Below, piece by piece: positions 1-64,000 of a stretch of DNA of 64,000 nucleotides (within the stretch, counting starts at the first letter, position 1; each line of letters begins with the position of its first letter). The notes beneath the pieces are model-generated. The model searched no databases. It saw nothing but the letters and a program-made list of their open reading frames with translations, and was not told the origin of the DNA. The stretch is taken from NCBI GenBank assembly GCA_905221095.1, contig CAJNBV010000002.1:124001-188000 (forward strand), written 5' to 3'. Source of the stretch: a bacterium (lineage in GTDB: Bacteria; Bacillota; Bacilli; Lactobacillales; Streptococcaceae). The translations under genes were made by a program, and so were the position numbers.

Positions 1-1
1 T

Positions 2-706
2 ATGTTAAAAGTTGATAATCTTTCTGTGCATTACGGCATGATCCAAGCAGTCCGTGATGTAAGCTTTGAAGTTAATGAAGGAGAAGTTGTTTCCCTTATC
101 GGTGCCAATGGTGCAGGTAAGACAACCATTCTCCGTACCTTATCTGGTTTGGTTCGACCAAGTTCAGGAAAGATTGAATTTTTAGGTCAAGAAATCCAAA
201 AAATGCCAGCTCAGAAAATCGTGGCAGGTGGTCTTTCACAAGTACCAGAAGGACGCCACGTCTTCCCTGGATTGACAGTTATGGAAAATCTAGAAATGGG
301 AGCTTTCTTGAAGAAAAATCGTGAAGAAAATCAAGCTAACTTAAAGAAAGTTTTCTCACGTTTCCCACGTCTTGAAGAACGCAAGAACCAAGATGCAGCC
401 ACTCTTTCAGGGGGGGAACAACAAATGCTTGCCATGGGACGCGCTCTCATGTCAACACCAAAACTTCTTCTTTTAGATGAACCATCAATGGGACTTGCCC
501 CAATCTTTATTCAAGAGATCTTTGATATCATTCAAGATATTCAGAAACAAGGAACAACCGTCCTCTTGATTGAACAAAATGCCAATAAAGCACTCGCAAT
601 CTCTGACCGAGGCTATGTGCTGGAAACAGGAAAAATCGTCCTATCAGGAACAGGAAAAGAACTCGCCTCATCAGAAGAAGTCAGAAAAGCGTATCTGGGT
701 GGCTAA
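2..706 (+). CDS. livF: Branched-chain amino acid ABC transporter ATP-binding protein LivF
   Basis: This is one of the two cytoplasmic ATPases that power uptake of leucine, isoleucine and valine through the LivHM permease. It is 234 aa, the usual LivF length. Walker A GANGAGKTT is near residue 35, the signature LSGGEQQML near 138, and Walker B LLLLDEPSMGLAP near 158. The SMGLAP variant after Walker B is typical of the LivF/LivG family. The gene begins at the window edge, so the rest of the liv operon lies upstream and is not visible. Its stop codon is built into the 5' arm of a terminator hairpin, so it is the last gene of its operon. LivG is the alternative, but LivF is shorter and fits better. 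Confidence 0.93.
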   Translation: MLKVDNLSVHYGMIQAVRDVSFEVNEGEVVSLIGANGAGKTTILRTLSGLVRPSSGKIEFLGQEIQKMPAQKIVAGGLSQVPEGRHVFPGLTVMENLEMGAFLKKNREENQANLKKVFSRFPRLEERKNQDAATLSGGEQQMLAMGRALMSTPKLLLLDEPSMGLAPIFIQEIFDIIQDIQKQGTTVLLIEQNANKALAISDRGYVLETGKIVLSGTGKELASSEEVRKAYLGG

Positions 707-728
707 AACAATCCAGTGGATTGTTTTA
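704..728 (+). terminator. Terminator of the liv operon
   Basis: A perfect 10-bp stem (AAAACAATCC / GGATTGTTTT) with a 3-base loop starts inside the livF stop codon. The 3' arm ends in TTTT. Confidence 0.7.
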
Positions 729-872
729 GTCGGTGGATGAGGATTACGAAGTAATCATCATTATAGTCCGGGGGATCTTTTTAGTCGGCAGATAGAGATT
801 GCGAAGCAATCATCATTATATTCCGGGGGACCTTTTTAGTCGGCAGATGGAGATTGCGAAGCAATTCTCATT
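724..872 (+). repeat. Tandem 55-bp repeat, about 2.7 copies
   Basis: Three tandem copies begin with TTTTAGTCGG at 724, 779 and 834, an exact 55-bp period. The last copy is cut short after about 39 bases. Each contains a small hairpin with loop GAA: GATTAC/GTAATC in copy 1 and GATTGC/GCAATC in copy 2, a base-pair change that keeps the stem. Copy 3 ends GCAATT. Copies 1 and 2 also share a CCGGGGGA block. I do not recognise the repeat family. It is not BOX. Confidence 0.8.
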
Positions 873-939
873 TGCACTGGAAGGTTAGCTTCTAATCATT
901 GAAACAAAACAGAATGAAGCTGTCTATCCTTCATTCACG

Positions 940-963
940 GAGCTCGATTTTAGAGCTCTTTTT
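940..963 (+). terminator. Terminator-like hairpin after the repeat block
   Basis: GAGCTC at 940-945 and 953-958 form a 6-bp stem around a 7-base loop, followed by TTTTT. Confidence 0.55.
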
Positions 964-1011
964 GCTAGCTTATTCATACTTTTCTGAATTTTGAAAAAGA
1001 AATGTAAGCGT

Positions 1012-1040
1012 TTGATAGATTTACAAAAAGATTGTATAAT
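1012..1040 (+). promoter_or_regulatory. Promoter of the CBS/ACT gene
   Basis: TTGATA at 1012-1017, 17-base spacer, TATAAT at 1035-1040. An AAAGGAG ribosome site follows before the ATG at 1070. Confidence 0.75.
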
Positions 1041-1069
1041 AGGGATAAGAATAGAAAAGGAGAAGTCTC

Positions 1070-1726
1070 ATGGCAGTTAAAGATTTTATGACCCGCAAGG
1101 TAGTTTATATTAGTCCAGATACAACAGTATCTCATGCAGCAGATTTGATGAGAGAGCAAGGCTTACACCGCTTGCCTGTTATCGAAAATGATCAATTAGT
1201 TGGTTTGGTGACTGAGGGCACCATTGCCCAAGCTAGTCCATCCAAGGCAACAAGTCTTTCTATCTATGAGATGAATTATCTTTTAAATAAGACAAAAGTA
1301 AAAGATGTCATGATTCGCGATGTTGTCACTGTTTCAGGTTATGCCAGTCTTGAGGATGCAACTTATTTGATGCTAAAAAATAAGATTGGTATTCTTCCTG
1401 TCGTAGATAACCATCAAGTCTACGGAGTTATTACGGATCGTGACGTTTTCCAAGCCTTTCTTGAAATTGCTGGTTATGGTGAAGAAGGAATTCGTGTGCG
1501 CTTCGTTACAGAAGATGAAGTTGGCGTTCTTGGAAAGATTGTTTCTTTAATCGTTGAAGAAAATTTGAATATCTCCCATACAGTAAATATTCCGCGTAAA
1601 GATGGTAAGGTGATTATCGAAGTTCAAATCGATGGAACGATTGATTTACCAGCCTTAAAAGAAAAATTTGAAGCTGAAAATATTCAAGTGGAAGAGATTA
1701 CTCGTACTTCAGCAAAAGTCTTGTAA
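1070..1726 (+). CDS. CBS-domain protein with C-terminal ACT domain (AcuB-like)
   Basis: This is a 218-aa soluble regulatory protein. Two CBS repeats lie at about residues 1-60 (VKDFMTRKVVYISPD) and 75-135 (VKDVMIRDVVTVSG, ending YGVITDRDVFQAF). An ACT-like domain follows at about 140-210. CBS pairs bind adenine nucleotides and ACT domains bind small ligands such as amino acids, so a ligand-sensing role is inferred. The B. subtilis AcuB family has this architecture, but no acetoin genes are nearby, so I give no symbol. It is flanked by its own promoter and terminator and sits between the liv operon and prfB. A link to branched-chain amino acids is only a guess from position. Confidence 0.85.
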   Translation: MAVKDFMTRKVVYISPDTTVSHAADLMREQGLHRLPVIENDQLVGLVTEGTIAQASPSKATSLSIYEMNYLLNKTKVKDVMIRDVVTVSGYASLEDATYLMLKNKIGILPVVDNHQVYGVITDRDVFQAFLEIAGYGEEGIRVRFVTEDEVGVLGKIVSLIVEENLNISHTVNIPRKDGKVIIEVQIDGTIDLPALKEKFEAENIQVEEITRTSAKVL

Positions 1727-1731
1727 GAAGG

Positions 1732-1752
1732 GAAGCCGGAAGGCTTCTTTTT
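1732..1752 (+). terminator. Terminator after the CBS/ACT gene
   Basis: GAAGCC / GGCTTC stem with a GGAA loop, then TTTTT. Confidence 0.75.
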
Positions 1753-1780
1753 ACGTGTAATAAGGGATTAGAGCAAAAGA

Positions 1781-1809
1781 TGGAAAGAAATGATAAAATA
1801 TGCTATAAT
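1781..1809 (+). promoter_or_regulatory. Promoter of prfB-ftsEX
   Basis: TGGAAA at 1781-1786, 17-base spacer, extended -10 TGC-TATAAT with TATAAT at 1804-1809. Confidence 0.7.
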
Positions 1810-1834
1810 GAAATGATGTAAAAAAGGAGTATTT

Positions 1835-2930
1835 ATGGACATTTCAGTAATTCGTCAAAAAATTGACGCAAATCGTGAAAAATTAGCTTCTTTCAGGGGG
1901 TCTCTTTGACCTAGAAGGTCTAGAGGAAGAGATTGCCATCTTGGAAAACAAGATGACAGAACCTGATTTTTGGAACGATAATATCGCGGCCCAAAAAACG
2001 TCGCAAGAATTGAATGAATTAAAAAATACCTACAATACCTTCCATAAAATGGAAGAGTTGCAGGATGAAGTCGAAATTTTATTAGAATTTTTAGCTGAAG
2101 ATGAGTCGGTGCATGAAGAATTGGTAACGCAGTTATCCGAACTTGATAAGATGATGACCAGTTACGAGATGACCTTGCTCTTGTCAGAACCTTATGACCA
2201 TAATAATGCCATCTTGGAAATCCATCCAGGATCGGGTGGTACTGAGGCTCAGGACTGGGGTGATATGTTACTTCGTATGTACACTCGCTATGGAAATGCT
2301 AAAGGCTTTAAAGTGGAAGTATTGGATTACCAAGCAGGAGATGAAGCTGGTATTAAGTCAGTAACCTTATCATTTGAAGGGCCTAATGCCTATGGCCTTC
2401 TCAAGTCAGAAATGGGAGTTCACCGTTTGGTCCGTATCTCGCCATTTGACTCTGCCAAACGTCGCCATACCTCTTTCACATCTGTAGAAGTGATGCCGGA
2501 GTTGGATGATACAATTGAGGTGGAAATCCGGGAAGATGATATCAAGATGGATACCTTCCGTTCAGGTGGTGCCGGTGGACAAAACGTCAATAAGGTTTCA
2601 ACAGGTGTGCGTTTGACCCACATTCCAACTGGAATTGTTGTCCAATCAACAGTGGATCGTACCCAGTATGGAAATAGAGATCGTGCCATGAAGATGTTGC
2701 AGGCTAAGCTCTATCAAATGGAGCAAGAAAAGAAAGCTGCGGAAGTTGATTCCCTCAAAGGTGAGAAAAAGGAAATCACATGGGGAAGCCAAATCCGTTC
2801 TTATGTCTTCACACCTTATACTATGGTAAAAGATCACCGAACTAGCTTTGAGGTTGCTCAGGTAGATAAGGTTATGGATGGGGACCTAGATGGTTTTATC
2901 GATGCCTATCTCAAGTGGCGAATTAGCTAA
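1835..2930 (+). CDS. prfB: Peptide chain release factor 2 (programmed +1 frameshift)
   Basis: RF2 reads UGA and UAA stop codons and hydrolyses peptidyl-tRNA on the ribosome. Translation starts at ATG 1835 after AAAGGAG. It reads 24 codons to an in-frame TGA at 1907-1909, then must slip +1 to continue at GAC 1908. The slip site is the classical one: AGGGGG (internal Shine-Dalgarno) three bases before CTT TGA C. The product is join(1835-1906, 1908-2930), 364 aa, the normal RF2 length. The GGQ loop is visible as [10 protein letters not shown], and the RF2 tripeptide appears as SPFD. A reader that ignores the slip would wrongly start the protein at ATG 1941. RF2 level autoregulates the frameshift. 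ftsE follows 17 bases downstream, so this is probably one operon. Confidence 0.96.
1895..1910 (+). promoter_or_regulatory. prfB programmed frameshift site
   Basis: AGGGGGTCTCTTTGAC: an internal ribosome-binding-like purine run, slippery CTT, in-frame TGA and a following C (a weak termination context). It matches the conserved bacterial RF2 recoding signal. Confidence 0.95.
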
Positions 2931-2947
2931 GATAGAAAGGAAGTCAC

Positions 2948-3640
2948 ATGTCAATCATTGAAATGAGAGATGTCGTCAAAAAATACGACAACGGAACGAC
3001 TGCTTTACGTGGTGTTTCGGTCAGTGTTCAACCAGGCGAATTTGCTTACATCGTAGGACCTTCAGGAGCAGGGAAGTCAACCTTTATTCGTTCTCTATAT
3101 CGTGAAGTAAAAATCGATAAAGGAAGCCTATCAGTTGCTGGTTTTAATCTGGTTAAGATTAAAAAGAAAGATGTCCCGCTTCTACGTCGTAGTGTTGGGG
3201 TTGTCTTCCAAGACTATAAACTCTTGCCAAAGAAAACGGTCTATGAAAATATTGCTTACGCTATGGAAGTAATCGGGGAAAATCGCCGTAATATCAAAAA
3301 ACGCGTGATGGAAGTTTTGGACTTGGTTGGATTGAAGCATAAGGTTCGTTCTTTCCCAAATGAGCTCTCAGGTGGAGAGCAACAGCGGATTGCGATTGCG
3401 CGTGCTATTGTAAACAATCCAAAAGTATTGATAGCCGATGAACCAACAGGAAACTTGGACCCGGATAATTCATGGGAAATTATGAATCTCTTGGAACGGA
3501 TTAACCTACAAGGGACAACTATTTTAATGGCGACTCATAATAGCCAGATTGTAAATACCTTGCGCCACCGTGTCATTGCCATTGAAAATGGCCGTGTCGT
3601 TCGTGACGAATCAAAAGGAGAGTATGGATACGATGATTAG
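2948..3640 (+). CDS. ftsE: Cell division ATP-binding protein FtsE
   Basis: This is the cytoplasmic ATPase of the FtsEX complex. In streptococci FtsEX relays ATP hydrolysis to the peptidoglycan hydrolase PcsB at the septum. It is 230 aa, normal for FtsE. Walker A GPSGAGKSTF lies near residue 36, the signature LSGGEQQR near 140, and Walker B VLIADEPTGNLD near 160. The start has the ribosome site AAAGGAAG. It overlaps ftsX by 8 bases, which suggests translational coupling. Confidence 0.96.
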   Translation: MSIIEMRDVVKKYDNGTTALRGVSVSVQPGEFAYIVGPSGAGKSTFIRSLYREVKIDKGSLSVAGFNLVKIKKKDVPLLRRSVGVVFQDYKLLPKKTVYENIAYAMEVIGENRRNIKKRVMEVLDLVGLKHKVRSFPNELSGGEQQRIAIARAIVNNPKVLIADEPTGNLDPDNSWEIMNLLERINLQGTTILMATHNSQIVNTLRHRVIAIENGRVVRDESKGEYGYDD

Positions 3641-4559
3641 TAGATTTTTTCGCCATTTATTTGAATCACTAAAAAGTTTGAAACGAAATGGTTGGATGAC
3701 AGTGGCTGCTGTCAGCTCAGTCATGATTACTTTGACCTTGGTTGCCATATTTGCTTCTGTTATTTTCAATACAGCGAAACTAGCTACAGATATTGAAAAT
3801 AATGTTCGAGTGATGGTATACATTCGCAAGGATGTAGCTGATAATAGCGAGACTATTGAAAAAGAAGGTCAAACTGTTACAAATAATGACTATCACAAGG
3901 TGTACAATGCTTTGAAGGGGATGTCTACTGTTAAAAGTGTTACCTTTTCAAGTAAAGAGGAACAATATGAAAAATTAACTGAGACAATGGGTGACAACTG
4001 GAAAATCTTCGAAGGAGATGCCAACCCCCTCTATGATGCCTATATCGTTGATACCAACACGCCAAGTGATGTAAAAACTGTAGCCGAAGATGCTAAAAAA
4101 ATTGAAGGTGTGTCTGAGGTTCAGGATGGTGGTGCCAATACAGAACGCCTATTCCAACTAGCATCATTTATCCGTGTTTGGGGATTAGTTATTGCAGGAC
4201 TTTTGATTTTCATTGCAGTTTTCTTGATTTCAAATACCATTCGTATCACCATTATTTCCCGCAGTCGTGAAATTCAAATCATGCGCTTGGTTGGTGCTAA
4301 GAACAGTTATATCCGTGGACCTTTCTTACTTGAAGGTGCCTTCATTGGTTTGCTTGGAGCAACTGCACCATCAGTGTTGGTCTTTATTGTTTATCGAATA
4401 GTTTACCAATCTGTCAATAAGTCCTTGGTCGGACAAAATCTTTCTATGATTGCACCGGAGGTATTTACTCCTCTGATGATTGCCCTATTATTTGTGATTG
4501 GGATTTTCATCGGTTCACTGGGATCAGGAATTTCCATGCGCCGATTCTTGAAGATTTAG
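3633..4559 (+). CDS. ftsX: Cell division membrane protein FtsX
   Basis: This is the membrane partner of FtsE and the docking site for PcsB. The product is 308 aa with a cytoplasmic N-terminus, TM1 around residues 20-45, and a large extracellular loop of about 120 residues. Three TM segments follow in the C-terminal half, separated by the conserved SREIQIMRLVGA cytoplasmic segment. I chose ATG 3633 (MISRFFRHL), which gives the usual streptococcal FtsX length; ATG 3624 lies only 3 bases after AAAGGAG. A longer reading from 3570 would add residues inside ftsE and has no ribosome site. A terminator follows at 4580. Confidence 0.93.
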   Translation: MISRFFRHLFESLKSLKRNGWMTVAAVSSVMITLTLVAIFASVIFNTAKLATDIENNVRVMVYIRKDVADNSETIEKEGQTVTNNDYHKVYNALKGMSTVKSVTFSSKEEQYEKLTETMGDNWKIFEGDANPLYDAYIVDTNTPSDVKTVAEDAKKIEGVSEVQDGGANTERLFQLASFIRVWGLVIAGLLIFIAVFLISNTIRITIISRSREIQIMRLVGAKNSYIRGPFLLEGAFIGLLGATAPSVLVFIVYRIVYQSVNKSLVGQNLSMIAPEVFTPLMIALLFVIGIFIGSLGSGISMRRFLKI

Positions 4560-4579
4560 GTAAACTAGCTACTTTCATG

Positions 4580-4604
4580 AGGAGATTAAATGATCTCCTT
4601 TTTT
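4580..4604 (+). terminator. Terminator of prfB-ftsEX
   Basis: AGGAGAT / ATCTCCT stem with 6-base loop, then a run of T. Confidence 0.8.
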
Positions 4605-4632
4605 GCTACAAAAATTTTAGAAAAAAGTGTAA

Positions 4633-4662
4633 TTTTTTTTGTAAAAGCCTTTACAAAAAAAA
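4633..4662 (+). promoter_or_regulatory. AT-rich palindrome over the ptsG -35 region
   Basis: A perfect 13-bp inverted repeat (TTTTTTTTGTAAA / TTTACAAAAAAAA) around AGCC. Its right arm contains the -35 box TTTACA. It looks like an operator. The regulator is unknown to me. Confidence 0.55.
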
Positions 4663-4677
4663 TTAAAGTGGTATAAT
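4650..4677 (+). promoter_or_regulatory. Promoter of ptsG
   Basis: TTTACA at 4650-4655, 16-base spacer, TATAAT at 4672-4677. Confidence 0.7.
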
Positions 4678-4690
4678 TAAATCATAAAAG

Positions 4691-4718
4691 GTGCAAACGT
4701 TTTCGTAAAACGTTTGCC
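4691..4718 (+). promoter_or_regulatory. Palindromic operator or cre site in the ptsG leader
   Basis: A perfect 11-bp inverted repeat (GCAAACGTTTT / AAAACGTTTGC) around CGT lies about 9-33 bases after the predicted start of transcription. TGCAAACGTTTTCG within it matches the CcpA cre consensus TGNAARCGNWWWCA at all but the last base. A roadblock cre or a LacI-family operator would both fit. Confidence 0.6.
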
Positions 4719-4742
4719 TAAATAAAAATAAAGGAGATTTGA

Positions 4743-6923
4743 ATGATGAAAGATACATTCAAAAATGTCTTGTCTTTCGAATTTTGGCAAAAATTCGGTA
4801 AGGCTTTGATGGTGGTTATCGCGGTTATGCCGGCTGCTGGTTTGATGATTTCAATCGGTAAGTCTATCGTGATGATTAACCCAACCTTTGCACCACTCGT
4901 TATTACTGGTGGTGTACTAGAGCAAATCGGTTGGGGAGTTATCGTTAACCTTCATATCTTGTTCGCCCTCGCTATTGGAGGAAGCTGGGCTAAGGAACGA
5001 GCTGGTGGTGCGTTTGCGGCAGGTCTTGCCTTTATCCTAATCAATCGTATCACTGGTACAATCTTTGGTGTATCAGGCGATATGTTGAAAAATCCAGATG
5101 CTATGGTAACTACTCTCTTTGGTGGTTCAATCAAAGTTGCTGATTACTTCATCAGTGTTCTTGAAGCTCCAGCCTTGAACATGGGTGTCTTCGTAGGGAT
5201 CATCTCAGGTTTTATAGGAGCAACTGCTTACAACAAATACTACAACTTCCGCAAACTTCCTGATGCACTTTCATTCTTTAACGGGAAACGTTTCGTACCA
5301 TTTGTAGTTATTCTTCGTTCAGTTATTGCTGCAATCGTACTTTCAGCTTTCTGGCCAGTAGTTCAAACAGGTATCAATAGCTTTGGTATCTGGATTGCCA
5401 ACTCACAAGAAACTGCTCCAATCCTTGCACCATTCTTGTATGGTACATTGGAACGTTTGCTCTTGCCATTTGGTCTTCACCATATGTTGACTATCCCAAT
5501 GAACTACACAGCTCTTGGTGGTACTTATGAAGTCTTAACTGGTGCAGCTAAAGGCACTCAAGTTTTTGGTCAAGACCCACTATGGCTTGCATGGGTAACA
5601 GACCTTGTAAACCTTAAAGGTACTGATGCTAGTCAATACCAACACTTGTTAGATACAGTACATCCAGCTCGTTTCAAAGTTGGACAAATGATCGGTTCAT
5701 TCGGTATCTTGATGGGTGTGATTGTGGCTATCTACCGTAATGTTGATGCTGACAAAAAACACAAATACAAAGGTATGATGATTGCGACAGCTCTTGCAAC
5801 ATTCTTGACAGGGGTTACTGAACCAATCGAATACATGTTCATGTTCATCGCAACACCTATGTATCTTGTTTACTCACTTGTTCAAGGTGCTGCCTTCGCT
5901 ATGGCTGACGTTGTAAACCTACGTATGCACTCATTCGGTTCAATCGAGTTCTTGACTCGTACACCTATTGCAATCAGTGCTGGTATCGGTATGGATATCG
6001 TTAACTTCGTTTGGGTAACTGTTCTCTTTGCCGTAATCATGTACTTTATTGCAAACTTCATGATTCAAAAATTCAACTACGCAACTCCAGGGCGTAACGG
6101 AAACTACGAAACTGCTGAAGGTTCAGAAGAAGCTAGCAGTGAAGTGAAAGTTGCAGCTGGTTCTCAAGCTGTAAACATTATTAACCTTCTTGGTGGACGT
6201 GCAAACATCGTTGATGTTGACGCATGTATGACTCGTCTTCGTGTAACTGTTAAAGATGCAGATAAAGTAGGAAATGCAGAGCAATGGAAAGCAGAAGGAG
6301 CTATGGGTCTTGTCATGAAAGGACAAGGGGTTCAAGCTATCTACGGACCAAAAGCTGACGTATTGAAATCTGATATCCAAGATATCCTTGATTCAGGTGA
6401 AATCATTCCTGAAACTCTTCCAAGTCAAATGACAGAAGCGCAACAAAACGCTGTTCATTTCAAAGGTCTTACTGAGGAAGTTTACTCAGTAGCAGACGGT
6501 CAAGTTGTTGCTTTGGAACAAGTAAAAGATCCAGTATTTGCTCAAAAAATGATGGGTGATGGATTTGCAGTAGAACCAGCAAATGGAAACATTGTATCTC
6601 CAGTTTCAGGTACTGTATCAAGTATCTTCCCAACAAAACATGCTCTTGGTCTTGTGACTGAAGCAGGTCTTGAAGTACTTGTTCACATTGGTTTGGACAC
6701 AGTAAGTCTTGAAGGTAAACCATTTACAGTTCATGTTGCTGAAGGACAAAAAGTTGCAGCAGGAGATCTCCTTGTCACAGCTGACTTGGATGCTATCCGT
6801 GGAGCAGGTCGTGAAACTTCAACAGTAGTTGTCTTCACAAATGGTGATGCAATTAAATCAGTTAAATTAGAAAAAACAGGTTCTCTTGCAGCTAAAACAG
6901 CAGTTGCTAAAGTAGAATTGTAA
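4743..6923 (+). CDS. ptsG: PTS glucose-type transporter subunit EIICBA
   Basis: This membrane protein takes up and phosphorylates a sugar, most likely glucose, using phosphate from PEP via EI and HPr. It is 726 aa in the order IIC-IIB-IIA. The IIC part (about 1-440) has roughly ten hydrophobic segments and the sugar-site region around VTEPIEYMFMF. IIB has its phosphocysteine in VDACMTRLRV near residue 500. IIA (about 600-726) has the phosphohistidine in LVHIGLDTV. Two ATG codons at 4743 and 4746 follow AAAGGAG. It stands alone with its own promoter, two palindromes and a terminator. Substrate is inferred from family; maltose or glucosamine cannot be ruled out. Confidence 0.9.
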   Translation: MMKDTFKNVLSFEFWQKFGKALMVVIAVMPAAGLMISIGKSIVMINPTFAPLVITGGVLEQIGWGVIVNLHILFALAIGGSWAKERAGGAFAAGLAFILINRITGTIFGVSGDMLKNPDAMVTTLFGGSIKVADYFISVLEAPALNMGVFVGIISGFIGATAYNKYYNFRKLPDALSFFNGKRFVPFVVILRSVIAAIVLSAFWPVVQTGINSFGIWIANSQETAPILAPFLYGTLERLLLPFGLHHMLTIPMNYTALGGTYEVLTGAAKGTQVFGQDPLWLAWVTDLVNLKGTDASQYQHLLDTVHPARFKVGQMIGSFGILMGVIVAIYRNVDADKKHKYKGMMIATALATFLTGVTEPIEYMFMFIATPMYLVYSLVQGAAFAMADVVNLRMHSFGSIEFLTRTPIAISAGIGMDIVNFVWVTVLFAVIMYFIANFMIQKFNYATPGRNGNYETAEGSEEASSEVKVAAGSQAVNIINLLGGRANIVDVDACMTRLRVTVKDADKVGNAEQWKAEGAMGLVMKGQGVQAIYGPKADVLKSDIQDILDSGEIIPETLPSQMTEAQQNAVHFKGLTEEVYSVADGQVVALEQVKDPVFAQKMMGDGFAVEPANGNIVSPVSGTVSSIFPTKHALGLVTEAGLEVLVHIGLDTVSLEGKPFTVHVAEGQKVAAGDLLVTADLDAIRGAGRETSTVVVFTNGDAIKSVKLEKTGSLAAKTAVAKVEL

Positions 6924-6930
6924 TATACTT

Positions 6931-6964
6931 GAGGTTGGAAGCTGTATTCCAACCTCTTATTTTG
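6931..6964 (+). terminator. Terminator of ptsG
   Basis: Perfect 10-bp stem GAGGTTGGAA / TTCCAACCTC with 6-base loop, then TTATTTT. Confidence 0.8.
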
Positions 6965-6974
6965 GGAGAAAAGA

Positions 6975-7790
6975 ATGAAATTTTTAACACTCAATACTCA
7001 CAGTTGGATGGAAAAAGAAGCTGAGGAAAAATTCCAGATTTTGCTTCAGGATATTCTTGAAAAGGACTATGATTTGATTTGTTTCCAAGAAATCAATCAG
7101 GAGATCACCTCGTTAGAGGTGGAGGTTAATGACCTTTATCAAGCTTTGCCAGCAGCTGAGCCTATTCATCAAGACCACTATGTTAGACTCTTGGTTGAAA
7201 AGTTGTCTGAGCAAGGGAAAAATTACTACTGGACCTGGGCCTATAACCATATCGGTTATGATCGATACCATGAAGGTGTGGCTATCTTGTCTAAAACACC
7301 TATTGAAGCTAGAGAAATTTTAGTTTCAGATGTGGATGATCCAACAGACTATCATACTCGTCGCGTTGCCTTGGCTGAAACTGTAGTCGATGGTAAGGAG
7401 CTTGCAGTTGCTAGTGTCCACCTTTCTTGGTGGGATAAAGGGTTCCAAGAAGAATGGGCACGATTTGAAACTGTCTTGAAAGAACTGAACAAACCACTTT
7501 TGTTAGCTGGAGATTTCAACAATCCAGCCGGTCAGGAAGGCTACCAAGCTATTTTAGCTAGTCCACTAGGCTTACAAGACGCCTTTGAAGTCGCTAAAGA
7601 GAAAAGCGGTAGCTATACCGTTCCACCAGAAATTGATGGCTGGAAAGGGAACACTGAACCCCTACGAATCGATTATGTCTTTACTACCAAGGAGCTAGAG
7701 GTAGAAAATTTACATGTCGTATTTGATGGTAACAAGAGTCCACAAGTCAGTGACCACTATGGCTTGAATGCTATTTTAAACTGGAAATAA
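6975..7790 (+). CDS. Endonuclease/exonuclease/phosphatase-family protein
   Basis: A 271-aa soluble protein of the metal-dependent EEP fold, the family that includes DNase I, exonuclease III and sphingomyelinases. The expected motifs are present in order: FQEINQE (metal-binding Glu), SVHLSWWDKG, LLAGDFNNPAG (GDFN), IDYVF, and SDHYGLNAIL with the catalytic SDH. No signal peptide, so it acts in the cytoplasm. The substrate cannot be told from sequence; both nucleic acid and phosphoester small molecules are possible. The ribosome site GGGAGAA lies just upstream of ATG 6975. It follows the ptsG terminator by only about 20 bases, so it may depend on read-through from ptsG. Confidence 0.85.
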   Translation: MKFLTLNTHSWMEKEAEEKFQILLQDILEKDYDLICFQEINQEITSLEVEVNDLYQALPAAEPIHQDHYVRLLVEKLSEQGKNYYWTWAYNHIGYDRYHEGVAILSKTPIEAREILVSDVDDPTDYHTRRVALAETVVDGKELAVASVHLSWWDKGFQEEWARFETVLKELNKPLLLAGDFNNPAGQEGYQAILASPLGLQDAFEVAKEKSGSYTVPPEIDGWKGNTEPLRIDYVFTTKELEVENLHVVFDGNKSPQVSDHYGLNAILNWK

Positions 7791-7802
7791 AGATTTAAAA
7801 GA

Positions 7803-7831
7803 GGTTGGGATTATAAAATTCCAGCCTTTTT
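7803..7831 (+). terminator. Terminator after the EEP-family gene
   Basis: GGTTGGGATT pairs with AATTCCAGCC (two wobble pairs), then TTTTT. Confidence 0.65.
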
Positions 7832-7893
7832 CTGACTAGAGAAGCTACTGGAAATAGTCTAAATAAGTGAGACTACTGAAATGGAATAAAATA

Positions 7894-7902
7894 TGGTATA
7901 AT
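7894..7902 (+). promoter_or_regulatory. Extended -10 promoter of the DEAD-box helicase
   Basis: TGG-TATAAT, with TATAAT at 7897-7902. No good -35 box is visible. Confidence 0.6.
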
Positions 7903-7930
7903 TGATAAGATAGATAGAATCGAGGATATT

Positions 7931-9274
7931 ATGTCATTTACGAAATTTCAATTTAAAAAATATATTAGTGAAGCCTTGGAGGAGTTGAAATTTACAACTC
8001 CAACAGAGGTTCAAGATAAGTTGATTCCTATTGTCTTGGCAGGTCGTGACCTAGTCGGTGAATCAAAAACAGGTTCAGGTAAGACTCACACTTTCCTATT
8101 ACCGATTTTCCAGCAATTAGATGAAGCCAGCGATAGTGTACAAGCAGTGATTACTGCACCGAGCCGTGAGTTAGCTACTCAAATTTACCAAGCAGCTCGT
8201 CAGATTGCTGCCCACTCAGAAGTGGAAGTTCGTGTGGTTAATTATGTGGGTGGTACGGATAAGGCTCGCCAAATTGAGAAATTGGCAAGTAATCAGCCTC
8301 ATATTGTTATCGGAACGCCAGGCCGTATCTACGACTTGGTTAAGTCTGGTGACCTAGCTATTCACAAGGCTAAGACCTTTGTGGTCGATGAGGCAGACAT
8401 GACCTTGGATATGGGATTCTTGGAAACTGTTGATAAGATTGCTGGAAGCCTTCCAAAAGACCTGCAATTCATGGTCTTCTCAGCGACTATTCCACAAAAA
8501 CTACAACCATTCTTGAAAAAATACTTGTCAAATCCTGTCATGGAGAAAATCAAGACCAAAACGGTCATTTCTGACACTATTGATAATTGGTTGATTTCTA
8601 CCAAGGGTCGTGACAAAAATGCTCAAATTTATCAGTTGACCCAGTTGATGCAACCGTATTTGGCAATGATTTTTGTTAACACTAAAACTCGTGCTGATGA
8701 ATTGCATTCATATCTGACTGCTCAAGGATTGAAGGTAGCAAAAATTCATGGAGATATTGCCCCTCGTGAACGTAAGCGAATCATGAATCAGGTGAAAAAT
8801 CTAGATTTTGAGTACATTGTCGCTACAGACTTGGCGGCGCGTGGAATTGACATTGAAGGTGTTAGTCATGTCATCAATGATGCCATTCCGCAAGATTTAT
8901 CCTTCTTTGTGCACCGTGTTGGTCGAACTGGACGAAACGGCCTACCAGGTACAGCTATCACTCTTTATCAGCCAAGTGATGACTCGGATATCCGTGAGTT
9001 GGAGAAATTAGGAATCAAGTTTACTCCGAAAATGGTAAAAGATGGAGAATTCCAAGATACCTATGACCGTGATCGTCGTGCCAACCGTGAGAAAAAACAA
9101 GATAAGCTTGATATTGAGATGATTGGTTTGGTCAAAAAGAAAAAGAAAAAAGTCAAACCAGGTTATAAGAAGAAAATTAAATGGGCGGTTGATGAAAAAC
9201 GCCGCAAAACCAAGCGTGCTGAAAATCGCGCTCGTGGCCGTGCCGAGCGTAAAGCAAAACGCCAAACATTTTAA
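7931..9274 (+). CDS. DEAD-box RNA helicase (CshB-like)
   Basis: An ATP-dependent RNA helicase of 447 aa. Motifs in order: Q motif FTTPTEVQ, motif I SKTGSGKT, Ia PSRELATQ, Ib TPGRIYDL, II VDEADMTLDMG, III FSATIP, V DLAARGID and VI HRVGRTGRNG. The last 50 residues are very rich in Lys and Arg, giving a basic tail for RNA binding. This size and tail match CshB of Firmicutes, which acts in cold growth and in ribosome or mRNA handling. It is a single-gene unit with an extended -10 promoter and a strong terminator. The exact paralogue name is inferred, so I give no symbol. Confidence 0.9.
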   Translation: MSFTKFQFKKYISEALEELKFTTPTEVQDKLIPIVLAGRDLVGESKTGSGKTHTFLLPIFQQLDEASDSVQAVITAPSRELATQIYQAARQIAAHSEVEVRVVNYVGGTDKARQIEKLASNQPHIVIGTPGRIYDLVKSGDLAIHKAKTFVVDEADMTLDMGFLETVDKIAGSLPKDLQFMVFSATIPQKLQPFLKKYLSNPVMEKIKTKTVISDTIDNWLISTKGRDKNAQIYQLTQLMQPYLAMIFVNTKTRADELHSYLTAQGLKVAKIHGDIAPRERKRIMNQVKNLDFEYIVATDLAARGIDIEGVSHVINDAIPQDLSFFVHRVGRTGRNGLPGTAITLYQPSDDSDIRELEKLGIKFTPKMVKDGEFQDTYDRDRRANREKKQDKLDIEMIGLVKKKKKKVKPGYKKKIKWAVDEKRRKTKRAENRARGRAERKAKRQTF

Positions 9275-9281
9275 GGTAATT

Positions 9282-9309
9282 GTTGGAGTAATGTGCTCCA
9301 ACTTTTTTT
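9282..9309 (+). terminator. Terminator of the helicase gene
   Basis: GTTGGAG / CTCCAAC perfect stem with 7-base loop, then a long T run. Confidence 0.85.
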
Positions 9310-9357
9310 AATTAATTTATAAGAACGAAATATATAAAGCGAACACTACATTAAAGA

Positions 9358-9386
9358 CTGCAAATTGCGCTAAAAAATGATATAAT
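9358..9386 (+). promoter_or_regulatory. Promoter of metK
   Basis: CTGCAA at 9358-9363, 17-base spacer, TATAAT at 9381-9386. The -35 is weak. Confidence 0.55.
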
Positions 9387-9399
9387 GATGAAGTTATAT

Positions 9400-9650
9400 A
9401 GTCCCGATAAGATGGTAGGTCTACATCACTAAGAAATTTCCTATCAGTACTTTGCAATTCGCAAAGAATGACGGCTCCAAAGTCGTTCGTCATTCTACGG
9501 TTGCCGCTATAGGGCGGCCAACCTATGCGCCTTACTAGCTTCAGAAATAAAAAGATATCGTTTTTATTTCTTTCGCGTCGTAACTCTTAGATAATGGAAA
9601 TACCTATCAGTACTTTGTAACTCTATAACACTATTTTTAAGGGGGGACAT
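9400..9650 (+). promoter_or_regulatory. SMK box (SAM-III) riboswitch controlling metK translation
   Basis: The 5' element AGTCCCGATAAGATGG (9400-9415) and the 3' element TTTGTAACTC (9614-9623) with AAGGGGGGACA (9639-9649) match the conserved parts of the SMK box of lactic acid bacteria. TCCC near 9402 can pair with the GGGGGGA that is also the metK ribosome site, so SAM binding would hide it. The helices are separated by a long insert with hairpins at 9466-9495 (GAATGACG/CGTCATTC), about 9500-9523 and 9544-9570. The insert is flanked by a near-identical 21-base direct repeat. Confidence 0.85.
9440..9623 (+). repeat. Direct repeat flanking the insert inside the metK riboswitch
   Basis: CCTATCAGTACTTTG plus AATTC-like bases at 9440-9460 recurs at 9603-9623 as CCTATCAGTACTTTG plus TAACTC. 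19 of 21 bases are identical and the copies are 163 bases apart. Only the downstream copy has the TTTGTAAC form expected for the riboswitch. Confidence 0.8.
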
Positions 9651-9654
9651 TTTT

Positions 9655-10845
9655 ATGTCAGAACGTAAATTATTCACGTCTGAATCTGTATCTGAGGGGC
9701 ATCCAGATAAGATTGCAGACCAAATTTCAGATGCGATTTTGGATGCTATTTTAGCAAAGGATCCAGAGGCGCACGTTGCTGCTGAGACAGCTGTCTATAC
9801 TGGTTCGGTCCATGTTTTTGGTGAAATTTCTACAAATGCCTATGTGGATATTAACCGTGTGGTTCGTGATACCATTGCAGAGATTGGTTATACCAATACA
9901 GAGTATGGTTTTTCTGCTGAGACGGTGGGAGTTCATCCGTCACTTGTTGAGCAGTCACCAGACATCGCTCAAGGGGTTAACGAAGCCTTGGAGGTTCGTG
10001 GAAATGCAGACCAAGATCCATTGGACTTGATTGGTGCTGGTGACCAAGGTCTCATGTTTGGATTTGCGGTTGATGAAACAGAAGAGCTCATGCCTTTGCC
10101 AATTTCACTCAGTCATAAATTGGTTCGTCGTCTGGCAGAACTTCGTAAGTCTGGTGAAATAAGTTATCTTCGTCCAGATGCTAAATCTCAAGTTACTGTT
10201 GAATATGATGAAAATGACCGTCCAGTACGTGTGGACACAGTCGTTATTTCTACTCAGCACGATCCAGAAGTCAGCAACGAACAAATTCACAATGATGTCA
10301 TTAGCAAGGTTATCAAAGAGGTTATTCCAGCCTCTTACTTGGATGAGCAAACAAAATTCTTCATCAATCCAACTGGTCGCTTTGTAATCGGTGGACCTCA
10401 AGGGGACTCAGGTTTAACTGGTCGTAAGATTATCGTGGATACCTATGGTGGCTACTCTCGTCATGGTGGTGGTGCCTTCTCTGGTAAAGATGCGACTAAG
10501 GTGGACCGTTCTGCGTCATATGCGGCTCGCTATATTGCCAAAAATATCGTTGCAGCTGGTTTGGCTAAGAAGGCAGAAGTGCAATTAGCCTACGCTATTG
10601 GTGTTGCCCAACCTGTTTCTGTTCGTATCGATACTTTCGGTACAGGAACAGTAGCTGAAAGCAAGCTTGAAAAAGCGGCTCGTCAAATCTTTGACCTTCG
10701 CCCTGCAGGAATTATCCAAATGTTGGATCTTAAACGTCCAATTTACCGTCAAACAGCGGCTTATGGACATATGGGACGTACAGATATTGACCTTCCATGG
10801 GAGCGTCTCGATAAGGTAGATGCTTTGAAAGAAGCAGTAAAATAA
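9655..10845 (+). CDS. metK: S-adenosylmethionine synthetase
   Basis: Makes SAM from methionine and ATP in the cytoplasm. 396 aa, the usual size. Diagnostic motifs: [19 protein letters not shown] near residue 11, [12 protein letters not shown] near 126 and [17 protein letters not shown] near 268. ATG 9655 lies 8 bases after the GGGGGG of the SMK box, which fixes the start and implies feedback repression of translation by the product SAM. Monocistronic, with a terminator just after the stop. Confidence 0.98.
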
Positions 10846-10852
10846 GATTTTA

Positions 10853-10877
10853 AGAGGGAGCTTGCCCCTCTTTTTTA
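10853..10877 (+). terminator. Terminator of metK
   Basis: AGAGGG / CCCTCT stem, 6-base loop, then TTTTTT. Confidence 0.8.
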
Positions 10878-10900
10878 ATATACTATTTCCTCCAAAATCA

Positions 10901-10929
10901 TTGAAATTATAGCTTGAATTTGATATGAT
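10901..10929 (+). promoter_or_regulatory. Promoter of pgdA, probably leaderless
   Basis: TTGAAA at 10901-10906, 17-base spacer, TATGAT at 10924-10929. Only six bases separate the -10 from the ATG at 10936, and no ribosome site can be seen, so transcription should begin at or next to the start codon. Confidence 0.75.
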
Positions 10930-10935
10930 GGTCTT

Positions 10936-12327
10936 ATGAGTAAAAGTAGAGCAAAGCGTGAGAATCACGATAAGATAAGAATGAGTTTAATAGCCCTAGT
11001 AGCTATCTTGTCAGTTAGCATTTGTGTCCTTGGGGCGATGATTGGTTATAAAGTCTACACAAAGCAAAGTTTTGAGCAAAAGATTGAATCGCTCAAAAAA
11101 GAGAAAGATGATCAATTGAGTGAGGGAAATCAGAAGGATCATTTTCGTAAGGGACAAGCTGAAGTAATTGCCTATTATCCTCTCCAAGGGGAGCAAGTGA
11201 TTTCGTCTGTAAAAGAAATCATGACACAGGATATTAAGGAAAATCTGGAAGATAAGGAAAATCTGGTTTTTTATTATACGGAGAAACAGGATTCGACTTT
11301 AAAAGGGATTGTCAACCGAAGTGTGATGAAACAAGTCTATGATTTGACTTCGTCAAAAGTTGAAGAGACTGAAAAAACTAGTCTAGCGAAAGTGCATTTG
11401 ACAGAAGAGGGTAAACCTTTTACACTTGATCAACTATTTTCAGATGCTAGTAAGGCTAAAGAGAAGCTGTTAAAAGAAATTACCTCTTTCTTACAGGATA
11501 AGAAATTAGAACAAGAAAAGATTGATCAGCTTGTTAAAGGCTTGTCTGACCAAGACTTGTCTGCATGGAATTTTGATTACAAGGAAAGTCAAATTATCCT
11601 ATATCCAAGTCAGGCAGTTGAAAATCTAGATGAGATTGCCTTGCCAGTATCTAGTTTCTTTGAAGTTATTCAGTCTTCTTATTTATTAGATAAGGATGCA
11701 GAGCTATATAAGGCTTATTATGAAAAGAAAAATCGTAAAGTAGTAGCCTTGACTTTTGATGATGGACCAAATCCTGCAACGACAAATCAAGCATTAGATA
11801 CACTTTCTAAGTATGGTATCAAGGCAACTTTCTTTGTTTTGGGTAAAAACGTTTCTGGAAATGAAGAGATTTTGAAACGAATGAAAGCAGATGGTCATAT
11901 CATTGGAAACCATAGTTGGAGCCATCCGGTGCTGTCAAAACTTTCGCTTGATGAAGCCAAAAAACAAATTACTGATACTGAGGATGCGCTAACTAAGGTT
12001 CTGGGTTCTAGTTCTAAACTTATGCGTCCGCCTTATGGAGCTATTACAGATGACATTCGAAATAGCCTCGATTTGAGCTTTATTATGTGGGATGTGGATA
12101 GTCTTGACTGGAAGAGTAAAAATGAAGCAGCTATTTTGACAGAAATTCAGCGTGAAGTCAAGAATGGTTCTATTATTCTCATGCATGATATCCATGCTGA
12201 GACAGTAAATGCTCTGCCGAAGGTTATTGACTATTTGAAAGGGCAAGGTTATGACTTTGTAACCGTACCAGATTTGTTAGATTCTCGTCTTAAAACTCAC
12301 CAACTTTACTACGACCGTGACCAATAA
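10936..12327 (+). CDS. pgdA: Peptidoglycan N-acetylglucosamine deacetylase
   Basis: Removes acetyl groups from GlcNAc in cell-wall glycan, which makes the wall resistant to lysozyme. 463 aa, the length of the pneumococcal enzyme. A single N-terminal TM (about residues 18-40) anchors it outside the membrane. A middle region of about 200 residues precedes the carbohydrate esterase 4 (NodB) domain at about 265-460. Catalytic and metal motifs are intact: [29 protein letters not shown] and ILMHDIH. It has its own promoter and is followed by a strong hairpin. Confidence 0.93.
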
Positions 12328-12332
12328 TTCAA

Positions 12333-12386
12333 AAAATCTAAAGAGATAAGTTTTCTTTGAGAATTTATTTCTTTGGATTTTCTTCT
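12333..12386 (+). terminator. Long terminator-like hairpin after pgdA
   Basis: A 17-bp stem (arms 12333-12349 and 12365-12381, two wobble pairs) around a 15-base loop. The 3' side ends in TTTTCTTCT. Confidence 0.6.
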
Positions 12387-12403
12387 CATAGAAAGGAAAA
12401 ATA

Positions 12404-13246
12404 ATGAAATCTTATACTTTAAATAATGGCGTTACAATTCCAGTTCTGGGTTTTGGAACTTGGAAAGCTGAAAATGGAGAGATTGCTTACCAAGCCGTCC
12501 TAGAGGCTTTAAAGGCGGGCTATCGCCATATCGATACGGCAGCTATCTATAAAAATGAAGAAAGCGTTGGTCGTGCTATTCAAGATAGTGGCGTTCCGCG
12601 TGAGGAAATTTTTGTAACCAGTAAACTCTGGACTACAAATCACACCTATGAGCAAGCTCGTCAGGCTTTTGAAGAGTCTTTAGAGAAACTGGGCTTGGAA
12701 TATTTGGATTTGTATTTGATTCATTGGCCAAATCCAAAACCTCTTAGGGAAAATGGCCAATGGAAAGTCCGAAATTCAGAAGTCTGGAGAGCGATGGAGG
12801 ACCTCTATCAAGAAGGTAAAATCCGTGCTATTGGGGTTAGTAATTTTCTTCCCCATCATTTGGATGCCTTGCTTGAAACTGCAACTATCGTTCCTGTGGT
12901 CAATCAAGTTCGTTTGGCTCCAGGTGTGTATCAAGATCAAGTCGTAGATTACTGTCGAGAAAAAGGAATTTTATTGGAAGCTTGGGGGCCTTTTGGACAG
13001 GGAGAACTATTTGATAGCAAGCAAGTACAAGAAATCGCAGCAAATCACGGAAAATCGGTTGCTCAGATAGCCTTGGCTTGGAGCTTGGCAGAAGGATTTT
13101 TACCACTTCCGAAATCTGTTACAGTTTCTCGTATTCAAGCTAATCTTGATTGCTTTGGAATTGAACTGAGTCATGAGGAGCGTGAAACCTTAAAAACGAT
13201 TGCTGTTCAGTCTGGTGCTCCACGAGTTGATGATATGGATTTCTAG
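12404..13246 (+). CDS. Aldo/keto reductase
   Basis: An NADPH-dependent carbonyl reductase of the AKR superfamily, cytoplasmic, 280 aa. The catalytic tetrad is complete: Asp44 (HIDTAAIY), Tyr49, Lys74 (TSKLW) and His107 (LIHWPNP). The cofactor segment LPKSVTVSRIQANL is near the C-terminus. It resembles the YvgN/2,5-diketo-gluconate reductase branch, which detoxifies methylglyoxal and similar aldehydes, but the true substrate is unknown. The ribosome site is AGAAAGGA. No clear promoter lies between the preceding hairpin and the start, so it may be read through from pgdA. Confidence 0.9.
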   Translation: MKSYTLNNGVTIPVLGFGTWKAENGEIAYQAVLEALKAGYRHIDTAAIYKNEESVGRAIQDSGVPREEIFVTSKLWTTNHTYEQARQAFEESLEKLGLEYLDLYLIHWPNPKPLRENGQWKVRNSEVWRAMEDLYQEGKIRAIGVSNFLPHHLDALLETATIVPVVNQVRLAPGVYQDQVVDYCREKGILLEAWGPFGQGELFDSKQVQEIAANHGKSVAQIALAWSLAEGFLPLPKSVTVSRIQANLDCFGIELSHEERETLKTIAVQSGAPRVDDMDF

Positions 13247-13262
13247 AAAATCATAAAAAGAA

Positions 13263-13291
13263 TTGTACATTGTTCTAATTTTTGATATAAT
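13263..13291 (+). promoter_or_regulatory. Promoter of the glyQS T-box transcript
   Basis: TTGTAC at 13263-13268, 17-base spacer, extended -10 TGA-TATAAT with TATAAT at 13286-13291. Confidence 0.8.
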
Positions 13292-13297
13292 AGTCAG

Positions 13298-13484
13298 CAG
13301 GAAAGAAAGTCTTATGGCGTTCTTCAAGCGAGCTTGGGATAGTGGGAGCCAAGTAGGGCAAAATAAAGAACTGGCGCTTTCTGTAGTATTTTCAAAAACA
13401 ATGAAGTAATAAATTAGGGTGGAACCGCGTTTCTGACGCCCCTAGGTTAAATCAACCTAGGATTGTCGGACGCGGTTCTTTTGC
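13298..13484 (+). promoter_or_regulatory. Glycine T-box riboswitch
   Basis: The leader carries the T-box sequence AGGGTGGAACCGCG at 13416-13429, which binds the CCA end of uncharged tRNA. A terminator follows, with CCTAGGTT/AACCTAGG inside a longer stem that ends CGCGGTTCTTTT at 13471-13482. The terminator and antiterminator share the AACCGCG bases. A GGC at 13316-13318 in the first stem region is the likely glycine specifier and agrees with the downstream glyQS genes. Confidence 0.92.
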
Positions 13485-13518
13485 TTATTCAGTCTATTGT
13501 GTGAAAGAAAGGAGAGAC

Positions 13519-14280
13519 GTGGAAAACCTTTATCTTGTAAAAGACGATAGTCAACTAGCTACATTTCGTGATTTTGTAGTAAGAAATACAGAAAAGTTGA
13601 AAGATTATCAATCTTTTTTAAAGAATGAACTTGCAGTCTGTGATTTACCACAAGCCGTTATTTGGTCAAGTTTTAATGCTGCTACACAGATTATTAGGGA
13701 AAGCGCTGTTCCAGCCTATACAAATAATAGACGAATGGTTATGACGCCTGATTTAGCTGTTTGGAAAGAGTTGTATTTGTATCAGTTGATGGACTACGAG
13801 TGTTCTCAGCAAACTCAAGCAATAGAAAGTCACTATCATTCTTTATCTGAAAATTTCCTCTTACAGATTGTAGGACATGAGTTAGCTCATTGGTCGGAGC
13901 ATTTTTTAGATGATTTTGATGGTTACGACTCTTATATCTGGTTCGAAGAGGGGATGGTTGAATATATTAGTCGCAAGTATTTCTTGACAGAAGAGGAATT
14001 TCAAGCGGAAAAAATTTGTAATCAATCTCTCGTAGAACTTTTTCAGAAGAAGTATGGTTGGCATTCATTGAATGATTTTGGTTCCTCGACTTACGATAAG
14101 AACTATGCAAGTATTTTTTACGAATACTGGCGTAGTTTTTTGACAATAGATAAGTTGGTAGAAAATCTAGGTAGTGTACAAGCGGTCTTCGATTCTTATC
14201 ATTTATGGGCAAATACAGATAAAACTCTTCCTCTGTTAAATTGGTTTGTTCAGCATAAATTAATTGAAAAAGAAATATAA
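13519..14280 (+). CDS. HELAH metalloprotease-like protein of unknown function
   Basis: A protein of about 253 aa that I cannot name. The gluzincin-type zinc site is clear: HELAH (His120, Glu121, His124) and, about 19 residues later, WFEEGMVEY, where Glu143 or Glu144 could be the third ligand. There is no signal peptide or TM, so it is probably cytoplasmic. I chose GTG 13519 because GGAGAG sits just upstream; an in-frame GTG at 13501 has no ribosome site. It is the first gene after the glycine T-box and glyQ follows 18 bases later, so its expression should rise when glycyl-tRNA runs short. A role in supplying glycine from peptides is possible but not shown. Confidence 0.75.
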   Translation: MENLYLVKDDSQLATFRDFVVRNTEKLKDYQSFLKNELAVCDLPQAVIWSSFNAATQIIRESAVPAYTNNRRMVMTPDLAVWKELYLYQLMDYECSQQTQAIESHYHSLSENFLLQIVGHELAHWSEHFLDDFDGYDSYIWFEEGMVEYISRKYFLTEEEFQAEKICNQSLVELFQKKYGWHSLNDFGSSTYDKNYASIFYEYWRSFLTIDKLVENLGSVQAVFDSYHLWANTDKTLPLLNWFVQHKLIEKEI

Positions 14281-14298
14281 AAACTAAAGGAGTAAACA

Positions 14299-15216
14299 AT
14301 GTCTAAGAAATTAACATTTCAAGAAATTATTTTGACTTTGCAACAATTTTGGAATGACCAAGGTTGTATGCTTATGCAGGCTTATGATAATGAAAAAGGT
14401 GCGGGGACAATGAGTCCTTACACTTTCCTTCGTGCTATTGGACCTGAGCCATGGAATGCGGCTTATGTAGAGCCATCACGTCGTCCTGCTGACGGTCGTT
14501 ATGGGGAAAACCCTAACCGCCTTTACCAACACCACCAATTCCAAGTGGTCATGAAACCTTCTCCATCAAATATTCAAGAACTGTATCTTGAGTCTTTGGA
14601 AAAATTGGGTATCAATCCTTTGGAACACGATATTCGTTTCGTTGAGGATAACTGGGAAAACCCATCAACTGGTTCAGCTGGTCTTGGATGGGAAGTTTGG
14701 CTTGATGGGATGGAAATCACTCAATTCACTTATTTCCAACAAGTTGGTGGATTGGCAACTGGCCCTGTGACTGCAGAAGTAACATACGGTTTGGAGCGTT
14801 TGGCTTCTTACATTCAAGAAGTAGACTCTGTTTACGATATCGAATGGGCTGATGGTGTAAAATACGGAGAAATCTTCATCCAACCTGAGTACGAGCACTC
14901 AAAATATTCATTTGAAATTTCGGATCAAGAAATGTTGCTTGAAAACTTTGATAAGTTTGAAAAAGAAGCTGGTCGCGCCTTGGAAGAAGGATTGGTTCAC
15001 CCTGCCTATGACTATGTTCTCAAATGTTCACATACCTTTAACCTGCTTGATGCGCGTGGTGCCGTATCTGTAACAGAGCGCGCAGGCTATATCGCTCGTA
15101 TCCGTAACTTGGCCCGTGTCGTAGCTAAAACCTTTGTCGCAGAACGAAAACGCCTAGGCTACCCACTTTTGGATGAAGCAACACGAGCTAAACTCTTAGC
15201 AGAAGACGCAGAATAA
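14299..15216 (+). CDS. glyQ: Glycyl-tRNA synthetase alpha subunit
   Basis: Catalytic subunit of the bacterial alpha2beta2 glycyl-tRNA synthetase, which charges tRNA-Gly. 305 aa, as expected. Recognised by the near-invariant N-terminal half: [50 protein letters not shown] and [14 protein letters not shown]. The AAAGGAG site precedes ATG 14299. It is controlled by the upstream T-box. The beta subunit follows after an unusually long 211-base gap. Confidence 0.98.
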
Positions 15217-15427
15217 AGAGAGTGACAAATTACGAAAATGGGCGAACAGAGTGAGCCCTGAGCCAGTTGCCGCAGTGATGAATGTATCCTTAGTTAAGCT
15301 AAGGATACTAGGCAAAATTGGAGACTTTTGGCTCCAATTTTAGCAATGAAACAACGAAGTTGGTTGCTTGCGTGCCAATCACATAAGGCAAACTGGAAAA
15401 TAAAAAGATACTTTTCGGAGAAAAAAC
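15217..15427 (+). other. glyQ-glyS spacer with two perfect hairpins
   Basis: No ORF. It holds a 10-bp perfect stem GTATCCTTAG / CTAAGGATAC (15284-15308, 5-base loop) and a second 10-bp perfect stem AAAATTGGAG / CTCCAATTTT (15314-15341, 8-base loop). Neither has a clean T tail. They may tune or process the operon mRNA. Confidence 0.6.
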
Positions 15428-17464
15428 ATGACAAAAAACTTATTAGTAGAACTCGGTCTTGAAGAATTACCAGCCTATGTTGTCACACCAAGTGAAAAAC
15501 AACTAGGCGAAAAAATGGTAGCCTTCCTCAAGGAAAACCGCCTGTCTTTTGAAGTTATTCAAACCTTCTCAACACCACGTCGTTTGGCTGTTCGTGTGAC
15601 AGGTCTTGCAGAGAAACAGTCTGATTTGACAGAAGATTTCAAGGGTCCAGCAAAGAAAATTGCCTTGGATAGTGATGGAAACTTCACCAAAGCAGCTCAA
15701 GGATTTGTCCGTGGAAAAGGCTTGACGGTTGAAGATATCGAATTCCGTGAAATCAAGGGTGAAGAGTATGTCTATGTCACTAAGGAAGAAGTTGGTCAAG
15801 CAGTTGAAGCAATTGTTCCTGGTGTTGTAGATGTCTTGAAGTCATTGACTTTCCCAGTCAGCATGCACTGGGCTGGAAATAGCTTTGAATACATTCGTCC
15901 TGTTCACACTTTAACTGTTCTTTTAGATGAAGAAGAGTTTGATTTGGATTTCCTTGATATTAAGGGAGGTCGTGTGAGCCGTGGTCATCGTTTTTTGGGG
16001 AAAGAAACCAAAATTCAGTCAGCATTGAGCTATGAAGAAGACCTTCGTAAGCAGTATGTAATCGCAGATCCACGTGAACGTGAGCAAATGATTGTTGAAC
16101 AAATCAAGGAAATTGAGGCGAAACATGGTGTACGTATCGAAATTGATGCTGATTTGCTTAATGAAGTCTTGAACTTGGTTGAATACCCAACTGCCTTTAT
16201 GGGAAGTTTTGATGCCAAATACCTTGAAGTTCCAGAAGAAGTTTTAGTGACTTCGATGAAGGAACACCAACGTTACTTTGTTGTCCGTGATCAAGATGGC
16301 AACCTCTTGCCAAACTTCATTTCTGTCCGTAACGGAAACGCAGAGCATTTGGAAAATGTCATCAAAGGAAATGAAAAAGTCTTGGTAGCTCGCTTGGAAG
16401 ACGGTGAATTCTTCTGGCGTGAAGATCAAAAATTAGTTATTTCAGATCTTGTTGAAAAATTAAACAATGTGACTTTCCATGAGAAAATTGGTTCCCTTCG
16501 TGAACACATGATTCGTACGGGCCAGATTGCTATTCTCTTGGCAGAAAAAGCAGGCTTGTCAGCAGATGAAACGATTGACCTAGCCCGTGCAGCAGCCATT
16601 TACAAGTTTGACTTGTTGACAGGTATGGTTGGTGAATTTGACGAGCTCCAAGGAATTATGGGTGAAAAATATGCCCTTCTTGCTGGTGAAACTCCAGCGG
16701 TGGCAGCTGCTATTCGTGAACACTACATGCCTACATCAGCTGAAGGAGAACTTCCAGAGAGCAAGGTCGGCGCAGTGCTTGCAATTGCAGACAAATTGGA
16801 TACAATTTTGAGTTTCTTCTCAGTAGGTTTGATTCCATCAGGTTCTAATGACCCTTATGCCCTTCGTCGTGCAACCCAAGGTGTAGTTCGTATCTTGGAT
16901 GCCTTTGGTTGGCACATTGCTATGGATGAGTTGATTGATAGCCTTTATGCTTTGACATTTGACAGCTTGACTTATGAAAATAAAGCAGAGGTTATGGACT
17001 TTATCAAGGCTCGTGTTGATAAGATGATGGGCTCTACTCCAAAAGATATCAAGGAAGCAGTTCTTGCAGGTTCAAACTTTGTTGTGGCAGATATGTTGGA
17101 AGCAGCAAGCGCTCTTGTAGAAGCAAGCAAGGAAGAAGACTTTAAACCTTCTGTTGAATCACTTTCTCGTGCCTTTAACTTGGCTGAGAAGGCAGAAGGA
17201 GTTGCTACAGTTGATTCAGCACTATTTGAGAATGAAGAAGAGAAAGCCTTGGCAGAAGCTGTAGAGTCGCTTGTTTTGTCAGGGACTGCAAGTCAACAAT
17301 TGAAACAGCTCTTTTCTCTTAGCCCAGTCATTGATGCATTCTTTGAGAATACCATGGTTATGGCTGAAGACGAGGCAGTCCGTCAAAATCGTTTGGCAAT
17401 CTTGTCGCAATTAACTCAAAAAGCATCCAAACTTGCTCGTTTTAACCAAATTAATACTAAATAA
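15428..17464 (+). CDS. glyS: Glycyl-tRNA synthetase beta subunit
   Basis: Partner of GlyQ; it recognises the tRNA and is required for charging. 678 aa, in the usual range. The family start [16 protein letters not shown] is present. Other recognisable blocks are [11 protein letters not shown], the HRFLG segment near residue 195, MKEHQRYF, an HD-like region ([17 protein letters not shown]) in the middle, and a helical C-terminal anticodon-binding-like part. The ribosome site is CGGAGA. It is presumably co-transcribed with glyQ from the T-box promoter. Confidence 0.97.
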
Positions 17465-17505
17465 AGTTTGATAAACGGACTTTATCTTATCACAAAGGAG
17501 AAGAA

Positions 17506-17763
17506 ATGGATCCGAAAAAAATTGCTCGTATCAACGAGCTAGCTAAAAAGAAAAAAGCAGAAGGCTTGACACCGGAAGAAAAAGTAGAACAAGCCAAACT
17601 ACGTGAGGAGTATATCGAAGGTTATCGTCGCACTGTTCGTCACCACATTGAAGGAATTAAAATCGTGGACGAAGAAGGAAACGATGTTACACCAGAAAAA
17701 CTACGCCAAGTACAACGTGAAAAAGGGTTACATGGCCGTAGTCTCGATGATCCAAATTCATAA
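17506..17763 (+). CDS. DUF896 family protein (YnzC-like)
   Basis: A small 85-aa basic protein with the DUF896 signature: [20 protein letters not shown], then [20 protein letters not shown]. The B. subtilis relative YnzC is a small SOS-era helical protein without an established function. It predicts as a helical hairpin followed by a flexible tail. The AAAGGAG site lies just upstream of the ATG. It is the last gene of the glyQS transcript, before the terminator at 17806. Confidence 0.88.
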
Positions 17764-17805
17764 GCACTATTCTTTCTTTTAACAAGGATAGATAAAATAA
17801 TAACC

Positions 17806-17842
17806 AAAAGACTAGCAGACACAAACTGCTAGTCTTTTGTCA
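17806..17842 (+). terminator. Terminator of the glyQS operon
   Basis: A 13-bp stem (AAAAGACTAGCAG / CTGCTAGTCTTTT) around a 7-base loop. The A and T flanks let it work in both directions. Confidence 0.85.
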
Positions 17843-17843
17843 C

Positions 17844-17868
17844 TAAAAAAGGAACCAAAATGGTTCCT
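17844..17868 (-). terminator. Terminator of the apbE operon
   Basis: On the minus strand AGGAACC / GGTTCCT with a 5-base loop is followed by TTTTTT, just after the last gene of the operon. Confidence 0.8.
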
Positions 17869-17878
17869 AAAACTGTTA

Positions 17879-19120
17879 TTAGTTGCTTGCGCCAGATGTA
17901 GCGTCTGCGCCACCACCGTGGCCTCCAGCATCACCTGCATCAGAAGCGCCAGATGTAGCGTCTGCGCCACCACCGTGGCCTCCAGCAGGAGCTGCAGCAT
18001 TTCCACCAACTAGACGTTGACCAGTCGTATTGAGGTACCAGTCAAGCCATGGTTGGAAATTAAAGATGATTTCATTGATTCCAGCATATGAACCATCTGG
18101 ATAGTACATTGCTTGGTAATTGTGGGTATTTATAACGCCTTCTGGTGTTCCTGGCACAATTGTACGGACATATTCTTGGTCCCCGTTACGCAATACGCCA
18201 ACAACCCATTCAACGTTTTTCATTCTAGAATCTGGCAATGAACCGTGTACAGTTCCTAAACGGTTTCCTGATTGAGCACGTACACGTTTACCAAACATTG
18301 TATTTGGATCTTGGTGTGCGTCATTAAAGTACAAGAATTGGTTATTATCGTCTGCAAATGTCAATTCAAATGGCATTGCTTTCAAGAACATATCAATTTG
18401 GTTAACTGTTAAGATACCGTGGTCTAATTTAACGTAAGTATCTCCTGAAACAGCTCCAACAAGTTCAGCTGCTTTTTCTACCCATTCAGGATCATCAGGG
18501 TCAACACCTTGAATGGTAGTTGCAATTGAATTTGTACAATATAAATCTTCTGGTTCAATTGGTTTTGGTTTTTTCAATTTTGAAACGACTCCCACATATT
18601 TTACAAAGTTGTCCAAGCATGTTTCAAGGAAATTAATAGTTCCTTCATTTGTGATATTGCCCTCTGCGTCAAATGCTTCTTTGGCTTTACCAAGAAGGAA
18701 TTCGTTACCTGGAAGTGTGTAGGCATTAACACCTGGAGCGTCAAGAATCTTACGAAGGTGAACTTGGGCACGAGAAGTACCTTGGTCGTAGTAAGATGCA
18801 CCCACAATCATGACTGGTTTGTTTTCAAATGGATGAACTTCGTATGAAAGCCATTCAAGAACAGATTTTAGGGAAGCTGAGATTGTGTGGTTGTGCTCAG
18901 GAGTAGCGATAATGACACCATCAGCACGAGTAATTCTGTTATACAAGAGACGCAATTGGAAACTTTCATCCCATTTTTCGTCTTGGTTAAACATTGGAAC
19001 TTCGTCAATTTCAAGAACTTCTAATTCAAATTTGAGTTTGAAGTGACGACGGATGAATTCCAAGAGTTTACGGTTATATGATTGATCGTAGTTTGATCCT
19101 ACAAGTCCAACAAATTTCAT
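17879..19120 (-). CDS. NADPH-dependent FMN reductase with PAS-like domain and duplicated flavinylation-like tail
   Basis: A 413-aa cytoplasmic protein in three parts. Residues 1-180 are a flavodoxin-like FMN reductase: VGSNYDQSYNRKLLE, then TPEHNHTISASLKSVLEWLS. Residues about 220-370 look like the PAS-type module found in DUF438 proteins (GKRVRAQSGNRLGTVHGSLP and following). The C-terminal tail is low complexity and repeats GGHGGGADATSGAS twice. Each copy contains DATSGAS (Asp387-Ser393 and Asp406-Ser412), which fits the Dxx(S/T)GA(T/S) motif that ApbE flavin transferases modify with FMN. An apbE gene is in the same operon, so I infer covalent FMN on the tail serines, passing electrons from the reductase domain. 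The electron acceptor is unknown. No signal peptide is present. Confidence 0.8.
   Translation of the reverse strand: MKFVGLVGSNYDQSYNRKLLEFIRRHFKLKFELEVLEIDEVPMFNQDEKWDESFQLRLLYNRITRADGVIIATPEHNHTISASLKSVLEWLSYEVHPFENKPVMIVGASYYDQGTSRAQVHLRKILDAPGVNAYTLPGNEFLLGKAKEAFDAEGNITNEGTINFLETCLDNFVKYVGVVSKLKKPKPIEPEDLYCTNSIATTIQGVDPDDPEWVEKAAELVGAVSGDTYVKLDHGILTVNQIDMFLKAMPFELTFADDNNQFLYFNDAHQDPNTMFGKRVRAQSGNRLGTVHGSLPDSRMKNVEWVVGVLRNGDQEYVRTIVPGTPEGVINTHNYQAMYYPDGSYAGINEIIFNFQPWLDWYLNTTGQRLVGGNAAAPAGGHGGGADATSGASDAGDAGGHGGGADATSGASN
17889..17987 (-). repeat. Perfect 42-bp direct repeat in the reductase tail
   Basis: Identical 42-base copies at 17889-17930 and 17946-17987 (57-base period, 19 codons) encode the twin GGHGGGADATSGA segments. 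Being in frame, a gain or loss of one unit would change the number of predicted flavinylation sites without breaking the gene. Confidence 0.9.
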
Positions 19121-19138
19121 TCTTTATGGTCTCCTATC

Positions 19139-19744
19139 TTACAAATTTTCCCAGTCAAAGTCTTCAGCGTCTTTGCGAAGTAATGCTTGTGCATTGCGCA
19201 ATTTTTCTGTAATTTTTACAAAGATACGGAAGTCATCAAAAGTGGCATCCAGTTTTTTAATAACATCAAGATCAACCAAGTCGCCACTTGGGTTAAAGGC
19301 TTGAAGAGAGTGTGAAAGCAAGAATTCATCAGGAAGGACACTTGCTTTGATTTCTGGTGCGTTTAAGATTTGACGAAGTTGTAATTGGGCGCGTGATGAA
19401 CCAAGTGTACCGTAAGAAGCACCTGTAATCATGATTGGTTTGTTCAAAAGTGGGTAAATACCATATGACAACCAAGCAAGAGCGCTCATCAAAACAGCTG
19501 GGATAGAGTGGTCGTACTCAGGAGTACCGATAATAACACCGTCTGCCTCTTCAATTTTAGTAGCAATTTCCAGAATTTCAGCAGGTACTTGCTTGTCAGC
19601 TGGTTTGTTGAAGACAGGAATGTCCTTGATTTCAACAAGTTCAATTTCAGCTTTGTCAGCAAAGTGTTTTTGCATGTATTGAAGCAATTGACGGTTTGTA
19701 GAACGTTTTGAATTTGTTCCAACAATAGCAATAAGTTTTAACAT
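19139..19744 (-). CDS. NADPH-dependent FMN reductase
   Basis: A 201-aa flavodoxin-fold reductase that passes electrons from NAD(P)H to FMN or a bound-flavin substrate. The N-terminal phosphate-binding loop is VGTNSKRSTNRQLLQY. The TPEYDHSIPAVLMSALAWLS and GASYGTLGSSRAQLQLRQIL blocks are shared with the reductase domain of the gene 18 bases downstream, so the two are paralogues. It has no extra domain or tail. It is the middle gene of the apbE operon, which suggests the pair feed or use the same flavin. Confidence 0.88.
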   Translation of the reverse strand: MLKLIAIVGTNSKRSTNRQLLQYMQKHFADKAEIELVEIKDIPVFNKPADKQVPAEILEIATKIEEADGVIIGTPEYDHSIPAVLMSALAWLSYGIYPLLNKPIMITGASYGTLGSSRAQLQLRQILNAPEIKASVLPDEFLLSHSLQAFNPSGDLVDLDVIKKLDATFDDFRIFVKITEKLRNAQALLRKDAEDFDWENL

Positions 19745-19803
19745 GAGATTTCCTTTCTCTTTTTACATAATACGAATTTAAAACTCCATTGAAATATCTA
19801 TTT

Positions 19804-20727
19804 CTATAGAGTAGGAACTCCTGAAGAACAGCTTAGGTGACCTTCCTTATCGATGAGGATGGCTTCGATTCCCTCCAAACTTTCGACTTGCCAGAGGATA
19901 GAAGCAGGTCTTTCTCCAAAGAGTCGAGTTGTCCAGATTTCGCCATCGACTGACTTATCAGAGATGATTGTGAGACTAGCAAGTTCCGTTTCAATAGGAT
20001 ATCCTGTCTGACTGTCAAAAATGTGATGGTAATCTTTTCCATCGACTGTCAGGTGACGTTCATAAATGCCTGAAGTCACGACAGATTTATTGACAGCAGG
20101 AATGGTCATTAAGTGATTGCCCCTCGGATTGGCTGGATCTTGAATCCCGATTTGCCAAGGTTGATTCCCTCTTGCCTGATTTTTTCCAATGGTAAGGATA
20201 TTCCCTCCTAGATTGATCAAGGCAGAAGTCACTCCCTCTTCTCTCAGAAATTGGGCAACCTTATCCGCACTATAACCCTTGGCTAAACAACCTAGGTCTA
20301 TCTTCATTCCTTTCTGTTTTAGAAACACAGTCGAAGTAGAAGAATCTAACTCGATAAAATGAGGATTGATTAAAGGGAGCACGGATTCAATTTCTTGAGG
20401 TTGCGCAACTTTGGCATCCGAAAAACCGATGCGCCAGGTTTGAATTAAGGGACCAATACTGATGTTGAGATGGCTAGAGGGCGCTAGGCTATGCTCTAAA
20501 CCAAGTGAAATCAGTTCAAACAGATCTGGATGAACCTTGACGGGTGCTATTCCAGCTTGATGATTGATTTCCATCAATTCAGATTCTTGGCTATTGGCAT
20601 TGAAGCGGTATTCGAGCTCTTTGAGTAAATCAAAGGATTTTTGGAGCAAGCTATCGGCTCGCTCATCCACTAATGAAATCGTGATAGTGGTTCCCATTAG
20701 GCGTTCAGAATGTGAACTAAGAGGCAA
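19804..20727 (-). CDS. apbE: Cytosolic FAD:protein FMN transferase (ApbE family)
   Basis: Transfers FMN from FAD onto Thr or Ser of target proteins. 307 aa. Family motifs: LMGTTITISL near the start, IDLGCLAKGYSADK, ALINLGGNI, VTSGIYERH, HHIFDSQTGYP and the metal-site region SVDGEIWTTRLFG. Unlike most ApbE proteins it has no signal peptide or lipobox, so it should work in the cytoplasm. The start is TTG 20727, 8 bases after AAAGGAG; the next ATG (residue 11) would cut into the conserved MGTT block. First gene of a three-gene operon whose last product carries two motifs of the type ApbE modifies. It could serve other targets too. Confidence 0.88.
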   Translation of the reverse strand: MPLSSHSERLMGTTITISLVDERADSLLQKSFDLLKELEYRFNANSQESELMEINHQAGIAPVKVHPDLFELISLGLEHSLAPSSHLNISIGPLIQTWRIGFSDAKVAQPQEIESVLPLINPHFIELDSSTSTVFLKQKGMKIDLGCLAKGYSADKVAQFLREEGVTSALINLGGNILTIGKNQARGNQPWQIGIQDPANPRGNHLMTIPAVNKSVVTSGIYERHLTVDGKDYHHIFDSQTGYPIETELASLTIISDKSVDGEIWTTRLFGERPASILWQVESLEGIEAILIDKEGHLSCSSGVPTL

Positions 20728-20967
20728 GCTACCAACTCCTTTCTCTTATGAAAAGAAGATTGAAATATAGTAAATTTATGAAAAATGAACCCCTTACATT
20801 TTCTTTCCATGATACTAGCATACCATAAAGTCAGCGTTTTCACAAATAAAATTTGTAAAGATGTCAAGAAATATGCTCAGTAAATGAAGAAAAATTGCAA
20901 GAATCCGTGTTAAGATACAGATTATTTACAATTTTTTACAAAAAAATAGGAAAAATCAGCCAAACTC

Positions 20968-20996
20968 TTGTAAACGCTAACAATAAATGTTATACT
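20968..20996 (+). promoter_or_regulatory. Promoter of nox
   Basis: TTGTAA at 20968-20973, 17-base spacer, TATACT at 20991-20996. Confidence 0.75.
20969..20982 (+). promoter_or_regulatory. CcpA-type cre site in the nox promoter
   Basis: TGTAAACGCTAACA matches TGNAARCGNWWWCA at every position and overlaps the -35 and spacer. Binding there should repress, or at least modulate, nox according to sugar supply. Confidence 0.7.
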
Positions 20997-21033
20997 AGTA
21001 GGGTAAATTTAGAATGAAGGTAGGAAATTTTTT

Positions 21034-22413
21034 ATGAGTAAGATCGTTGTAGTCGGTGCTAACCACGCTGGTACAGCATGTATTAATACGATGTTGGATA
21101 ATTTTGGAAATGAGAACGAAATCGTTGTATTTGACCAAAACTCTAACATCTCTTTCCTAGGATGTGGAATGGCCCTTTGGATTGGTGAACAAATTGACGG
21201 TGCTGAAGGCTTGTTCTATTCTGATAAAGAAAAATTGGAAGCTAAAGGCGCTAAAGTCTACATGAACTCACCAGTTCTTTCAATCGACTATGATAACAAA
21301 GTAGTTACAGCCGAAGTTGAAGGAAAAGAACACAAAGAATCATACGAGAAATTGATTTTCGCTACAGGTTCTACACCAATTTTGCCACCAATCGAAGGTG
21401 TTGAAATTGTTAAAGGAAACCGCGAATTTAAAGCAACTCTTGAAAACGTACAATTCGTGAAATTGTACCAAAACGCTGAAGAAGTTATCAATAAACTTGC
21501 TGACAAGAGCCAACACCTTGACCGTATCGCCGTTGTTGGTGGTGGTTATATCGGTGTTGAACTTGCTGAAGCCTTTGAGCGTCTTGGAAAAGAAGTTGTC
21601 CTTGTTGATATCGTTGATACTGTCTTGAACGGTTACTATGACAAAGACTTCACACAAATGATGGCGAAGAACTTGGAAGACCACAACATCCGTTTGGCTC
21701 TTGGTCAAACTGTTAAAGCAATCGAAGGTGATGGTAAAGTTGAACGCTTGATTACTGATAAAGAAAGCTTTGATGTGGATATGGTTGTTCTTGCAGTTGG
21801 TTTCCGTCCAAACACAGCCCTTGCTGATGGTAAGATTGAACTCTTCCGCAACGGTGCCTTCCTTGTAGACAAGAAACAAGAAACTTCACTTCCTGGTGTA
21901 TTTGCCGTTGGTGACTGTGCGACTGTTTATGACAACGCTCGTAAAGACACAAGCTACATCGCTCTTGCTTCAAACGCTGTTCGTACTGGTATCGTTGGTG
22001 CCTACAATGCTTGTGGACATGAATTAGAAGGAATCGGTGTTCAAGGTTCAAACGGTATCTCAATCTATGGTCTTCACATGGTTTCAACTGGTTTGACTCT
22101 TGAGAAAGCAAAAGCTGCAGGTTACAATGCAACTGAAACAGGCTTTAACGATCTTCAAAAACCAGAATTCATGAAACATGACAACCATGAAGTAGCGATT
22201 AAGATTGTCTTTGACAAAGATAGCCGTGAAATTCTTGGTGCGCAAATGGTTTCACACGATTCTGCTATTAGCATGGGAATCCACATGTTCTCACTTGCTA
22301 TCCAAGAGCATGTGACAATTGATAAATTGGCCTTGACAGACCTCTTCTTCTTGCCACACTTTAACAAACCATACAACTACATCACAATGGCTGCCCTTAC
22401 AGCTGAAAAATAA
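21034..22413 (+). CDS. nox: Water-forming NADH oxidase
   Basis: Oxidises NADH with four-electron reduction of O2 to water, regenerating NAD+ in aerobic streptococci that lack a respiratory chain. 459 aa. The FAD-binding start reads [17 protein letters not shown] with His11. The redox cysteine is Cys44 in FLGCGMALW, and the NADH-binding [11 protein letters not shown] is near residue 170. Family C-terminal block is [18 protein letters not shown]. The single active-site Cys in this context points to the water-forming Nox rather than CoA-disulfide reductase. A cre site lies in the promoter and a strong terminator follows. Confidence 0.95.
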
Positions 22414-22422
22414 AATTTGATG

Positions 22423-22460
22423 AACTATCTGACCTTAACTGAAGGTCAGATAGTTTTTTA
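22423..22460 (+). terminator. Terminator of nox
   Basis: A perfect 14-bp stem AACTATCTGACCTT / AAGGTCAGATAGTT, 5-base loop, then TTTTT. Confidence 0.9.
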
Positions 22461-22496
22461 GTTAATCTGTACCCATACAATTATCCTTTTTTTATC

Positions 22497-22525
22497 TTGT
22501 GATTCCTTCTAATCTGACTTAAAAT
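22497..22525 (+). promoter_or_regulatory. Promoter of pdxST
   Basis: TTGTGA at 22497-22502, 17-base spacer, TAAAAT at 22520-22525. Confidence 0.6.
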
Positions 22526-22564
22526 GAAATGGTAGCTACCAATACAAATGATGAGGAAAAAGAA

Positions 22565-23440
22565 ATGACTGAAAATCGTTATGAACTAAATAAAAACTTG
22601 GCACAGATGCTCAAAGGTGGGGTTATCATGGATGTTCAGAATCCAGAACAGGCTCGTATTGCAGAGGCTGCTGGTGCGGCAGCTGTTATGGCCTTGGAAC
22701 GAATTCCGGCTGATATACGTGCGGCTGGAGGGGTTTCCCGCATGAGCGATCCAAAGATGATTAAGGAAATCCAAGAAGCAGTTAGTATTCCAGTGATGGC
22801 CAAGGTCAGAATCGGGCATTTTGTTGAAGCTCAGATTTTAGAAGCTATTGAGATTGACTATATCGATGAGAGTGAAGTTTTATCTCCAGCAGATGACCGT
22901 TTCCATGTGGATAAAAAAGAATTCCAAGTTCCTTTTGTTTGTGGTGCTAAGGATTTGGGTGAAGCCTTGCGTCGTATCGCTGAGGGTGCTTCCATGATTC
23001 GTACCAAAGGAGAACCAGGTACAGGAGATATCGTTCAAGCTGTTCGTCATATGCGTATGATGAATCAAGAAATTCGCCGCATTCAAAACCTACGTGAGGA
23101 CGAACTCTATGTTGCTGCTAAGGACTTGCAAGTCCCTGTTGAATTGGTTAAATATGTTCATGAACATGGAAAATTGCCAGTTGTAAACTTTGCGGCTGGA
23201 GGCGTTGCAACGCCAGCAGATGCTGCGCTGATGATGCAATTAGGGGCAGAGGGTGTCTTTGTCGGTTCAGGTATTTTCAAGTCAGGAGATCCTGTTAAAC
23301 GAGCGAGTGCCATTGTCAAAGCGGTAACTAATTTCCGAAATCCTCAAATCTTGGCTCAAATCTCTGAAGATTTAGGAGAAGCCATGGTTGGTATCAATGA
23401 AAATGAGATCCAAATTCTCATGGCTGAGCGAGGAAAATAG
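22565..23440 (+). CDS. pdxS: Pyridoxal 5'-phosphate synthase, synthase subunit
   Basis: Condenses ribose 5-phosphate, glyceraldehyde 3-phosphate and ammonia into pyridoxal phosphate. 291 aa, matching the family. Highly conserved blocks are visible: [21 protein letters not shown], the catalytic-lysine region [42 protein letters not shown] and [20 protein letters not shown] chose ATG 22565 ([10 protein letters not shown]), preceded by GAGGAAA; an in-frame ATG at 22529 has no ribosome site and adds unrelated residues. pdxT starts one base after the stop codon. Confidence 0.97.
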
Positions 23441-24022
23441 ATGAAAATTGGAATATTGGCCTTGCAAGGTGCCTTTGCAGAACATGAAAAAGTGCTAGAT
23501 AAATTAGGTGTCACTAGTGTCGAAATCCGAAATCTAGATGATTTTCAACAACATCAGAGTGACTTGTCGGGTTTGATATTGCCTGGTGGTGAGTCTACAA
23601 CCATGGGCAAGCTCTTACGTGACCAGAATATGCTGATTCCCATTCGAGAAGCCATTCTATCTGGTTTACCAGTCTTTGGAACCTGTGCAGGCTTAATTTT
23701 GCTGGCTAAGGAAATTACTTCTCAGGAAGAGAGTCATCTAGGAACTATGGATATGGTGGTCGAGCGCAATGCCTATGGGCGCCAACTGGGAAGTTTCTAT
23801 ACGGAAGCAGAATGTAAGGGAGTTGGTCAGATTCCAATGACCTTTATCCGTGGTCCAATTATCAGCAGTGTTGGAGAAGATGTAGAAATTCTAGCAAGAG
23901 TTGACGATCAAATTGTTGCTGCGCAAGAAAAAAATATGTTAGTGACCTCTTTTCATCCAGAATTGACTGCTGATGTTCGCTTGCACCAGTACTTTATCAA
24001 TATGTGTAAAGAAAAAAGTTGA
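23441..24022 (+). CDS. pdxT: Pyridoxal 5'-phosphate synthase, glutaminase subunit
   Basis: Class I glutamine amidotransferase that supplies ammonia to PdxS. 193 aa. The nucleophile Cys is in [12 protein letters not shown], the catalytic His-Glu pair in TSFHPELT, and the family block [12 protein letters not shown] is present. It abuts pdxS with no gap, as expected for a complex made in fixed ratio. The gene ends in a bidirectional terminator shared with the convergent hemolysin III gene. Confidence 0.97.
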
Positions 24023-24044
24023 GATTGAATTTCTCAACTTTTTT
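24012..24044 (+). terminator. Bidirectional terminator between pdxT and the HlyIII gene
   Basis: AAAAAAGTTGAGA / TCTCAACTTTTTT with a 7-base loop. It overlaps the stop codon region of the minus-strand gene. Confidence 0.8.
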
Positions 24045-24690
24045 ACATGTAATAAACAATGGCGATGTATTGGAGTGCGGACGCAGCTAGGATAAAGAGA
24101 TGCCAAATCATGTGGAAATAAGGTTTTTTCTTGGCGTAAAATCCAGCTCCAACTGTATAAGAGAGTCCACCAGTCACCATGAGGCTCCAAAAGATTGGCG
24201 TCGTTTGACTGATAATGGCAGGAATGATAGCCAGAACCAACCAGCCCATAATCAGGTAAAGAGCAAGGCTGAATTTCTCATTGACCTTTTTAGCAAAGAT
24301 TTTATAGAGGATACCAAAGATGGTCGTTCCCCATTGAATAGCAATAATCAGGTAGCCAAACCAGTTATTCATCAAGGTTAAGACGACTGGCGTATAAGAG
24401 CCTGCGATAGCCACATAAATCATAGAATGGTCGATGATTCGCAAGACATATTTGTGGGTCGAACCATAGGCCATAGAGTGGTAAATGGTGGATGAGAGGA
24501 ACATGAGAAACAGACTGATGACGAAAATGGAAACGCCGATAGAGGATAAAAATCCGTGTGCTTCATAACTATAGGTTGATGAAATGGGGAGTAAGATGAG
24601 CATGATGACTGCACCCACAGCGTGGGTCACGCTATTAGCAATCTCCTCTCCAAAACTGAGTTGTTTGCTGAGTTTAAGACTAGTGTTCAT
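24043..24690 (-). CDS. Hemolysin III family membrane protein
   Basis: A 215-aa integral membrane protein with about seven TM segments, of the HlyIII/PAQR-like family. Conserved blocks: EEIANSVTHAVGA at the N-terminus, STIYHSMA, DHSMIYVAIAGSYTP and HMIWHLFILAASALQY near the C-terminus. The His, Ser and Asp residues expected to bind a metal are present. B. cereus HlyIII is pore-forming, but most relatives are thought to be membrane hydrolases or homeostasis proteins, so toxicity should not be assumed. It overlaps the upstream DUF1836 gene by 4 bases and is translationally coupled to it. Confidence 0.85.
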   Translation of the reverse strand: MNTSLKLSKQLSFGEEIANSVTHAVGAVIMLILLPISSTYSYEAHGFLSSIGVSIFVISLFLMFLSSTIYHSMAYGSTHKYVLRIIDHSMIYVAIAGSYTPVVLTLMNNWFGYLIIAIQWGTTIFGILYKIFAKKVNEKFSLALYLIMGWLVLAIIPAIISQTTPIFWSLMVTGGLSYTVGAGFYAKKKPYFHMIWHLFILAASALQYIAIVYYM

Positions 24691-25133
24691 TTGATTACCT
24701 CCTCTTGAGTATGATGGATTAAGGCTAGAGTTTGATGATAGAGTTTAACGGTTTGGCAGCTGGTTTGGATAATAGGGTTTGCTGGGTCAATTCCTTGGTT
24801 CATATAGTCCACAAAGGCATCGTAGAGTTGCTCTGAACTGGCTTGACTTTGGAGAGTATTGAGTGTCTGAGCGATTTCTTGAATAGAAAAGACAGATTTG
24901 AGGGTTGTGATAGCAATCAAACGGGCAATCTGTTGGCGTTGGTATTTTTTCTTGTCAGGCTTTGTCAGATAACCATGTTTGACATAGTTATTGACCATCG
25001 ATGCTGTTAGGCCCTTGTCTTTATCTGGAGAGACAGGAGCGCAGACTTGATTGACATAGAGTAAAACCTGATCCAGATAGAGGTCAATGTTTGGAATTTC
25101 TGCCCATTTTGGGTAGGAAAAGGTAGTTTTCAT
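24687..25133 (-). CDS. DUF1836 protein, probable DNA-binding regulator
   Basis: 148 aa. The N-terminal half looks like a MerR-type helix-turn-helix: LTASMVNNYVKHGYLTKPDKKKYQRQQIARLIAI. The segment FSIQEIAQTL follows. DUF1836 proteins are predicted transcription factors of unknown ligand. I chose ATG 25133, 6 bases after AAGGAG; an upstream TTG at 25139 falls directly after the ribosome site. A perfect palindrome sits between this gene and its -10 box, so autoregulation is likely. Its only obvious partner is the overlapping HlyIII gene. Confidence 0.75.
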   Translation of the reverse strand: MKTTFSYPKWAEIPNIDLYLDQVLLYVNQVCAPVSPDKDKGLTASMVNNYVKHGYLTKPDKKKYQRQQIARLIAITTLKSVFSIQEIAQTLNTLQSQASSEQLYDAFVDYMNQGIDPANPIIQTSCQTVKLYHQTLALIHHTQEEVIK

Positions 25134-25148
25134 TTTCAACTCCTTTTT

Positions 25149-25169
25149 ATCTAGTTTTAATAACTAGAT
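25149..25169. promoter_or_regulatory. Palindromic operator upstream of the DUF1836/HlyIII operon
   Basis: ATCTAGTT / AACTAGAT, perfect 8-bp arms around TTAAT. It lies just downstream of the -10 box and overlaps its edge, the position of a repressor site. Confidence 0.65.
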
Positions 25170-25196
25170 TATAAAATAATAAAAACATATAGTCAA
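25168..25196 (-). promoter_or_regulatory. Promoter of the DUF1836/HlyIII operon
   Basis: On the minus strand TTGACT (25196-25191), 17-base spacer, TATAAT (25173-25168). Nearly consensus. Confidence 0.85.
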
Positions 25197-25207
25197 GTTT
25201 TAACTGC

Positions 25208-25236
25208 TTGTGAAAAGGCTTAAATTATGCTATGAT
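25208..25236 (+). promoter_or_regulatory. Promoter of the GNAT-ogt-ArsC-like operon
   Basis: TTGTGA at 25208-25213, 17-base spacer, extended -10 TGC-TATGAT with TATGAT at 25231-25236. Confidence 0.75.
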
Positions 25237-25267
25237 GGGAGAAACTAGTCAGAAATGAGGGGAAAAT

Positions 25268-25762
25268 ATGGAGATTCGTTTAGCTTTTCCAAACGAAGTA
25301 GATGCTATTATGCAGGTGATTGAGGAAGCCAAGAAATGTTTAGCAGATGCTGGTAGTGACCAGTGGCAAAATGGTTATCCAAATGTAGATGTCATTATCG
25401 ATGATATTATTTTAGGTCAAGCCTACGTAGCCTTGGAAGAGGGAGAACTGCTAGCCTATGCTGCTGTGACCAAGAGTCCAGAGGCAGCCTATGAAGCCAT
25501 TTATGAAGGAAACTGGCAAGCTGGAGAGTCAGAATATCTGGTGTTTCACCGTATTGCTGTGGCAGCAGATGTCCAGGGACAGGGAGTTGCTCAGACTTTC
25601 TTAGAAGGCTTGATTGAAGGATTTGATTATCTAGATTTTCGCTCAGATACGCATGCTGCAAACAAGGCCATGCAACATATTTTTGAAAAACTCAGTTTTA
25701 AACAGGTCGGTAAGGTGCCAGTAGATGGTGAACGCTTGGCCTATCAAAAATTAAAGAAATAA
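25268..25762 (+). CDS. GNAT family N-acetyltransferase
   Basis: 164 aa. The acetyl-CoA-binding region is the segment FHRIAVAADVQGQGVAQTFL (motif A, R/Q-x-x-G-x-G/A), followed by FRSDTHAANKAMQHIFEKLSF, which fits the GNAT C-terminal part. The substrate cannot be predicted. The start follows GAGGGGA. The stop codon overlaps the ATG of ogt by one base (TAATG), so the two are coupled. Confidence 0.85.
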   Translation: MEIRLAFPNEVDAIMQVIEEAKKCLADAGSDQWQNGYPNVDVIIDDIILGQAYVALEEGELLAYAAVTKSPEAAYEAIYEGNWQAGESEYLVFHRIAVAADVQGQGVAQTFLEGLIEGFDYLDFRSDTHAANKAMQHIFEKLSFKQVGKVPVDGERLAYQKLKK

Positions 25763-26271
25763 TGCAAAAGAAGTACGCAAAAATGCTCTACCCTTCGCCA
25801 ATAGGAACTTTGTCCTTGGTTGCTGACGAGCAATATCTGTATGGCATTTGGATTCAGGAGCAGAAGCATTTTGAGAGGGGACTAGGGTATGAGATAATAG
25901 AAGAAGTTGTTAGTCATCCCATTTTAGACCCAGTTATTGCTTGCTTAGATGATTACTTCAAAGGTAAGTTTCAGGATTTATCCAACTTACCTTTGGCTCC
26001 AATCGGTACGGATTTTGAAAAGAGAGTTTGGTCCTATTTACAGGGCATTCCTTATGGTCGGATAGTGACCTATGGACAAATAGCGCAAGACCTGCAAGTG
26101 GCTTCTGCTCAAGCAATTGGTGGAGCAGTAGGTCGCAATCCTTGGTCCATCCTTGTACCTTGTCATCGTGTACTTGGAGCAGGCAAGCGTCTGACAGGTT
26201 ATGCTGCAGGAGTGGAAAAGAAAGCCTGGCTCTTGGACCATGAAGGCGCAGATTTTAAAGATATAAAATAG
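25762..26271 (+). CDS. ogt: Methylated-DNA-[protein]-cysteine S-methyltransferase
   Basis: Repairs O6-methylguanine by moving the methyl group to its own cysteine, a single-use reaction. 169 aa. The active site IPCHRV-type motif is seen as LVPCHRVLGAGKRLTGYAAG, preceded by the DNA-recognition helix region YGQIAQDLQVASAQAIGGAVGRNP. The ATG overlaps the stop codon of the acetyltransferase gene. The N-terminal domain is short, as in Ogt. Confidence 0.95.
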   Translation: MQKKYAKMLYPSPIGTLSLVADEQYLYGIWIQEQKHFERGLGYEIIEEVVSHPILDPVIACLDDYFKGKFQDLSNLPLAPIGTDFEKRVWSYLQGIPYGRIVTYGQIAQDLQVASAQAIGGAVGRNPWSILVPCHRVLGAGKRLTGYAAGVEKKAWLLDHEGADFKDIK

Positions 26272-26283
26272 AAAGTGAAATAC

Positions 26284-26640
26284 ATGTTAGAATTTATCGA
26301 ATACCCAAAATGTTCAACTTGTAAAAAAGCAAAACAAGAATTAAATCAACTCGGTGTGGACTACAAAGCTGTTCATATCGTGGAAGAAACCCCCAGCCAA
26401 GAAGTCATTTTAAATTGGCTAGAAACCTCAGGGTTCGAGTTGAAGCAATTTTTCAACACTAGTGGGATCAAATACCGTGAATTGGGGCTGAAAGATAAGG
26501 TAGGAAGTCTGTCAAACCAAGAAGCAGCTGAGTTGCTAGCAAGCGACGGAATGTTGTTAAAACGTCCAATTTTAGTAGAAAATGGAACTGTTAAGCAAAT
26601 CGGTTATCGAAAAGCTTACGAAGAATTGGGACTGAAATAG
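26284..26640 (+). CDS. ArsC/Spx-like thioredoxin-fold protein
   Basis: 118 aa from ATG 26284. Begins FIEYPKCSTCKKAKQEL: the CxxC motif (here CSTC) with following Lys is typical of the ArsC/Spx/YffB family. FNTSGIKYRELGLKDK and LKRPILVENG are also family blocks; the cis-proline LLKRPI is present. Relatives are annotated arsenate reductase, but most lack arsenic genes nearby, as here, and Spx itself has CxxC with a different C-terminus. A thiol-disulfide or regulatory role is more cautious. An in-frame GTG at 26275 is a possible alternative start. Probably the third gene of the GNAT-ogt unit. Confidence 0.8.
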   Translation: MLEFIEYPKCSTCKKAKQELNQLGVDYKAVHIVEETPSQEVILNWLETSGFELKQFFNTSGIKYRELGLKDKVGSLSNQEAAELLASDGMLLKRPILVENGTVKQIGYRKAYEELGLK

Positions 26641-26761
26641 TTTTTACTTATCTCTTTGATAGATAAAATATATAACCTCCCTGTTTAAAAGTATGATAAA
26701 CTAGTAGGTAGACAAAGTCTGTATCTAACCGTAGCAAATAATTTCATTGACGGCAGAAGTA

Positions 26762-26770
26762 TGGTAGAAT
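26762..26770 (+). promoter_or_regulatory. Extended -10 promoter of the amino acid ABC transporter
   Basis: TGG-TAGAAT with the -10 at 26765-26770. No matching -35. Confidence 0.5.
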
Positions 26771-26797
26771 GAATCATTATCAGGAGAGGATGTTTTT

Positions 26798-27598
26798 ATG
26801 AATGTTACAACGATTTTAGCATCAGATTGGTACCAAAACTTGATGCAATTGATTCCGGATGGCAAGCTGTTTAGCCTGCGTTCGGTCTTTGATGGAATTC
26901 CAAGAATTGTCCAACAACTTCCAACAACGATTATGTTGACCATTGGTGGTGCCATTTTTGGCTTGGTTTTGGCGCTTCTTTTTGCCATTGTGAAAATCAA
27001 TCGTGTCAAGATTTTATATCCCTTGCAGGCCTTCTTTGTTAGTTTCTTAAAAGGGACACCGATTTTGGTGCAACTCATGTTGACCTACTACGGGATTCCT
27101 TTGGCTTTGAAAGCCCTCAATCAGCAATGGGGTACTGGTCTCAATATCAATGCTATTCCAGCGGCTGCTTTTGCGATTGTAGCCTTTGCCTTTAATGAGG
27201 CAGCTTATGCCAGTGAAACCATTCGTGCAGCGATTCTCTCAGTTAATCCTGGTGAGATTGAGGCGGCACGCAGTTTGGGTATGACCCGAGCGCAAGTTTA
27301 CCGTCGCGTGATTATTCCAAATGCAGCAGTTGTGGCGACTCCAACCTTAATCAATTCCCTAATCGGCTTGACCAAGGGAACTTCCCTAGCCTTCAGTGCG
27401 GGTGTTGTGGAAGTATTTGCCCAAGCTCAGATTTTGGGTGGAGCTGATTACCGCTATTTTGAACGCTTCATCTCCGTTGCCCTTGTTTATTGGGTAGTCA
27501 ATATCGGAATTGAAAGCCTTGGTCGTTTTATCGAGAGAAAAATGGCTATTTCTGCACCTGATACAGTGCAAACAGATGTGAAAGGAGACCTTCGTTAA
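26798..27598 (+). CDS. Polar amino acid ABC transporter permease
   Basis: 266-aa membrane subunit of the HisM/GlnP type. About five TM segments. The EAA loop that contacts the ATPase is EIEAARSLGMTRAQVYRRVIIPNA. The N-terminal family block is IVQQLPTTIMLTIGGAIFG. The ATPase gene overlaps its stop codon by one base. No substrate-binding protein is encoded nearby, so the binding protein must come from elsewhere. Proximity to trxB and similarity to TcyB-type permeases make cystine a reasonable guess for the substrate, but this is inference only. Confidence 0.88.
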   Translation: MNVTTILASDWYQNLMQLIPDGKLFSLRSVFDGIPRIVQQLPTTIMLTIGGAIFGLVLALLFAIVKINRVKILYPLQAFFVSFLKGTPILVQLMLTYYGIPLALKALNQQWGTGLNINAIPAAAFAIVAFAFNEAAYASETIRAAILSVNPGEIEAARSLGMTRAQVYRRVIIPNAAVVATPTLINSLIGLTKGTSLAFSAGVVEVFAQAQILGGADYRYFERFISVALVYWVVNIGIESLGRFIERKMAISAPDTVQTDVKGDLR

Positions 27599-28341
27599 TG
27601 ATTAAGATTTCGAATTTAAGTAAATCATTTTCAGGACAGACTGTCTTGGATCATCTGGACTTGGATATCCAAAAAGGGGAAGTTGTAGCCTTGATTGGTT
27701 CTTCAGGAGCTGGAAAATCAACCTTCCTTCGCAGTCTCAATTATCTTGAAACACCTGATAGTGGCTCGATTAAGATTGATGATTTCTCAGTTGATTTTTC
27801 TAAAATTACTCAGGAAGAAATCCTTTCCCTACGCCGCAAGCTGTCAATGGTTTTCCAACAGTTTAATTTGTTTGAACGTCGCACAGCACTTGATAATGTG
27901 AAAGAAGGCTTGGTTGTTGTCAAGAAATTATCTGACCAAGAAGCGACTAAGATTGCCAAGGAAGAGTTGGCTAAGGTTGGGCTTTCTGACCGCGAAAACC
28001 ATTATCCTCGCCATTTATCAGGTGGACAGAAGCAACGGGTTGCCCTAGCGCGTGCTCTTGCCATGAAACCAGATGTCTTGCTCTTAGACGAGCCAACTTC
28101 AGCCCTTGACCCAGAATTGGTCGGTGAAGTAGAAAAGTCTATTGCAGATGCTGCGAAGTCCGGTCAAACCATGATTTTGGTCAGTCATGACATGTCCTTT
28201 GTAGCCCAAGTGGCTGACAAGATTCTCTTCTTAGATAAGGGGAAAATCATCGAGTCTGGAACACCAGATGAGATTATCCACAATCCTAAAGAAGAGCGGA
28301 CAAAAGAATTCTTCGCTAGTTACAAACGGACTTATATTTGA
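27598..28341 (+). CDS. Polar amino acid ABC transporter ATP-binding protein
   Basis: 247-aa ATPase partner of the permease. Walker A GSSGAGKSTF, Q-loop VFQQFNLF, signature LSGGQKQRVALARAL, Walker B VLLLDEPTSALDPE and the H-loop VSHDM are all intact. Membership of the GlnQ/TcyC group is clear from the D-loop and QFNLF motif. Coupled to the permease by the overlapping TAATG. Possible substrate cystine, as discussed for the permease. Confidence 0.92.
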   Translation: MIKISNLSKSFSGQTVLDHLDLDIQKGEVVALIGSSGAGKSTFLRSLNYLETPDSGSIKIDDFSVDFSKITQEEILSLRRKLSMVFQQFNLFERRTALDNVKEGLVVVKKLSDQEATKIAKEELAKVGLSDRENHYPRHLSGGQKQRVALARALAMKPDVLLLDEPTSALDPELVGEVEKSIADAAKSGQTMILVSHDMSFVAQVADKILFLDKGKIIESGTPDEIIHNPKEERTKEFFASYKRTYI

Positions 28342-28347
28342 TATAAT
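28319..28347 (+). promoter_or_regulatory. Possible promoter of the DUF4059 gene
   Basis: GTTACA at 28319-28324, 17-base spacer, TATAAT at 28342-28347, overlapping the end of the ATPase gene. A hairpin (28358-28369 with 28375-28386) follows it in the leader. Confidence 0.45.
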
Positions 28348-28418
28348 AGATAAAGAAAAACTCAGTTAGCTGGACTAGCTGAGTTTACTCTTTAAAAAAG
28401 ATAGAAATGAGAGAAATC

Positions 28419-28643
28419 ATGCTACTGCAACTATTTTCTTTATATTTCGAGAGTTTGATCTTGACCACTATCCTTGTTCTGATTTTTTTAGGAATTTGGA
28501 TTGGACTGAGAGCCATGTCTGGAGTTGATAAGACAGCCAAGGCTCGTCAAGCTCATCTCTATGATATGATTATGATTGGAGTCTTGGTTGTTCCAGTATT
28601 ATCCTTTGCGGTTATGAGTTTAATTCTTGTTTTTAAGGCATAA
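28419..28643 (+). CDS. Small two-TM membrane protein, DUF4059-like
   Basis: 74 aa from ATG 28419 (MLLQLFSLYF) or 78 aa from ATG 28407; neither has a strong ribosome site. Two TM segments (about 9-29 and 50-72) are linked by a basic loop, MSGVDKTAKARQAHLYD. It looks like the DUF4059 family found in streptococci, of no known function. It sits between the amino acid transporter and trxB, an arrangement that could mean a link to thiol metabolism, but nothing in the sequence proves this. Confidence 0.7.
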   Translation: MLLQLFSLYFESLILTTILVLIFLGIWIGLRAMSGVDKTAKARQAHLYDMIMIGVLVVPVLSFAVMSLILVFKA

Positions 28644-28646
28644 TCC

Positions 28647-28675
28647 TTGCTTGATTGACAAGAAAGAGTTAGAAT
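28647..28675 (+). promoter_or_regulatory. Promoter of trxB
   Basis: TTGCTT at 28647-28652, 17-base spacer, TAGAAT at 28670-28675. Confidence 0.6.
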
Positions 28676-28708
28676 AAAGATAGTTACAACAAGAAAGAAG
28701 GAATCTAT

Positions 28709-29620
28709 ATGTACGATACTATTATTATCGGTGCTGGACCTGCAGGTATGACTGCAGCCTTGTATGCTGCTCGAAGCAATCTCAAAGTAGGCTTGATTGA
28801 AGGTGGTCTGCCAGGTGGTCAGATGAATAATACCTCTGATATCGAAAATTACCCAGGATACGCTAATATTAGTGGACCTGAATTGGCTGAAAAGATGTTT
28901 GAACCGCTTGAAAATCTTGGTGTTGAGCATATTTATGGTTATGTTGAAAATGTCCAAGATCATGGTGATTTTAAGAAAGTGATTACCGATGCTCAAACAT
29001 ATGAAACACGTACAGTTATCGTAGCGACTGGTTCTAAACACCGTCCTTTGGGAGTGCCAGGAGAAGAAGAACTGAATAGTCGAGGTGTTTCTTACTGTGC
29101 AGTTTGTGATGGTGCTTTCTTCCGTGACCAAGATTTGTTGGTAGTCGGTGGTGGAGATTCAGCGGTTGAAGAAGCCCTCTTCTTGACTCGCTTTGCTAAA
29201 ACTGTTACAATTGTTCATCGTCGTGACCAACTTCGTGCCCAAAAGGTTTTGCAAGACCGTGCTTTCGCTAATGAGAAAGTCAGCTTTATCTGGGATTCTG
29301 TAGTTAAGGAAATCAAGGGTGAAAACCGAGTAGAATCTGTCGTATTTGAAAATGTGAAAACAGGTCAAGTGACAGAGCAAGCCTTCGGTGGTGTCTTTAT
29401 CTATGTTGGATTAGACCCTGTTAGCGATTTTGTTAAAGAATTGAATATTCAAGATCAGGCTGGCTGGATTGTGACAGATAACCACATGAAAACTGCAGTT
29501 GATGGTATCTTTGCAGTTGGAGATGTTCGCTTGAAAGACCTTCGCCAAGTAACAACAGCAGTTGGAGATGGCGCTATCGCTGGTCAAGAAGCCTATAAGT
29601 TTATCACCGAACATAGTTAA
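28709..29620 (+). CDS. trxB: Thioredoxin reductase
   Basis: Reduces thioredoxin with NADPH through FAD and a redox disulfide. 303 aa. FAD site IIGAGPAGMTAALYAARS at the N-terminus, redox motif CAVCDG (CxxC), NADPH site VVGGGDSAVEEALFL, and C-terminal FAVGDVR plus AVGDGAIAG. The ribosome site is AAGAAGGAA. Its stop codon directly adjoins the end of a BOX element. Confidence 0.95.
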   Translation: MYDTIIIGAGPAGMTAALYAARSNLKVGLIEGGLPGGQMNNTSDIENYPGYANISGPELAEKMFEPLENLGVEHIYGYVENVQDHGDFKKVITDAQTYETRTVIVATGSKHRPLGVPGEEELNSRGVSYCAVCDGAFFRDQDLLVVGGGDSAVEEALFLTRFAKTVTIVHRRDQLRAQKVLQDRAFANEKVSFIWDSVVKEIKGENRVESVVFENVKTGQVTEQAFGGVFIYVGLDPVSDFVKELNIQDQAGWIVTDNHMKTAVDGIFAVGDVRLKDLRQVTTAVGDGAIAGQEAYKFITEHS

Positions 29621-29818
29621 TACACTTCGAAAATCTCTTCAAACCACGTCAGCTTCGCCTTACCGTAGGTATATGTAACTGACTTCGTCAGTTCTATCCA
29701 CAACCTCAAAACAGTGTTTTGAGCTGACTTCGTCAGTTCCATCCGCAACCTCAAAGCTGTACTTTGAGCAGCCTGCGGCTAGCTTCCTAGTTTGCTCTTT
29801 GATTTTCATTGAGTATAA
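29620..29818 (-). repeat. BOX element (A1-B2-C1), minus orientation
   Basis: On the minus strand it starts TATACTCAATGAAAATC (boxA) and ends CTTCGAAAATC-complement (boxC). The length of about 199 bases leaves room for two 45-base boxB units between. The hairpin-forming GACTTCGTC core recurs in the boxB copies. Confidence 0.92.
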
Positions 29819-29822
29819 TCAT

Positions 29823-29860
29823 AAAAAAGTTTCCAATCAGATGACTGGAAACTTTTTTTT
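29823..29860 (+). terminator. Bidirectional terminator between trxB and rlmB
   Basis: AAAAAAGTTTCCA / TGGAAACTTTTTTTT with a 10-base loop. Confidence 0.85.
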
Positions 29861-30587
29861 ATAGTCTATTTCGGAAAACTTCGTACATGAGAATGGCTGC
29901 AGCAACACTGGCATTAAGGCTTTGAACATGTCCATTCATAGGAATGGTAATCATTTCATCGACCTGTTTTTTGATGTTGTTAGAGATGCCTTTTCCTTCA
30001 TTTCCGATGATGAGGGCGATTTTTCCTTTTGTATTCCACTTATGGCAAGGAGTACCGTTCATATCCGTTCCAAAGGTCCAGAAGCCTTCATCCTTAAGTT
30101 TATCTAAGGTTTGACTGAGGTTGGTCACTCGGGCGATTGGAACGTGCTCGATAGCACCTGTGGCCGTTTTAGCAACGACAGGAGTAACTCCGACAGCACG
30201 GTGCTTGGGAATGATGACACCTGAAACATTGGTCGCATCGGCTGTTCGCAAGATGGAACCTAGATTATGGGGATCAGTTAAGCCATCTAGAATCAATAGA
30301 AGTGGATTTTCTTCTTGGCGTGTTTTGGCAAGGATGTGATCCAGCTCGCTATAGGCAAATTCAGACACTCGTAGAACAAAACCTTGGTGAACAGCACCTT
30401 CAGTCATCTCAGAGAGGGATTTTTTTGAGGTCCAAGAAATGGACACTTTCTTTTCGGTAGCCAGTTCCTTGACTTTCTCAACATTCTTACCTCGGAGATC
30501 TTCTTGGAGGTAGAGTTTGTTTCCAGTATTTGTAAGGAGGGCTTCGGTAACGGCGTGAACGCCATAGACAATATCATTTGTTTTCAT
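29859..30587 (-). CDS. rlmB: 23S rRNA 2'-O-methyltransferase (RlmB/TrmH family)
   Basis: A SPOUT-class methyltransferase that methylates a 2'-OH in rRNA with SAM. 242 aa from ATG 30587 (MKTNDIVYGVHAV). N-terminal substrate-binding domain to about residue 75, then the trefoil-knot domain: LDGLTDPHNLGSILRTADA (motif 1), ALIIGNEGKGIS (motif 2) and IPMNGHVQSLNASVAAAILMYE (motif 3). A longer reading from TTG 30620 runs through the -10 box and is rejected. The -10 lies 6 bases before the ATG and there is no ribosome site, so the mRNA is probably leaderless. Confidence 0.9.
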   Translation of the reverse strand: MKTNDIVYGVHAVTEALLTNTGNKLYLQEDLRGKNVEKVKELATEKKVSISWTSKKSLSEMTEGAVHQGFVLRVSEFAYSELDHILAKTRQEENPLLLILDGLTDPHNLGSILRTADATNVSGVIIPKHRAVGVTPVVAKTATGAIEHVPIARVTNLSQTLDKLKDEGFWTFGTDMNGTPCHKWNTKGKIALIIGNEGKGISNNIKKQVDEMITIPMNGHVQSLNASVAAAILMYEVFRNRL

Positions 30588-30593
30588 GCCTCT

Positions 30594-30620
30594 ATTATAA
30601 CACAAAACCCCGTCTTGCAA
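30594..30620 (-). promoter_or_regulatory. Promoter of rlmB, probably leaderless, nested in the def terminator
   Basis: Minus strand: TTGCAA (30620-30615), extended -10 TGT-TATAAT (30599-30594), then six bases and ATG 30587. The -35 region sits in the loop of the hairpin that ends def. Confidence 0.65.
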
Positions 30621-30627
30621 CGGGATT
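30604..30627 (-). terminator. Terminator-like hairpin after def
   Basis: Minus strand AATCCCGT / ACGGGGTT around TGCAAG, followed by TTGTG. Short T tail, so it may be leaky. Confidence 0.5.
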
Positions 30628-30631
30628 TTAT

Positions 30632-31243
30632 TTATTCAAGAATCAGTAGACCATCTTTAACTGCAAATGGGTCTTTTTCATTGATACGATCGTAAAACAT
30701 GATTCCGTTAATGTGGTCAATTTCATGCTGAACAACGATGGAGTTGTAACCTTTGAGCTTGATACGGTGTTTTTCTCCATCTTTGTCAAAGTAGTCAACA
30801 GTGACGCGAGCATGGCGCACCACATAGCCAGGCACATTGCGGTCAACAGAGAGGCACCCTTCTCCTTCGCCAAGAGCAGCGTCTTGAACAGAGTGAGAGA
30901 CGATTTTTGGATTGTACATAATAGCTTGCAAGTCGTAGGCTTCCTGTGGAGTTTCACCTTCTTCAACAATATTTGGTACCAAAACAGCGATAATACGTTT
31001 TGAGATATCTAATTGAGGAGCAGCAAGTCCAACCCCACCACGGAGTCCCATCTTTTCAGCCATAACAGGATCTTGGGAATGTTTGAGGAATTGCATCATC
31101 TTTTCACCAAGGATAATTTCCTGGTCAGACAAGGGGAAAGTGACTTCCTCAGCAACTGCGCGAAGAGTCGGATTCCCCTCGCGAATAATATCTTTCATAT
31201 CAATTAAGTGAGCAGCTTTTGTAATACGTTCTATAGCAGACAT
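30632..31243 (-). CDS. def: Peptide deformylase
   Basis: Removes the formyl group from the initiator methionine of new proteins. 203 aa. All three motifs are present: [14 protein letters not shown] and QHEIDH (metal-binding Cys and two His). It is the type II (Gram-positive) enzyme, with the extra loop before motif 2. ATG 31243 is preceded by AAAGGAGAG; an upstream in-frame ATG at 31258 lies before the ribosome site. rlmB follows on the same strand with its own promoter. Confidence 0.95.
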
Positions 31244-31344
31244 TTTCTCTCCTTTCATTACCTCTACATGATATCACAAAATGACAAGGATTGAAAGTAT
31301 TACAGCCTTTAGGATTTATAGAAAATAGATAGGAAGTTCAATTC

Positions 31345-31540
31345 ATACTCAATGAAAATCAAAGAGCAAACTAAGAAGCTAGCCGTAGGTTGCTCAAAGC
31401 ACTGCTTTGAGGTTGTAGATAGAACTGACGAAGTCAGCTCAAAACACTGTTTTGAGGTTGTGGATAGAACTGACGAAGTCAGTTACATATACACGGTAAG
31501 GCGACGCTGACGTGGTTTAAATTTGATTTTCGAAGAGTAT
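31345..31540 (+). repeat. BOX element (A1-B2-C1), plus orientation
   Basis: ATACTCAATGAAAATC at the left end and TTTTCGAAGAGTAT at the right, with two boxB units that each hold GAACTGACGAAGTCAG. It lies between divergent def and the CapA-like gene; apart from it and the promoters, nothing else is visible in 31244-31614. Confidence 0.92.
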
Positions 31541-31565
31541 CAATTGTGAAAGAATTACTTATCTG

Positions 31566-31574
31566 TGATATAAT
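31566..31574 (+). promoter_or_regulatory. Promoter -10 of the CapA-like operon
   Basis: TGA-TATAAT (extended -10, about 31569-31574) just downstream of the BOX element and before the AGGGAG ribosome site. Confidence 0.6.
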
Positions 31575-31614
31575 AAAAAGAAAAGGCTTGCATAAGAAAG
31601 TAGGGAGAATGAAG

Positions 31615-32934
31615 ATGCAAAGAAGACAAGATAGAAATCAGGGTGGTTTAGCTTTTCGTTTTATGAAGGGTTTGGTAAACTTTTTTAGGAGTTATCGCAA
31701 GTGGAGCAATAAAGGCTTTGTGGCGGTACTCTTGCTAGCAGTTGCTTTATCAATGGGCTTGGTCTTGTTGTTTGAAAGCTTCCAAGGAATCCCTTTAACC
31801 AGTCAAAAAAAGGATACCATTTCTCAAGAAGGGACTAAGCAAAAGTCTCAGGAGCAGGAAGAGGAAAAAACTGCCAGAATTATGGCTCACGGGGATTTGC
31901 TCTACCACGATGGACTTTTCTTTTCAGCTAAAAAAGAAGACGGTACCTATGACTTTCATGAGAATTTTGAGTATGTGACACCTTGGCTTAAGCAAGCGGA
32001 TTTAGCTATCGGTGATTTTGAAGGAACCATCAATAAGGATCATTATTTAGCAGGTTATCCTCTCTTTAATGCTCCTGCTGAAGTTATGGATGCCATTAAG
32101 GATGCAGGTTATCATGTTCTAGATTTGGCTCATAATCATATTTTGGATTCGCAAATTGAGGGAGTTATTTCAACGGCCGATATTATTGAGAAAGCTGGAA
32201 TCACTCCAATCGGAGTTTATACGCACGAACCACGTGATCAGGCTCCGCTGGTCATTAAGGAAGTGAATGGTATCAAGGTTGCACTATTAGCCTATTCCTA
32301 TGGTTTCAATGGCATTGAGCAGTATATTTCTCAGGAAGACTATAATCGTTATCTTTCAGATTTAAACGAAGATAAGATGAAGGCTGAAATTGAACGGGCG
32401 GAAAAGGAAGCGGATATCACCATTATCATGCCTCAAATGGGTGTTGAGTATCAATTGGAACCAACTGAAGAACAAAAAGCTCTTTATCACAAGATGATTG
32501 ATTGGGGGGCGGATATCATCTTTGGAGGGCATCCTCACGTTGTTGAACCATCTGAAACGGTTGAAAAAGATGGAGACAAGAAACTCATTATCTATTCAAT
32601 GGGGAACTTCATTTCCAATCAACGGATTGAATCTATGGGAGATGAAGAAAATGCTAAGTGGACTGAACGGGGAGTTCTCATGGACGTGACCATTAAGAAG
32701 AAGGATGGAAAAACAACTATCGGAACAGCTAAAGCTCATCCTACTTGGGTCAATCGAACACCAAAGGGAACCTTTTCACCAGAAGGCTATCCTTTATATC
32801 ATTATCAAACCTATATCTTGGAAGATTTCATAGAGGGTGGCAGTCATCGTGACCAATTAGATGAAGCGACTAAGGAACGAATTGATACAGCCTACAAAGA
32901 AATGAACGAACATGTGGGATTGAAGTGGGACTAA
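31615..32934 (+). CDS. CapA-family metallophosphatase, membrane-anchored
   Basis: 439 aa. One N-terminal TM (about 34-54) then an extracellular domain of the bacterial capsule PGA_cap/CapA family, which has a calcineurin-like metallophosphatase fold. Metal motifs: MAHGDLLYHDG, IGDFEGTIN, DLAHNHILD and FGGHPHVVEP. Relatives (CapA, YwtB, PgsA) help make poly-gamma-glutamate, but no capB/capC partners are present, so that product is unlikely here; a cell-envelope phosphoesterase is a fair guess. I chose ATG 31615, 7 bases after AGGGAG. Earlier in-frame starts overlap the promoter. Followed closely by a HAD phosphatase and an SGNH hydrolase. Confidence 0.85.
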   Translation: MQRRQDRNQGGLAFRFMKGLVNFFRSYRKWSNKGFVAVLLLAVALSMGLVLLFESFQGIPLTSQKKDTISQEGTKQKSQEQEEEKTARIMAHGDLLYHDGLFFSAKKEDGTYDFHENFEYVTPWLKQADLAIGDFEGTINKDHYLAGYPLFNAPAEVMDAIKDAGYHVLDLAHNHILDSQIEGVISTADIIEKAGITPIGVYTHEPRDQAPLVIKEVNGIKVALLAYSYGFNGIEQYISQEDYNRYLSDLNEDKMKAEIERAEKEADITIIMPQMGVEYQLEPTEEQKALYHKMIDWGADIIFGGHPHVVEPSETVEKDGDKKLIIYSMGNFISNQRIESMGDEENAKWTERGVLMDVTIKKKDGKTTIGTAKAHPTWVNRTPKGTFSPEGYPLYHYQTYILEDFIEGGSHRDQLDEATKERIDTAYKEMNEHVGLKWD

Positions 32935-32955
32935 CTTGAATCCAGAGGAAAGTAA

Positions 32956-33783
32956 ATGACGATTAAGGTAATTGCGACAGATATGGATGGGACCTTGCTG
33001 GATGCTAGAGGCCAGCTTGATCTTCCACGTTTGGAAAAGATTTTAGACCAGTTAGATCAAAAGGGTATTCGATTTGTCATCGCAACGGGCAATGAAATTC
33101 ACCGCATGAGGCAACTACTGGGGCACTTGGTGGATCGAGTGGTTCTGGTTGTTGCCAACGGTGCACGTATTTTTGATAATAATGAATTGATTCAAGCTCA
33201 GACTTGGGATGATGCCATTGTCGACAAGGCTTTGGCTCATTTCAAGGGTCGAGCGTGTCAGGATCAGTTTGTTGTGACGGCTATGAAGGGTGGTTTCGTC
33301 AAAGAAGGTACGATTTTTACAGACCTTGAAAGTTTTATGACTCCAGAAATGATTGAAAAATTCTACCAACGGATGCAATTTGTGGACGAATTAACCTCTG
33401 ACCTCTTTGGTGGTGTGCTCAAGATGAGTATGGTTGTTGGTGAGGAACGTTTGAGTTCGGTCTTGGAAGAAATCAATGACCTCTTTGATGGCCATGTTCG
33501 TGCTGTATCGAGTGGCTATGGTTGCATTGATATCCTTCAAGCTGGAATTCATAAAGCATGGGGCTTGGAAGAATTACTCAAGCGCTGGGACTTGAATCCC
33601 CAACAAATCATGGCTTTTGGTGACAGTGAAAATGATGTTGAAATGCTTGAAATGGCTGGAATTGCCTATGCGATGGAAAATGCTGATGATAAAGCCAAAG
33701 CTGTGGCTACTGCTCTAGCGCCAGCCAACAGCCAAGGAGGAGTTTACCAAGTCTTGGAAAACTGGTTAGAAAAAGGAGAATGA
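32956..33783 (+). CDS. Cof-type HAD-superfamily phosphatase
   Basis: 275 aa, cytoplasmic. HAD motif I ATDMDGTLLD near residue 6 with the nucleophile Asp, motif II ATGNE, and motif IV FGDSENDVEMLEMAG. Large C2-type cap in the middle (about 85-190), which places it in the Cof/YbiV group acting on sugar phosphates or cofactors. The substrate is unknown. AGAGGAAAG precedes the ATG. Second gene of a three-gene unit; its stop overlaps the ribosome region of the next gene. Confidence 0.9.
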   Translation: MTIKVIATDMDGTLLDARGQLDLPRLEKILDQLDQKGIRFVIATGNEIHRMRQLLGHLVDRVVLVVANGARIFDNNELIQAQTWDDAIVDKALAHFKGRACQDQFVVTAMKGGFVKEGTIFTDLESFMTPEMIEKFYQRMQFVDELTSDLFGGVLKMSMVVGEERLSSVLEEINDLFDGHVRAVSSGYGCIDILQAGIHKAWGLEELLKRWDLNPQQIMAFGDSENDVEMLEMAGIAYAMENADDKAKAVATALAPANSQGGVYQVLENWLEKGE

Positions 33784-33784
33784 A

Positions 33785-34420
33785 GTGGCGGTACAGTTAT
33801 TAGAAAATTGGCTCCTAAAGGAACAGGGCAAAATCCAAACCAAGTATCGTCACTTAAATCAAGTTTCAGTTGTAGAGCCTGATATCCTTTTCATTGGGGA
33901 TTCCATTGTTGAGTATTACCCTCTGCAGGAGTTGTTTGGGACTTCAAAGACAATTGTCAATCGAGGCATTCGAGGTTATCAGACAGGGCTGTTGCTAGAG
34001 AACCTAGATGCGCATCTTTACGGTGGGGCGGTAGATAAAATTGTCCTTTTAATTGGGACGAACGATATCGGAAAAGATGTTCCTTTGAATGAGGCTCTCA
34101 ATAATCTCGAAGCGATCATTCAATCCATTGCTCGCGATTATCCACTGACAGAGATTAAATTGCTTTCCATTTTGCCAGTTAATGAAGGCGAGGAGTACAA
34201 GCAGACAGTCTATATCCGCACGAATAAAAAAATTCAGAACTGGAATCAAGCCTATCAAGAGCTTGCTTCTGCCTATATGCAGGTGGAATTTGTGCCAGTT
34301 TCTGATAGTTTGACAGACCAAGAAGGCCAACTAAAAAAAGACTACACTACTGATGGATTGCACCTCAATGTTGCTGGTTATCAGGTTTTATCAAAAGCCC
34401 TGAAAGACTATCTTTTTTAG
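33785..34420 (+). CDS. SGNH/GDSL-family hydrolase
   Basis: 211 aa, no signal peptide. Block I FIGDSIVEYY holds the nucleophile Ser, block III LIGTNDIGKD the oxyanion Asn, and block V DGLHLNVAGY the Asp-His pair. Similar streptococcal proteins are labelled platelet-activating-factor acetylhydrolase-like, but an ester-bond hydrolase of unknown target is all that can be said. The start is GTG 33785, one base after the preceding stop codon, with AAAAGGAG 6 bases upstream. Confidence 0.88.
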   Translation: MAVQLLENWLLKEQGKIQTKYRHLNQVSVVEPDILFIGDSIVEYYPLQELFGTSKTIVNRGIRGYQTGLLLENLDAHLYGGAVDKIVLLIGTNDIGKDVPLNEALNNLEAIIQSIARDYPLTEIKLLSILPVNEGEEYKQTVYIRTNKKIQNWNQAYQELASAYMQVEFVPVSDSLTDQEGQLKKDYTTDGLHLNVAGYQVLSKALKDYLF

Positions 34421-34436
34421 TTAGTTGATTTCCCTT

Positions 34437-34465
34437 TTGCATTTTTGAGTTAGATAAGGTATAAT
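34437..34465 (+). promoter_or_regulatory. Promoter of ssrA
   Basis: TTGCAT at 34437-34442, 17-base spacer, TATAAT at 34460-34465. Transcription would start about 10 bases before the mature 5' end. Confidence 0.8.
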
Positions 34466-34481
34466 GGTTTTATTGTCTTTT

Positions 34482-34826
34482 GGGGTCGTTACGGATTCGA
34501 CAGGCATTATGAGGCATATTTTGCGACTCGTGTGGCGACGTAAACGCTCAGTTAAATATAACTGCAAAAAATAACACTTCTTACGCTCTAGCTGCCTAAA
34601 AACCAGCAGGCGTGACCCGATTTGGATTGCTCGTGTTCAATGACAGGTCTTATTATTAGCGAGATACGATCAAGTCTTGTCTAGCGGCTTGATAAGAGAT
34701 TGATAGACTCGCAGTTTCTAGGCTTGAGTTATGTGTCGAGGGATTGTTAAACTAATACATAACCTATGGTTGTAGACAAATATGTTGGCAGGTGTTTGGA
34801 CGTGGGTTCGACTCCCACCGGCTCCA
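34482..34826 (+). ncRNA. ssrA: tmRNA (transfer-messenger RNA)
   Basis: Rescues stalled ribosomes and tags the incomplete protein for degradation. The 5' end GGGGTCG pairs with CGGCTCC at the 3' end to form the alanine-tRNA-like acceptor stem; GATTCGACAGG and the T-arm GTGGGTTCGACTCCCAC are diagnostic. The resume codon GCA at 34564 opens the tag frame AKNNTSYALAA ending at TAA 34597-34599, the known streptococcal tag. CCA is not encoded. About 345 nt long. Confidence 0.97.
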
Positions 34827-35024
34827 TTATTCCTTTGCATTCTTTTGCATTCCTTGGTAAAACGTTGTTAAATCAACGTTTTTTGTTTTTGTCTTTGGTA
34901 TTCTTCTGCGGAAAAGGAGTCACAGAAGGAGTCAAAAACAGACCCTAAAGCAGACCTTCTTTTTTTAAAAAGGGATACAAAAAAGGATACAACATTTGTC
35001 GCATCCTAGAAATATGTTTTTCCA
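34827..35024 (+). other. ssrA to tRNA-Ser spacer, possible scar
   Basis: About 200 AT-rich bases without a convincing gene. It holds a terminator (34858-34886) and short direct repeats: GGAGTCA twice, CAGACC twice, GGATACAA twice. The 3' end of ssrA is a common integration site, and these repeats could be the remains of an element, but no integrase or second copy of the ssrA end is visible. Confidence 0.4.
34858..34886 (+). terminator. Terminator of ssrA
   Basis: AAAACGTTG / CAACGTTTTTT stem with a short loop and T tail. Confidence 0.75.
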
Positions 35025-35112
35025 CGGAAGACATGGGATTCGAACCCACGCACGCTGTTACACGCCTACCGCGTTTCCAACACGGCCTCTTAAGCCTCTT
35101 GAGTAATCTTCC
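35025..35112 (-). tRNA. tRNA-Ser (anticodon GGA)
   Basis: 88 nt on the minus strand. Acceptor GGAAGAT / GTCTTCC with discriminator G, anticodon loop TTGGAAA between CCGTG and CGCGG, a long variable arm typical of serine tRNAs, and T-loop GGGTTCGAATCCC. It reads UCC and UCU. CCA is not encoded. Confidence 0.95.
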
Positions 35113-35188
35113 AATACTTACTCAAATAGTCTACCATAAAGGCCCTTATCTTGCAATAAAAATTCTGGAAATAAGAGAAATGATAGAG

Positions 35189-35232
35189 TTTGAAAGAAAG
35201 TGACAAAAAATGCTTGACTTTGAAAGAAAGTG
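35189..35232 (+). promoter_or_regulatory. Direct-repeat operator of the fru operon
   Basis: TTTGAAAGAAAGTG occurs at 35189-35202 and 35219-35232, exactly 30 bp apart. The second copy begins at the last base of the -35 box. Spaced direct repeats are the usual form of DeoR-family operators, so the FruR-type repressor encoded next is the expected binder. Confidence 0.7.
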
Positions 35233-35241
35233 TGATAGAAT
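35214..35241 (+). promoter_or_regulatory. Promoter of fruRKA
   Basis: TTGACT at 35214-35219, 16-base spacer, TAGAAT at 35236-35241. Confidence 0.8.
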
Positions 35242-35247
35242 GAATAG

Positions 35248-35261
35248 TGTAAACGATAACA
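35248..35261 (+). promoter_or_regulatory. CcpA-type cre site of the fru operon
   Basis: TGTAAACGATAACA is a full match to TGNAARCGNWWWCA and lies at the predicted transcription start, where CcpA would block initiation when glucose is present. Confidence 0.8.
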
Positions 35262-35273
35262 GGAGGTGATTCG

Positions 35274-36014
35274 GTGTTAAAAACAGAGCGGAAGCAACTG
35301 ATTTTAGAGGAGTTAAATCAACACCATGTAGTTTCTCTAGAAAAATTAGTTAGTTTGCTAGAAACGTCAGAATCAACGGTTCGAAGAGACTTGGATGAGT
35401 TGGAAGCAGAAAACAAGCTTCGTCGCGTGCATGGTGGAGCAGAACTCCCCCACTCCTTACAGGAAGAAGAAACCATTCAAGAAAAATCTGTCAAAAACCT
35501 TCAAGAGAAGAAGCTACTAGCTCAGAAGGCTGCCTCTCTCATCAAGGAACAAGATGTCATCTTTATCGATGCTGGAACAACGACAGCCTTTTTGATTCAT
35601 GAATTGGGTAATAAGAATGTCACAGTTGTGACCAACTCTATTCACCATGCTGCACAGTTGGTTGAAAAGCAGATTCCGACTGTCATGGTTGGAGGAAGTG
35701 TCAAGACAGCTACGGATGCTAGTATCGGGGGCGTTGCTCTTAACCAGATTAACCAATTGCACTTTGACCGTGCCTTTATCGGGATGAATGGTGTGGACGA
35801 TGGCTATTATACGACTCCTGATATGGAAGAGGGAGCTGTGAAACGAGCTATTTTGGAGAATGCCAAACAGACTTATGTCTTGGTGGATTCGTCAAAAATT
35901 GGACAAACTTGCTTTGCTAAGGTAGCACCACTCAAACGAGCAATTGTTATCACAAGTCAGGGGCATGAGCTCTTGCAGACAATAAAAGAAAAAACGGAGG
36001 TAATAGAAGTATGA
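35274..36014 (+). CDS. fruR: DeoR-family fructose operon repressor
   Basis: 246 aa. N-terminal helix-turn-helix with the DeoR signature LLETSESTVRRDLDELEAENKLRRVHGGAEL, then a sugar-phosphate-sensing isomerase-like domain (IFIDAGTTTAFLIHEL, VVTNSIHHAAQL, FIGMNGVDDGYYTTPDMEEG). By position it senses fructose 1-phosphate and represses fruRKA, including itself. GTG start at 35274 with the strong site AGGAGGTGAT. Overlaps fruK by 4 bases. Might also be named lacR-like in older annotation, but the neighbours say fructose. Confidence 0.92.
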   Translation: MLKTERKQLILEELNQHHVVSLEKLVSLLETSESTVRRDLDELEAENKLRRVHGGAELPHSLQEEETIQEKSVKNLQEKKLLAQKAASLIKEQDVIFIDAGTTTAFLIHELGNKNVTVVTNSIHHAAQLVEKQIPTVMVGGSVKTATDASIGGVALNQINQLHFDRAFIGMNGVDDGYYTTPDMEEGAVKRAILENAKQTYVLVDSSKIGQTCFAKVAPLKRAIVITSQGHELLQTIKEKTEVIEV

Positions 36015-36922
36015 TTTATACAGTCACACTTAATCCATCCATTGACTATATCGTGCGCTTGGACCAAGTCCAAGTTGGTAGTGTCAATCGTATGGACAGT
36101 GATGATAAGTTCGCTGGAGGGAAAGGAATCAATGTCAGTCGTGTTTTAAAACGCTTGGGTATTCCCAATACAGCGACTGGATTTATCGGAGGATTTACTG
36201 GTAAATTTATCACAGATACCCTTACGGAGGAAGAAATCGAGACACGTTTTGTCCAAGTGGCAGAAGATACTCGTATCAATGTCAAGATTAAAGCGGACCA
36301 AGAAACAGAAATCAATGGAACGGGTCCAAACGTGGAACCGGCTCAGTTAGAAGAATTGAAAGCTATTTTGTCTAGTTTGACTGCAGAAGATACAGTTGTG
36401 TTTGCGGGTTCAAGTGCTAAGAACCTAGGGAATGTCGTCTACAAGGATTTGATTGCCTTGACTCGTCAGACAGGTGCGCAAGTGATTTGTGATTTTGAAG
36501 GACAGACCTTGATTGATAGTTTGGGCTACCAGCCACTTCTTGTAAAACCAAACAACCATGAACTTGGAGCTATCTTTGGAGTGAAACTTGAAAGTTTGGA
36601 CCAAATTGAGAAATATGCTCGTGAGCTACTAGCTAAAGGTGCGCAAAACGTCATTATCTCTATGGCTGGGGATGGTGCTCTTCTTGTCACATCTGAGGGA
36701 GCTTACTTCGCTAAACCAATCAAGGGAACAGTGAAAAATTCAGTTGGGGCTGGTGACTCTATGGTTGCTGGATTCACAGGTGAATTTGTCAAATCAAAAG
36801 ACGCAGTAGAAGCCTTCAAATGGGGAGTAGCTTGTGGAACAGCAACTACATTCTCAGATGACTTGGCAACAGCAGAATTTATTAAAGAAACATATGAAAA
36901 AGTTGAGGTAGAAAAACGATGA
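36011..36922 (+). CDS. fruK: 1-phosphofructokinase
   Basis: Phosphorylates fructose 1-phosphate, made by FruA, to fructose 1,6-bisphosphate. 303 aa, a PfkB/ribokinase-family enzyme. IYTVTLNPSIDYIVRLD at the N-terminus, substrate motif DDKFAGGKGINVSRVLKRLG, ATP site KGTVKNSVGAGDSMVAGF with the catalytic Asp. Overlaps both neighbours by 4 bases (ATGA), so the three genes are tightly coupled. Confidence 0.96.
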   Translation: MIYTVTLNPSIDYIVRLDQVQVGSVNRMDSDDKFAGGKGINVSRVLKRLGIPNTATGFIGGFTGKFITDTLTEEEIETRFVQVAEDTRINVKIKADQETEINGTGPNVEPAQLEELKAILSSLTAEDTVVFAGSSAKNLGNVVYKDLIALTRQTGAQVICDFEGQTLIDSLGYQPLLVKPNNHELGAIFGVKLESLDQIEKYARELLAKGAQNVIISMAGDGALLVTSEGAYFAKPIKGTVKNSVGAGDSMVAGFTGEFVKSKDAVEAFKWGVACGTATTFSDDLATAEFIKETYEKVEVEKR

Positions 36923-38871
36923 AAATTCAAGACCTATTGAGAAAAGATGTCATGTTACTGGATTTGCAGGCAACTGAAAAAACAGCTGTCATCGAAGAAA
37001 TGATTAAAAGTTTGACAGATCACGGTTATGTAACAGATTTTGAAACATTTAAAGAAGGAATTTTGGCGCGTGAAGCTTTGACTTCTACAGGATTGGGTGA
37101 CGGAATCGCTATGCCTCACAGCAAAAACGCTGCTGTCAAAGAAGCTACAGTTCTCTTTGCTAAGTCAAATAAGGGTGTTGATTATGAGAGCTTGGATGGG
37201 CAAGCAACTGACCTCTTCTTTATGATTGCAGCTCCAGAAGGTGCCAATGATACTCACTTGGCAGCCTTGGCAGAATTGTCTCAATACTTGATGAAAGACG
37301 GTTTTGCTGACAAGCTTCGTCAAGCAACGTCAGCTGACCAAGTTATTGAACTTTTTGACCAAGCTTCAGAAAAAACTGAAGAGTCTGTTCAAGCGCCTGC
37401 CAATGAAACTGGTGACTTTATCGTAGCTGTTACAGCTTGTACAACAGGTATTGCCCACACTTACATGGCCCAAGAATCCCTTCAAAAAGTGGCTGCTGAA
37501 ATGGGTGTTGGGATCAAGGTTGAAACTAACGGTGCCAGCGGTGTTGGAAATCAACTAACTGCAGAAGATATCCGCAAGGCTAAAGCTGTTATCATCGCAG
37601 CAGACAAGGCCGTTGAAATGGATCGTTTCGATGGTAAGCCAATGATTAATCGTCCGGTTGCTGACGGTATCCGTAAGACAGAAGAGTTGATTAACTTGGC
37701 TCTTTCTGGAGATGCTGAAGTTTACCGTGCTACTAATGGAGCAAAAGCTGCAACCGCAAGCAATGAAAAACAAAGCCTTGGTGGTGCCTTCTACAAACAC
37801 TTGATGAGTGGTGTATCTCAAATGTTGCCATTCGTTATCGGTGGTGGTATCATGATTGCCCTTGCTTTCTTGATTGACGGTGCTTTGGGTGTTCCAAATG
37901 AAAATCTTGGCAATCTAGGTTCTTACCATGAACTAGCTTCTATGTTCATGAAAATCGGTGGAGCAGCCTTTGGCTTGATGCTTCCAGTCTTTGCAGGATA
38001 TGTTGCCTACTCTATCGCTGAAAAACCAGGTTTGGTAGCAGGTTTCGTGGCTGGTGCTATTGCCAAAGAAGGTTTTGCCTTTGGGAAAATCCCTTATGCC
38101 GCAGGTGGTGAAGCAACTTCAACTCTTGCAGGTGTCTCATCTGGTTTCCTAGGTGCCCTTGTTGGTGGATTTATCGCAGGTGCCTTGGTTCTTGCTATTA
38201 AGAAATATGTTAAAGTTCCTCGTTCACTTGAAGGTGCTAAATCAATCCTTCTCTTGCCACTTCTTGGAACAATCTTGACAGGATTTGTCATGCTAGCTGT
38301 TAACATCCCAATGGCAGCAATCAACACTGCTATGAATGACTTCCTTGGCGGTCTTGGAGGCGGTTCAGCTGTCCTTCTCGGTATCGTCCTTGGTGGAATG
38401 ATGGCTGTTGACATGGGGGGACCAGTCAATAAAGCGGCTTATGTATTTGGTACAGGTACGCTTGCCGCTACTGTTTCTTCAGGTGGTTCTGTGGCTATGG
38501 CATCAGTTATGGCTGGAGGAATGGTGCCACCACTTGCAATCTTTGTCGCAACTCTTCTTTTCAAAGATAAATTTACTAAGGAAGAACGTAACTCAGGTTT
38601 GACAAATATCATCATGGGCTTGTCATTTATCACTGAGGGAGCGATTCCATTTGGTGCCGCTGACCCAGCTCGTGCAATCCCAAGCTTCATCCTTGGTTCA
38701 GCTGTAGCAGGCGGACTCGTTGGTCTTGCTGGAATCAAACTCATGGCTCCACACGGAGGAATCTTCGTGATTGCCCTTACTTCAAATTCCCTTCTTTACC
38801 TTGCCTCTGTCTTGGTAGGGGCAATCGTAAGTGGTGTGGTCTATGGTTACCTCCGCAAACCTCAAGCATAA
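36919..38871 (+). CDS. fruA: PTS fructose transporter subunit EIIABC
   Basis: Takes up fructose as fructose 1-phosphate. 650 aa with IIA-IIB-IIC order. IIA (about 1-150) has its phosphohistidine in [17 protein letters not shown] (about 170-265) has the phosphocysteine in [17 protein letters not shown], the fructose-type signature. IIC (about 295-645) carries eight or more TM segments with [17 protein letters not shown] and [11 protein letters not shown]. Last gene of fruRKA. Confidence 0.96.
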
Positions 38872-38887
38872 AAATTAGATATAAAAT

Positions 38888-38926
38888 GAAAAAGATTGGA
38901 CCGTTTGGTGTAGTCTTTTTCTCTTT
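38888..38926 (+). terminator. Terminator of fruRKA
   Basis: GAAAAAGA / TCTTTTTC outer stem with an inner ACC/GGT pairing, then CTCTTTC. Moderate quality. Confidence 0.5.
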
Positions 38927-38945
38927 CCGAAATGCCTGTGAAATA

Positions 38946-38954
38946 TGGTATAAT
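38946..38954 (+). promoter_or_regulatory. Extended -10 promoter of ftsK, probably leaderless
   Basis: TGG-TATAAT with TATAAT at 38949-38954, six bases before ATG 38961. No good -35. Confidence 0.7.
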
Positions 38955-38960
38955 AGAAGA

Positions 38961-41264
38961 ATGGCAAACAAAAATACAAGTAAAACAAGACGGAGACCGT
39001 CTAAAGCAGAACTCGAAAGAAAAGAAGCGATTCAACGAATGTTGATTTCATTAGGAATCGCGATTTTATTGGTTTTCGCAGCTTTTAAATTAGGAGCTGC
39101 AGGTATCACTCTTTACAATTTAATTCGCTTGCTGGTGGGGAGCCTAGCTTATTTGGCAATATTTGCCCTTTTAATCTATCTCTTCTTTTTCAAGTGGATC
39201 CGAAAACAGGAAGGGCTTCTATCAGGCTTTTTCACTATATTTGCGGGCTTACTCCTGATTTTTGAGGCCTACTTGGTTTGGAAATATGGCTTAGATAAGT
39301 CCGTTCTAAAAGGAACCATGGCTCAGGTTGTGACTGATTTGACTGGTTTTCGAACGACCAGTTTTGCTGGTGGAGGCTTGATTGGTGTTGGACTCTATGT
39401 GCCAACTGCCTTTCTCTTCTCAAATATAGGTACTTACTTTATTGGTTCTATCTTGATTTTAGCTGGAGCCCTCCTAGTTAGTCCTTGGTCTGTTTACGAT
39501 ATTGCTGAATTTTTCAGTAGAGGCTTTGCTAAATGGCGGGAAGGACATGAGCGCCGAAAAGAGGAACGCTTTGTCAAACAAGAAGAAAAAGCTCGTCAAA
39601 AGGCTGAGGAAGAGGCTAGATTAGAAAAAGAAGCGGCTGAGAAAGCCTTGCTAGATTTGCCTCCTGTCGATATGGAAACAGGTGAAATTCTGACAGAGGA
39701 AGTTGTGCAGGATATTCCACCTATGCCTGAAGAAGAGTGGGTGGAACCAGAAATTATCTTGCCTCAAGCTGAACATGAGTTCCCCAATCAAGAAGAAACA
39801 TTTGATGATGAAGATGTTCAGGTCGATTTTTCAGCCAAAGAAGCCCTTGAATACAAACTTCCAAGCTTACAACTTTTTGCCCCTGATAAACCAAAAGACC
39901 AGTCTAAAGAGAAGAAAATTGTCCGAGAAAATATCAAAATCCTAGAAGAAACCTTTGCTAGCTTTGGTATCAAGGTGACGGTGGAACGGGCTGAAATTGG
40001 TCCATCCGTGACTAAATATGAAGTCAAGCCAGCAGTCGGTGTACGAGTCAACCGCATTTCCAATCTAGCAGATGACCTCGCTCTTGCCTTGGCTGCCAAG
40101 GATGTCCGGATTGAAGCTCCAATCCCAGGGAAATCTCTCGTTGGAATCGAGGTTCCTAACTCTGAAATTGCGACTGTGTCCTTCCGCGAACTATGGGAAC
40201 AATCTCAAACCAAGCCTGAAAATCTCTTAGAGATTCCTCTTGGTAAGGCAGTTAATGGCACTGCAAGAGCTTTTGACCTTTCTAAAATGCCCCACTTGCT
40301 AGTCGCAGGTTCAACGGGATCAGGGAAGTCAGTAGCAGTTAACGGCATTATCGCTAGCATCCTCATGAAGGCGAGACCCGATCAAGTTAAATTTATGATG
40401 GTCGATCCCAAGATGGTTGAGTTGTCTGTTTACAATGATATTCCCCACCTCTTGATTCCAGTTGTAACCAATCCACGCAAGGCCAGCAAGGCCCTGCAAA
40501 AGGTGGTGGATGAGATGGAAAATCGTTATGAACTTTTTGCCAAGGTGGGAGTTCGTAATATTGCAGGTTTTAATGCCAAGGTGGAAGAGTTCAATGCCCA
40601 GTCTGAGTACAAGCAGGTTCCGCTACCACTCATTGTCGTGATTGTGGATGAGTTGGCTGACCTCATGATGGTGGCTAGCAAGGAAGTAGAAGATGCTATC
40701 ATTCGTCTTGGGCAGAAGGCGCGTGCTGCTGGTATCCACATGATTCTTGCAACCCAGCGTCCATCTGTTGATGTCATATCTGGGTTGATTAAAGCCAATG
40801 TCCCATCTCGAGTGGCGTTTGCGGTTTCATCTGGTACAGACTCTCGTACGATTTTGGATGAAAATGGAGCAGAAAAACTGCTTGGCCGAGGAGACATGCT
40901 CTTTAAACCGATTGATGAAAATCATCCAGTTCGTCTGCAAGGTTCCTTTATCTCGGATGATGATGTTGAACGCATCGTAAACTTTATCAAGGCTCAGGCA
41001 GATGCGGACTACGATGAGAGTTTTGATCCAGGTGAGGTTTCTGAAAATGACGGTGAATTTTCAGATGGTGAAGCTGGTGGAGATCCGCTTTTTGAAGAAG
41101 CCAAGGCTTTGGTCATCGAGACGCAGAAAGCCAGTGCGTCCATGATTCAGCGTCGTTTGTCAGTTGGATTTAACCGTGCGACCCGTCTTATGGAAGAACT
41201 GGAGATGGCAGGTGTCATCGGTCCAGCTGAAGGTACCAAACCAAGAAAAGTTTTACAACAATAA
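38961..41264 (+). CDS. ftsK: DNA translocase FtsK/SpoIIIE
   Basis: Pumps chromosome DNA across the closing septum. 767 aa from ATG 38961 (MANKNTSK). Four to five N-terminal TM segments (about 30-185), a charged linker rich in Glu and Lys (about 200-310), the RecA-like motor with Walker [15 protein letters not shown] and Walker [12 protein letters not shown], and a C-terminal winged-helix gamma domain ([23 protein letters not shown]) that reads KOPS/SRS signals. A reading from 38886 would start in the fruA terminator and cross the -10 box. The last six bases before ATG are AGAAGA, so translation is either leaderless or uses a very weak site. Confidence 0.95.
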
Positions 41265-41267
41265 AAA

Positions 41268-41303
41268 AATAGCTTCTTTCCAAGTTTGGAGGGAGCTATT
41301 TTA
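41268..41303. terminator. Bidirectional terminator between ftsK and the minus-strand hypothetical
   Basis: AAATAGCT / AGCTATTT outer stem with CCA/TGG inside, A-rich on the left and T-rich on the right. Confidence 0.65.
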
Positions 41304-41307
41304 CTGG

Positions 41308-41739
41308 CTATTGATTACTTTTATTTTTTGAACTAGAAGTATTATTGGACTGTTTTTCATTATCAGCGGCAGGTTTACTCGGAGCAGGAGTAGAAGAATC
41401 CTGAGTTGATGTTTTCTGCTCTTCTTTTTTCTCTTCCTTGACGCTAGATTTTGGTGTTTCTTCTTGCTGTGTTTTTTCTTGAGTAGCGTTAGTTTCCTTA
41501 TTGGGACTAGTGTTTTCCTTAGGTGATTCCTTTTGAATTTCTTTGACAATGGTTGTCGTCTGGCTTGTCGTAGGTTCTTTTTTAGTATCTTTATTATTAT
41601 CTAGGGCGTTCATGATCGTGATACTTGCGGTAATCAAGCCAAGGATACTAGCGATTGTAGCAACGGTTTTTTGAAAGACCGTGAAGCCTTTTTTGAGATG
41701 TTCTGTTTTTGGTTTTGAAGTTCTACGATAATTAGACAT
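41308..41739 (-). CDS. Single-pass membrane protein with charged low-complexity tail
   Basis: 143 aa. A basic N-terminus (about 1-22), one TM (about 24-46), then about 95 residues made almost only of Lys, Glu, Ser, Thr, Gln, Asn and Pro. The positive-inside rule puts the tail outside the cell. No LPXTG motif. I do not recognise a function; similar short proteins occur beside ftsK in mitis-group streptococci. Start ATG 41739 with AAAGGAGAG upstream. The coding sequence has long A runs, a possible source of frameshift variants. Confidence 0.7.
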   Translation of the reverse strand: MSNYRRTSKPKTEHLKKGFTVFQKTVATIASILGLITASITIMNALDNNKDTKKEPTTSQTTTIVKEIQKESPKENTSPNKETNATQEKTQQEETPKSSVKEEKKEEQKTSTQDSSTPAPSKPAADNEKQSNNTSSSKNKSNQ

Positions 41740-41817
41740 ACATTCTCTCCTTTAATTAAAGTTTATTATACCGCATTTCTTTAAAAAAATCTTAAAAAAA
41801 AGAGGAATTGCCCTTTC

Positions 41818-41846
41818 TTGTCGCAGGCTCCGTTTCATGATACAAT
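41818..41846 (+). promoter_or_regulatory. Promoter of the cysteine desulfurase-thiI operon
   Basis: TTGTCG at 41818-41823, 17-base spacer, TACAAT at 41841-41846. Confidence 0.7.
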
Positions 41847-41878
41847 AGAAGGAGTGATTTTAGAAAGCGTGAGAAAAC

Positions 41879-43021
41879 ATGATTTACTTTGATAATTCGG
41901 CGACGACCAAGCCCTATCCTGAAGCCCTTGAAACCTATATGCAGGTGGCTTCAAAAATTTTAGGAAATCCATCTAGTCTCCATCGTTTGGGAGACCAGGC
42001 AACACGAATCTTAGATGCTTCCCGTCAACAGATTGCAGATTTAATTGGCAAGAAAAGTGATGAAATCTTCTTTACTTCTGGTGGAACAGAAGGAGATAAC
42101 TGGGTCATCAAGGGTGTGGCCTTTGAAAAATCCCAGTTTGGTAAGCACATCATCGTATCAGCCATCGAACATCCGGCAGTCAAAGAGTCAGCCCTCTGGT
42201 TGAAATCTCAAGGTTTTGAGGTGAATTTTGCTCCAGTTGATGAAAAAGGATTTGTGGATGTTGAGGCTTTAGCAGATTTGATAAGACCTGATACGACCCT
42301 CGTCTCTGTCATGGCTGTGAACAATGAAATCGGCTCTATCCAGCCTATTAAGGCTATTTCAGAACTCTTGGCAGACAAGCCAACTATTTCCTTCCACGTT
42401 GATGCTGTTCAAGCACTTGCTAAGATTCCAACTGAAAAATACCTGACAGAACGAGTGGATTTTGCGACCTTCTCGAGTCACAAGTTCCACGGAGTTCGTG
42501 GTGTTGGTTTTGTCTATATCAAGTCTGGCAAGAAGATTACGCCCCTTTTAACAGGTGGTGGTCAGGAGCGTGATTATCGTTCGACAACTGAAAATGTTGC
42601 AGGGATTGCAGCGACAGCCAAGGCTCTCCGTTTGTCTATGGAAAAGCTAGATATCTTTACTAGCAAGACTGGGCAGATGAAGGCAGTGATTCGCCAAGCT
42701 CTTCTCGACTATCCGGATATTTTTGTCTTCTCTGATGAGGAAGATTTTGCCCCTCATATCCTGACTTTTGGAATTAAGGGTGTTCGTGGTGAGGTCATTG
42801 TTCACGCCTTTGAAGACTATGATATTTTCATTTCTACAACCTCGGCTTGTTCATCCAAGGCTGGGAAACCTGCAGGCACCTTGATAGCCATGGGAGTGGA
42901 TAAGGATAAGGCCCAGTCAGCTGTGCGTCTTAGCCTAGACCTTGAAAATGATATGAGTCAGGTCGAGCAGTTTTTGACCAAGTTAAAATTGATTTACAAT
43001 CAAACTAGAAAAGTAAGATAG
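41879..43021 (+). CDS. Cysteine desulfurase (IscS/NifS-like)
   Basis: PLP enzyme that takes sulfur from cysteine and holds it as a persulfide for transfer. 380 aa. N-terminal [13 protein letters not shown] lysine in [14 protein letters not shown], and the catalytic Cys in [13 protein letters not shown]. The gene is immediately followed by thiI (8-base gap), so in this place it most likely feeds sulfur to ThiI for 4-thiouridine in tRNA, as NifZ does in B. subtilis. The ribosome site is weak (GTGAGAAA). Confidence 0.92.
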
Positions 43022-43029
43022 GAGCATTC

Positions 43030-44244
43030 ATGCAGTATTCAGAAATTATGATTCGCTATGGAGAGTTGTCAACCAAGGGTAAAAACCGTATGCGTTTCAT
43101 CAATAAACTTCGCAATAATATTTCAGACGTTTTGTCTATCTATCCCCAAGTTAAGGTAACGGCAGATCGCGACCGTGCCCACGCTTACCTCAATGGAGCT
43201 GATTACACAGCAGTAGCAGAATCACTCAAGCAAGTCTTCGGGATTCAGAATTTTTCTCCAGTGTATAAGGTCGAAAAATCTGTAGAAGTTCTGAAGTCTT
43301 CTGTGCAAGAGATTATGCAGGACATCCACAAGGAAGGGATGACCTTTAAGATTTCTAGTAAGCGTAGCGACCACAACTTTGAACTCGACAGTCGTGAACT
43401 CAATCAAACACTTGGAGGGGCTGTTTTCGAAGCAATTCCAAATGTGCAAGCTCAGATGAAAAATCCGGACATCAATCTTCAGGTGGAGATTCGTGAGGAG
43501 GCGGCTTATCTTTCCTATGAAACCATTCGAGGGGCAGGTGGCTTGCCAGTGGGAACTTCTGGGAAGGGCATGCTTATGTTATCAGGGGGAATTGACTCAC
43601 CTGTAGCTGGCTATCTAGCTCTTAAACGTGGGGTAGATATTGAGGCCGTTCACTTTGCCAGCCCACCTTATACTAGTCCTGGTGCCCTCAAGAAAGCGCA
43701 GGATTTGACTCGTAAATTGACCAAGTTTGGTGGCAATATCCAGTTTATCGAAGTGCCTTTTACAGAGATCCAAGAGGAAATTAAGGCCAAGGCGCCAGAA
43801 GCCTACCTCATGACCTTGACGCGTCGTTTTATGATGAGGATTACCGATCGTATCCGTGAGGTCCGAAATGGTTTGGTTATTATCAATGGGGAAAGCCTTG
43901 GTCAAGTAGCCAGTCAGACTCTTGAAAGTATGCAGGCGATTAACGCTGTGACTAGCACACCAGTCATCCGACCTGTGGTTACTATGGACAAATTGGAAAT
44001 CATTGACATCGCCCAGGAAATCGATACCTTTGAAATCTCTATCCAACCTTTTGAAGACTGTTGTACGATTTTTGCACCTGACCGTCCTAAAACCAATCCT
44101 AAGATTAAGAATGCAGAGCAGTATGAAGCACGCATGGATGTTGAAAGTTTGGTTGAGCGAGCAGTGGCTGGAATCATGATTACTGAGATCACACCGCAGG
44201 CTGAAAAAGATGAAGTAGATGACTTGATTGACAATCTGCTCTAA
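43030..44244 (+). CDS. thiI: tRNA 4-thiouridine synthase ThiI
   Basis: Adds sulfur to U8 of tRNA. 404 aa: ferredoxin-like start and THUMP domain (about 60-165), then the PP-loop ATPase with [17 protein letters not shown]. There is no C-terminal rhodanese domain, as usual in Gram-positives, so sulfur relay must rely on the desulfurase and on a Cys such as the one in [16 protein letters not shown]. Start at ATG 43030 after GATAGGAGC. Ends before a strong hairpin at 44279. Confidence 0.95.
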
Positions 44245-44278
44245 TCAGAAAATCCAAAAGAATTTAGAAAATTAAATG

Positions 44279-44327
44279 AAAAAGTTAGTTTTTAATCCAA
44301 AAATGGAAGAAAAACTGACTTTTTTTC
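44279..44327 (+). terminator. Terminator of thiI
   Basis: AAAAAGTTAGTTTTT pairs with AAAAACTGACTTTTT (one wobble) around a 16-base loop and continues into TTT. Confidence 0.75.
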
Positions 44328-44335
44328 TTAAACTG

Positions 44336-44344
44336 TGATATAAT
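44336..44344 (+). promoter_or_regulatory. Extended -10 promoter of the esterase/ATP-grasp cluster
   Basis: TGA-TATAAT with TATAAT at 44339-44344. Confidence 0.65.
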
Positions 44345-44379
44345 AAGAATAAATTTTGAATATAGAGAGTTTTCTGACA

Positions 44380-45204
44380 ATGAATCAATCCTACTTTTAT
44401 TTAAAAATGAAAGAACACAAACTCAAGGTTCCTTATACAGGTAAGGAGCGCCGTGTGCGTGTTCTTCTGCCTAAAGATTATGAGAAAGACACGGATCGTT
44501 CCTATCCTGTTGTATACTTTCATGACGGGCAAAATGTTTTTTATAGCAAGGAGTCTTTCATTGGTCATTCATGGAAGATTATCCCAGCTATTAAGCGTAA
44601 TCCTGATATCAGTCGCATGATTGTCGTAGCCATTGACAATGATGGTATGGGTCGGATGAATGAGTATGCGGCATGGAAGTTCCAAGAATCTCCTATCCCA
44701 GGGCAGCAATTTGGTGGCAAGGGTGTGGAGTATGCCGAGTTTGTCATGGAGGTGGTCAAACCTTTTATCGATGAGAACTACCGTACAAAAGCAGACCGCC
44801 AGCATACAGCCATGATTGGTTCCTCACTAGGAGGGAATATTACCCAGTTTATCGGTTTGGAATACCAAGACCAAATTGGTTGCTTGGGCGTCTTTTCATC
44901 TGCTAACTGGCTCCACCAAGAAGCCTTTAACCGCTATATCGAGCGTCAGCAACTATCGCCTGACCAGCGCATCTTCATCTATGTGGGAACAGAAGAAGCG
45001 GATGATACAGACAAGACCTTGATGGCTGGTAATATCAAACAAGCCTATATCGACTCTTCGCTTCGCTATTACCATGATTTGATAGCAGGGGGAGTACACT
45101 TGGGAAATATTGTGCTGAAAGTTCAGTCTGGTGCCATCCATAGTGAGATTCCATGGTCGGAGAATTTACCAGACTGTCTGAGATTTTTTGCAGAAAAATG
45201 GTAA
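44380..45204 (+). CDS. Alpha/beta hydrolase, esterase family
   Basis: 274 aa, cytoplasmic. Esterase-D/enterochelin-esterase-like fold: VVYFHDGQNVF near the N-terminus (oxyanion-side segment), VVAIDNDGMGRMNEYA, the nucleophile elbow MIGSSLGGNITQF (GxSxG), and the C-terminal His region around SGAIHSEIPW. ATG 44380 follows TAGAGAG; an in-frame TTG at 44356 is less likely. First of three closely spaced genes with a second esterase and an ATP-grasp protein. The substrate is not known. Confidence 0.85.
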   Translation: MNQSYFYLKMKEHKLKVPYTGKERRVRVLLPKDYEKDTDRSYPVVYFHDGQNVFYSKESFIGHSWKIIPAIKRNPDISRMIVVAIDNDGMGRMNEYAAWKFQESPIPGQQFGGKGVEYAEFVMEVVKPFIDENYRTKADRQHTAMIGSSLGGNITQFIGLEYQDQIGCLGVFSSANWLHQEAFNRYIERQQLSPDQRIFIYVGTEEADDTDKTLMAGNIKQAYIDSSLRYYHDLIAGGVHLGNIVLKVQSGAIHSEIPWSENLPDCLRFFAEKW

Positions 45205-45222
45205 AGTAAGAAAGGAGAAAAT

Positions 45223-45963
45223 ATGCATATTGAACATCTTAGCCACTGGAGTGGCAATCTTAACCGTGAAATGTACCTTAACCGTTATGGTCATGCTGGG
45301 ATTCCAGTTGTGGTCTTTGCTTCATCAGGTGGTAGTCACAACGAATACTATGATTTTGGCATGATTGATGCTTGTGCTTCCTTTATTGAGGAAGGCCGTG
45401 TTCAGTTCTTTACCCTATCCAGTGTAGACAGTGAGAGCTGGTTGGCCACTTGGAAAAACAGTCACGACCAAGCAGAGATGCACCGTGCCTACGAACGCTA
45501 CGTGATTGAGGAGGCCATTCCTTTTATCAAGCATAAGACAGGTTGGTTTGATGGCATGATGACGACAGGTTGCTCGATGGGCGCCTACCATGCACTCAAT
45601 TTCTTCCTTCAGCATCCAGATGTCTTTACCAAAGTGATTGCTCTTAGTGGTGTTTATGACGCACGTTTCTTTGTCGGCGATTATTACAACGACGATGCTA
45701 TTTATCAAAACTCGCCAGTTGATTATATCTGGAACCAAAACGACTGCTGGTTTATTGACCGTTACCGTCAGGCAGAGATTGTGCTGTGTACGGGTCTTGG
45801 TGCCTGGGAACAAGACGGTTTACCATCTTTCTACAAGCTCAAAGAAGCCTTTGACCAGAAACAAATCCCAGCCTGGTTTGCTGAATGGGGACACGATGTC
45901 GCCCACGACTGGGAATGGTGGCGCAAACAAATGCCTTATTTCCTCGGCAATCTCTATTTATAA
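45223..45963 (+). CDS. Alpha/beta hydrolase, second esterase of the cluster
   Basis: 246 aa, no signal peptide. HAGIPVVVFASSGGSHNEYYDFGM at the N-terminus, nucleophile elbow TTGCSMGAYHALNF (GxSxG), KVIALSGVYDARFF, and a His region AEWGHDVAHDWEWW. It is a different branch from the esterase upstream, with no obvious duplication between them. AAAGGAG precedes the ATG. Function unknown; a partner role with the ATP-grasp enzyme 12 bases downstream is suggested by the tight spacing. Confidence 0.83.
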   Translation: MHIEHLSHWSGNLNREMYLNRYGHAGIPVVVFASSGGSHNEYYDFGMIDACASFIEEGRVQFFTLSSVDSESWLATWKNSHDQAEMHRAYERYVIEEAIPFIKHKTGWFDGMMTTGCSMGAYHALNFFLQHPDVFTKVIALSGVYDARFFVGDYYNDDAIYQNSPVDYIWNQNDCWFIDRYRQAEIVLCTGLGAWEQDGLPSFYKLKEAFDQKQIPAWFAEWGHDVAHDWEWWRKQMPYFLGNLYL

Positions 45964-45975
45964 AAGGAGTTACCT

Positions 45976-47142
45976 ATGAATTACCTTGTTATTTCTCCCT
46001 ACTATCCGCAAAATTTTCAACAGTTTACGATCGAACTAGCCAATAAAGGCATCACCGTCTTGGGAATTGGTCAGGAACCTTACGAGCAATTGGATGAGCC
46101 TTTGCGCAATAGCCTGACAGAATATTTCCGTGTTGACAATCTTGAGAACATAGATGAAGTCAAACGTGCAGTTGCTTTTCTCTTTTATAAACATGGCCCT
46201 ATCGACCGCATCGAATCCCACAATGAATATTGGTTAGAGTTGGACGCAGCACTCAGAGAGCAATTCAATGTTTTTGGTGCCAAACCAGAGGATCTCAAAA
46301 AGACGAAATATAAGTCTGAAATGAAGAAACTTTTCAAAAAAGCAGGTGTCCCTGTGGTACCTGGAGCTGTTATCAAGACGGAAGCAGATGTGGATCAAGC
46401 TGTGAATGAAATCGGCCTTCCAATGATTGCTAAACCAGATAATGGAGTGGGAGCAGCGGCAACCTTTAAACTTGAAACAGAAGACGATATCAATCATTTC
46501 AAGGCAGAGTGGGATCATTCAACGGTTTATTTCTTTGAAAAATTTGTCACTTCCAGCGAAATTTGTACCTTTGATGGTCTAGTAGACAAGGATGGAAAGA
46601 TTGTCTTCTCAACAACCTTTGACTACGCCTATACACCGCTTGATCTCATGATGTACAAGATGGACAATTCTTATTACGTTCTCAAGGATATGGATCCCAA
46701 ATTACGTAAATATGGTGAGGCTATCGTCAAAGAATTTGGTATGAGAGAACGGTTCTTCCATATTGAGTTCTTCCGTGAGGGGGACGATTACATTGCCATT
46801 GAGTACAATAACCGTCCTGCAGGTGGTTTTACCATTGATGTTTATAACTTTGCCCATTCCTTGGACCTCTATCGTGGCTATGCGGCGATTGTCGCAGGAG
46901 AAGAGTTCCCAGTGTCAGAGTTTGAGCCGCAGTATTGTTTGGCTACTTCTCGCCGTGCAAATGCTCATTATGTCTATTCAGAAGAGGACTTACTTGCTAA
47001 GTACAGCCAGCAGTTCAAGGTTAAAAAAATCATGCCAGCGGCCTTCGCAGAACTTCAAGGAGATTACCTTTATATGCTGACAACTCCGAGTCGACAAGAA
47101 ATGAATCAGATGATTAAGGACTTTGGTCAGCGTCAGGCTTAA
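45976..47142 (+). CDS. ATP-grasp family ligase of unknown substrate
   Basis: 388 aa. The N-terminal preATP-grasp domain (about 1-105) has YLVISPYYPQNFQQFTIELANKG; the grasp domain has KYKSEMKKLFKKAGVPVVPG, GLPMIAKPDNGVGAAATFKL (nucleotide loop), STVYFFEKFV and the metal-binding end FFHIEFFREG with IAIEYNNRPAGGFTID. ATP-grasp enzymes join a carboxylate to an amine or thiol through an acyl phosphate, for example in peptide-like products and carbamoyl-phosphate synthase. The substrate here is unknown. With two esterases upstream, a small ester or peptide metabolite is a possible product. Ends at a strong terminator. Confidence 0.82.
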   Translation: MNYLVISPYYPQNFQQFTIELANKGITVLGIGQEPYEQLDEPLRNSLTEYFRVDNLENIDEVKRAVAFLFYKHGPIDRIESHNEYWLELDAALREQFNVFGAKPEDLKKTKYKSEMKKLFKKAGVPVVPGAVIKTEADVDQAVNEIGLPMIAKPDNGVGAAATFKLETEDDINHFKAEWDHSTVYFFEKFVTSSEICTFDGLVDKDGKIVFSTTFDYAYTPLDLMMYKMDNSYYVLKDMDPKLRKYGEAIVKEFGMRERFFHIEFFREGDDYIAIEYNNRPAGGFTIDVYNFAHSLDLYRGYAAIVAGEEFPVSEFEPQYCLATSRRANAHYVYSEEDLLAKYSQQFKVKKIMPAAFAELQGDYLYMLTTPSRQEMNQMIKDFGQRQA

Positions 47143-47151
47143 GAGACTATC

Positions 47152-47189
47152 GGATTAAGGAAATTCACTCCCTTAATCCTTTTGTTTTA
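47152..47189 (+). terminator. Terminator of the esterase/ATP-grasp cluster
   Basis: Perfect 9-bp stem GGATTAAGG / CCTTAATCC, 10-base loop, then TTTTGTTTT. Confidence 0.8.
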
Positions 47190-47235
47190 TATAAGAAATA
47201 AAACCGCTTTCTTATATAATCTTTCGGAAAAGTAG

Positions 47236-47264
47236 TTGCTAAAAGATATAAAAATTGATAGAAT
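47236..47264 (+). promoter_or_regulatory. Promoter of glpF
   Basis: TTGCTA at 47236-47241, 17-base spacer, TAGAAT at 47259-47264. Confidence 0.65.
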
Positions 47265-47301
47265 AGGGATTGTCTAAAAAATTTTAAGGAGAATCTTTCA
47301 A

Positions 47302-48207
47302 ATGGATTTCACATGGGCAATTAAATATGCCACTGAATTTTTGGGAACTGCTATTTTGATCATTCTTGGAAATGGTGCAGTTGCCAACGTTGAACTTAAA
47401 GGTACGAAAGGTCACCAAAGTGGCTGGATCGTTATCGCTGTTGGTTATGGTATGGGGGTTATGATCCCAGCATTAATGTTTGGTAACGTATCTGGAAACC
47501 ACATCAACCCAGCCTTCACTCTTGGACTTGCAATCAGCGGTCTTTTCCCTTGGGCTCAAGTTGCGCCTTATATCATCGCACAAGTTTTGGGTGCTATCTT
47601 TGGTCAAGCCTTGGTTGTGGCAACACACCGCCCATACTACTTGAAAACTGAAAATCCAAACAACATCTTGGGTACTTTCTCAACAATTTCAAGTTTGGAT
47701 AATGGTACAAAAGAATCACATTTTGCAGCAACTGTTAATGGTTTTGTAAATGAGTTTGTTGGTTCATTTGTTCTTTTCTTCGCAGCCCTTGGTATGACTA
47801 AAAACTTCTTTGGTGCTGAATTAGTATCAAAAGCACAAGCGGCTATTAATGCTCAAGTTGCTCAAGCAACTACTCAAGGTCAAACAATTCCTCAAGAGCA
47901 AGTAACAGCAGCCCTTGATCAAGCTAAAGAACAAGTAGCACCATTTATGACATCTGGTCTTGGAATTGCTCACTTGGCGCTTGGTTTCCTCGTTATGGCC
48001 TTGGTAACATCACTTGGTGGACCTACAGGACCTGCCTTGAACCCAGCCCGTGACTTGGGACCACGTCTCCTTCATGCTTTCCTTCCAAAATCAGTACTTG
48101 GTGAGCACAAAGGCGATTCAAAATGGTGGTATTCTTGGGTACCAGTAGTAGCACCTATCGCAGCAGCAATTGCGGCAGTAGCTATCTTCAAATTCCTTTA
48201 CCTATAA
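47302..48207 (+). CDS. glpF: Aquaglyceroporin (glycerol uptake facilitator)
   Basis: Membrane channel for glycerol and other small neutral solutes; 301 aa with six TM segments and two half-helices. Both pore motifs are intact: NHINPAFTLG and PALNPARDLGPR. The second is NPARD, as in glycerol-conducting members. Between TM4 and TM5 there is an Ala/Gln-rich insert of about 45 residues (SKAQAAINAQVAQATTQGQT and following) that ordinary GlpF lacks. No glpK or glpO is adjacent. It has its own promoter and terminator. Substrate (glycerol, water, dihydroxyacetone) is inferred. Confidence 0.9.
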   Translation: MDFTWAIKYATEFLGTAILIILGNGAVANVELKGTKGHQSGWIVIAVGYGMGVMIPALMFGNVSGNHINPAFTLGLAISGLFPWAQVAPYIIAQVLGAIFGQALVVATHRPYYLKTENPNNILGTFSTISSLDNGTKESHFAATVNGFVNEFVGSFVLFFAALGMTKNFFGAELVSKAQAAINAQVAQATTQGQTIPQEQVTAALDQAKEQVAPFMTSGLGIAHLALGFLVMALVTSLGGPTGPALNPARDLGPRLLHAFLPKSVLGEHKGDSKWWYSWVPVVAPIAAAIAAVAIFKFLYL

Positions 48208-48214
48208 GAAATTG

Positions 48215-48240
48215 AAACCGAGGAAATCCTCGGTTTTTTA
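48215..48240 (+). terminator. Terminator of glpF
   Basis: AAACCGAGGA / TCCTCGGTTT with a 2-base gap between arms, then TTTT. Confidence 0.85.
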
Positions 48241-48282
48241 GATGCAATTTTACGAAAAATCGGTAAATTTGAGCATAATATC

Positions 48283-48311
48283 TTGTAAAAAATTCTAAAA
48301 TCCTATAAAAT
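48283..48311 (+). promoter_or_regulatory. Promoter of the cppA operon
   Basis: TTGTAA at 48283-48288, 17-base spacer, TAAAAT at 48306-48311. Confidence 0.6.
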
Positions 48312-48331
48312 AAAAAGTGATGGAGGAATTT

Positions 48332-49057
48332 ATGAATGTAAATCAAATTGTACGGATTATTCCTACTTTAAAAGTTAATAATAGAAAATTAAATGAAACA
48401 TTTTATATTGAAACCCTTGGCATGAAGGCCTTGTTAGAGGAGTCAGCCTTTCTATCACTAGGGGATCAAACAGGTCTTGAAAGGCTAGTTTTAGAAGAAG
48501 CTCCCAGCATGCGTACCCGTAAGGTAGAGGGAAGAAAGAAGCTAGCTAGATTGATTATCAAGGTGGAAAATCCCTTGGAAATTGAAGGACTCTTATCTAA
48601 AACGGATTCGATTCATCAATTATATAAAGGTCAAAATGGCTACGCTTTTGAAATTTTTTCACCAGAAAACGATTTGATTTTGATTCATGCAGAAGATGAC
48701 AGAGCAAGTCTAGTAGAAATAGAAGAAAAGCCTGAATTTCAAACAGATTTGGAATCAATTTCTTTAAGTAAATTTGAGATTTCTATGGAATTACATTTCC
48801 CAACTGATGTCAATAGTCTCTTGGAACCATCTGAAATTGGGGCATCACTTGGTTTTATCCCAGCACAGGGGCAGGATCTGACTGTTGACAATACGGTTAC
48901 TTGGGACTTATCAATGCTCAAGTTCTTGGTCAATGAATTAGATATAGCAAGTCTGCGCCAGAAATTTGAGTCTACCGAATATTTTATTCCTAAGTCTGAA
49001 AAATTCTTCCTTGGAAAAGATAGAAATAATATTGAATTGTGGTTTGAAGAAGTATGA
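48332..49057 (+). CDS. cppA: CppA family protein (C3-degrading proteinase homologue)
   Basis: 241 aa from ATG 48332, placed by GGAGG six bases upstream; an in-frame ATG at 48317 lies before the ribosome site. Two repeats of glyoxalase/VOC-like fold are suggested by IIPTLKVNNRKLNETFYIETLGMKALLEE at the N-terminus and GYAFEIFSPENDLILIHAE, with a CppA C-terminal region after about residue 130 ending NNIELWFEEV. Pneumococcal CppA is reported to cleave complement C3, though no classical protease motif or signal peptide is seen. Overlaps the next gene by 4 bases. Confidence 0.85.
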   Translation: MNVNQIVRIIPTLKVNNRKLNETFYIETLGMKALLEESAFLSLGDQTGLERLVLEEAPSMRTRKVEGRKKLARLIIKVENPLEIEGLLSKTDSIHQLYKGQNGYAFEIFSPENDLILIHAEDDRASLVEIEEKPEFQTDLESISLSKFEISMELHFPTDVNSLLEPSEIGASLGFIPAQGQDLTVDNTVTWDLSMLKFLVNELDIASLRQKFESTEYFIPKSEKFFLGKDRNNIELWFEEV

Positions 49058-49989
49058 AGTGGACCAAGATTATTAAAAAAATAGAAGAACAAATTGAGGC
49101 AGGGATTTATCCCGGAGCCTCTTTTGCGTATTTTAAGGACAATCAATGGACGGAGATCTATGTAGGCCAGAGTGACCCAGAACATGGCTTGGATACAGAG
49201 GCAGGACTAGTTTATGACCTAGCCAGTGTCAGCAAGGTTGTTGGGGTTGGGACCGTTTTTATCTTCTTGTGGGACAAAGATCAATTAGATATTGATAGAC
49301 CAGTAACCGATTTTTTAGCTGAGAGTGACTATCCAGATATCACTATTCGCCAGCTTTTAACACACGCCACAGATCTTGATCCTTTTATTCCCAATCGTGA
49401 TCTTTTAACAGCCTCAGAATTGAAGGAAGCAATGTTTCATCTCAAGAGACGAAGTCAGCCAGCCTTTCTTTATTCGGATGTCCATTTTTTGCTGTTGGGC
49501 TTTATTTTAGAAAGAATTTTCGATCAAGACTTGGATGTGATTTTACAGGAGCAAGTTTGGAAACTTTGGGGAATGAATGAAACCCAGTTTGGACCTGTTG
49601 AGCTTGCTGTTCCAACAGTTAGAGGTGTAGAGGCAGGCATCGTGCATGATCCCAAGGCTCGTCTCTTGGGCAGACATGCTGGTAGTGCTGGTTTGTTTTC
49701 GACTGTAAAGGATTTACAAATCTTTTTGCAGCACTATTTAGAGGATGATTTTGCAAGAGACTTGAGTCAAAATTTTTCTCCTTTGGATGACAAGGAACGT
49801 TCTTTAGCATGGAATTTGGAAGGAGATTGGCTAGACCATACGGGCTATACGGGTACCTTTATCATGTGGAATCGTCAGAATCAAGAAGCGGCCATTTTCC
49901 TATCCAACCGTACCTATGAAAAGGATGAGAGGGCCCAATGGATTTTAGACCGTAATCAGGTGATGGACTTGATTCGCAAAGAAGAGTAA
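49054..49989 (+). CDS. Serine hydrolase of the beta-lactamase (class C-like) family
   Basis: 311 aa, no signal peptide or lipobox, so cytoplasmic or peripheral. Active-site SxxK is VYDLASVSKVVG, the YxN-like motif is LYSDVHFLLLG (YSD), and the third motif region is DHTGYTGTF (HTG). This set marks the beta-lactamase/DD-peptidase/EstB group. Esterase or peptidase activity is more likely than antibiotic resistance. ATG 49054 overlaps the cppA stop codon by 4 bases. The DMT exporter gene follows 8 bases after its stop. Confidence 0.88.
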   Translation: MKWTKIIKKIEEQIEAGIYPGASFAYFKDNQWTEIYVGQSDPEHGLDTEAGLVYDLASVSKVVGVGTVFIFLWDKDQLDIDRPVTDFLAESDYPDITIRQLLTHATDLDPFIPNRDLLTASELKEAMFHLKRRSQPAFLYSDVHFLLLGFILERIFDQDLDVILQEQVWKLWGMNETQFGPVELAVPTVRGVEAGIVHDPKARLLGRHAGSAGLFSTVKDLQIFLQHYLEDDFARDLSQNFSPLDDKERSLAWNLEGDWLDHTGYTGTFIMWNRQNQEAAIFLSNRTYEKDERAQWILDRNQVMDLIRKEE

Positions 49990-49997
49990 GGAGAGAC

Positions 49998-50894
49998 ATG
50001 TCAAACATTTTAAAAGGGACTTTATTAACAGTTGTGGCTGGTATTGCTTGGGGATTGTCAGGAACGAGTGGCCAATATCTGATGGCACACGGAATTTCGG
50101 CTCTGATCTTGACCAACTTGCGCCTTTTAATCGCTGGTGGGATTCTCATGCTCTTGGCTTATGCTACTGCAAAGGATAAAATGCTGGCCTTTTTAACGGA
50201 TAAGAAGAATTTGCTGTCACTTCTCATTTTTGCTCTGATTGGTCTTTTTCTCAACCAATTCGCCTATCTGTCTGCTATTCAGGAAACCAATGCAGGTACT
50301 GCAACAGTGCTTCAGTATGTTTGCCCTGTTGGGATTTTAATTTATAGCTGTATCAAGGATAAGGTGGCACCGACCCTGGCTGAGATTATTTCCATCATAT
50401 TAGCCATTGGAGGAACCTTCCTCATTGCAACCCATGGACAACTGGACCAGTTATCCATTACACCTTCTGGCCTATTCTGGGGTCTCTTTTCTGCCTGGAC
50501 TTATGCTCTGTATATCATTTTGCCAATATCCTTGATTAAGAAATGGGGAAGCAGTTTGGTCATTGGTGTGGGAATGGTTATAGCAGGTTTGGTCGCCCTT
50601 CCTTTTACAGGAGTTCTACAGGCCAATATCCCGACTAGTCTTGATTTTCTTCTTGCTTTTGCAGGCATTATCCTTATTGGGACTGTCTTTGCCTATACAG
50701 CTTTCCTAAAAGGAGCCAGTCTGATAGGACCGGTTAAGTCAAGTTTGTTGGCTTCAATTGAGCCAATTTCGGCAGTTTTCTTTGCCTTCCTAATCATGAA
50801 TGAACAATTTTATCCTATTGATTTTCTTGGTATGGCAATGATATTAGTTGCCGTAACCCTGATTTCTTTGAAAGATTTATTGTTAGAGAAATAA
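49998..50894 (+). CDS. EamA/DMT-family membrane exporter
   Basis: 298 aa with ten predicted TM segments in two EamA repeats. First repeat starts ILKGTLLTVVAGIAWGLSGTSGQYL, second FWGLFSAWTYALYIILPISL; the conserved SLIGPVKSSLLASIEPISAVFFAFL block is typical of this drug/metabolite transporter family. The solute is unknown. The AAGGAGAG site lies before ATG 49998. Third gene of the cppA-hydrolase-exporter unit, closed by a terminator and then a BOX element. Confidence 0.88.
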   Translation: MSNILKGTLLTVVAGIAWGLSGTSGQYLMAHGISALILTNLRLLIAGGILMLLAYATAKDKMLAFLTDKKNLLSLLIFALIGLFLNQFAYLSAIQETNAGTATVLQYVCPVGILIYSCIKDKVAPTLAEIISIILAIGGTFLIATHGQLDQLSITPSGLFWGLFSAWTYALYIILPISLIKKWGSSLVIGVGMVIAGLVALPFTGVLQANIPTSLDFLLAFAGIILIGTVFAYTAFLKGASLIGPVKSSLLASIEPISAVFFAFLIMNEQFYPIDFLGMAMILVAVTLISLKDLLLEK

Positions 50895-50899
50895 AAAAG

Positions 50900-50926
50900 C
50901 CTCTTTGTCTGTGACAGAGAGGTTTT
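50900..50926 (+). terminator. Terminator of the cppA operon
   Basis: CCTCTTTGTC / GACAGAGAGG (one wobble) with loop TGT, then TTTTAT. Confidence 0.8.
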
Positions 50927-50937
50927 ATGTAGTATTT

Positions 50938-51136
50938 TATACTCAATGAAAATCAAGGAGCAAACTAGGAAACTAGCCGCAGGCTGCTCAAAGCACTGCT
51001 TTGAGGTTGTAGATAGAACTGACGAAGTCAGCTCAAAACACCGTTTTGAGGTTGCAGATGAAACTGACGAAGTCAGTAACCATACATACGGCAAGGCGAC
51101 GTTGACGCGGTTTGAAGAGATTTTCGAAGAGTATTA
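50938..51136 (+). repeat. BOX element (A1-B2-C1), plus orientation
   Basis: TATACTCAATGAAAATC at the left and TTTTCGAAGAGTATTA at the right, with two boxB units carrying GAACTGACGAAGTCAG and AAACTGACGAAGTCAG. Its last bases include the stop codon of the convergent GntR gene. Confidence 0.93.
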
Positions 51137-51832
51137 ATTGTTTTCAAGATAGAATTCAAAGCGTTCGCCTACATATTGACTTTTTACGTATTCAAAAGCT
51201 GTCCCATCTTCTAGGTAGGAAACCTGAGTCAAACCAAGAATAGCATGGCCTTTTTCAACTTCCAAATAGTGGGCAATCTTTTCTTTAGCAAGACGAGCAT
51301 AGATGGTCTGCTGTGATTTGCCAATACGGTAGCCGTGTTTTTGCAGGGTTTGGAAGAAATGACTGGTGATTTCTTCTTTTTTAAAGTCCTTAATGAATTT
51401 TTCAGGAATAGAAGCAACCTCATAAACCAGAGGAACTTGGTCGGCATAGCGTACCCGCTCCATTCGGATAATATTCTCCGTTGGAGAAATTCCTAGCTTG
51501 GCAACTTCCTGCTCGTTGGGAATAGTTTTTCTGTAGGAAATAAGCTGGCTAGAGGGAACTTTGCCTTGGGACTTAACAATTTCAGTAAAACTAGTTGTCC
51601 CTCGCATCTTTTCTTGTACTCGAGTACTGGAAACAAAGGTGCCGCTTCCTACACGACGCTCTAAAACACCTTCTTCAACTAATAGAGATACGGCTTGGCG
51701 GAGGGTCATGCGACTGACCTCAAACTGTTCTGCTAAATCTCGTTCACTAGGAAGCCTCTCACCAATAGCCCAACGGTGCTCGTCAATATCCTTTTTAATC
51801 TGATCGTGGATTTTCATATAAGCAGGTAGCAT
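51134..51832 (-). CDS. GntR-family regulator (HutC/UTRA type)
   Basis: 232 aa from ATG 51832; a GTG at 51841 is an alternative. The N-terminal winged helix reads IGERLPSERDLAEQFEVSRMTLRQAVSLLVEEGVLERRVGSGTFV. The UTRA ligand domain follows, with IIRMERVRYADQVPLVYEVASIP. Ligand and targets are unknown: it faces guaA on one side and the BOX on the other. In related genomes it keeps this position next to guaA, which hints at a local role. Confidence 0.88.
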   Translation of the reverse strand: MLPAYMKIHDQIKKDIDEHRWAIGERLPSERDLAEQFEVSRMTLRQAVSLLVEEGVLERRVGSGTFVSSTRVQEKMRGTTSFTEIVKSQGKVPSSQLISYRKTIPNEQEVAKLGISPTENIIRMERVRYADQVPLVYEVASIPEKFIKDFKKEEITSHFFQTLQKHGYRIGKSQQTIYARLAKEKIAHYLEVEKGHAILGLTQVSYLEDGTAFEYVKSQYVGERFEFYLENN

Positions 51833-51861
51833 ATTTTTCACTTCATTTCTATCTTTTCTCT

Positions 51862-51891
51862 ATTGTACCTCAATAAACTAGAAAAAGTCAA
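51862..51891 (-). promoter_or_regulatory. Promoter of the GntR gene
   Basis: Minus strand TTGACT (51891-51886), 18-base spacer, TACAAT (51867-51862). Confidence 0.65.
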
Positions 51892-51928
51892 ACTTCGCCT
51901 TGTTTAGTTGGTAATTCGCCCTTATTTG

Positions 51929-51937
51929 TGATAGAAT
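51929..51937 (+). promoter_or_regulatory. Extended -10 promoter of guaA
   Basis: TGA-TAGAAT with the -10 at 51932-51937. The -35 is poor. No PurR box seen. Confidence 0.55.
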
Positions 51938-51973
51938 ATTGAAAAAAGATATTTCTTTTGAGAAAGGAAAAAG

Positions 51974-53536
51974 ATGAGCAACATTTCAACTGATTTGCAA
52001 AATGTAGAAAAAATCATCGTTTTGGACTATGGTAGCCAGTACAACCAGCTGATTTCACGCCGTATCCGTGAGATTGGTGTTTTTTCAGAACTAAAAAGCC
52101 ATAAAATTTCAGCTGCTGAAGTTCGTGAAATCAATCCTGTAGGAATTATCCTATCAGGTGGTCCAAACTCTGTATACGAAGATGGTTCATTCGATATTGA
52201 CCCAGAAATTTTTGAACTTGGCATTCCTATTTTGGGAATTTGTTATGGTATGCAGTTATTGACCCATAAACTTGGAGGAAAAGTTGTTCCTGCAGGTGAT
52301 GCTGGAAATCGTGAATACGGTCAATCAACCCTAACACATACACCATCAGCGCTTTTTGAATCAACACCAGACGAGCAGACTGTTTTGATGAGCCATGGTG
52401 ATGCGGTTACTGAGATTCCTGCTGACTTTGTTCGTACTGGAACATCAGCTGACTGCCCTTATGCAGCCATTGAAAACCCAGATAAACACATTTACGGTAT
52501 CCAATTCCACCCGGAAGTTCGTCATTCTGTATACGGTAATGATATCCTTCGTAATTTTGCCCTTAACATCTGTAAAGCTAAAGGTGACTGGTCAATGGAT
52601 AACTTCATTGATATGCAGATCCAAAAAATTCGTGAAACAGTCGGTGATAAACGTGTCCTTCTTGGTTTATCAGGTGGAGTTGACTCTTCAGTTGTTGGTG
52701 TTCTTCTCCAAAAAGCAATTGGCGATCAATTGATCTGTATTTTTGTGGATCACGGTCTTCTTCGTAAAGGAGAAGCGGATCAAGTTATGGACATGCTTGG
52801 TGGTAAGTTTGGTTTGAATATCGTCAAAGCAGACGCAGCTAAGCGTTTCCTTGACAAACTTGCTGGTGTTTCTGACCCTGAACAAAAACGTAAAATCATC
52901 GGTAACGAGTTTGTCTATGTCTTTGATGACGAAGCAAGCAAGCTTAAAGATGTGAAATTCCTTGCTCAAGGAACTCTTTATACAGACGTGATTGAGTCTG
53001 GTACGGATACAGCACAGACTATCAAGTCACACCACAACGTTGGTGGTCTTCCAGAAGACATGCAGTTTGAATTGATTGAACCACTTAACACTCTTTATAA
53101 AGATGAGGTTCGTGCTCTTGGTACAGAGCTTGGCATGCCAGACCATATCGTATGGCGCCAACCATTCCCAGGACCAGGTCTTGCTATCCGTGTCATGGGT
53201 GAAATCACTGAAGAGAAACTTGAAACCGTTCGTGAATCAGATGCTATCCTGCGTGAGGAAATCGCTAAAGCTGGTCTTGACCGCGATATTTGGCAATACT
53301 TCACAGTTAACACAGGTGTTCGTTCAGTTGGTGTTATGGGTGACGGTCGTACTTATGACTACACAATTGCAATCCGTGCTATCACCTCTATCGATGGTAT
53401 GACTGCTGACTTTGCCAAAATTCCTTGGGATGTCCTTCAAAAAATCTCAGTACGTATCGTAAACGAAGTGGATCATGTTAACCGTATCGTCTACGATATT
53501 ACAAGTAAACCACCTGCAACAGTTGAGTGGGAATAG
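51974..53536 (+). CDS. guaA: GMP synthase (glutamine-hydrolysing)
   Basis: Converts XMP to GMP with ATP and glutamine. 520 aa. The N-terminal glutaminase has Cys in [11 protein letters not shown] and the His-Glu pair in [11 protein letters not shown]. The PP-loop synthetase domain has [14 protein letters not shown]. The dimer domain has [17 protein letters not shown] and ends KPPATVEWE, the invariant C-terminus. AAAGGAAA precedes the ATG. Confidence 0.98.
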
Positions 53537-53569
53537 TCATTTAAGGACTATCTTATATTGTTTAATTAG

Positions 53570-53596
53570 CCAGTATCTTTGGGTACTGGTTTTTAC
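53570..53596 (+). terminator. Terminator of guaA
   Basis: CCAGTATC / GGTACTGG (one wobble) with TTTG loop, then TTTTT. Confidence 0.75.
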
Positions 53597-53670
53597 TTTA
53601 TCTATCTGGCTTTTTTACTACTTGTTTCAACTGCTAAAAGATTAGAATTGTCAAAACAATCTGTCTAGGC

Positions 53671-53699
53671 TTGATTTTATGGCTTATTTACTATAAAAT
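53671..53699 (+). promoter_or_regulatory. Promoter of the U32 peptidase gene
   Basis: TTGATT at 53671-53676, 17-base spacer, TAAAAT at 53694-53699. Confidence 0.55.
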
Positions 53700-53744
53700 G
53701 AGAAGGAAAAACGTCAAACTTTTATATTGCAAATAGGAGAAAAC

Positions 53745-55031
53745 ATGACAAAAACATTAAAACGTCCTGAGGTTTTATCACCTGCAGGGACTTTAGAGAA
53801 GCTAAAGGTAGCTGTTCAGTATGGGGCAGATGCTGTCTTTATCGGTGGTCAGGCCTATGGTCTTCGTAGCCGTGCCGGAAACTTTACCTTTGAACAGATG
53901 GAAGAAGGTGTCCAGTTTGCTGCCAAGTACGGTGCCAAGGTCTATGTGGCTGCCAACATGGTTATGCACGAAGGAAATGAAGCTGGTGCTGGTGAGTGGT
54001 TCCGTAAACTGCGTGATATCGGAATCGCGGCAGTTATCGTGTCTGATCCTGCATTGATTATGATTGCAGCGACAGAAGCACCAGGTCTTGAAATCCACCT
54101 CTCTACTCAAGCTAGTGCCACTAACTATGAAACTCTTGAGTTCTGGAAAGAACTGGGCTTGACTCGTGTCGTTTTGGCACGTGAGGTTTCTATGGAAGAA
54201 TTAGCTGAAATCCGCAAACGTACAGATGTTGAGATTGAAGCCTTTGTACACGGAGCTATGTGTATTTCTTACTCTGGTCGTTGTACTCTTTCAAATCACA
54301 TGAGTATGCGTGATGCTAACCGTGGTGGTTGCTCTCAGTCTTGTCGTTGGAAGTATGACCTTTACGATATGCCATTCGGGAAAGAACGTAAGAGCCTTAA
54401 GGGAGAGATTCCAGAAGAATTTTCAATGTCAGCCGTTGACATGTCTATGATTGACCATATCCCAGATATGATTGAAAATGGTGTGGATAGTTTGAAAATT
54501 GAAGGTCGTATGAAGTCGATTCACTATGTTTCAACAGTAACCAACTGCTACAAGGCTGCTGTGGATGCATATCTAGAAAGTCCAGAGAAGTTTGAAGCTA
54601 TCAAGCAAGACTTGATTGATGAGATGTGGAAGGTTGCCCAACGTGAATTGGCAACAGGTTTCTACTACGGTACACCATCTGAAAATGAGCAGTTGTTTGG
54701 TGCTCGTCGTAAAATTCCTGAGTACAAGTTTGTCGCTGAAGTGGTTTCATATGATGATGCGACTCAAACTGCAACCATTCGTCAACGAAACGTGATTAAT
54801 GAAGGAGACCAAGTAGAGTTTTACGGCCCAGGTTTCCGTCATTTTGAAACGTATATCGAAGATTTGCATGATGCCAAAGGCAATAAAATCGACCGCGCTC
54901 CAAATCCAATGGAACTCTTGACAATCAAAGTCCCACAACCTGTTCAAGCTGGAGACATGGTTCGCGCTCTTAAAGAAGGTCTCATCAATCTTTATAAGGA
55001 AGATGGAACCAGCGTCACAGTGCGTGCTTAA
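53745..55031 (+). CDS. Peptidase U32 family protein
   Basis: 428 aa from ATG 53745 (MTKTLKRPEVLSPAG), placed by AGGAGA; the in-frame ATG at 53727 is before that site. TIM-barrel start with LKVAVQYGADAVFIGG, then the U32 signature EAFVHGAMCISYSGRCTLSNHMSMRDANRGGCSQSCRW split over two blocks, holding Cys residues that may bind an iron-sulfur cluster. U32 members are collagenase-like proteases or, in many cases (RlhA, TrhP), RNA hydroxylation enzymes. TrhP-like tRNA U34 hydroxylation is a real alternative here. A C-terminal OB-like beta domain ends the protein. Confidence 0.85.
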   Translation: MTKTLKRPEVLSPAGTLEKLKVAVQYGADAVFIGGQAYGLRSRAGNFTFEQMEEGVQFAAKYGAKVYVAANMVMHEGNEAGAGEWFRKLRDIGIAAVIVSDPALIMIAATEAPGLEIHLSTQASATNYETLEFWKELGLTRVVLAREVSMEELAEIRKRTDVEIEAFVHGAMCISYSGRCTLSNHMSMRDANRGGCSQSCRWKYDLYDMPFGKERKSLKGEIPEEFSMSAVDMSMIDHIPDMIENGVDSLKIEGRMKSIHYVSTVTNCYKAAVDAYLESPEKFEAIKQDLIDEMWKVAQRELATGFYYGTPSENEQLFGARRKIPEYKFVAEVVSYDDATQTATIRQRNVINEGDQVEFYGPGFRHFETYIEDLHDAKGNKIDRAPNPMELLTIKVPQPVQAGDMVRALKEGLINLYKEDGTSVTVRA

Positions 55032-55109
55032 TAAGCAAGCAGGAAACGAAAGATTTCCCTTTAATTCTACTTACTAAAAGAGCATTAGGTTAAAAATATA
55101 TCAATTTTC

Positions 55110-55136
55110 ATCCGAGATTTCATCTCGGATTTTTTC
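55110..55136 (+). terminator. Terminator of the U32 peptidase gene
   Basis: ATCCGAGA / TCTCGGAT perfect stem, 5-base loop, then TTTTTT. Confidence 0.85.
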
Positions 55137-55240
55137 AATATTTTTCAGAAAGGTTTAGATAATGGTCGGATTTATTACAAGTTTTTTACAAAGTTTTCTA
55201 TATAATAAGCTCAAAAATAGTAAAATTGTAAATAATTTTC

Positions 55241-55254
55241 ATTAAACGCTTTCA
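55241..55254 (+). promoter_or_regulatory. cre-like site upstream of the atp promoter
   Basis: ATTAAACGCTTTCA has the cre core, with two mismatches at its first two bases. It lies 15 bases upstream of the -35. Between 55137 and 55240 I see only AT-rich sequence. Confidence 0.35.
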
Positions 55255-55268
55255 ATGTTAGTAAAAAG

Positions 55269-55297
55269 TTGACAAATCCAATTTTTAGGACTAAACT
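55269..55297 (+). promoter_or_regulatory. Promoter of the ATP synthase operon
   Basis: TTGACA (consensus) at 55269-55274, 17-base spacer, TAAACT at 55292-55297. Confidence 0.8.
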
Positions 55298-55332
55298 AAG
55301 TAAGTAAATTTTAATTAAAAGGAGAATTCGTC

Positions 55333-55533
55333 ATGAATTTAACATTTTTCGGTCTATGTCTTGCCTGTATGGGTGTATCTCTTGGTGAAGGTATGTTGAT
55401 GAATGGTTTGTTGAAATCAGTAGCTCGCCAACCAGATATTATCGCTGAGTTTCGTAGCTTGATGTTTTTAGGGGTTGCCTTTATTGAAGGAACTTTCTTC
55501 GTAACTCTTGTCTTCTCATTTATCATTAAATAA
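55333..55533 (+). CDS. atpE: ATP synthase F0 subunit c
   Basis: 66-aa proteolipid that forms the rotor ring and carries protons. Two TM helices joined by the polar loop ARQPD. The proton-carrying residue is Glu52 in FIEGTFF. At the positions where pneumococcal optochin-resistance changes are known (Gly14, Gly18, Gly20, Met23, Ala31, Met44, Phe45, Gly47, Val48, Ala49, Phe50) the residues look like the susceptible form. AAAGGAG before ATG. In streptococci this gene comes first and is sometimes called atpC. In streptococci the ATPase mostly exports protons to keep cytoplasmic pH. Confidence 0.95.
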
Positions 55534-55565
55534 CGAAATATAAATTGGAGAAGGGAGAATGTTAG

Positions 55566-56279
55566 ATGGAAGAAAGTATCAATCCAACCATCAATATTGG
55601 TCCTGTTACCTTTGATTTAACTTTGACAGCCTTGACTTTGCTGTCTGTGTTTCTGATTTTTGCATTTATCTATTGGGCAAGTCGTAATATGACCTTGAAA
55701 CCCAAAGGTAAACAAAATGTATTAGAGTATCTCTATGATTTTGTAATTGGATTTACAGAACCTAACCTTGGTTCCCACTACATGAAAGATTACTCACTCT
55801 TTTACTTATGCTTATTTCTTTTTATGGTCATCGCCAATAACCTTGGTTTGATGGCTAAACTTCAAACAACAGATGGAACAAACCTTTGGACATCGCCAAC
55901 TGCAAATCTTTCATTTGACCTTGTCTTGTCTTTCTGTATTATTGTGATGGCGCACATTGAGGGGATTCGTCGTCGTGGGATTAAACAATACCTCAAAGGT
56001 TTTGTAACTCCTGCATTTATGACACCGATGAATCTACTTGAAGAAGTCACGAATTTCCTTTCTCTTGCTTTGCGGATTTTTGGGAATATCTTTGCAGGTG
56101 AAGTAATGACAAGCTTGCTTCTTGTACTTTCACATCAGGCTATTTTTTGGTACCCAATCGCATTTGGGACAAACTTAGTTTGGACTGCATTTTCCGTGTT
56201 CATTTCTTGTGTTCAGGCCTATGTCTTTACACTATTATCCTCTATGTACCTAGGAAATAAAATTAATGATGAAGAGTAG
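55566..56279 (+). CDS. atpB: ATP synthase F0 subunit a
   Basis: 237-aa membrane stator that forms the proton channels. Five or six TM segments. The essential arginine is in [16 protein letters not shown]. The C-terminal helix has [37 protein letters not shown] upstream; ATG 55566 lies 32 bases after atpE. Confidence 0.96.
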
Positions 56280-56292
56280 AAAGGAGTAACTG

Positions 56293-56786
56293 ATGCACGT
56301 AACAGTAGGTGAATTAATTGGTAATTTTATTTTAATCGCTGGCTCTTTTATCCTTTTGCTAGTCTTGATTAAAAAATTTGCATGGTCTAATATTACAAGC
56401 ATTTTCGAAGAAAGAGCTGAAAAAATTGCTTCAGATATTGACAGAGCCGAAGAAGCACGTCAAAAAGCAGAAGTATTGGCTCAAAAACGCGAAGATGAAT
56501 TGGCTGGTAGCCGTAAAGAAGCTAAGACAATCATTGAGAATGCGAAAGAAACAGCTGAGAAAAGTAAGGCTAGTATTTTAGCAGATGCTAAACTAGAAGC
56601 AGGACGCTTAAAAGAAAAAGCAAACCAAGAAATTGCTCAAAACAAAGCTGAAGCTTTACAAAGCGTTAAGGGTGAGGTAGCAGATTTGACAATCAGCTTG
56701 GCTGGTAAAATCATCTCACAAAACCTTGACGGTCATGCCCATAAAGAACTCATTGATCAGTATATCGATCAGCTAGGAGAAGCTTA

Positions 56787-56787
<1 letters not shown>
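56293..56787 (+). CDS. atpF: ATP synthase F0 subunit b
   Basis: 164-aa peripheral stalk subunit. One N-terminal TM (about 9-27), then a long charged coiled coil (about 30-135, rich in Ala, Glu and Lys: [20 protein letters not shown]) that holds F1. Ends [19 protein letters not shown], the delta-binding part. Its stop overlaps the start of atpH by one base. Confidence 0.95.
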
Positions 56788-58843
<2,056 letters not shown>

Positions 58844-58858
58844 GAATAGAGGTGTCAG

Positions 58859-59737
58859 ATGGCAGTATCTCTAAATGATATTAAAACAAAAATCGCCTCA
58901 ACAAAAAATACGAGTCAAATCACTAATGCCATGCAGATGGTATCAGCTGCTAAGCTAGGTCGTTCTGAAGAAGCTGCTCGCAACTTCCAAGTATACGCTC
59001 AAAAAGTTCGCAAGCTCTTGACAGATATTCTTCATGGTAATGGAGCTGGTGGTTCAACCAATCCAATGTTGATTAGCCGTCCAGTTAAGAAGACTGGCTA
59101 TATCGTCATCACTTCAGATCGCGGTTTGGTTGGAGGGTATAATTCTTCTATTTTGAAGGCTGTTATGGAGTTGAAAGAAGAATATCATCCAGACGGTAAA
59201 GGCTTTGAAATGATCTGTATCGGTGGAATGGGAGCGGACTTCTTTAAGGCTCGTGGTATTCAACCACTTTTTGAACTACGTGGTCTTGCAGACCAACCTA
59301 GCTTTGATGAAGTCCGTAAGATTATTTCAAAAACTGTTGAAATGTACCAAAATGAACTCTTTGATGAGCTTTATGTTTGTTACAACCACCATGTTAATAC
59401 GCTAACTAGTCAAATGCGTGTGGAGCAAATGCTTCCGATTGTTGACTTGGATCCAAAAGAAGCGGATGACAGTTACAGCTTGACCTTTGAATTGGAAACT
59501 AGCCGAGAAGAAATTTTGGAACAGTTGTTGCCTCAATTTGCAGAAAGTATGATTTACGGTGCTATTATCGATGCCAAGACAGCTGAAAATGCTGCAGGTA
59601 TGACAGCTATGCAAACAGCGACAGATAATGCTAAGAAAGTCATCAATGATTTGACAATTCAGTATAACCGTGCCAGACAGGCGGCGATTACACAAGAAAT
59701 TACAGAAATCGTAGCAGGAGCTAGTGCCTTAGAATAG
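58859..59737 (+). CDS. atpG: ATP synthase F1 subunit gamma
   Basis: 292-aa central shaft. Helical N-terminus [28 protein letters not shown], middle domain with [14 protein letters not shown], and the C-terminal helix ending [19 protein letters not shown]. Start after AGAGGTGTC. It is separated from atpD by an unusual 191-base gap that holds a BOX element. Confidence 0.96.
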
Positions 59738-59767
59738 GCTCTGGTCCAGCTCGTATGAAAATGAACT

Positions 59768-59875
59768 TATACTCAATGAAAATCAAAGAGCAAACTAGGA
59801 AGCTAGCCGCAGGCTGTACTTGAGTACGGTAAGGCGACGCTGACGTGGTTTGAATTTGATTTTCGAAGAGTATTA
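59768..59875 (+). repeat. Short BOX element (A1-C1, no boxB) inside the ATP synthase operon
   Basis: TATACTCAATGAAAATC at the left and TTTTCGAAGAGTATTA at the right, 108 bases: boxA joined directly to boxC. It lies between atpG and atpD, and no terminator or new promoter is clear beside it. Confidence 0.92.
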
Positions 59876-59919
59876 GGACCTAGTTGAGCTAGGAACCGAC
59901 AGTATCTTATATAGAATAG

Positions 59920-61335
<1,416 letters not shown>

Positions 61336-61345
61336 GAGGTGATCT

Positions 61346-61765
61346 ATGGCTCAGTTAACTGTCCAGATCGTGACACCAGATGGTCTCGTCTATGATCACC
61401 ATGCCAGCTATGTATCGGTTCGAACTCTGGATGGTGAGATGGGGATCTTGCCACGACATGAAAATATGATTGCGGTTTTAGCAGTTGATGAGGTAAAGGT
61501 AAAACGTATTGATGATGAAGATCACGTGAACTGGATTGCAGTAAACGGAGGCGTTATTGAAATTGCCAATGATATCATTACAATCGTTGCGGATTCTGCA
61601 GAACGTGCTCGTGATATCGATGTTAGCCGTGCAGAACGTGCCAAGCTTCGAGCAGAACGTGAAATCGAAGAAGCACATGAAAAAAACTTGATTGATCAAG
61701 AACGTCGTGCTAAGATTGCTTTGCAACGTGCTATTAATCGTATCAATGTCGGAAATAGACTATAA
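61346..61765 (+). CDS. atpC: ATP synthase F1 subunit epsilon
   Basis: 139-aa central-stalk subunit that regulates rotation. N-terminal beta sandwich [27 protein letters not shown] and [14 protein letters not shown], then two C-terminal helices rich in Ala, Arg and Glu. Gap of 10 bases after atpD, with GAGGTGATCT as ribosome site. Last gene of the operon. Confidence 0.95.
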
Positions 61766-61766
61766 G

Positions 61767-61803
61767 AAAAAAATGAACTTGAAAATTTCAAGTTCATTTT
61801 TTT
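61767..61803. terminator. Bidirectional terminator between atpC and the lactonase gene
   Basis: Perfect stem AAAAAAATGAACTTGAAA / TTTCAAGTTCATTTTTTT with almost no loop (A and T flanks work both ways). Confidence 0.88.
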
Positions 61804-61811
61804 ATGTTTCC

Positions 61812-62825
61812 TTAAGGAGCAAAACTGATGCAGACTGCTTCTGGAACATGGAAGTCGTTTGAGAGTTCTGCTAGACGACCAGTTTCAGGATTGCGTTTAA
61901 AGACGGTTGCATTGTCAGAGTCTTGATGAACAGCAATAAGGAATTCTTGGTCTGGTGTCAAATCAAAATCACGTGGAGTCTGACCATGAGTAGGAACGAT
62001 TTCTAATAACTCTAAGCTACCGTCTGCAAGGATTGTATATACTGCGATAGAATCATGACCACGGTTAGAAGCGTAGAGGTATTTACCATCTTTAGAGAGA
62101 CGAATAGCAGCGGTTCCATTAAATCCTTCGTAACCGTCTGGTAGAGTTGAAATGACCTGCATGCGTTCAAATTCGCCAACACCATCGTAGATTAGAACCT
62201 CGATAGTACTATTGAGTTCACAAATCAGATAAGCGATTTTATAGTGGTTATGGAAAACGATATGACGAGAACCAGCTCCAGGAATACTATTGTAGGTATA
62301 GAGCTTAGATAATTTCCCTTCTTGATCAAGGTCATAGGTGATGACTTGGTCAGTACCCAAATCACAGGTCACTAGATAGTGGTCAGGTGTTAAATCTGTA
62401 AAGTGAACGTGGGGAGAAGCTTGATTCTCATGCGGACCTTGGCCACTGTGTTGATCTACATCACTAAGTAGAAGACGACCATCTTCCTGTCGTTTATAAA
62501 CAAGTACCTGTCCTTTATGGTAGTTGGCAGCATATACCAAATCACGCTTTTCATCAACAGCAACATAACAGTGGGGAGCTCCTTCTTCAACGACATGATT
62601 TAATAAAGTCCCATCAGTTTGATAGGCTGCAATTCCCCCCTTATTGTCTTGACTACCAACGGTGTATAGATGTTGGTGTTGGTCAAATGCCAGGTAGGTT
62701 GGACTTGGCTCAGCTGCAAAAAGTTCTAGATTTGAAAGCTGACCAGTTTCTGTATCAAAGTCTGCCTTGTAAATCCCTTGGGAAGTACGACGTGTATAAG
62801 TTCCAAAGTAAACAGTTTCTTTCAT
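61812..62825 (-). CDS. Lactonase-family beta-propeller protein (6-phosphogluconolactonase-like)
   Basis: 337 aa, a seven-bladed propeller of the YbhE/YkgB group that hydrolyses 6-phosphogluconolactone in the pentose phosphate pathway. Family blocks: YFGTYTRRTSQGIYKADFD at the N-terminus, HCYVAVDEKRDLVYAANYHKGQV, GPHENQASPHVHFTDLTPD and GAGSRHIVFHNHYKIAY. GAGGTAAAG precedes ATG 62825. The function is inferred from family; the label pgl is used for several unrelated genes, so I give no symbol. Confidence 0.88.
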   Translation of the reverse strand: MKETVYFGTYTRRTSQGIYKADFDTETGQLSNLELFAAEPSPTYLAFDQHQHLYTVGSQDNKGGIAAYQTDGTLLNHVVEEGAPHCYVAVDEKRDLVYAANYHKGQVLVYKRQEDGRLLLSDVDQHSGQGPHENQASPHVHFTDLTPDHYLVTCDLGTDQVITYDLDQEGKLSKLYTYNSIPGAGSRHIVFHNHYKIAYLICELNSTIEVLIYDGVGEFERMQVISTLPDGYEGFNGTAAIRLSKDGKYLYASNRGHDSIAVYTILADGSLELLEIVPTHGQTPRDFDLTPDQEFLIAVHQDSDNATVFKRNPETGRLAELSNDFHVPEAVCISFAP

Positions 62826-62854
62826 AACTTTACCTCTATATAAAAGATATGACT

Positions 62855-62863
62855 ATTATATCA
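62855..62863 (-). promoter_or_regulatory. Extended -10 promoter of the lactonase gene
   Basis: Minus strand TGA-TATAAT with TATAAT at 62860-62855. Confidence 0.65.
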
Positions 62864-62942
62864 CAAAAATGCTAGTATGAAGAAATCAACCTTGGCAAGA
62901 GCTTTACTCAATTTTTTCATGATAATATTAAGAATGTTTTCA

Positions 62943-62970
62943 TTGATTTCCTTTTGAAAAGTGCTATAAT
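62943..62970 (+). promoter_or_regulatory. Promoter of the peptide-binding lipoprotein gene
   Basis: TTGATT at 62943-62948, 16-base spacer, extended -10 TGC-TATAAT with TATAAT at 62965-62970. Confidence 0.7.
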
Positions 62971-63001
62971 AATCCTATACAAATTGCAAAGGAGTTTGTT
63001 T

Positions 63002-64000
63002 ATGAAAAAACGTGTTTTCTTAGCAGCAGGAGTTGCTGTACTCTCGGCAGCTGTCCTAGCAGCGTGTTCATCTGGTAATGCTAATAAAGAAGCAAATAAA
63101 CCAGTTACTTATGCCTATGTATTTTCATCAGATCCTTCGACTCTGGATTATACAGTTTCTGGACAAAAGTCTACAAAACAGATTACTGGTAATGTCATTG
63201 ATGGACTACTGGAAAATGATCAATACGGGAATCTAGTACCATCAGTTGCAGAAGATTGGACTGTTTCCAAAGATGGTTTGACCTATACCTATAAAATTCG
63301 TAAGGGTATCAAGTGGTATACCAATGAAGGAGAAGAGTATGGAGAAGTTAAGGCTCAAGACTTTGTAACTGGTTTAAAACACGCAGCTGATAAGAAATCA
63401 GAAGCACTTTATCTTGTACAGGATTCTATCAAAGGATTGGATGACTATGTAAATGGGAAAACAACGGATTTTTCTACTGTTGGTGTAAAAGCAACAGACG
63501 ATTATACTGTAGTATATACTTTAAACCATCCAGAATCTTTCTGGAATTCGAAGACAACAATGGGAATTCTTGCTCCTGTTAGCGAAGACTTTTTAGCTTC
63601 TAAAGGAGATGACTTTGGTAAGGCGACTGATGTAACAAGTATTCTATATAATGGGGCTTATCTTTTAAAAGGTCTTACATCTAAATCTTCTATTGAAATG
63701 ACTAAAAACCAAAATTATTGGGATAAACAAAATGTCTTTATTGATGATATTAAGTTGTCTTACTTTGATGGTCAGGATGCAGACTCTTTGGGACGTGGTT
63801 TTGATGAAGGAAATTATCCTGCAGCACCTCTCTTTAAAAACTCTGCTAACTATGAACGGCTAAAAGAAAAATATAAAGATAACATTATTTATAGTCAACA
63901 ACAAGGAACTACTTTCTATATTTCGACGAATATTGACCGTGTTGCCTATAATCACACTGCTAAAACAAGTGATGCAGAAAAATCATCTACTAAGAAGGCT
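63002..64000 (+). CDS. Oligopeptide-binding lipoprotein (AliA/AliB/AmiA family), 3' end beyond the window
   Basis: Open reading frame of 333 codons that continues past the window edge without a stop, so it is missing from a list of closed ORFs. It starts MKKRVFLAAGVAVLSAA, with lipobox LAAC and lipidated Cys22. The mature part is an SBP family 5 protein: VFSSDPSTLDYT, GLLENDQYGNLVPSVAEDW, KDGLTYTYKIRKGIKW and LYNGAYLLKG. Streptococcal members deliver peptides to the AmiCDEF permease and influence competence signalling. The full protein is normally about 650 residues. AAAGGAG lies before ATG 63002. Whether it is AliA, AliB or AmiA cannot be told from the half seen. Confidence 0.92.
   Translation, partial: MKKRVFLAAGVAVLSAAVLAACSSGNANKEANKPVTYAYVFSSDPSTLDYTVSGQKSTKQITGNVIDGLLENDQYGNLVPSVAEDWTVSKDGLTYTYKIRKGIKWYTNEGEEYGEVKAQDFVTGLKHAADKKSEALYLVQDSIKGLDDYVNGKTTDFSTVGVKATDDYTVVYTLNHPESFWNSKTTMGILAPVSEDFLASKGDDFGKATDVTSILYNGAYLLKGLTSKSSIEMTKNQNYWDKQNVFIDDIKLSYFDGQDADSLGRGFDEGNYPAAPLFKNSANYERLKEKYKDNIIYSQQQGTTFYISTNIDRVAYNHTAKTSDAEKSSTKKA

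Follow-up and report, generated by a model that had tools for sequence, protein, structure and literature searches.

Within the 64,000-nucleotide stretch of streptococcal DNA analysed here (the window), a cytosolic-type apbE gene is followed by two FMN reductase genes, the second of which encodes a 413-aa fusion of an FMN_red domain, a PAS_10 domain and a disordered tail with two ApbE-type motifs. We propose, with a probability of roughly 60%, that these genes specify an NADH-oxidising heterodimer in which the ApbE-flavinylated tail would act as tethered FMN, docked by the PAS domain and serving O2 or another acceptor. A flavinylated tail on a cytosolic reductase was the main inference of the original prediction, and it is largely supported here. 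That claim was right and already known, since Lactococcus members of this class have been demonstrated to be flavinylated (PMC11334425). Tail-flavinylated reductases having thus been published, what looks new is a tail travelling with a PAS module that also occurs alone in lactobacilli.

The gene trio and its linkage to apbE

Three open reading frames, encoding ApbE, a 201-aa FMN reductase and the 413-aa fusion, were confirmed on the minus strand between positions 17879 and 20727; the operon as originally described matches them in coordinates, strand and exact span. The features are:

19804..20727, minus strand: apbE, FAD:protein FMN transferase (307 aa, TTG start; Pfam PF02424, 1.9e-76)
19139..19744, minus strand: 201-aa FMN reductase, probable partner subunit in the FRedA/HcrA position (Pfam FMN_red, 7.4e-35)
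17879..19120, minus strand: 413-aa protein with FMN_red, PAS_10 and putative flavinylation tail (Pfam, structure model, Foldseek)
18680..19120, minus strand: FMN_red domain, residues 1-147 (Pfam 7.8e-34; Foldseek 1rtt, 3svl)
18056..18397, minus strand: PAS_10 domain, residues 242-355 (Pfam 6.8e-21; Foldseek 2qkp)
17882..18001, minus strand: disordered tail, residues 374-413 (pLDDT < 50)
17942..17962, minus strand: flavinylation motif 1, DATSGAS, residues 387-393 (sequence)
17885..17905, minus strand: flavinylation motif 2, DATSGAS, residues 406-412 (sequence)
17805..17839, minus strand: terminator-like hairpin 3' of the fusion gene (consensus match)
21034..22413, plus strand: divergent neighbour nox, H2O-forming NADH oxidase (NF046103, 3.2e-229, above cut-off; context only)

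The region contains 5 terminator-like sites, shuffled sequence 2.8 (sd 2.1), and a promoter scan of the region gave no excess (8 sites against 8.5 in shuffles). Under SP_1470-1472, which we take to be the S. pneumoniae locus tags of the trio, the literature matches listed contained nothing on its function.

The closest solved structure to ApbE is 7esa, a FAD:protein FMN transferase (1e-76), with which the TSGxYER and YHHIxD stretches align. Inspection of the first 45 residues by hydrophobicity windows and by eye revealed neither a signal peptide nor a lipobox; the best 15-residue hydrophobicity mean is 0.65, compared with 1.9 in the long ApbEs L164 and L166. The frame's TTG start and an N-terminus free of strongly hydrophobic stretches agree with the signal-less apbE of the original prediction. 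Its PAS call is likewise upheld, the Pfam PAS_10 match and the Foldseek match of the model to 2qkp, the C-terminal domain of SMU_1151c, indicating a true PAS fold. Mean pLDDT of the PAS region was 66.3 on a first alignment and 84.4 on a more diverse one, and the latter model was used. As had also been noted, Pfam finds no FMN_bind domain in the 413-aa protein.

The order apbE-FRedA-fusion is conserved across the fetched loci. In 103 of the 107 genomes with an apbE-fusion pair among the matches listed, the fusion shares its strand with an upstream apbE, 699-1252 bp separating the two (median 711). Counting by eye, with a fusion scored as present at E < 1e-100 and broken genes included, we found it in 162 of 197 Streptococcus genomes, and 161 of those 162 also have an apbE match; the sole exception, G162, has a broken fusion. 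The 26 of these 197 genomes that were inspected also include G078, G016 and G126 with the fusion in pieces, while in G135 the PAS-tail part occupies its own 245-aa frame. Domain matches, sequence and conserved linkage agree with an apbE of cytosolic type neighbouring a reductase whose tail motifs are flavinylatable.

A conserved motif on a variable tail

The longer tail repeat, GGHGGGADATSGAS, is duplicated exactly in the 413-aa protein, as first described; conservation among homologues is, however, confined to its DATSGAS part. The strict motif D..[ST]GA[ST] lies within the last 80 residues of 119 of the best 120 of 1342 homologues. The search pattern left the motif's second and third positions free; every one of the 56 intact motifs in 55 fetched fusions (30 distinct tails) has A and T there. 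In these fusions the codons of the motif vary while A and T stay fixed, and among homologues the motif is retained while the linker sequence diverges. The tail is indeed His/Gly-rich in the window's protein, but His and Gly have been lost in many homologues. A metal-binding tail as the main idea was rejected, His/Gly being gone in other genera where the motif remains.

Beyond Streptococcus, we examined 40 fusions from 38 other Lactobacillales genera, hand-picked from the higher-scoring matches listed and hence biased towards intact fusions; for apbE in their stretches of ~4-5.5 kb, similarity to the window's ApbE was the sole criterion. All 40 have a relaxed motif within their last 140 residues, and the 11,534 residues preceding these contain none. 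At least three such motifs are present in 29 of the 40 tails, with a maximum of seven. The strict motif is missing from ten, where DxxSSAS mostly replaces it. The original prediction had held that close homologues keeping apbE without any DxxSGAS-type motif would speak against it; formally, these ten are such homologues, yet every one of the 40 keeps the relaxed form. Seven residues have been reported to suffice for flavinylation, N- or C-terminal tags working best, and a Gly-to-Ala change at the motif position halved flavinylation of a model target (PMC12052999), which weighs against our proposal for the ten fusions with relaxed motifs only.

Of the other possible ApbE substrate types, among them DUF3570, NqrB/RnfD and Flavodoxin_4, the search covered FMN_bind and DUF2271. 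FMN_bind matches are absent from 113 of the 197 Streptococcus genomes, 104 of them fusion-bearing, and DUF2271 matches from all 197. The tail is thus the only known ApbE substrate type found in those 104 genomes, and an FMN_bind or DUF2271 protein was rejected as the enzyme's real substrate. FMN_bind matches do occur in 26 fusion-less genomes, one of them (G012) under the curated cut-off. Six further genomes have an apbE match and neither fusion nor FMN_bind (G045, G089, G156, G157, G160 and G161; weak in G156), which counts against our proposal; PAS_10 matches are found in two of them (G089, G160), in frames of 455-564 aa.

The closest described class is that of Huang et al. (2024), who reported flavinylated Lactococcus FMN_red proteins with C-terminal motifs and apbE nearby, demonstrating flavinylation and its Ser/Thr dependence by gel; the extensions are unstructured and carry one to two motifs (PMC11334425). 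The 413-aa protein shares with this class the FMN_red domain (PF03358), a C-terminal extension with D-x-x-[S/T]-G-A-[S/T] and a nearby apbE. A partial L. lactis protein, P0186, is wholly contained in P0158, which extends to two DATSGAS motifs. The flavinylated Lactococcus proteins and the 413-aa protein likely form one family, and the latter would be expected to be flavinylated in its source organism. The Lactococcus authors, however, set their class within extracytosolic flavinylation, and the available text of their study names no PAS domain, partner reductase or H2O2 (PMC11334425). A soluble redox target is likewise modified in Klebsiella pneumoniae, where a cytoplasmic ApbE without a signal peptide acts on a soluble fumarate reductase; an FMN_red/PAS tail is not described for it in the available text (PMC12052999).

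A probable partner subunit and a separate PAS protein

The original prediction viewed the fusion as a self-contained single-protein unit, a view that the gene neighbourhood makes less likely. A relative of the 201-aa FMN reductase adjoins the fusion in all 40 fetched loci, paralleling FRedA/FRedB and HcrA/HcrB. As in those systems, the plain 201-aa reductase is probably the partner subunit of the fusion, and the unit would therefore be a heterodimer.

FRedA/FRedB (lj0548/lj0549) of Lactobacillus johnsonii is a heterodimeric NADH oxidase with NADH as donor and H2O2 as product, to which H2O2 production by the organism has been attributed (Valladares et al. 2015; PMC4500961). It has two pockets, binds FMN with a KD of 1.96 uM (0.58 FMN per purified dimer), does not use menaquinone or menadione, and is active in vitro with free FMN, requiring no PAS-tail protein (PMC4500961). 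LjPAS, whose homologues form one chain with FMN reductase in other lactic acid bacteria, slowed heterodimer assembly and did not activate: preincubation with FRedB halved the initial rate, an effect that was gone once the heterodimer had formed (PMC4500961). The LjPAS assayed was produced in E. coli, with no mention of apbE in the available text. Its transcript is given a 3.07-fold drop under high oxygen in one passage, whereas the abstract speaks of repression under anaerobic conditions (PMC4500961).

Like the window trio, the L. johnsonii system pairs two neighbouring FMN reductases with a PAS_10-type protein; its PAS unit is separate, that of the trio fused. A text search of the L. johnsonii paper found neither ApbE nor flavinylation (PMC4500961). 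The two window reductases resemble FRedA and FRedB, a link absent from the original prediction. The 201-aa reductase groups with Lj_184 in our tree with weak support, and the pairing of both reductases with the two L. johnsonii subunits involves long branches and weak support, so that orthology is tentative, a point against our proposal. The LjPAS-type protein of L. johnsonii carries three flavinylation motifs, and the strict motif is present in such proteins at 38 of 39 loci. In genome G205, one gene row holds the FRed pair together with an apbE that lacks a signal peptide; the PAS protein of this genome and that of L. johnsonii differ at 1 residue of 244. Given the three motifs, PAS plus tail appears to be the flavinylated unit, part of the reductase chain in streptococci and a protein of its own in lactobacilli.

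An 808-aa streptococcal frame combines an FMN_red half of the fusion's type with FMN_bind, carrying DAISGAS, and FAD_binding_2 in place of the fusion's PAS and tail; a small FMN_red gene adjoins it. From this architecture, which we take to be that of HcrB, we infer that the frame is an HcrB relative. Neither FMN_bind nor FAD_binding_2 follows FMN_red in the 413-aa protein (Pfam). HcrA/HcrB of Lactiplantibacillus plantarum is a heterodimeric hydroxycinnamate reductase in which HcrB reduces hydroxycinnamates (PMC10295242); its likeness to the trio lies in a small FMN_red-type partner paired with a large NADH-dependent protein.

A proposed tethered flavin and its acceptor

We propose that the 201-aa subunit and the FMN_red half of the 413-aa protein would form a cytosolic NADH-oxidising heterodimer, with ApbE moving FMN from FAD onto the last Ser of each DATSGAS in the disordered tail. 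PAS_10 would be mainly a docking module keeping the tail beside the heterodimer's two shallow FMN sites, and the covalent FMN would therefore be a tethered cofactor or substrate, taking electrons from NADH and reducing O2 (to H2O2) or some other acceptor. LjPAS, a separate protein, would be the counterpart of this PAS-plus-tail unit in acidophilus-group lactobacilli. The Lactococcus, FRedA/B and LjPAS findings may describe one system; tethering, the streptococcal acceptor and the PAS role are likewise inferred. The in vitro activity of FRedA/B with free FMN and no PAS-tail protein, and the slowing of its assembly by LjPAS, argue against this scheme (PMC4500961). It is tempting to speculate, at a little short of even odds, that PAS_10 plus tail is an ApbE-modified unit alternating between reductase fusion and lone small cytosolic flavin carrier, LjPAS being the flavinylated carrier of the peroxide-forming NADH oxidase, assayed in unmodified form.

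For the acceptor, which the original prediction had left unnamed, the FRedA/B parallel supplies a strong candidate in O2, giving H2O2. That the main acceptor of the flavinylated system is instead another partner (enoate, quinone, disulfide or metal), as with HcrAB, is unlikely but has substance: the HcrB-like protein shares the reductase half and the small FMN_red neighbour, HcrB reduces hydroxycinnamates, and the adjoining nox type already turns O2 into water. Pfam, however, detects no substrate-reducing domain in the fusion, and FRedA/B yielded H2O2 while ignoring menaquinone and menadione (PMC4500961). We consider it somewhat less probable still that covalent FMN merely anchors a prosthetic group, the tail folding back and its FMN staying lodged in the FMN_red pocket, not acting as a carrier. 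Huang et al. interpret Lactococcus FMN_red and Flavodoxin_4 in much this way (PMC11334425), and the weak FMN binding of FRedA/B fits (PMC4500961); yet two pockets per heterodimer would not accommodate the three to seven relaxed motifs of most distant tails, and the LjPAS-type motifs sit on a separate chain.

Comparably doubtful is a role for PAS_10 as a genuine sensor of redox state or oxygen that controls the enzyme, as the original prediction and Valladares et al. suggest. The LjPAS transcript does respond to aeration, and LjPAS preincubated with FRedB did halve the initial rate, but the available text reports no cofactor or ligand for LjPAS and its effect vanished after heterodimer formation (PMC4500961). 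Finally, an unflavinylated tail, its DATSGAS repeats being flexible or metal-binding His/Gly sequence while ApbE serves another protein, would suit the window's His/Gly and the six genomes that keep apbE without a known substrate type found there, but is very improbable given the motif's persistence where His and Gly are lost, synonymous codon change within it, the linkage and joint loss of fusion and apbE, and the flavinylation demonstrated in the Lactococcus class (PMC11334425).

If our tethered-flavin proposal is true, it joins two published stories that make no mention of each other in the available text, FMN_red tail flavinylation and the H2O2-forming NADH oxidase of L. johnsonii, and the lone apbE found in many streptococci gains a likely substrate. 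A further prediction is that the published LjPAS assays used unmodified protein. On the more speculative reading of PAS_10 plus tail as an alternating unit, lactic acid bacteria would possess a cytosolic counterpart of flavinylated electron transfer in which several carriers can be swapped, the 178-aa PAS proteins that end in DAESGAS among them. The proposal also bears on the reason for covalent flavin in the cytosol, where the argument that it prevents flavin loss outside the cell fails.

Membership of a published class of flavinylated reductases

The locus consists of three genes, whose positions and order on the minus strand are as claimed in the original prediction.

20727-19804, minus strand, apbE (Pfam ApbE)
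19744-19139, minus strand, 201-aa FMN reductase (Pfam FMN_red)
19120-17879, minus strand, 413-aa protein, the fusion (Pfam FMN_red and PAS_10)

Gaps of 59 and 18 bases separate them in turn, terminator-like hairpins lie 3' of the 413-aa protein gene, and the divergent neighbour encodes an H2O-forming NADH oxidase (nox). The top homologue of the 413-aa protein, P0001, is named from Streptococcus mitis; the closest genome in the comparison set has 36% of sampled words in common with the window.

As described in the available sections of Huang et al. 2024 (PMC11334425), FMN_red proteins encoded near apbE may bear a C-terminal extension of one to two flavinylation motifs, and two such proteins from Lactococcus were flavinylated, the predicted Ser/Thr being required. 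The Results there describe co-expression of the cognate apbE, and the Methods the addition of purified Listeria ApbE to lysates. The central claim made for the present locus, that ApbE flavinylates the tail of an FMN reductase, has in those sections already been tested for the class with the Lactococcus proteins, and the locus is a member of that class.

The structural model of the 413-aa protein (mean pLDDT 84.4, from an alignment of 43 sequences) falls below a pLDDT of 50 over residues 374-413, and the tail is therefore predicted to be disordered. Foldseek likens the first domain to the FMN reductases 1rtt and 3svl. For the second it gives 2qkp, which is the SMU_1151c C-terminal domain from S. 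mutans and was also matched, at residues 231-360, by a sequence search. The earlier PAS assignment is sound.

Between apbE and nox lies an imperfect inverted repeat, TTCACAAAT / ATTTGTAAA (window 20839-20859), a possible operator. A match to a cre-like CcpA site, TGTAAACGCTAACA (20969-20982), overlaps a plus-strand promoter-like site before nox, and another, TGTAAACGATAACA (35248-35261), immediately precedes the ORF at 35274; these are the window's two matches, where 0.19 are expected, and two were reached in 5 of 100 shuffles.

Conservation of the tail motif and its association with apbE

The strict motif, D..[ST]GA[ST], occurs within the last 80 residues of 119 of the best 120 homologues (of 1342), P0017 being the sole exception. 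The 55 fetched fusions reduce to 30 distinct tails: 26 carry two strict motifs, and four carry one, with DATAGAS (three) or DATSSAS (one) as the second copy. Positions 1 and 4-7 are not independent evidence because the pattern itself fixes them in kind; positions 2 and 3, which it leaves free, are A and T in all 56 intact motifs of these tails, and five different codons, drawn from the two Ser codon boxes, encode the last Ser. Among 40 chosen fusions in a wider sample (38 other genera), 30 have strict motifs and all 40 have the relaxed form D..[STA][GSA]A[ST] within the last 140 residues, a form found 0 times in the 11,534 residues preceding. Judged from these sequences, the tail motif is under selection. 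The most frequent departure from the strict form in this sample is DxxSSAS; this could weaken a part of the sites, since a Gly-to-Ala change at the variant position leaves about half of flavinylation, according to the accessible part of a review (PMC12052999). The wider loci reach a maximum of six strict motifs in one tail (L216 2347-3951, genome G284).

With a fusion counted as present at a match of E < 1e-100, 162 of 197 Streptococcus genomes have one, and 161 of these have an apbE match. Among the matches listed, apbE lies upstream of the fusion on the same strand in 103 of 107 genomes, at a distance (699-1252 bp, median 711) that leaves room for the small reductase, and elsewhere in the genome in the other four. 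The small reductase adjoins the fusion in all 40 wider loci; apbE is found within the stretch in 28 of them, two of which (L197 and L206) have it downstream of the fusion, and a genome search gave apbE matches for the remaining 12. Only four of the 197 genomes lack apbE: G042, G054 and G056 have no fusion either, and the fusion of G162 is broken. Both genes are broken in G078, and G016 and G126 have a broken fusion and retain apbE. An apbE match persists in 32 of the 35 fusion-less genomes; 26 of them have FMN_bind matches, proteins which could be the ApbE targets there, and the search of the 197 genomes returned no FMN_bind match in the other six. A fusion match is present and an FMN_bind match absent in 104 of the 197, of which 103 have apbE.

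Five Streptococcus genomes (G045, G089, G157, G160, G161) have an orphan apbE, matched without fusion, FMN_bind or DUF2271. P0155, which joins an ApbE part to a PAS-tail part (both Pfam domains found), and P0237, named an FMN transferase and ending in the tail, would be in-frame deletions or assembly errors.

Flavinylation motifs on stand-alone PAS proteins

The portions seen of Valladares et al. 2015 (PMC4500961) describe L. johnsonii FRedA/B as a heterodimer that takes electrons from NADH, forms H2O2 and binds FMN weakly, its genes spaced by 12 bases, and LjPAS as a 28-kDa PAS protein with homologues elsewhere fused to an FMN reductase. LjPAS was produced in E. coli, and the constructs described in those portions do not include apbE. 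By species, size and domain, we take as LjPAS a separately encoded PAS protein from L. johnsonii ATCC 33200 (locus L113; 244 aa, 28.0 kDa calculated), which has the motifs DATTGAT, DTATGAS and DTSSGAS. At least one strict motif is present in 38 of 39 loci of this type; in the other, L149, the frame is short. The motif thus follows the PAS domain, fused or not. Among the openly licensed PMC papers listed, as far as their titles, abstracts or texts were consulted, no link between flavinylation and FRedA/B-LjPAS was found; new here is that the LjPAS-type protein carries predicted flavinylation motifs, which would provide one.

A near-identical PAS protein (1 of 244 residues different) occurs in G205, where two FMN reductase genes, likewise 12 bases apart, come before two further genes and an apbE without a signal peptide, the PAS gene lying about 98 kb from the pair. 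In a small tree with long branches and weak support, the fusion half from the window clusters with one of the L. johnsonii subunits, and the second subunit falls with the 201-aa protein.

A second stand-alone PAS_10 protein (L113 12780-13316; 178 aa), encoded 2 kb after the LjPAS-type gene, ends in DAESGASEL and is a possible second flavin carrier; 28 of its 35 relatives, among the matches listed, have the relaxed motif within the last 25 residues. G062 encodes a streptococcal pair (L151 850-3654) resembling HcrA/HcrB, the hydroxycinnamate reductase that a review, in the part available, calls similar to FRedA/B (PMC10295242): a small FMN reductase, then an FMN_red, FMN_bind and FAD_binding_2 protein. 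Its reductase half is like that of the window fusion, but the attached covalent-flavin module is FMN_bind, whose motif, DAISGAS, ends in Ser as the tail motifs do.

A proposed role for the tethered flavin

We infer that ApbE puts FMN on the tail of the fusion, and that this covalent flavin would act together with the heterodimer's two weak FMN sites, either by occupying them or by moving back and forth between these sites and an acceptor. The published view for Lactococcus, in the sections available (PMC11334425), leans towards a flavin that is held fast in its pocket; however, many relatives have more motifs per tail than pockets, and the motifs are also borne on a separate chain, the stand-alone PAS proteins. 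For these reasons we favour a putative carrier or tethered substrate. The reading that we prefer for the PAS domain is that of a docking part, and it may have a sensor role. By analogy with FRedA/B, O2 would be the best candidate for the acceptor in streptococci.
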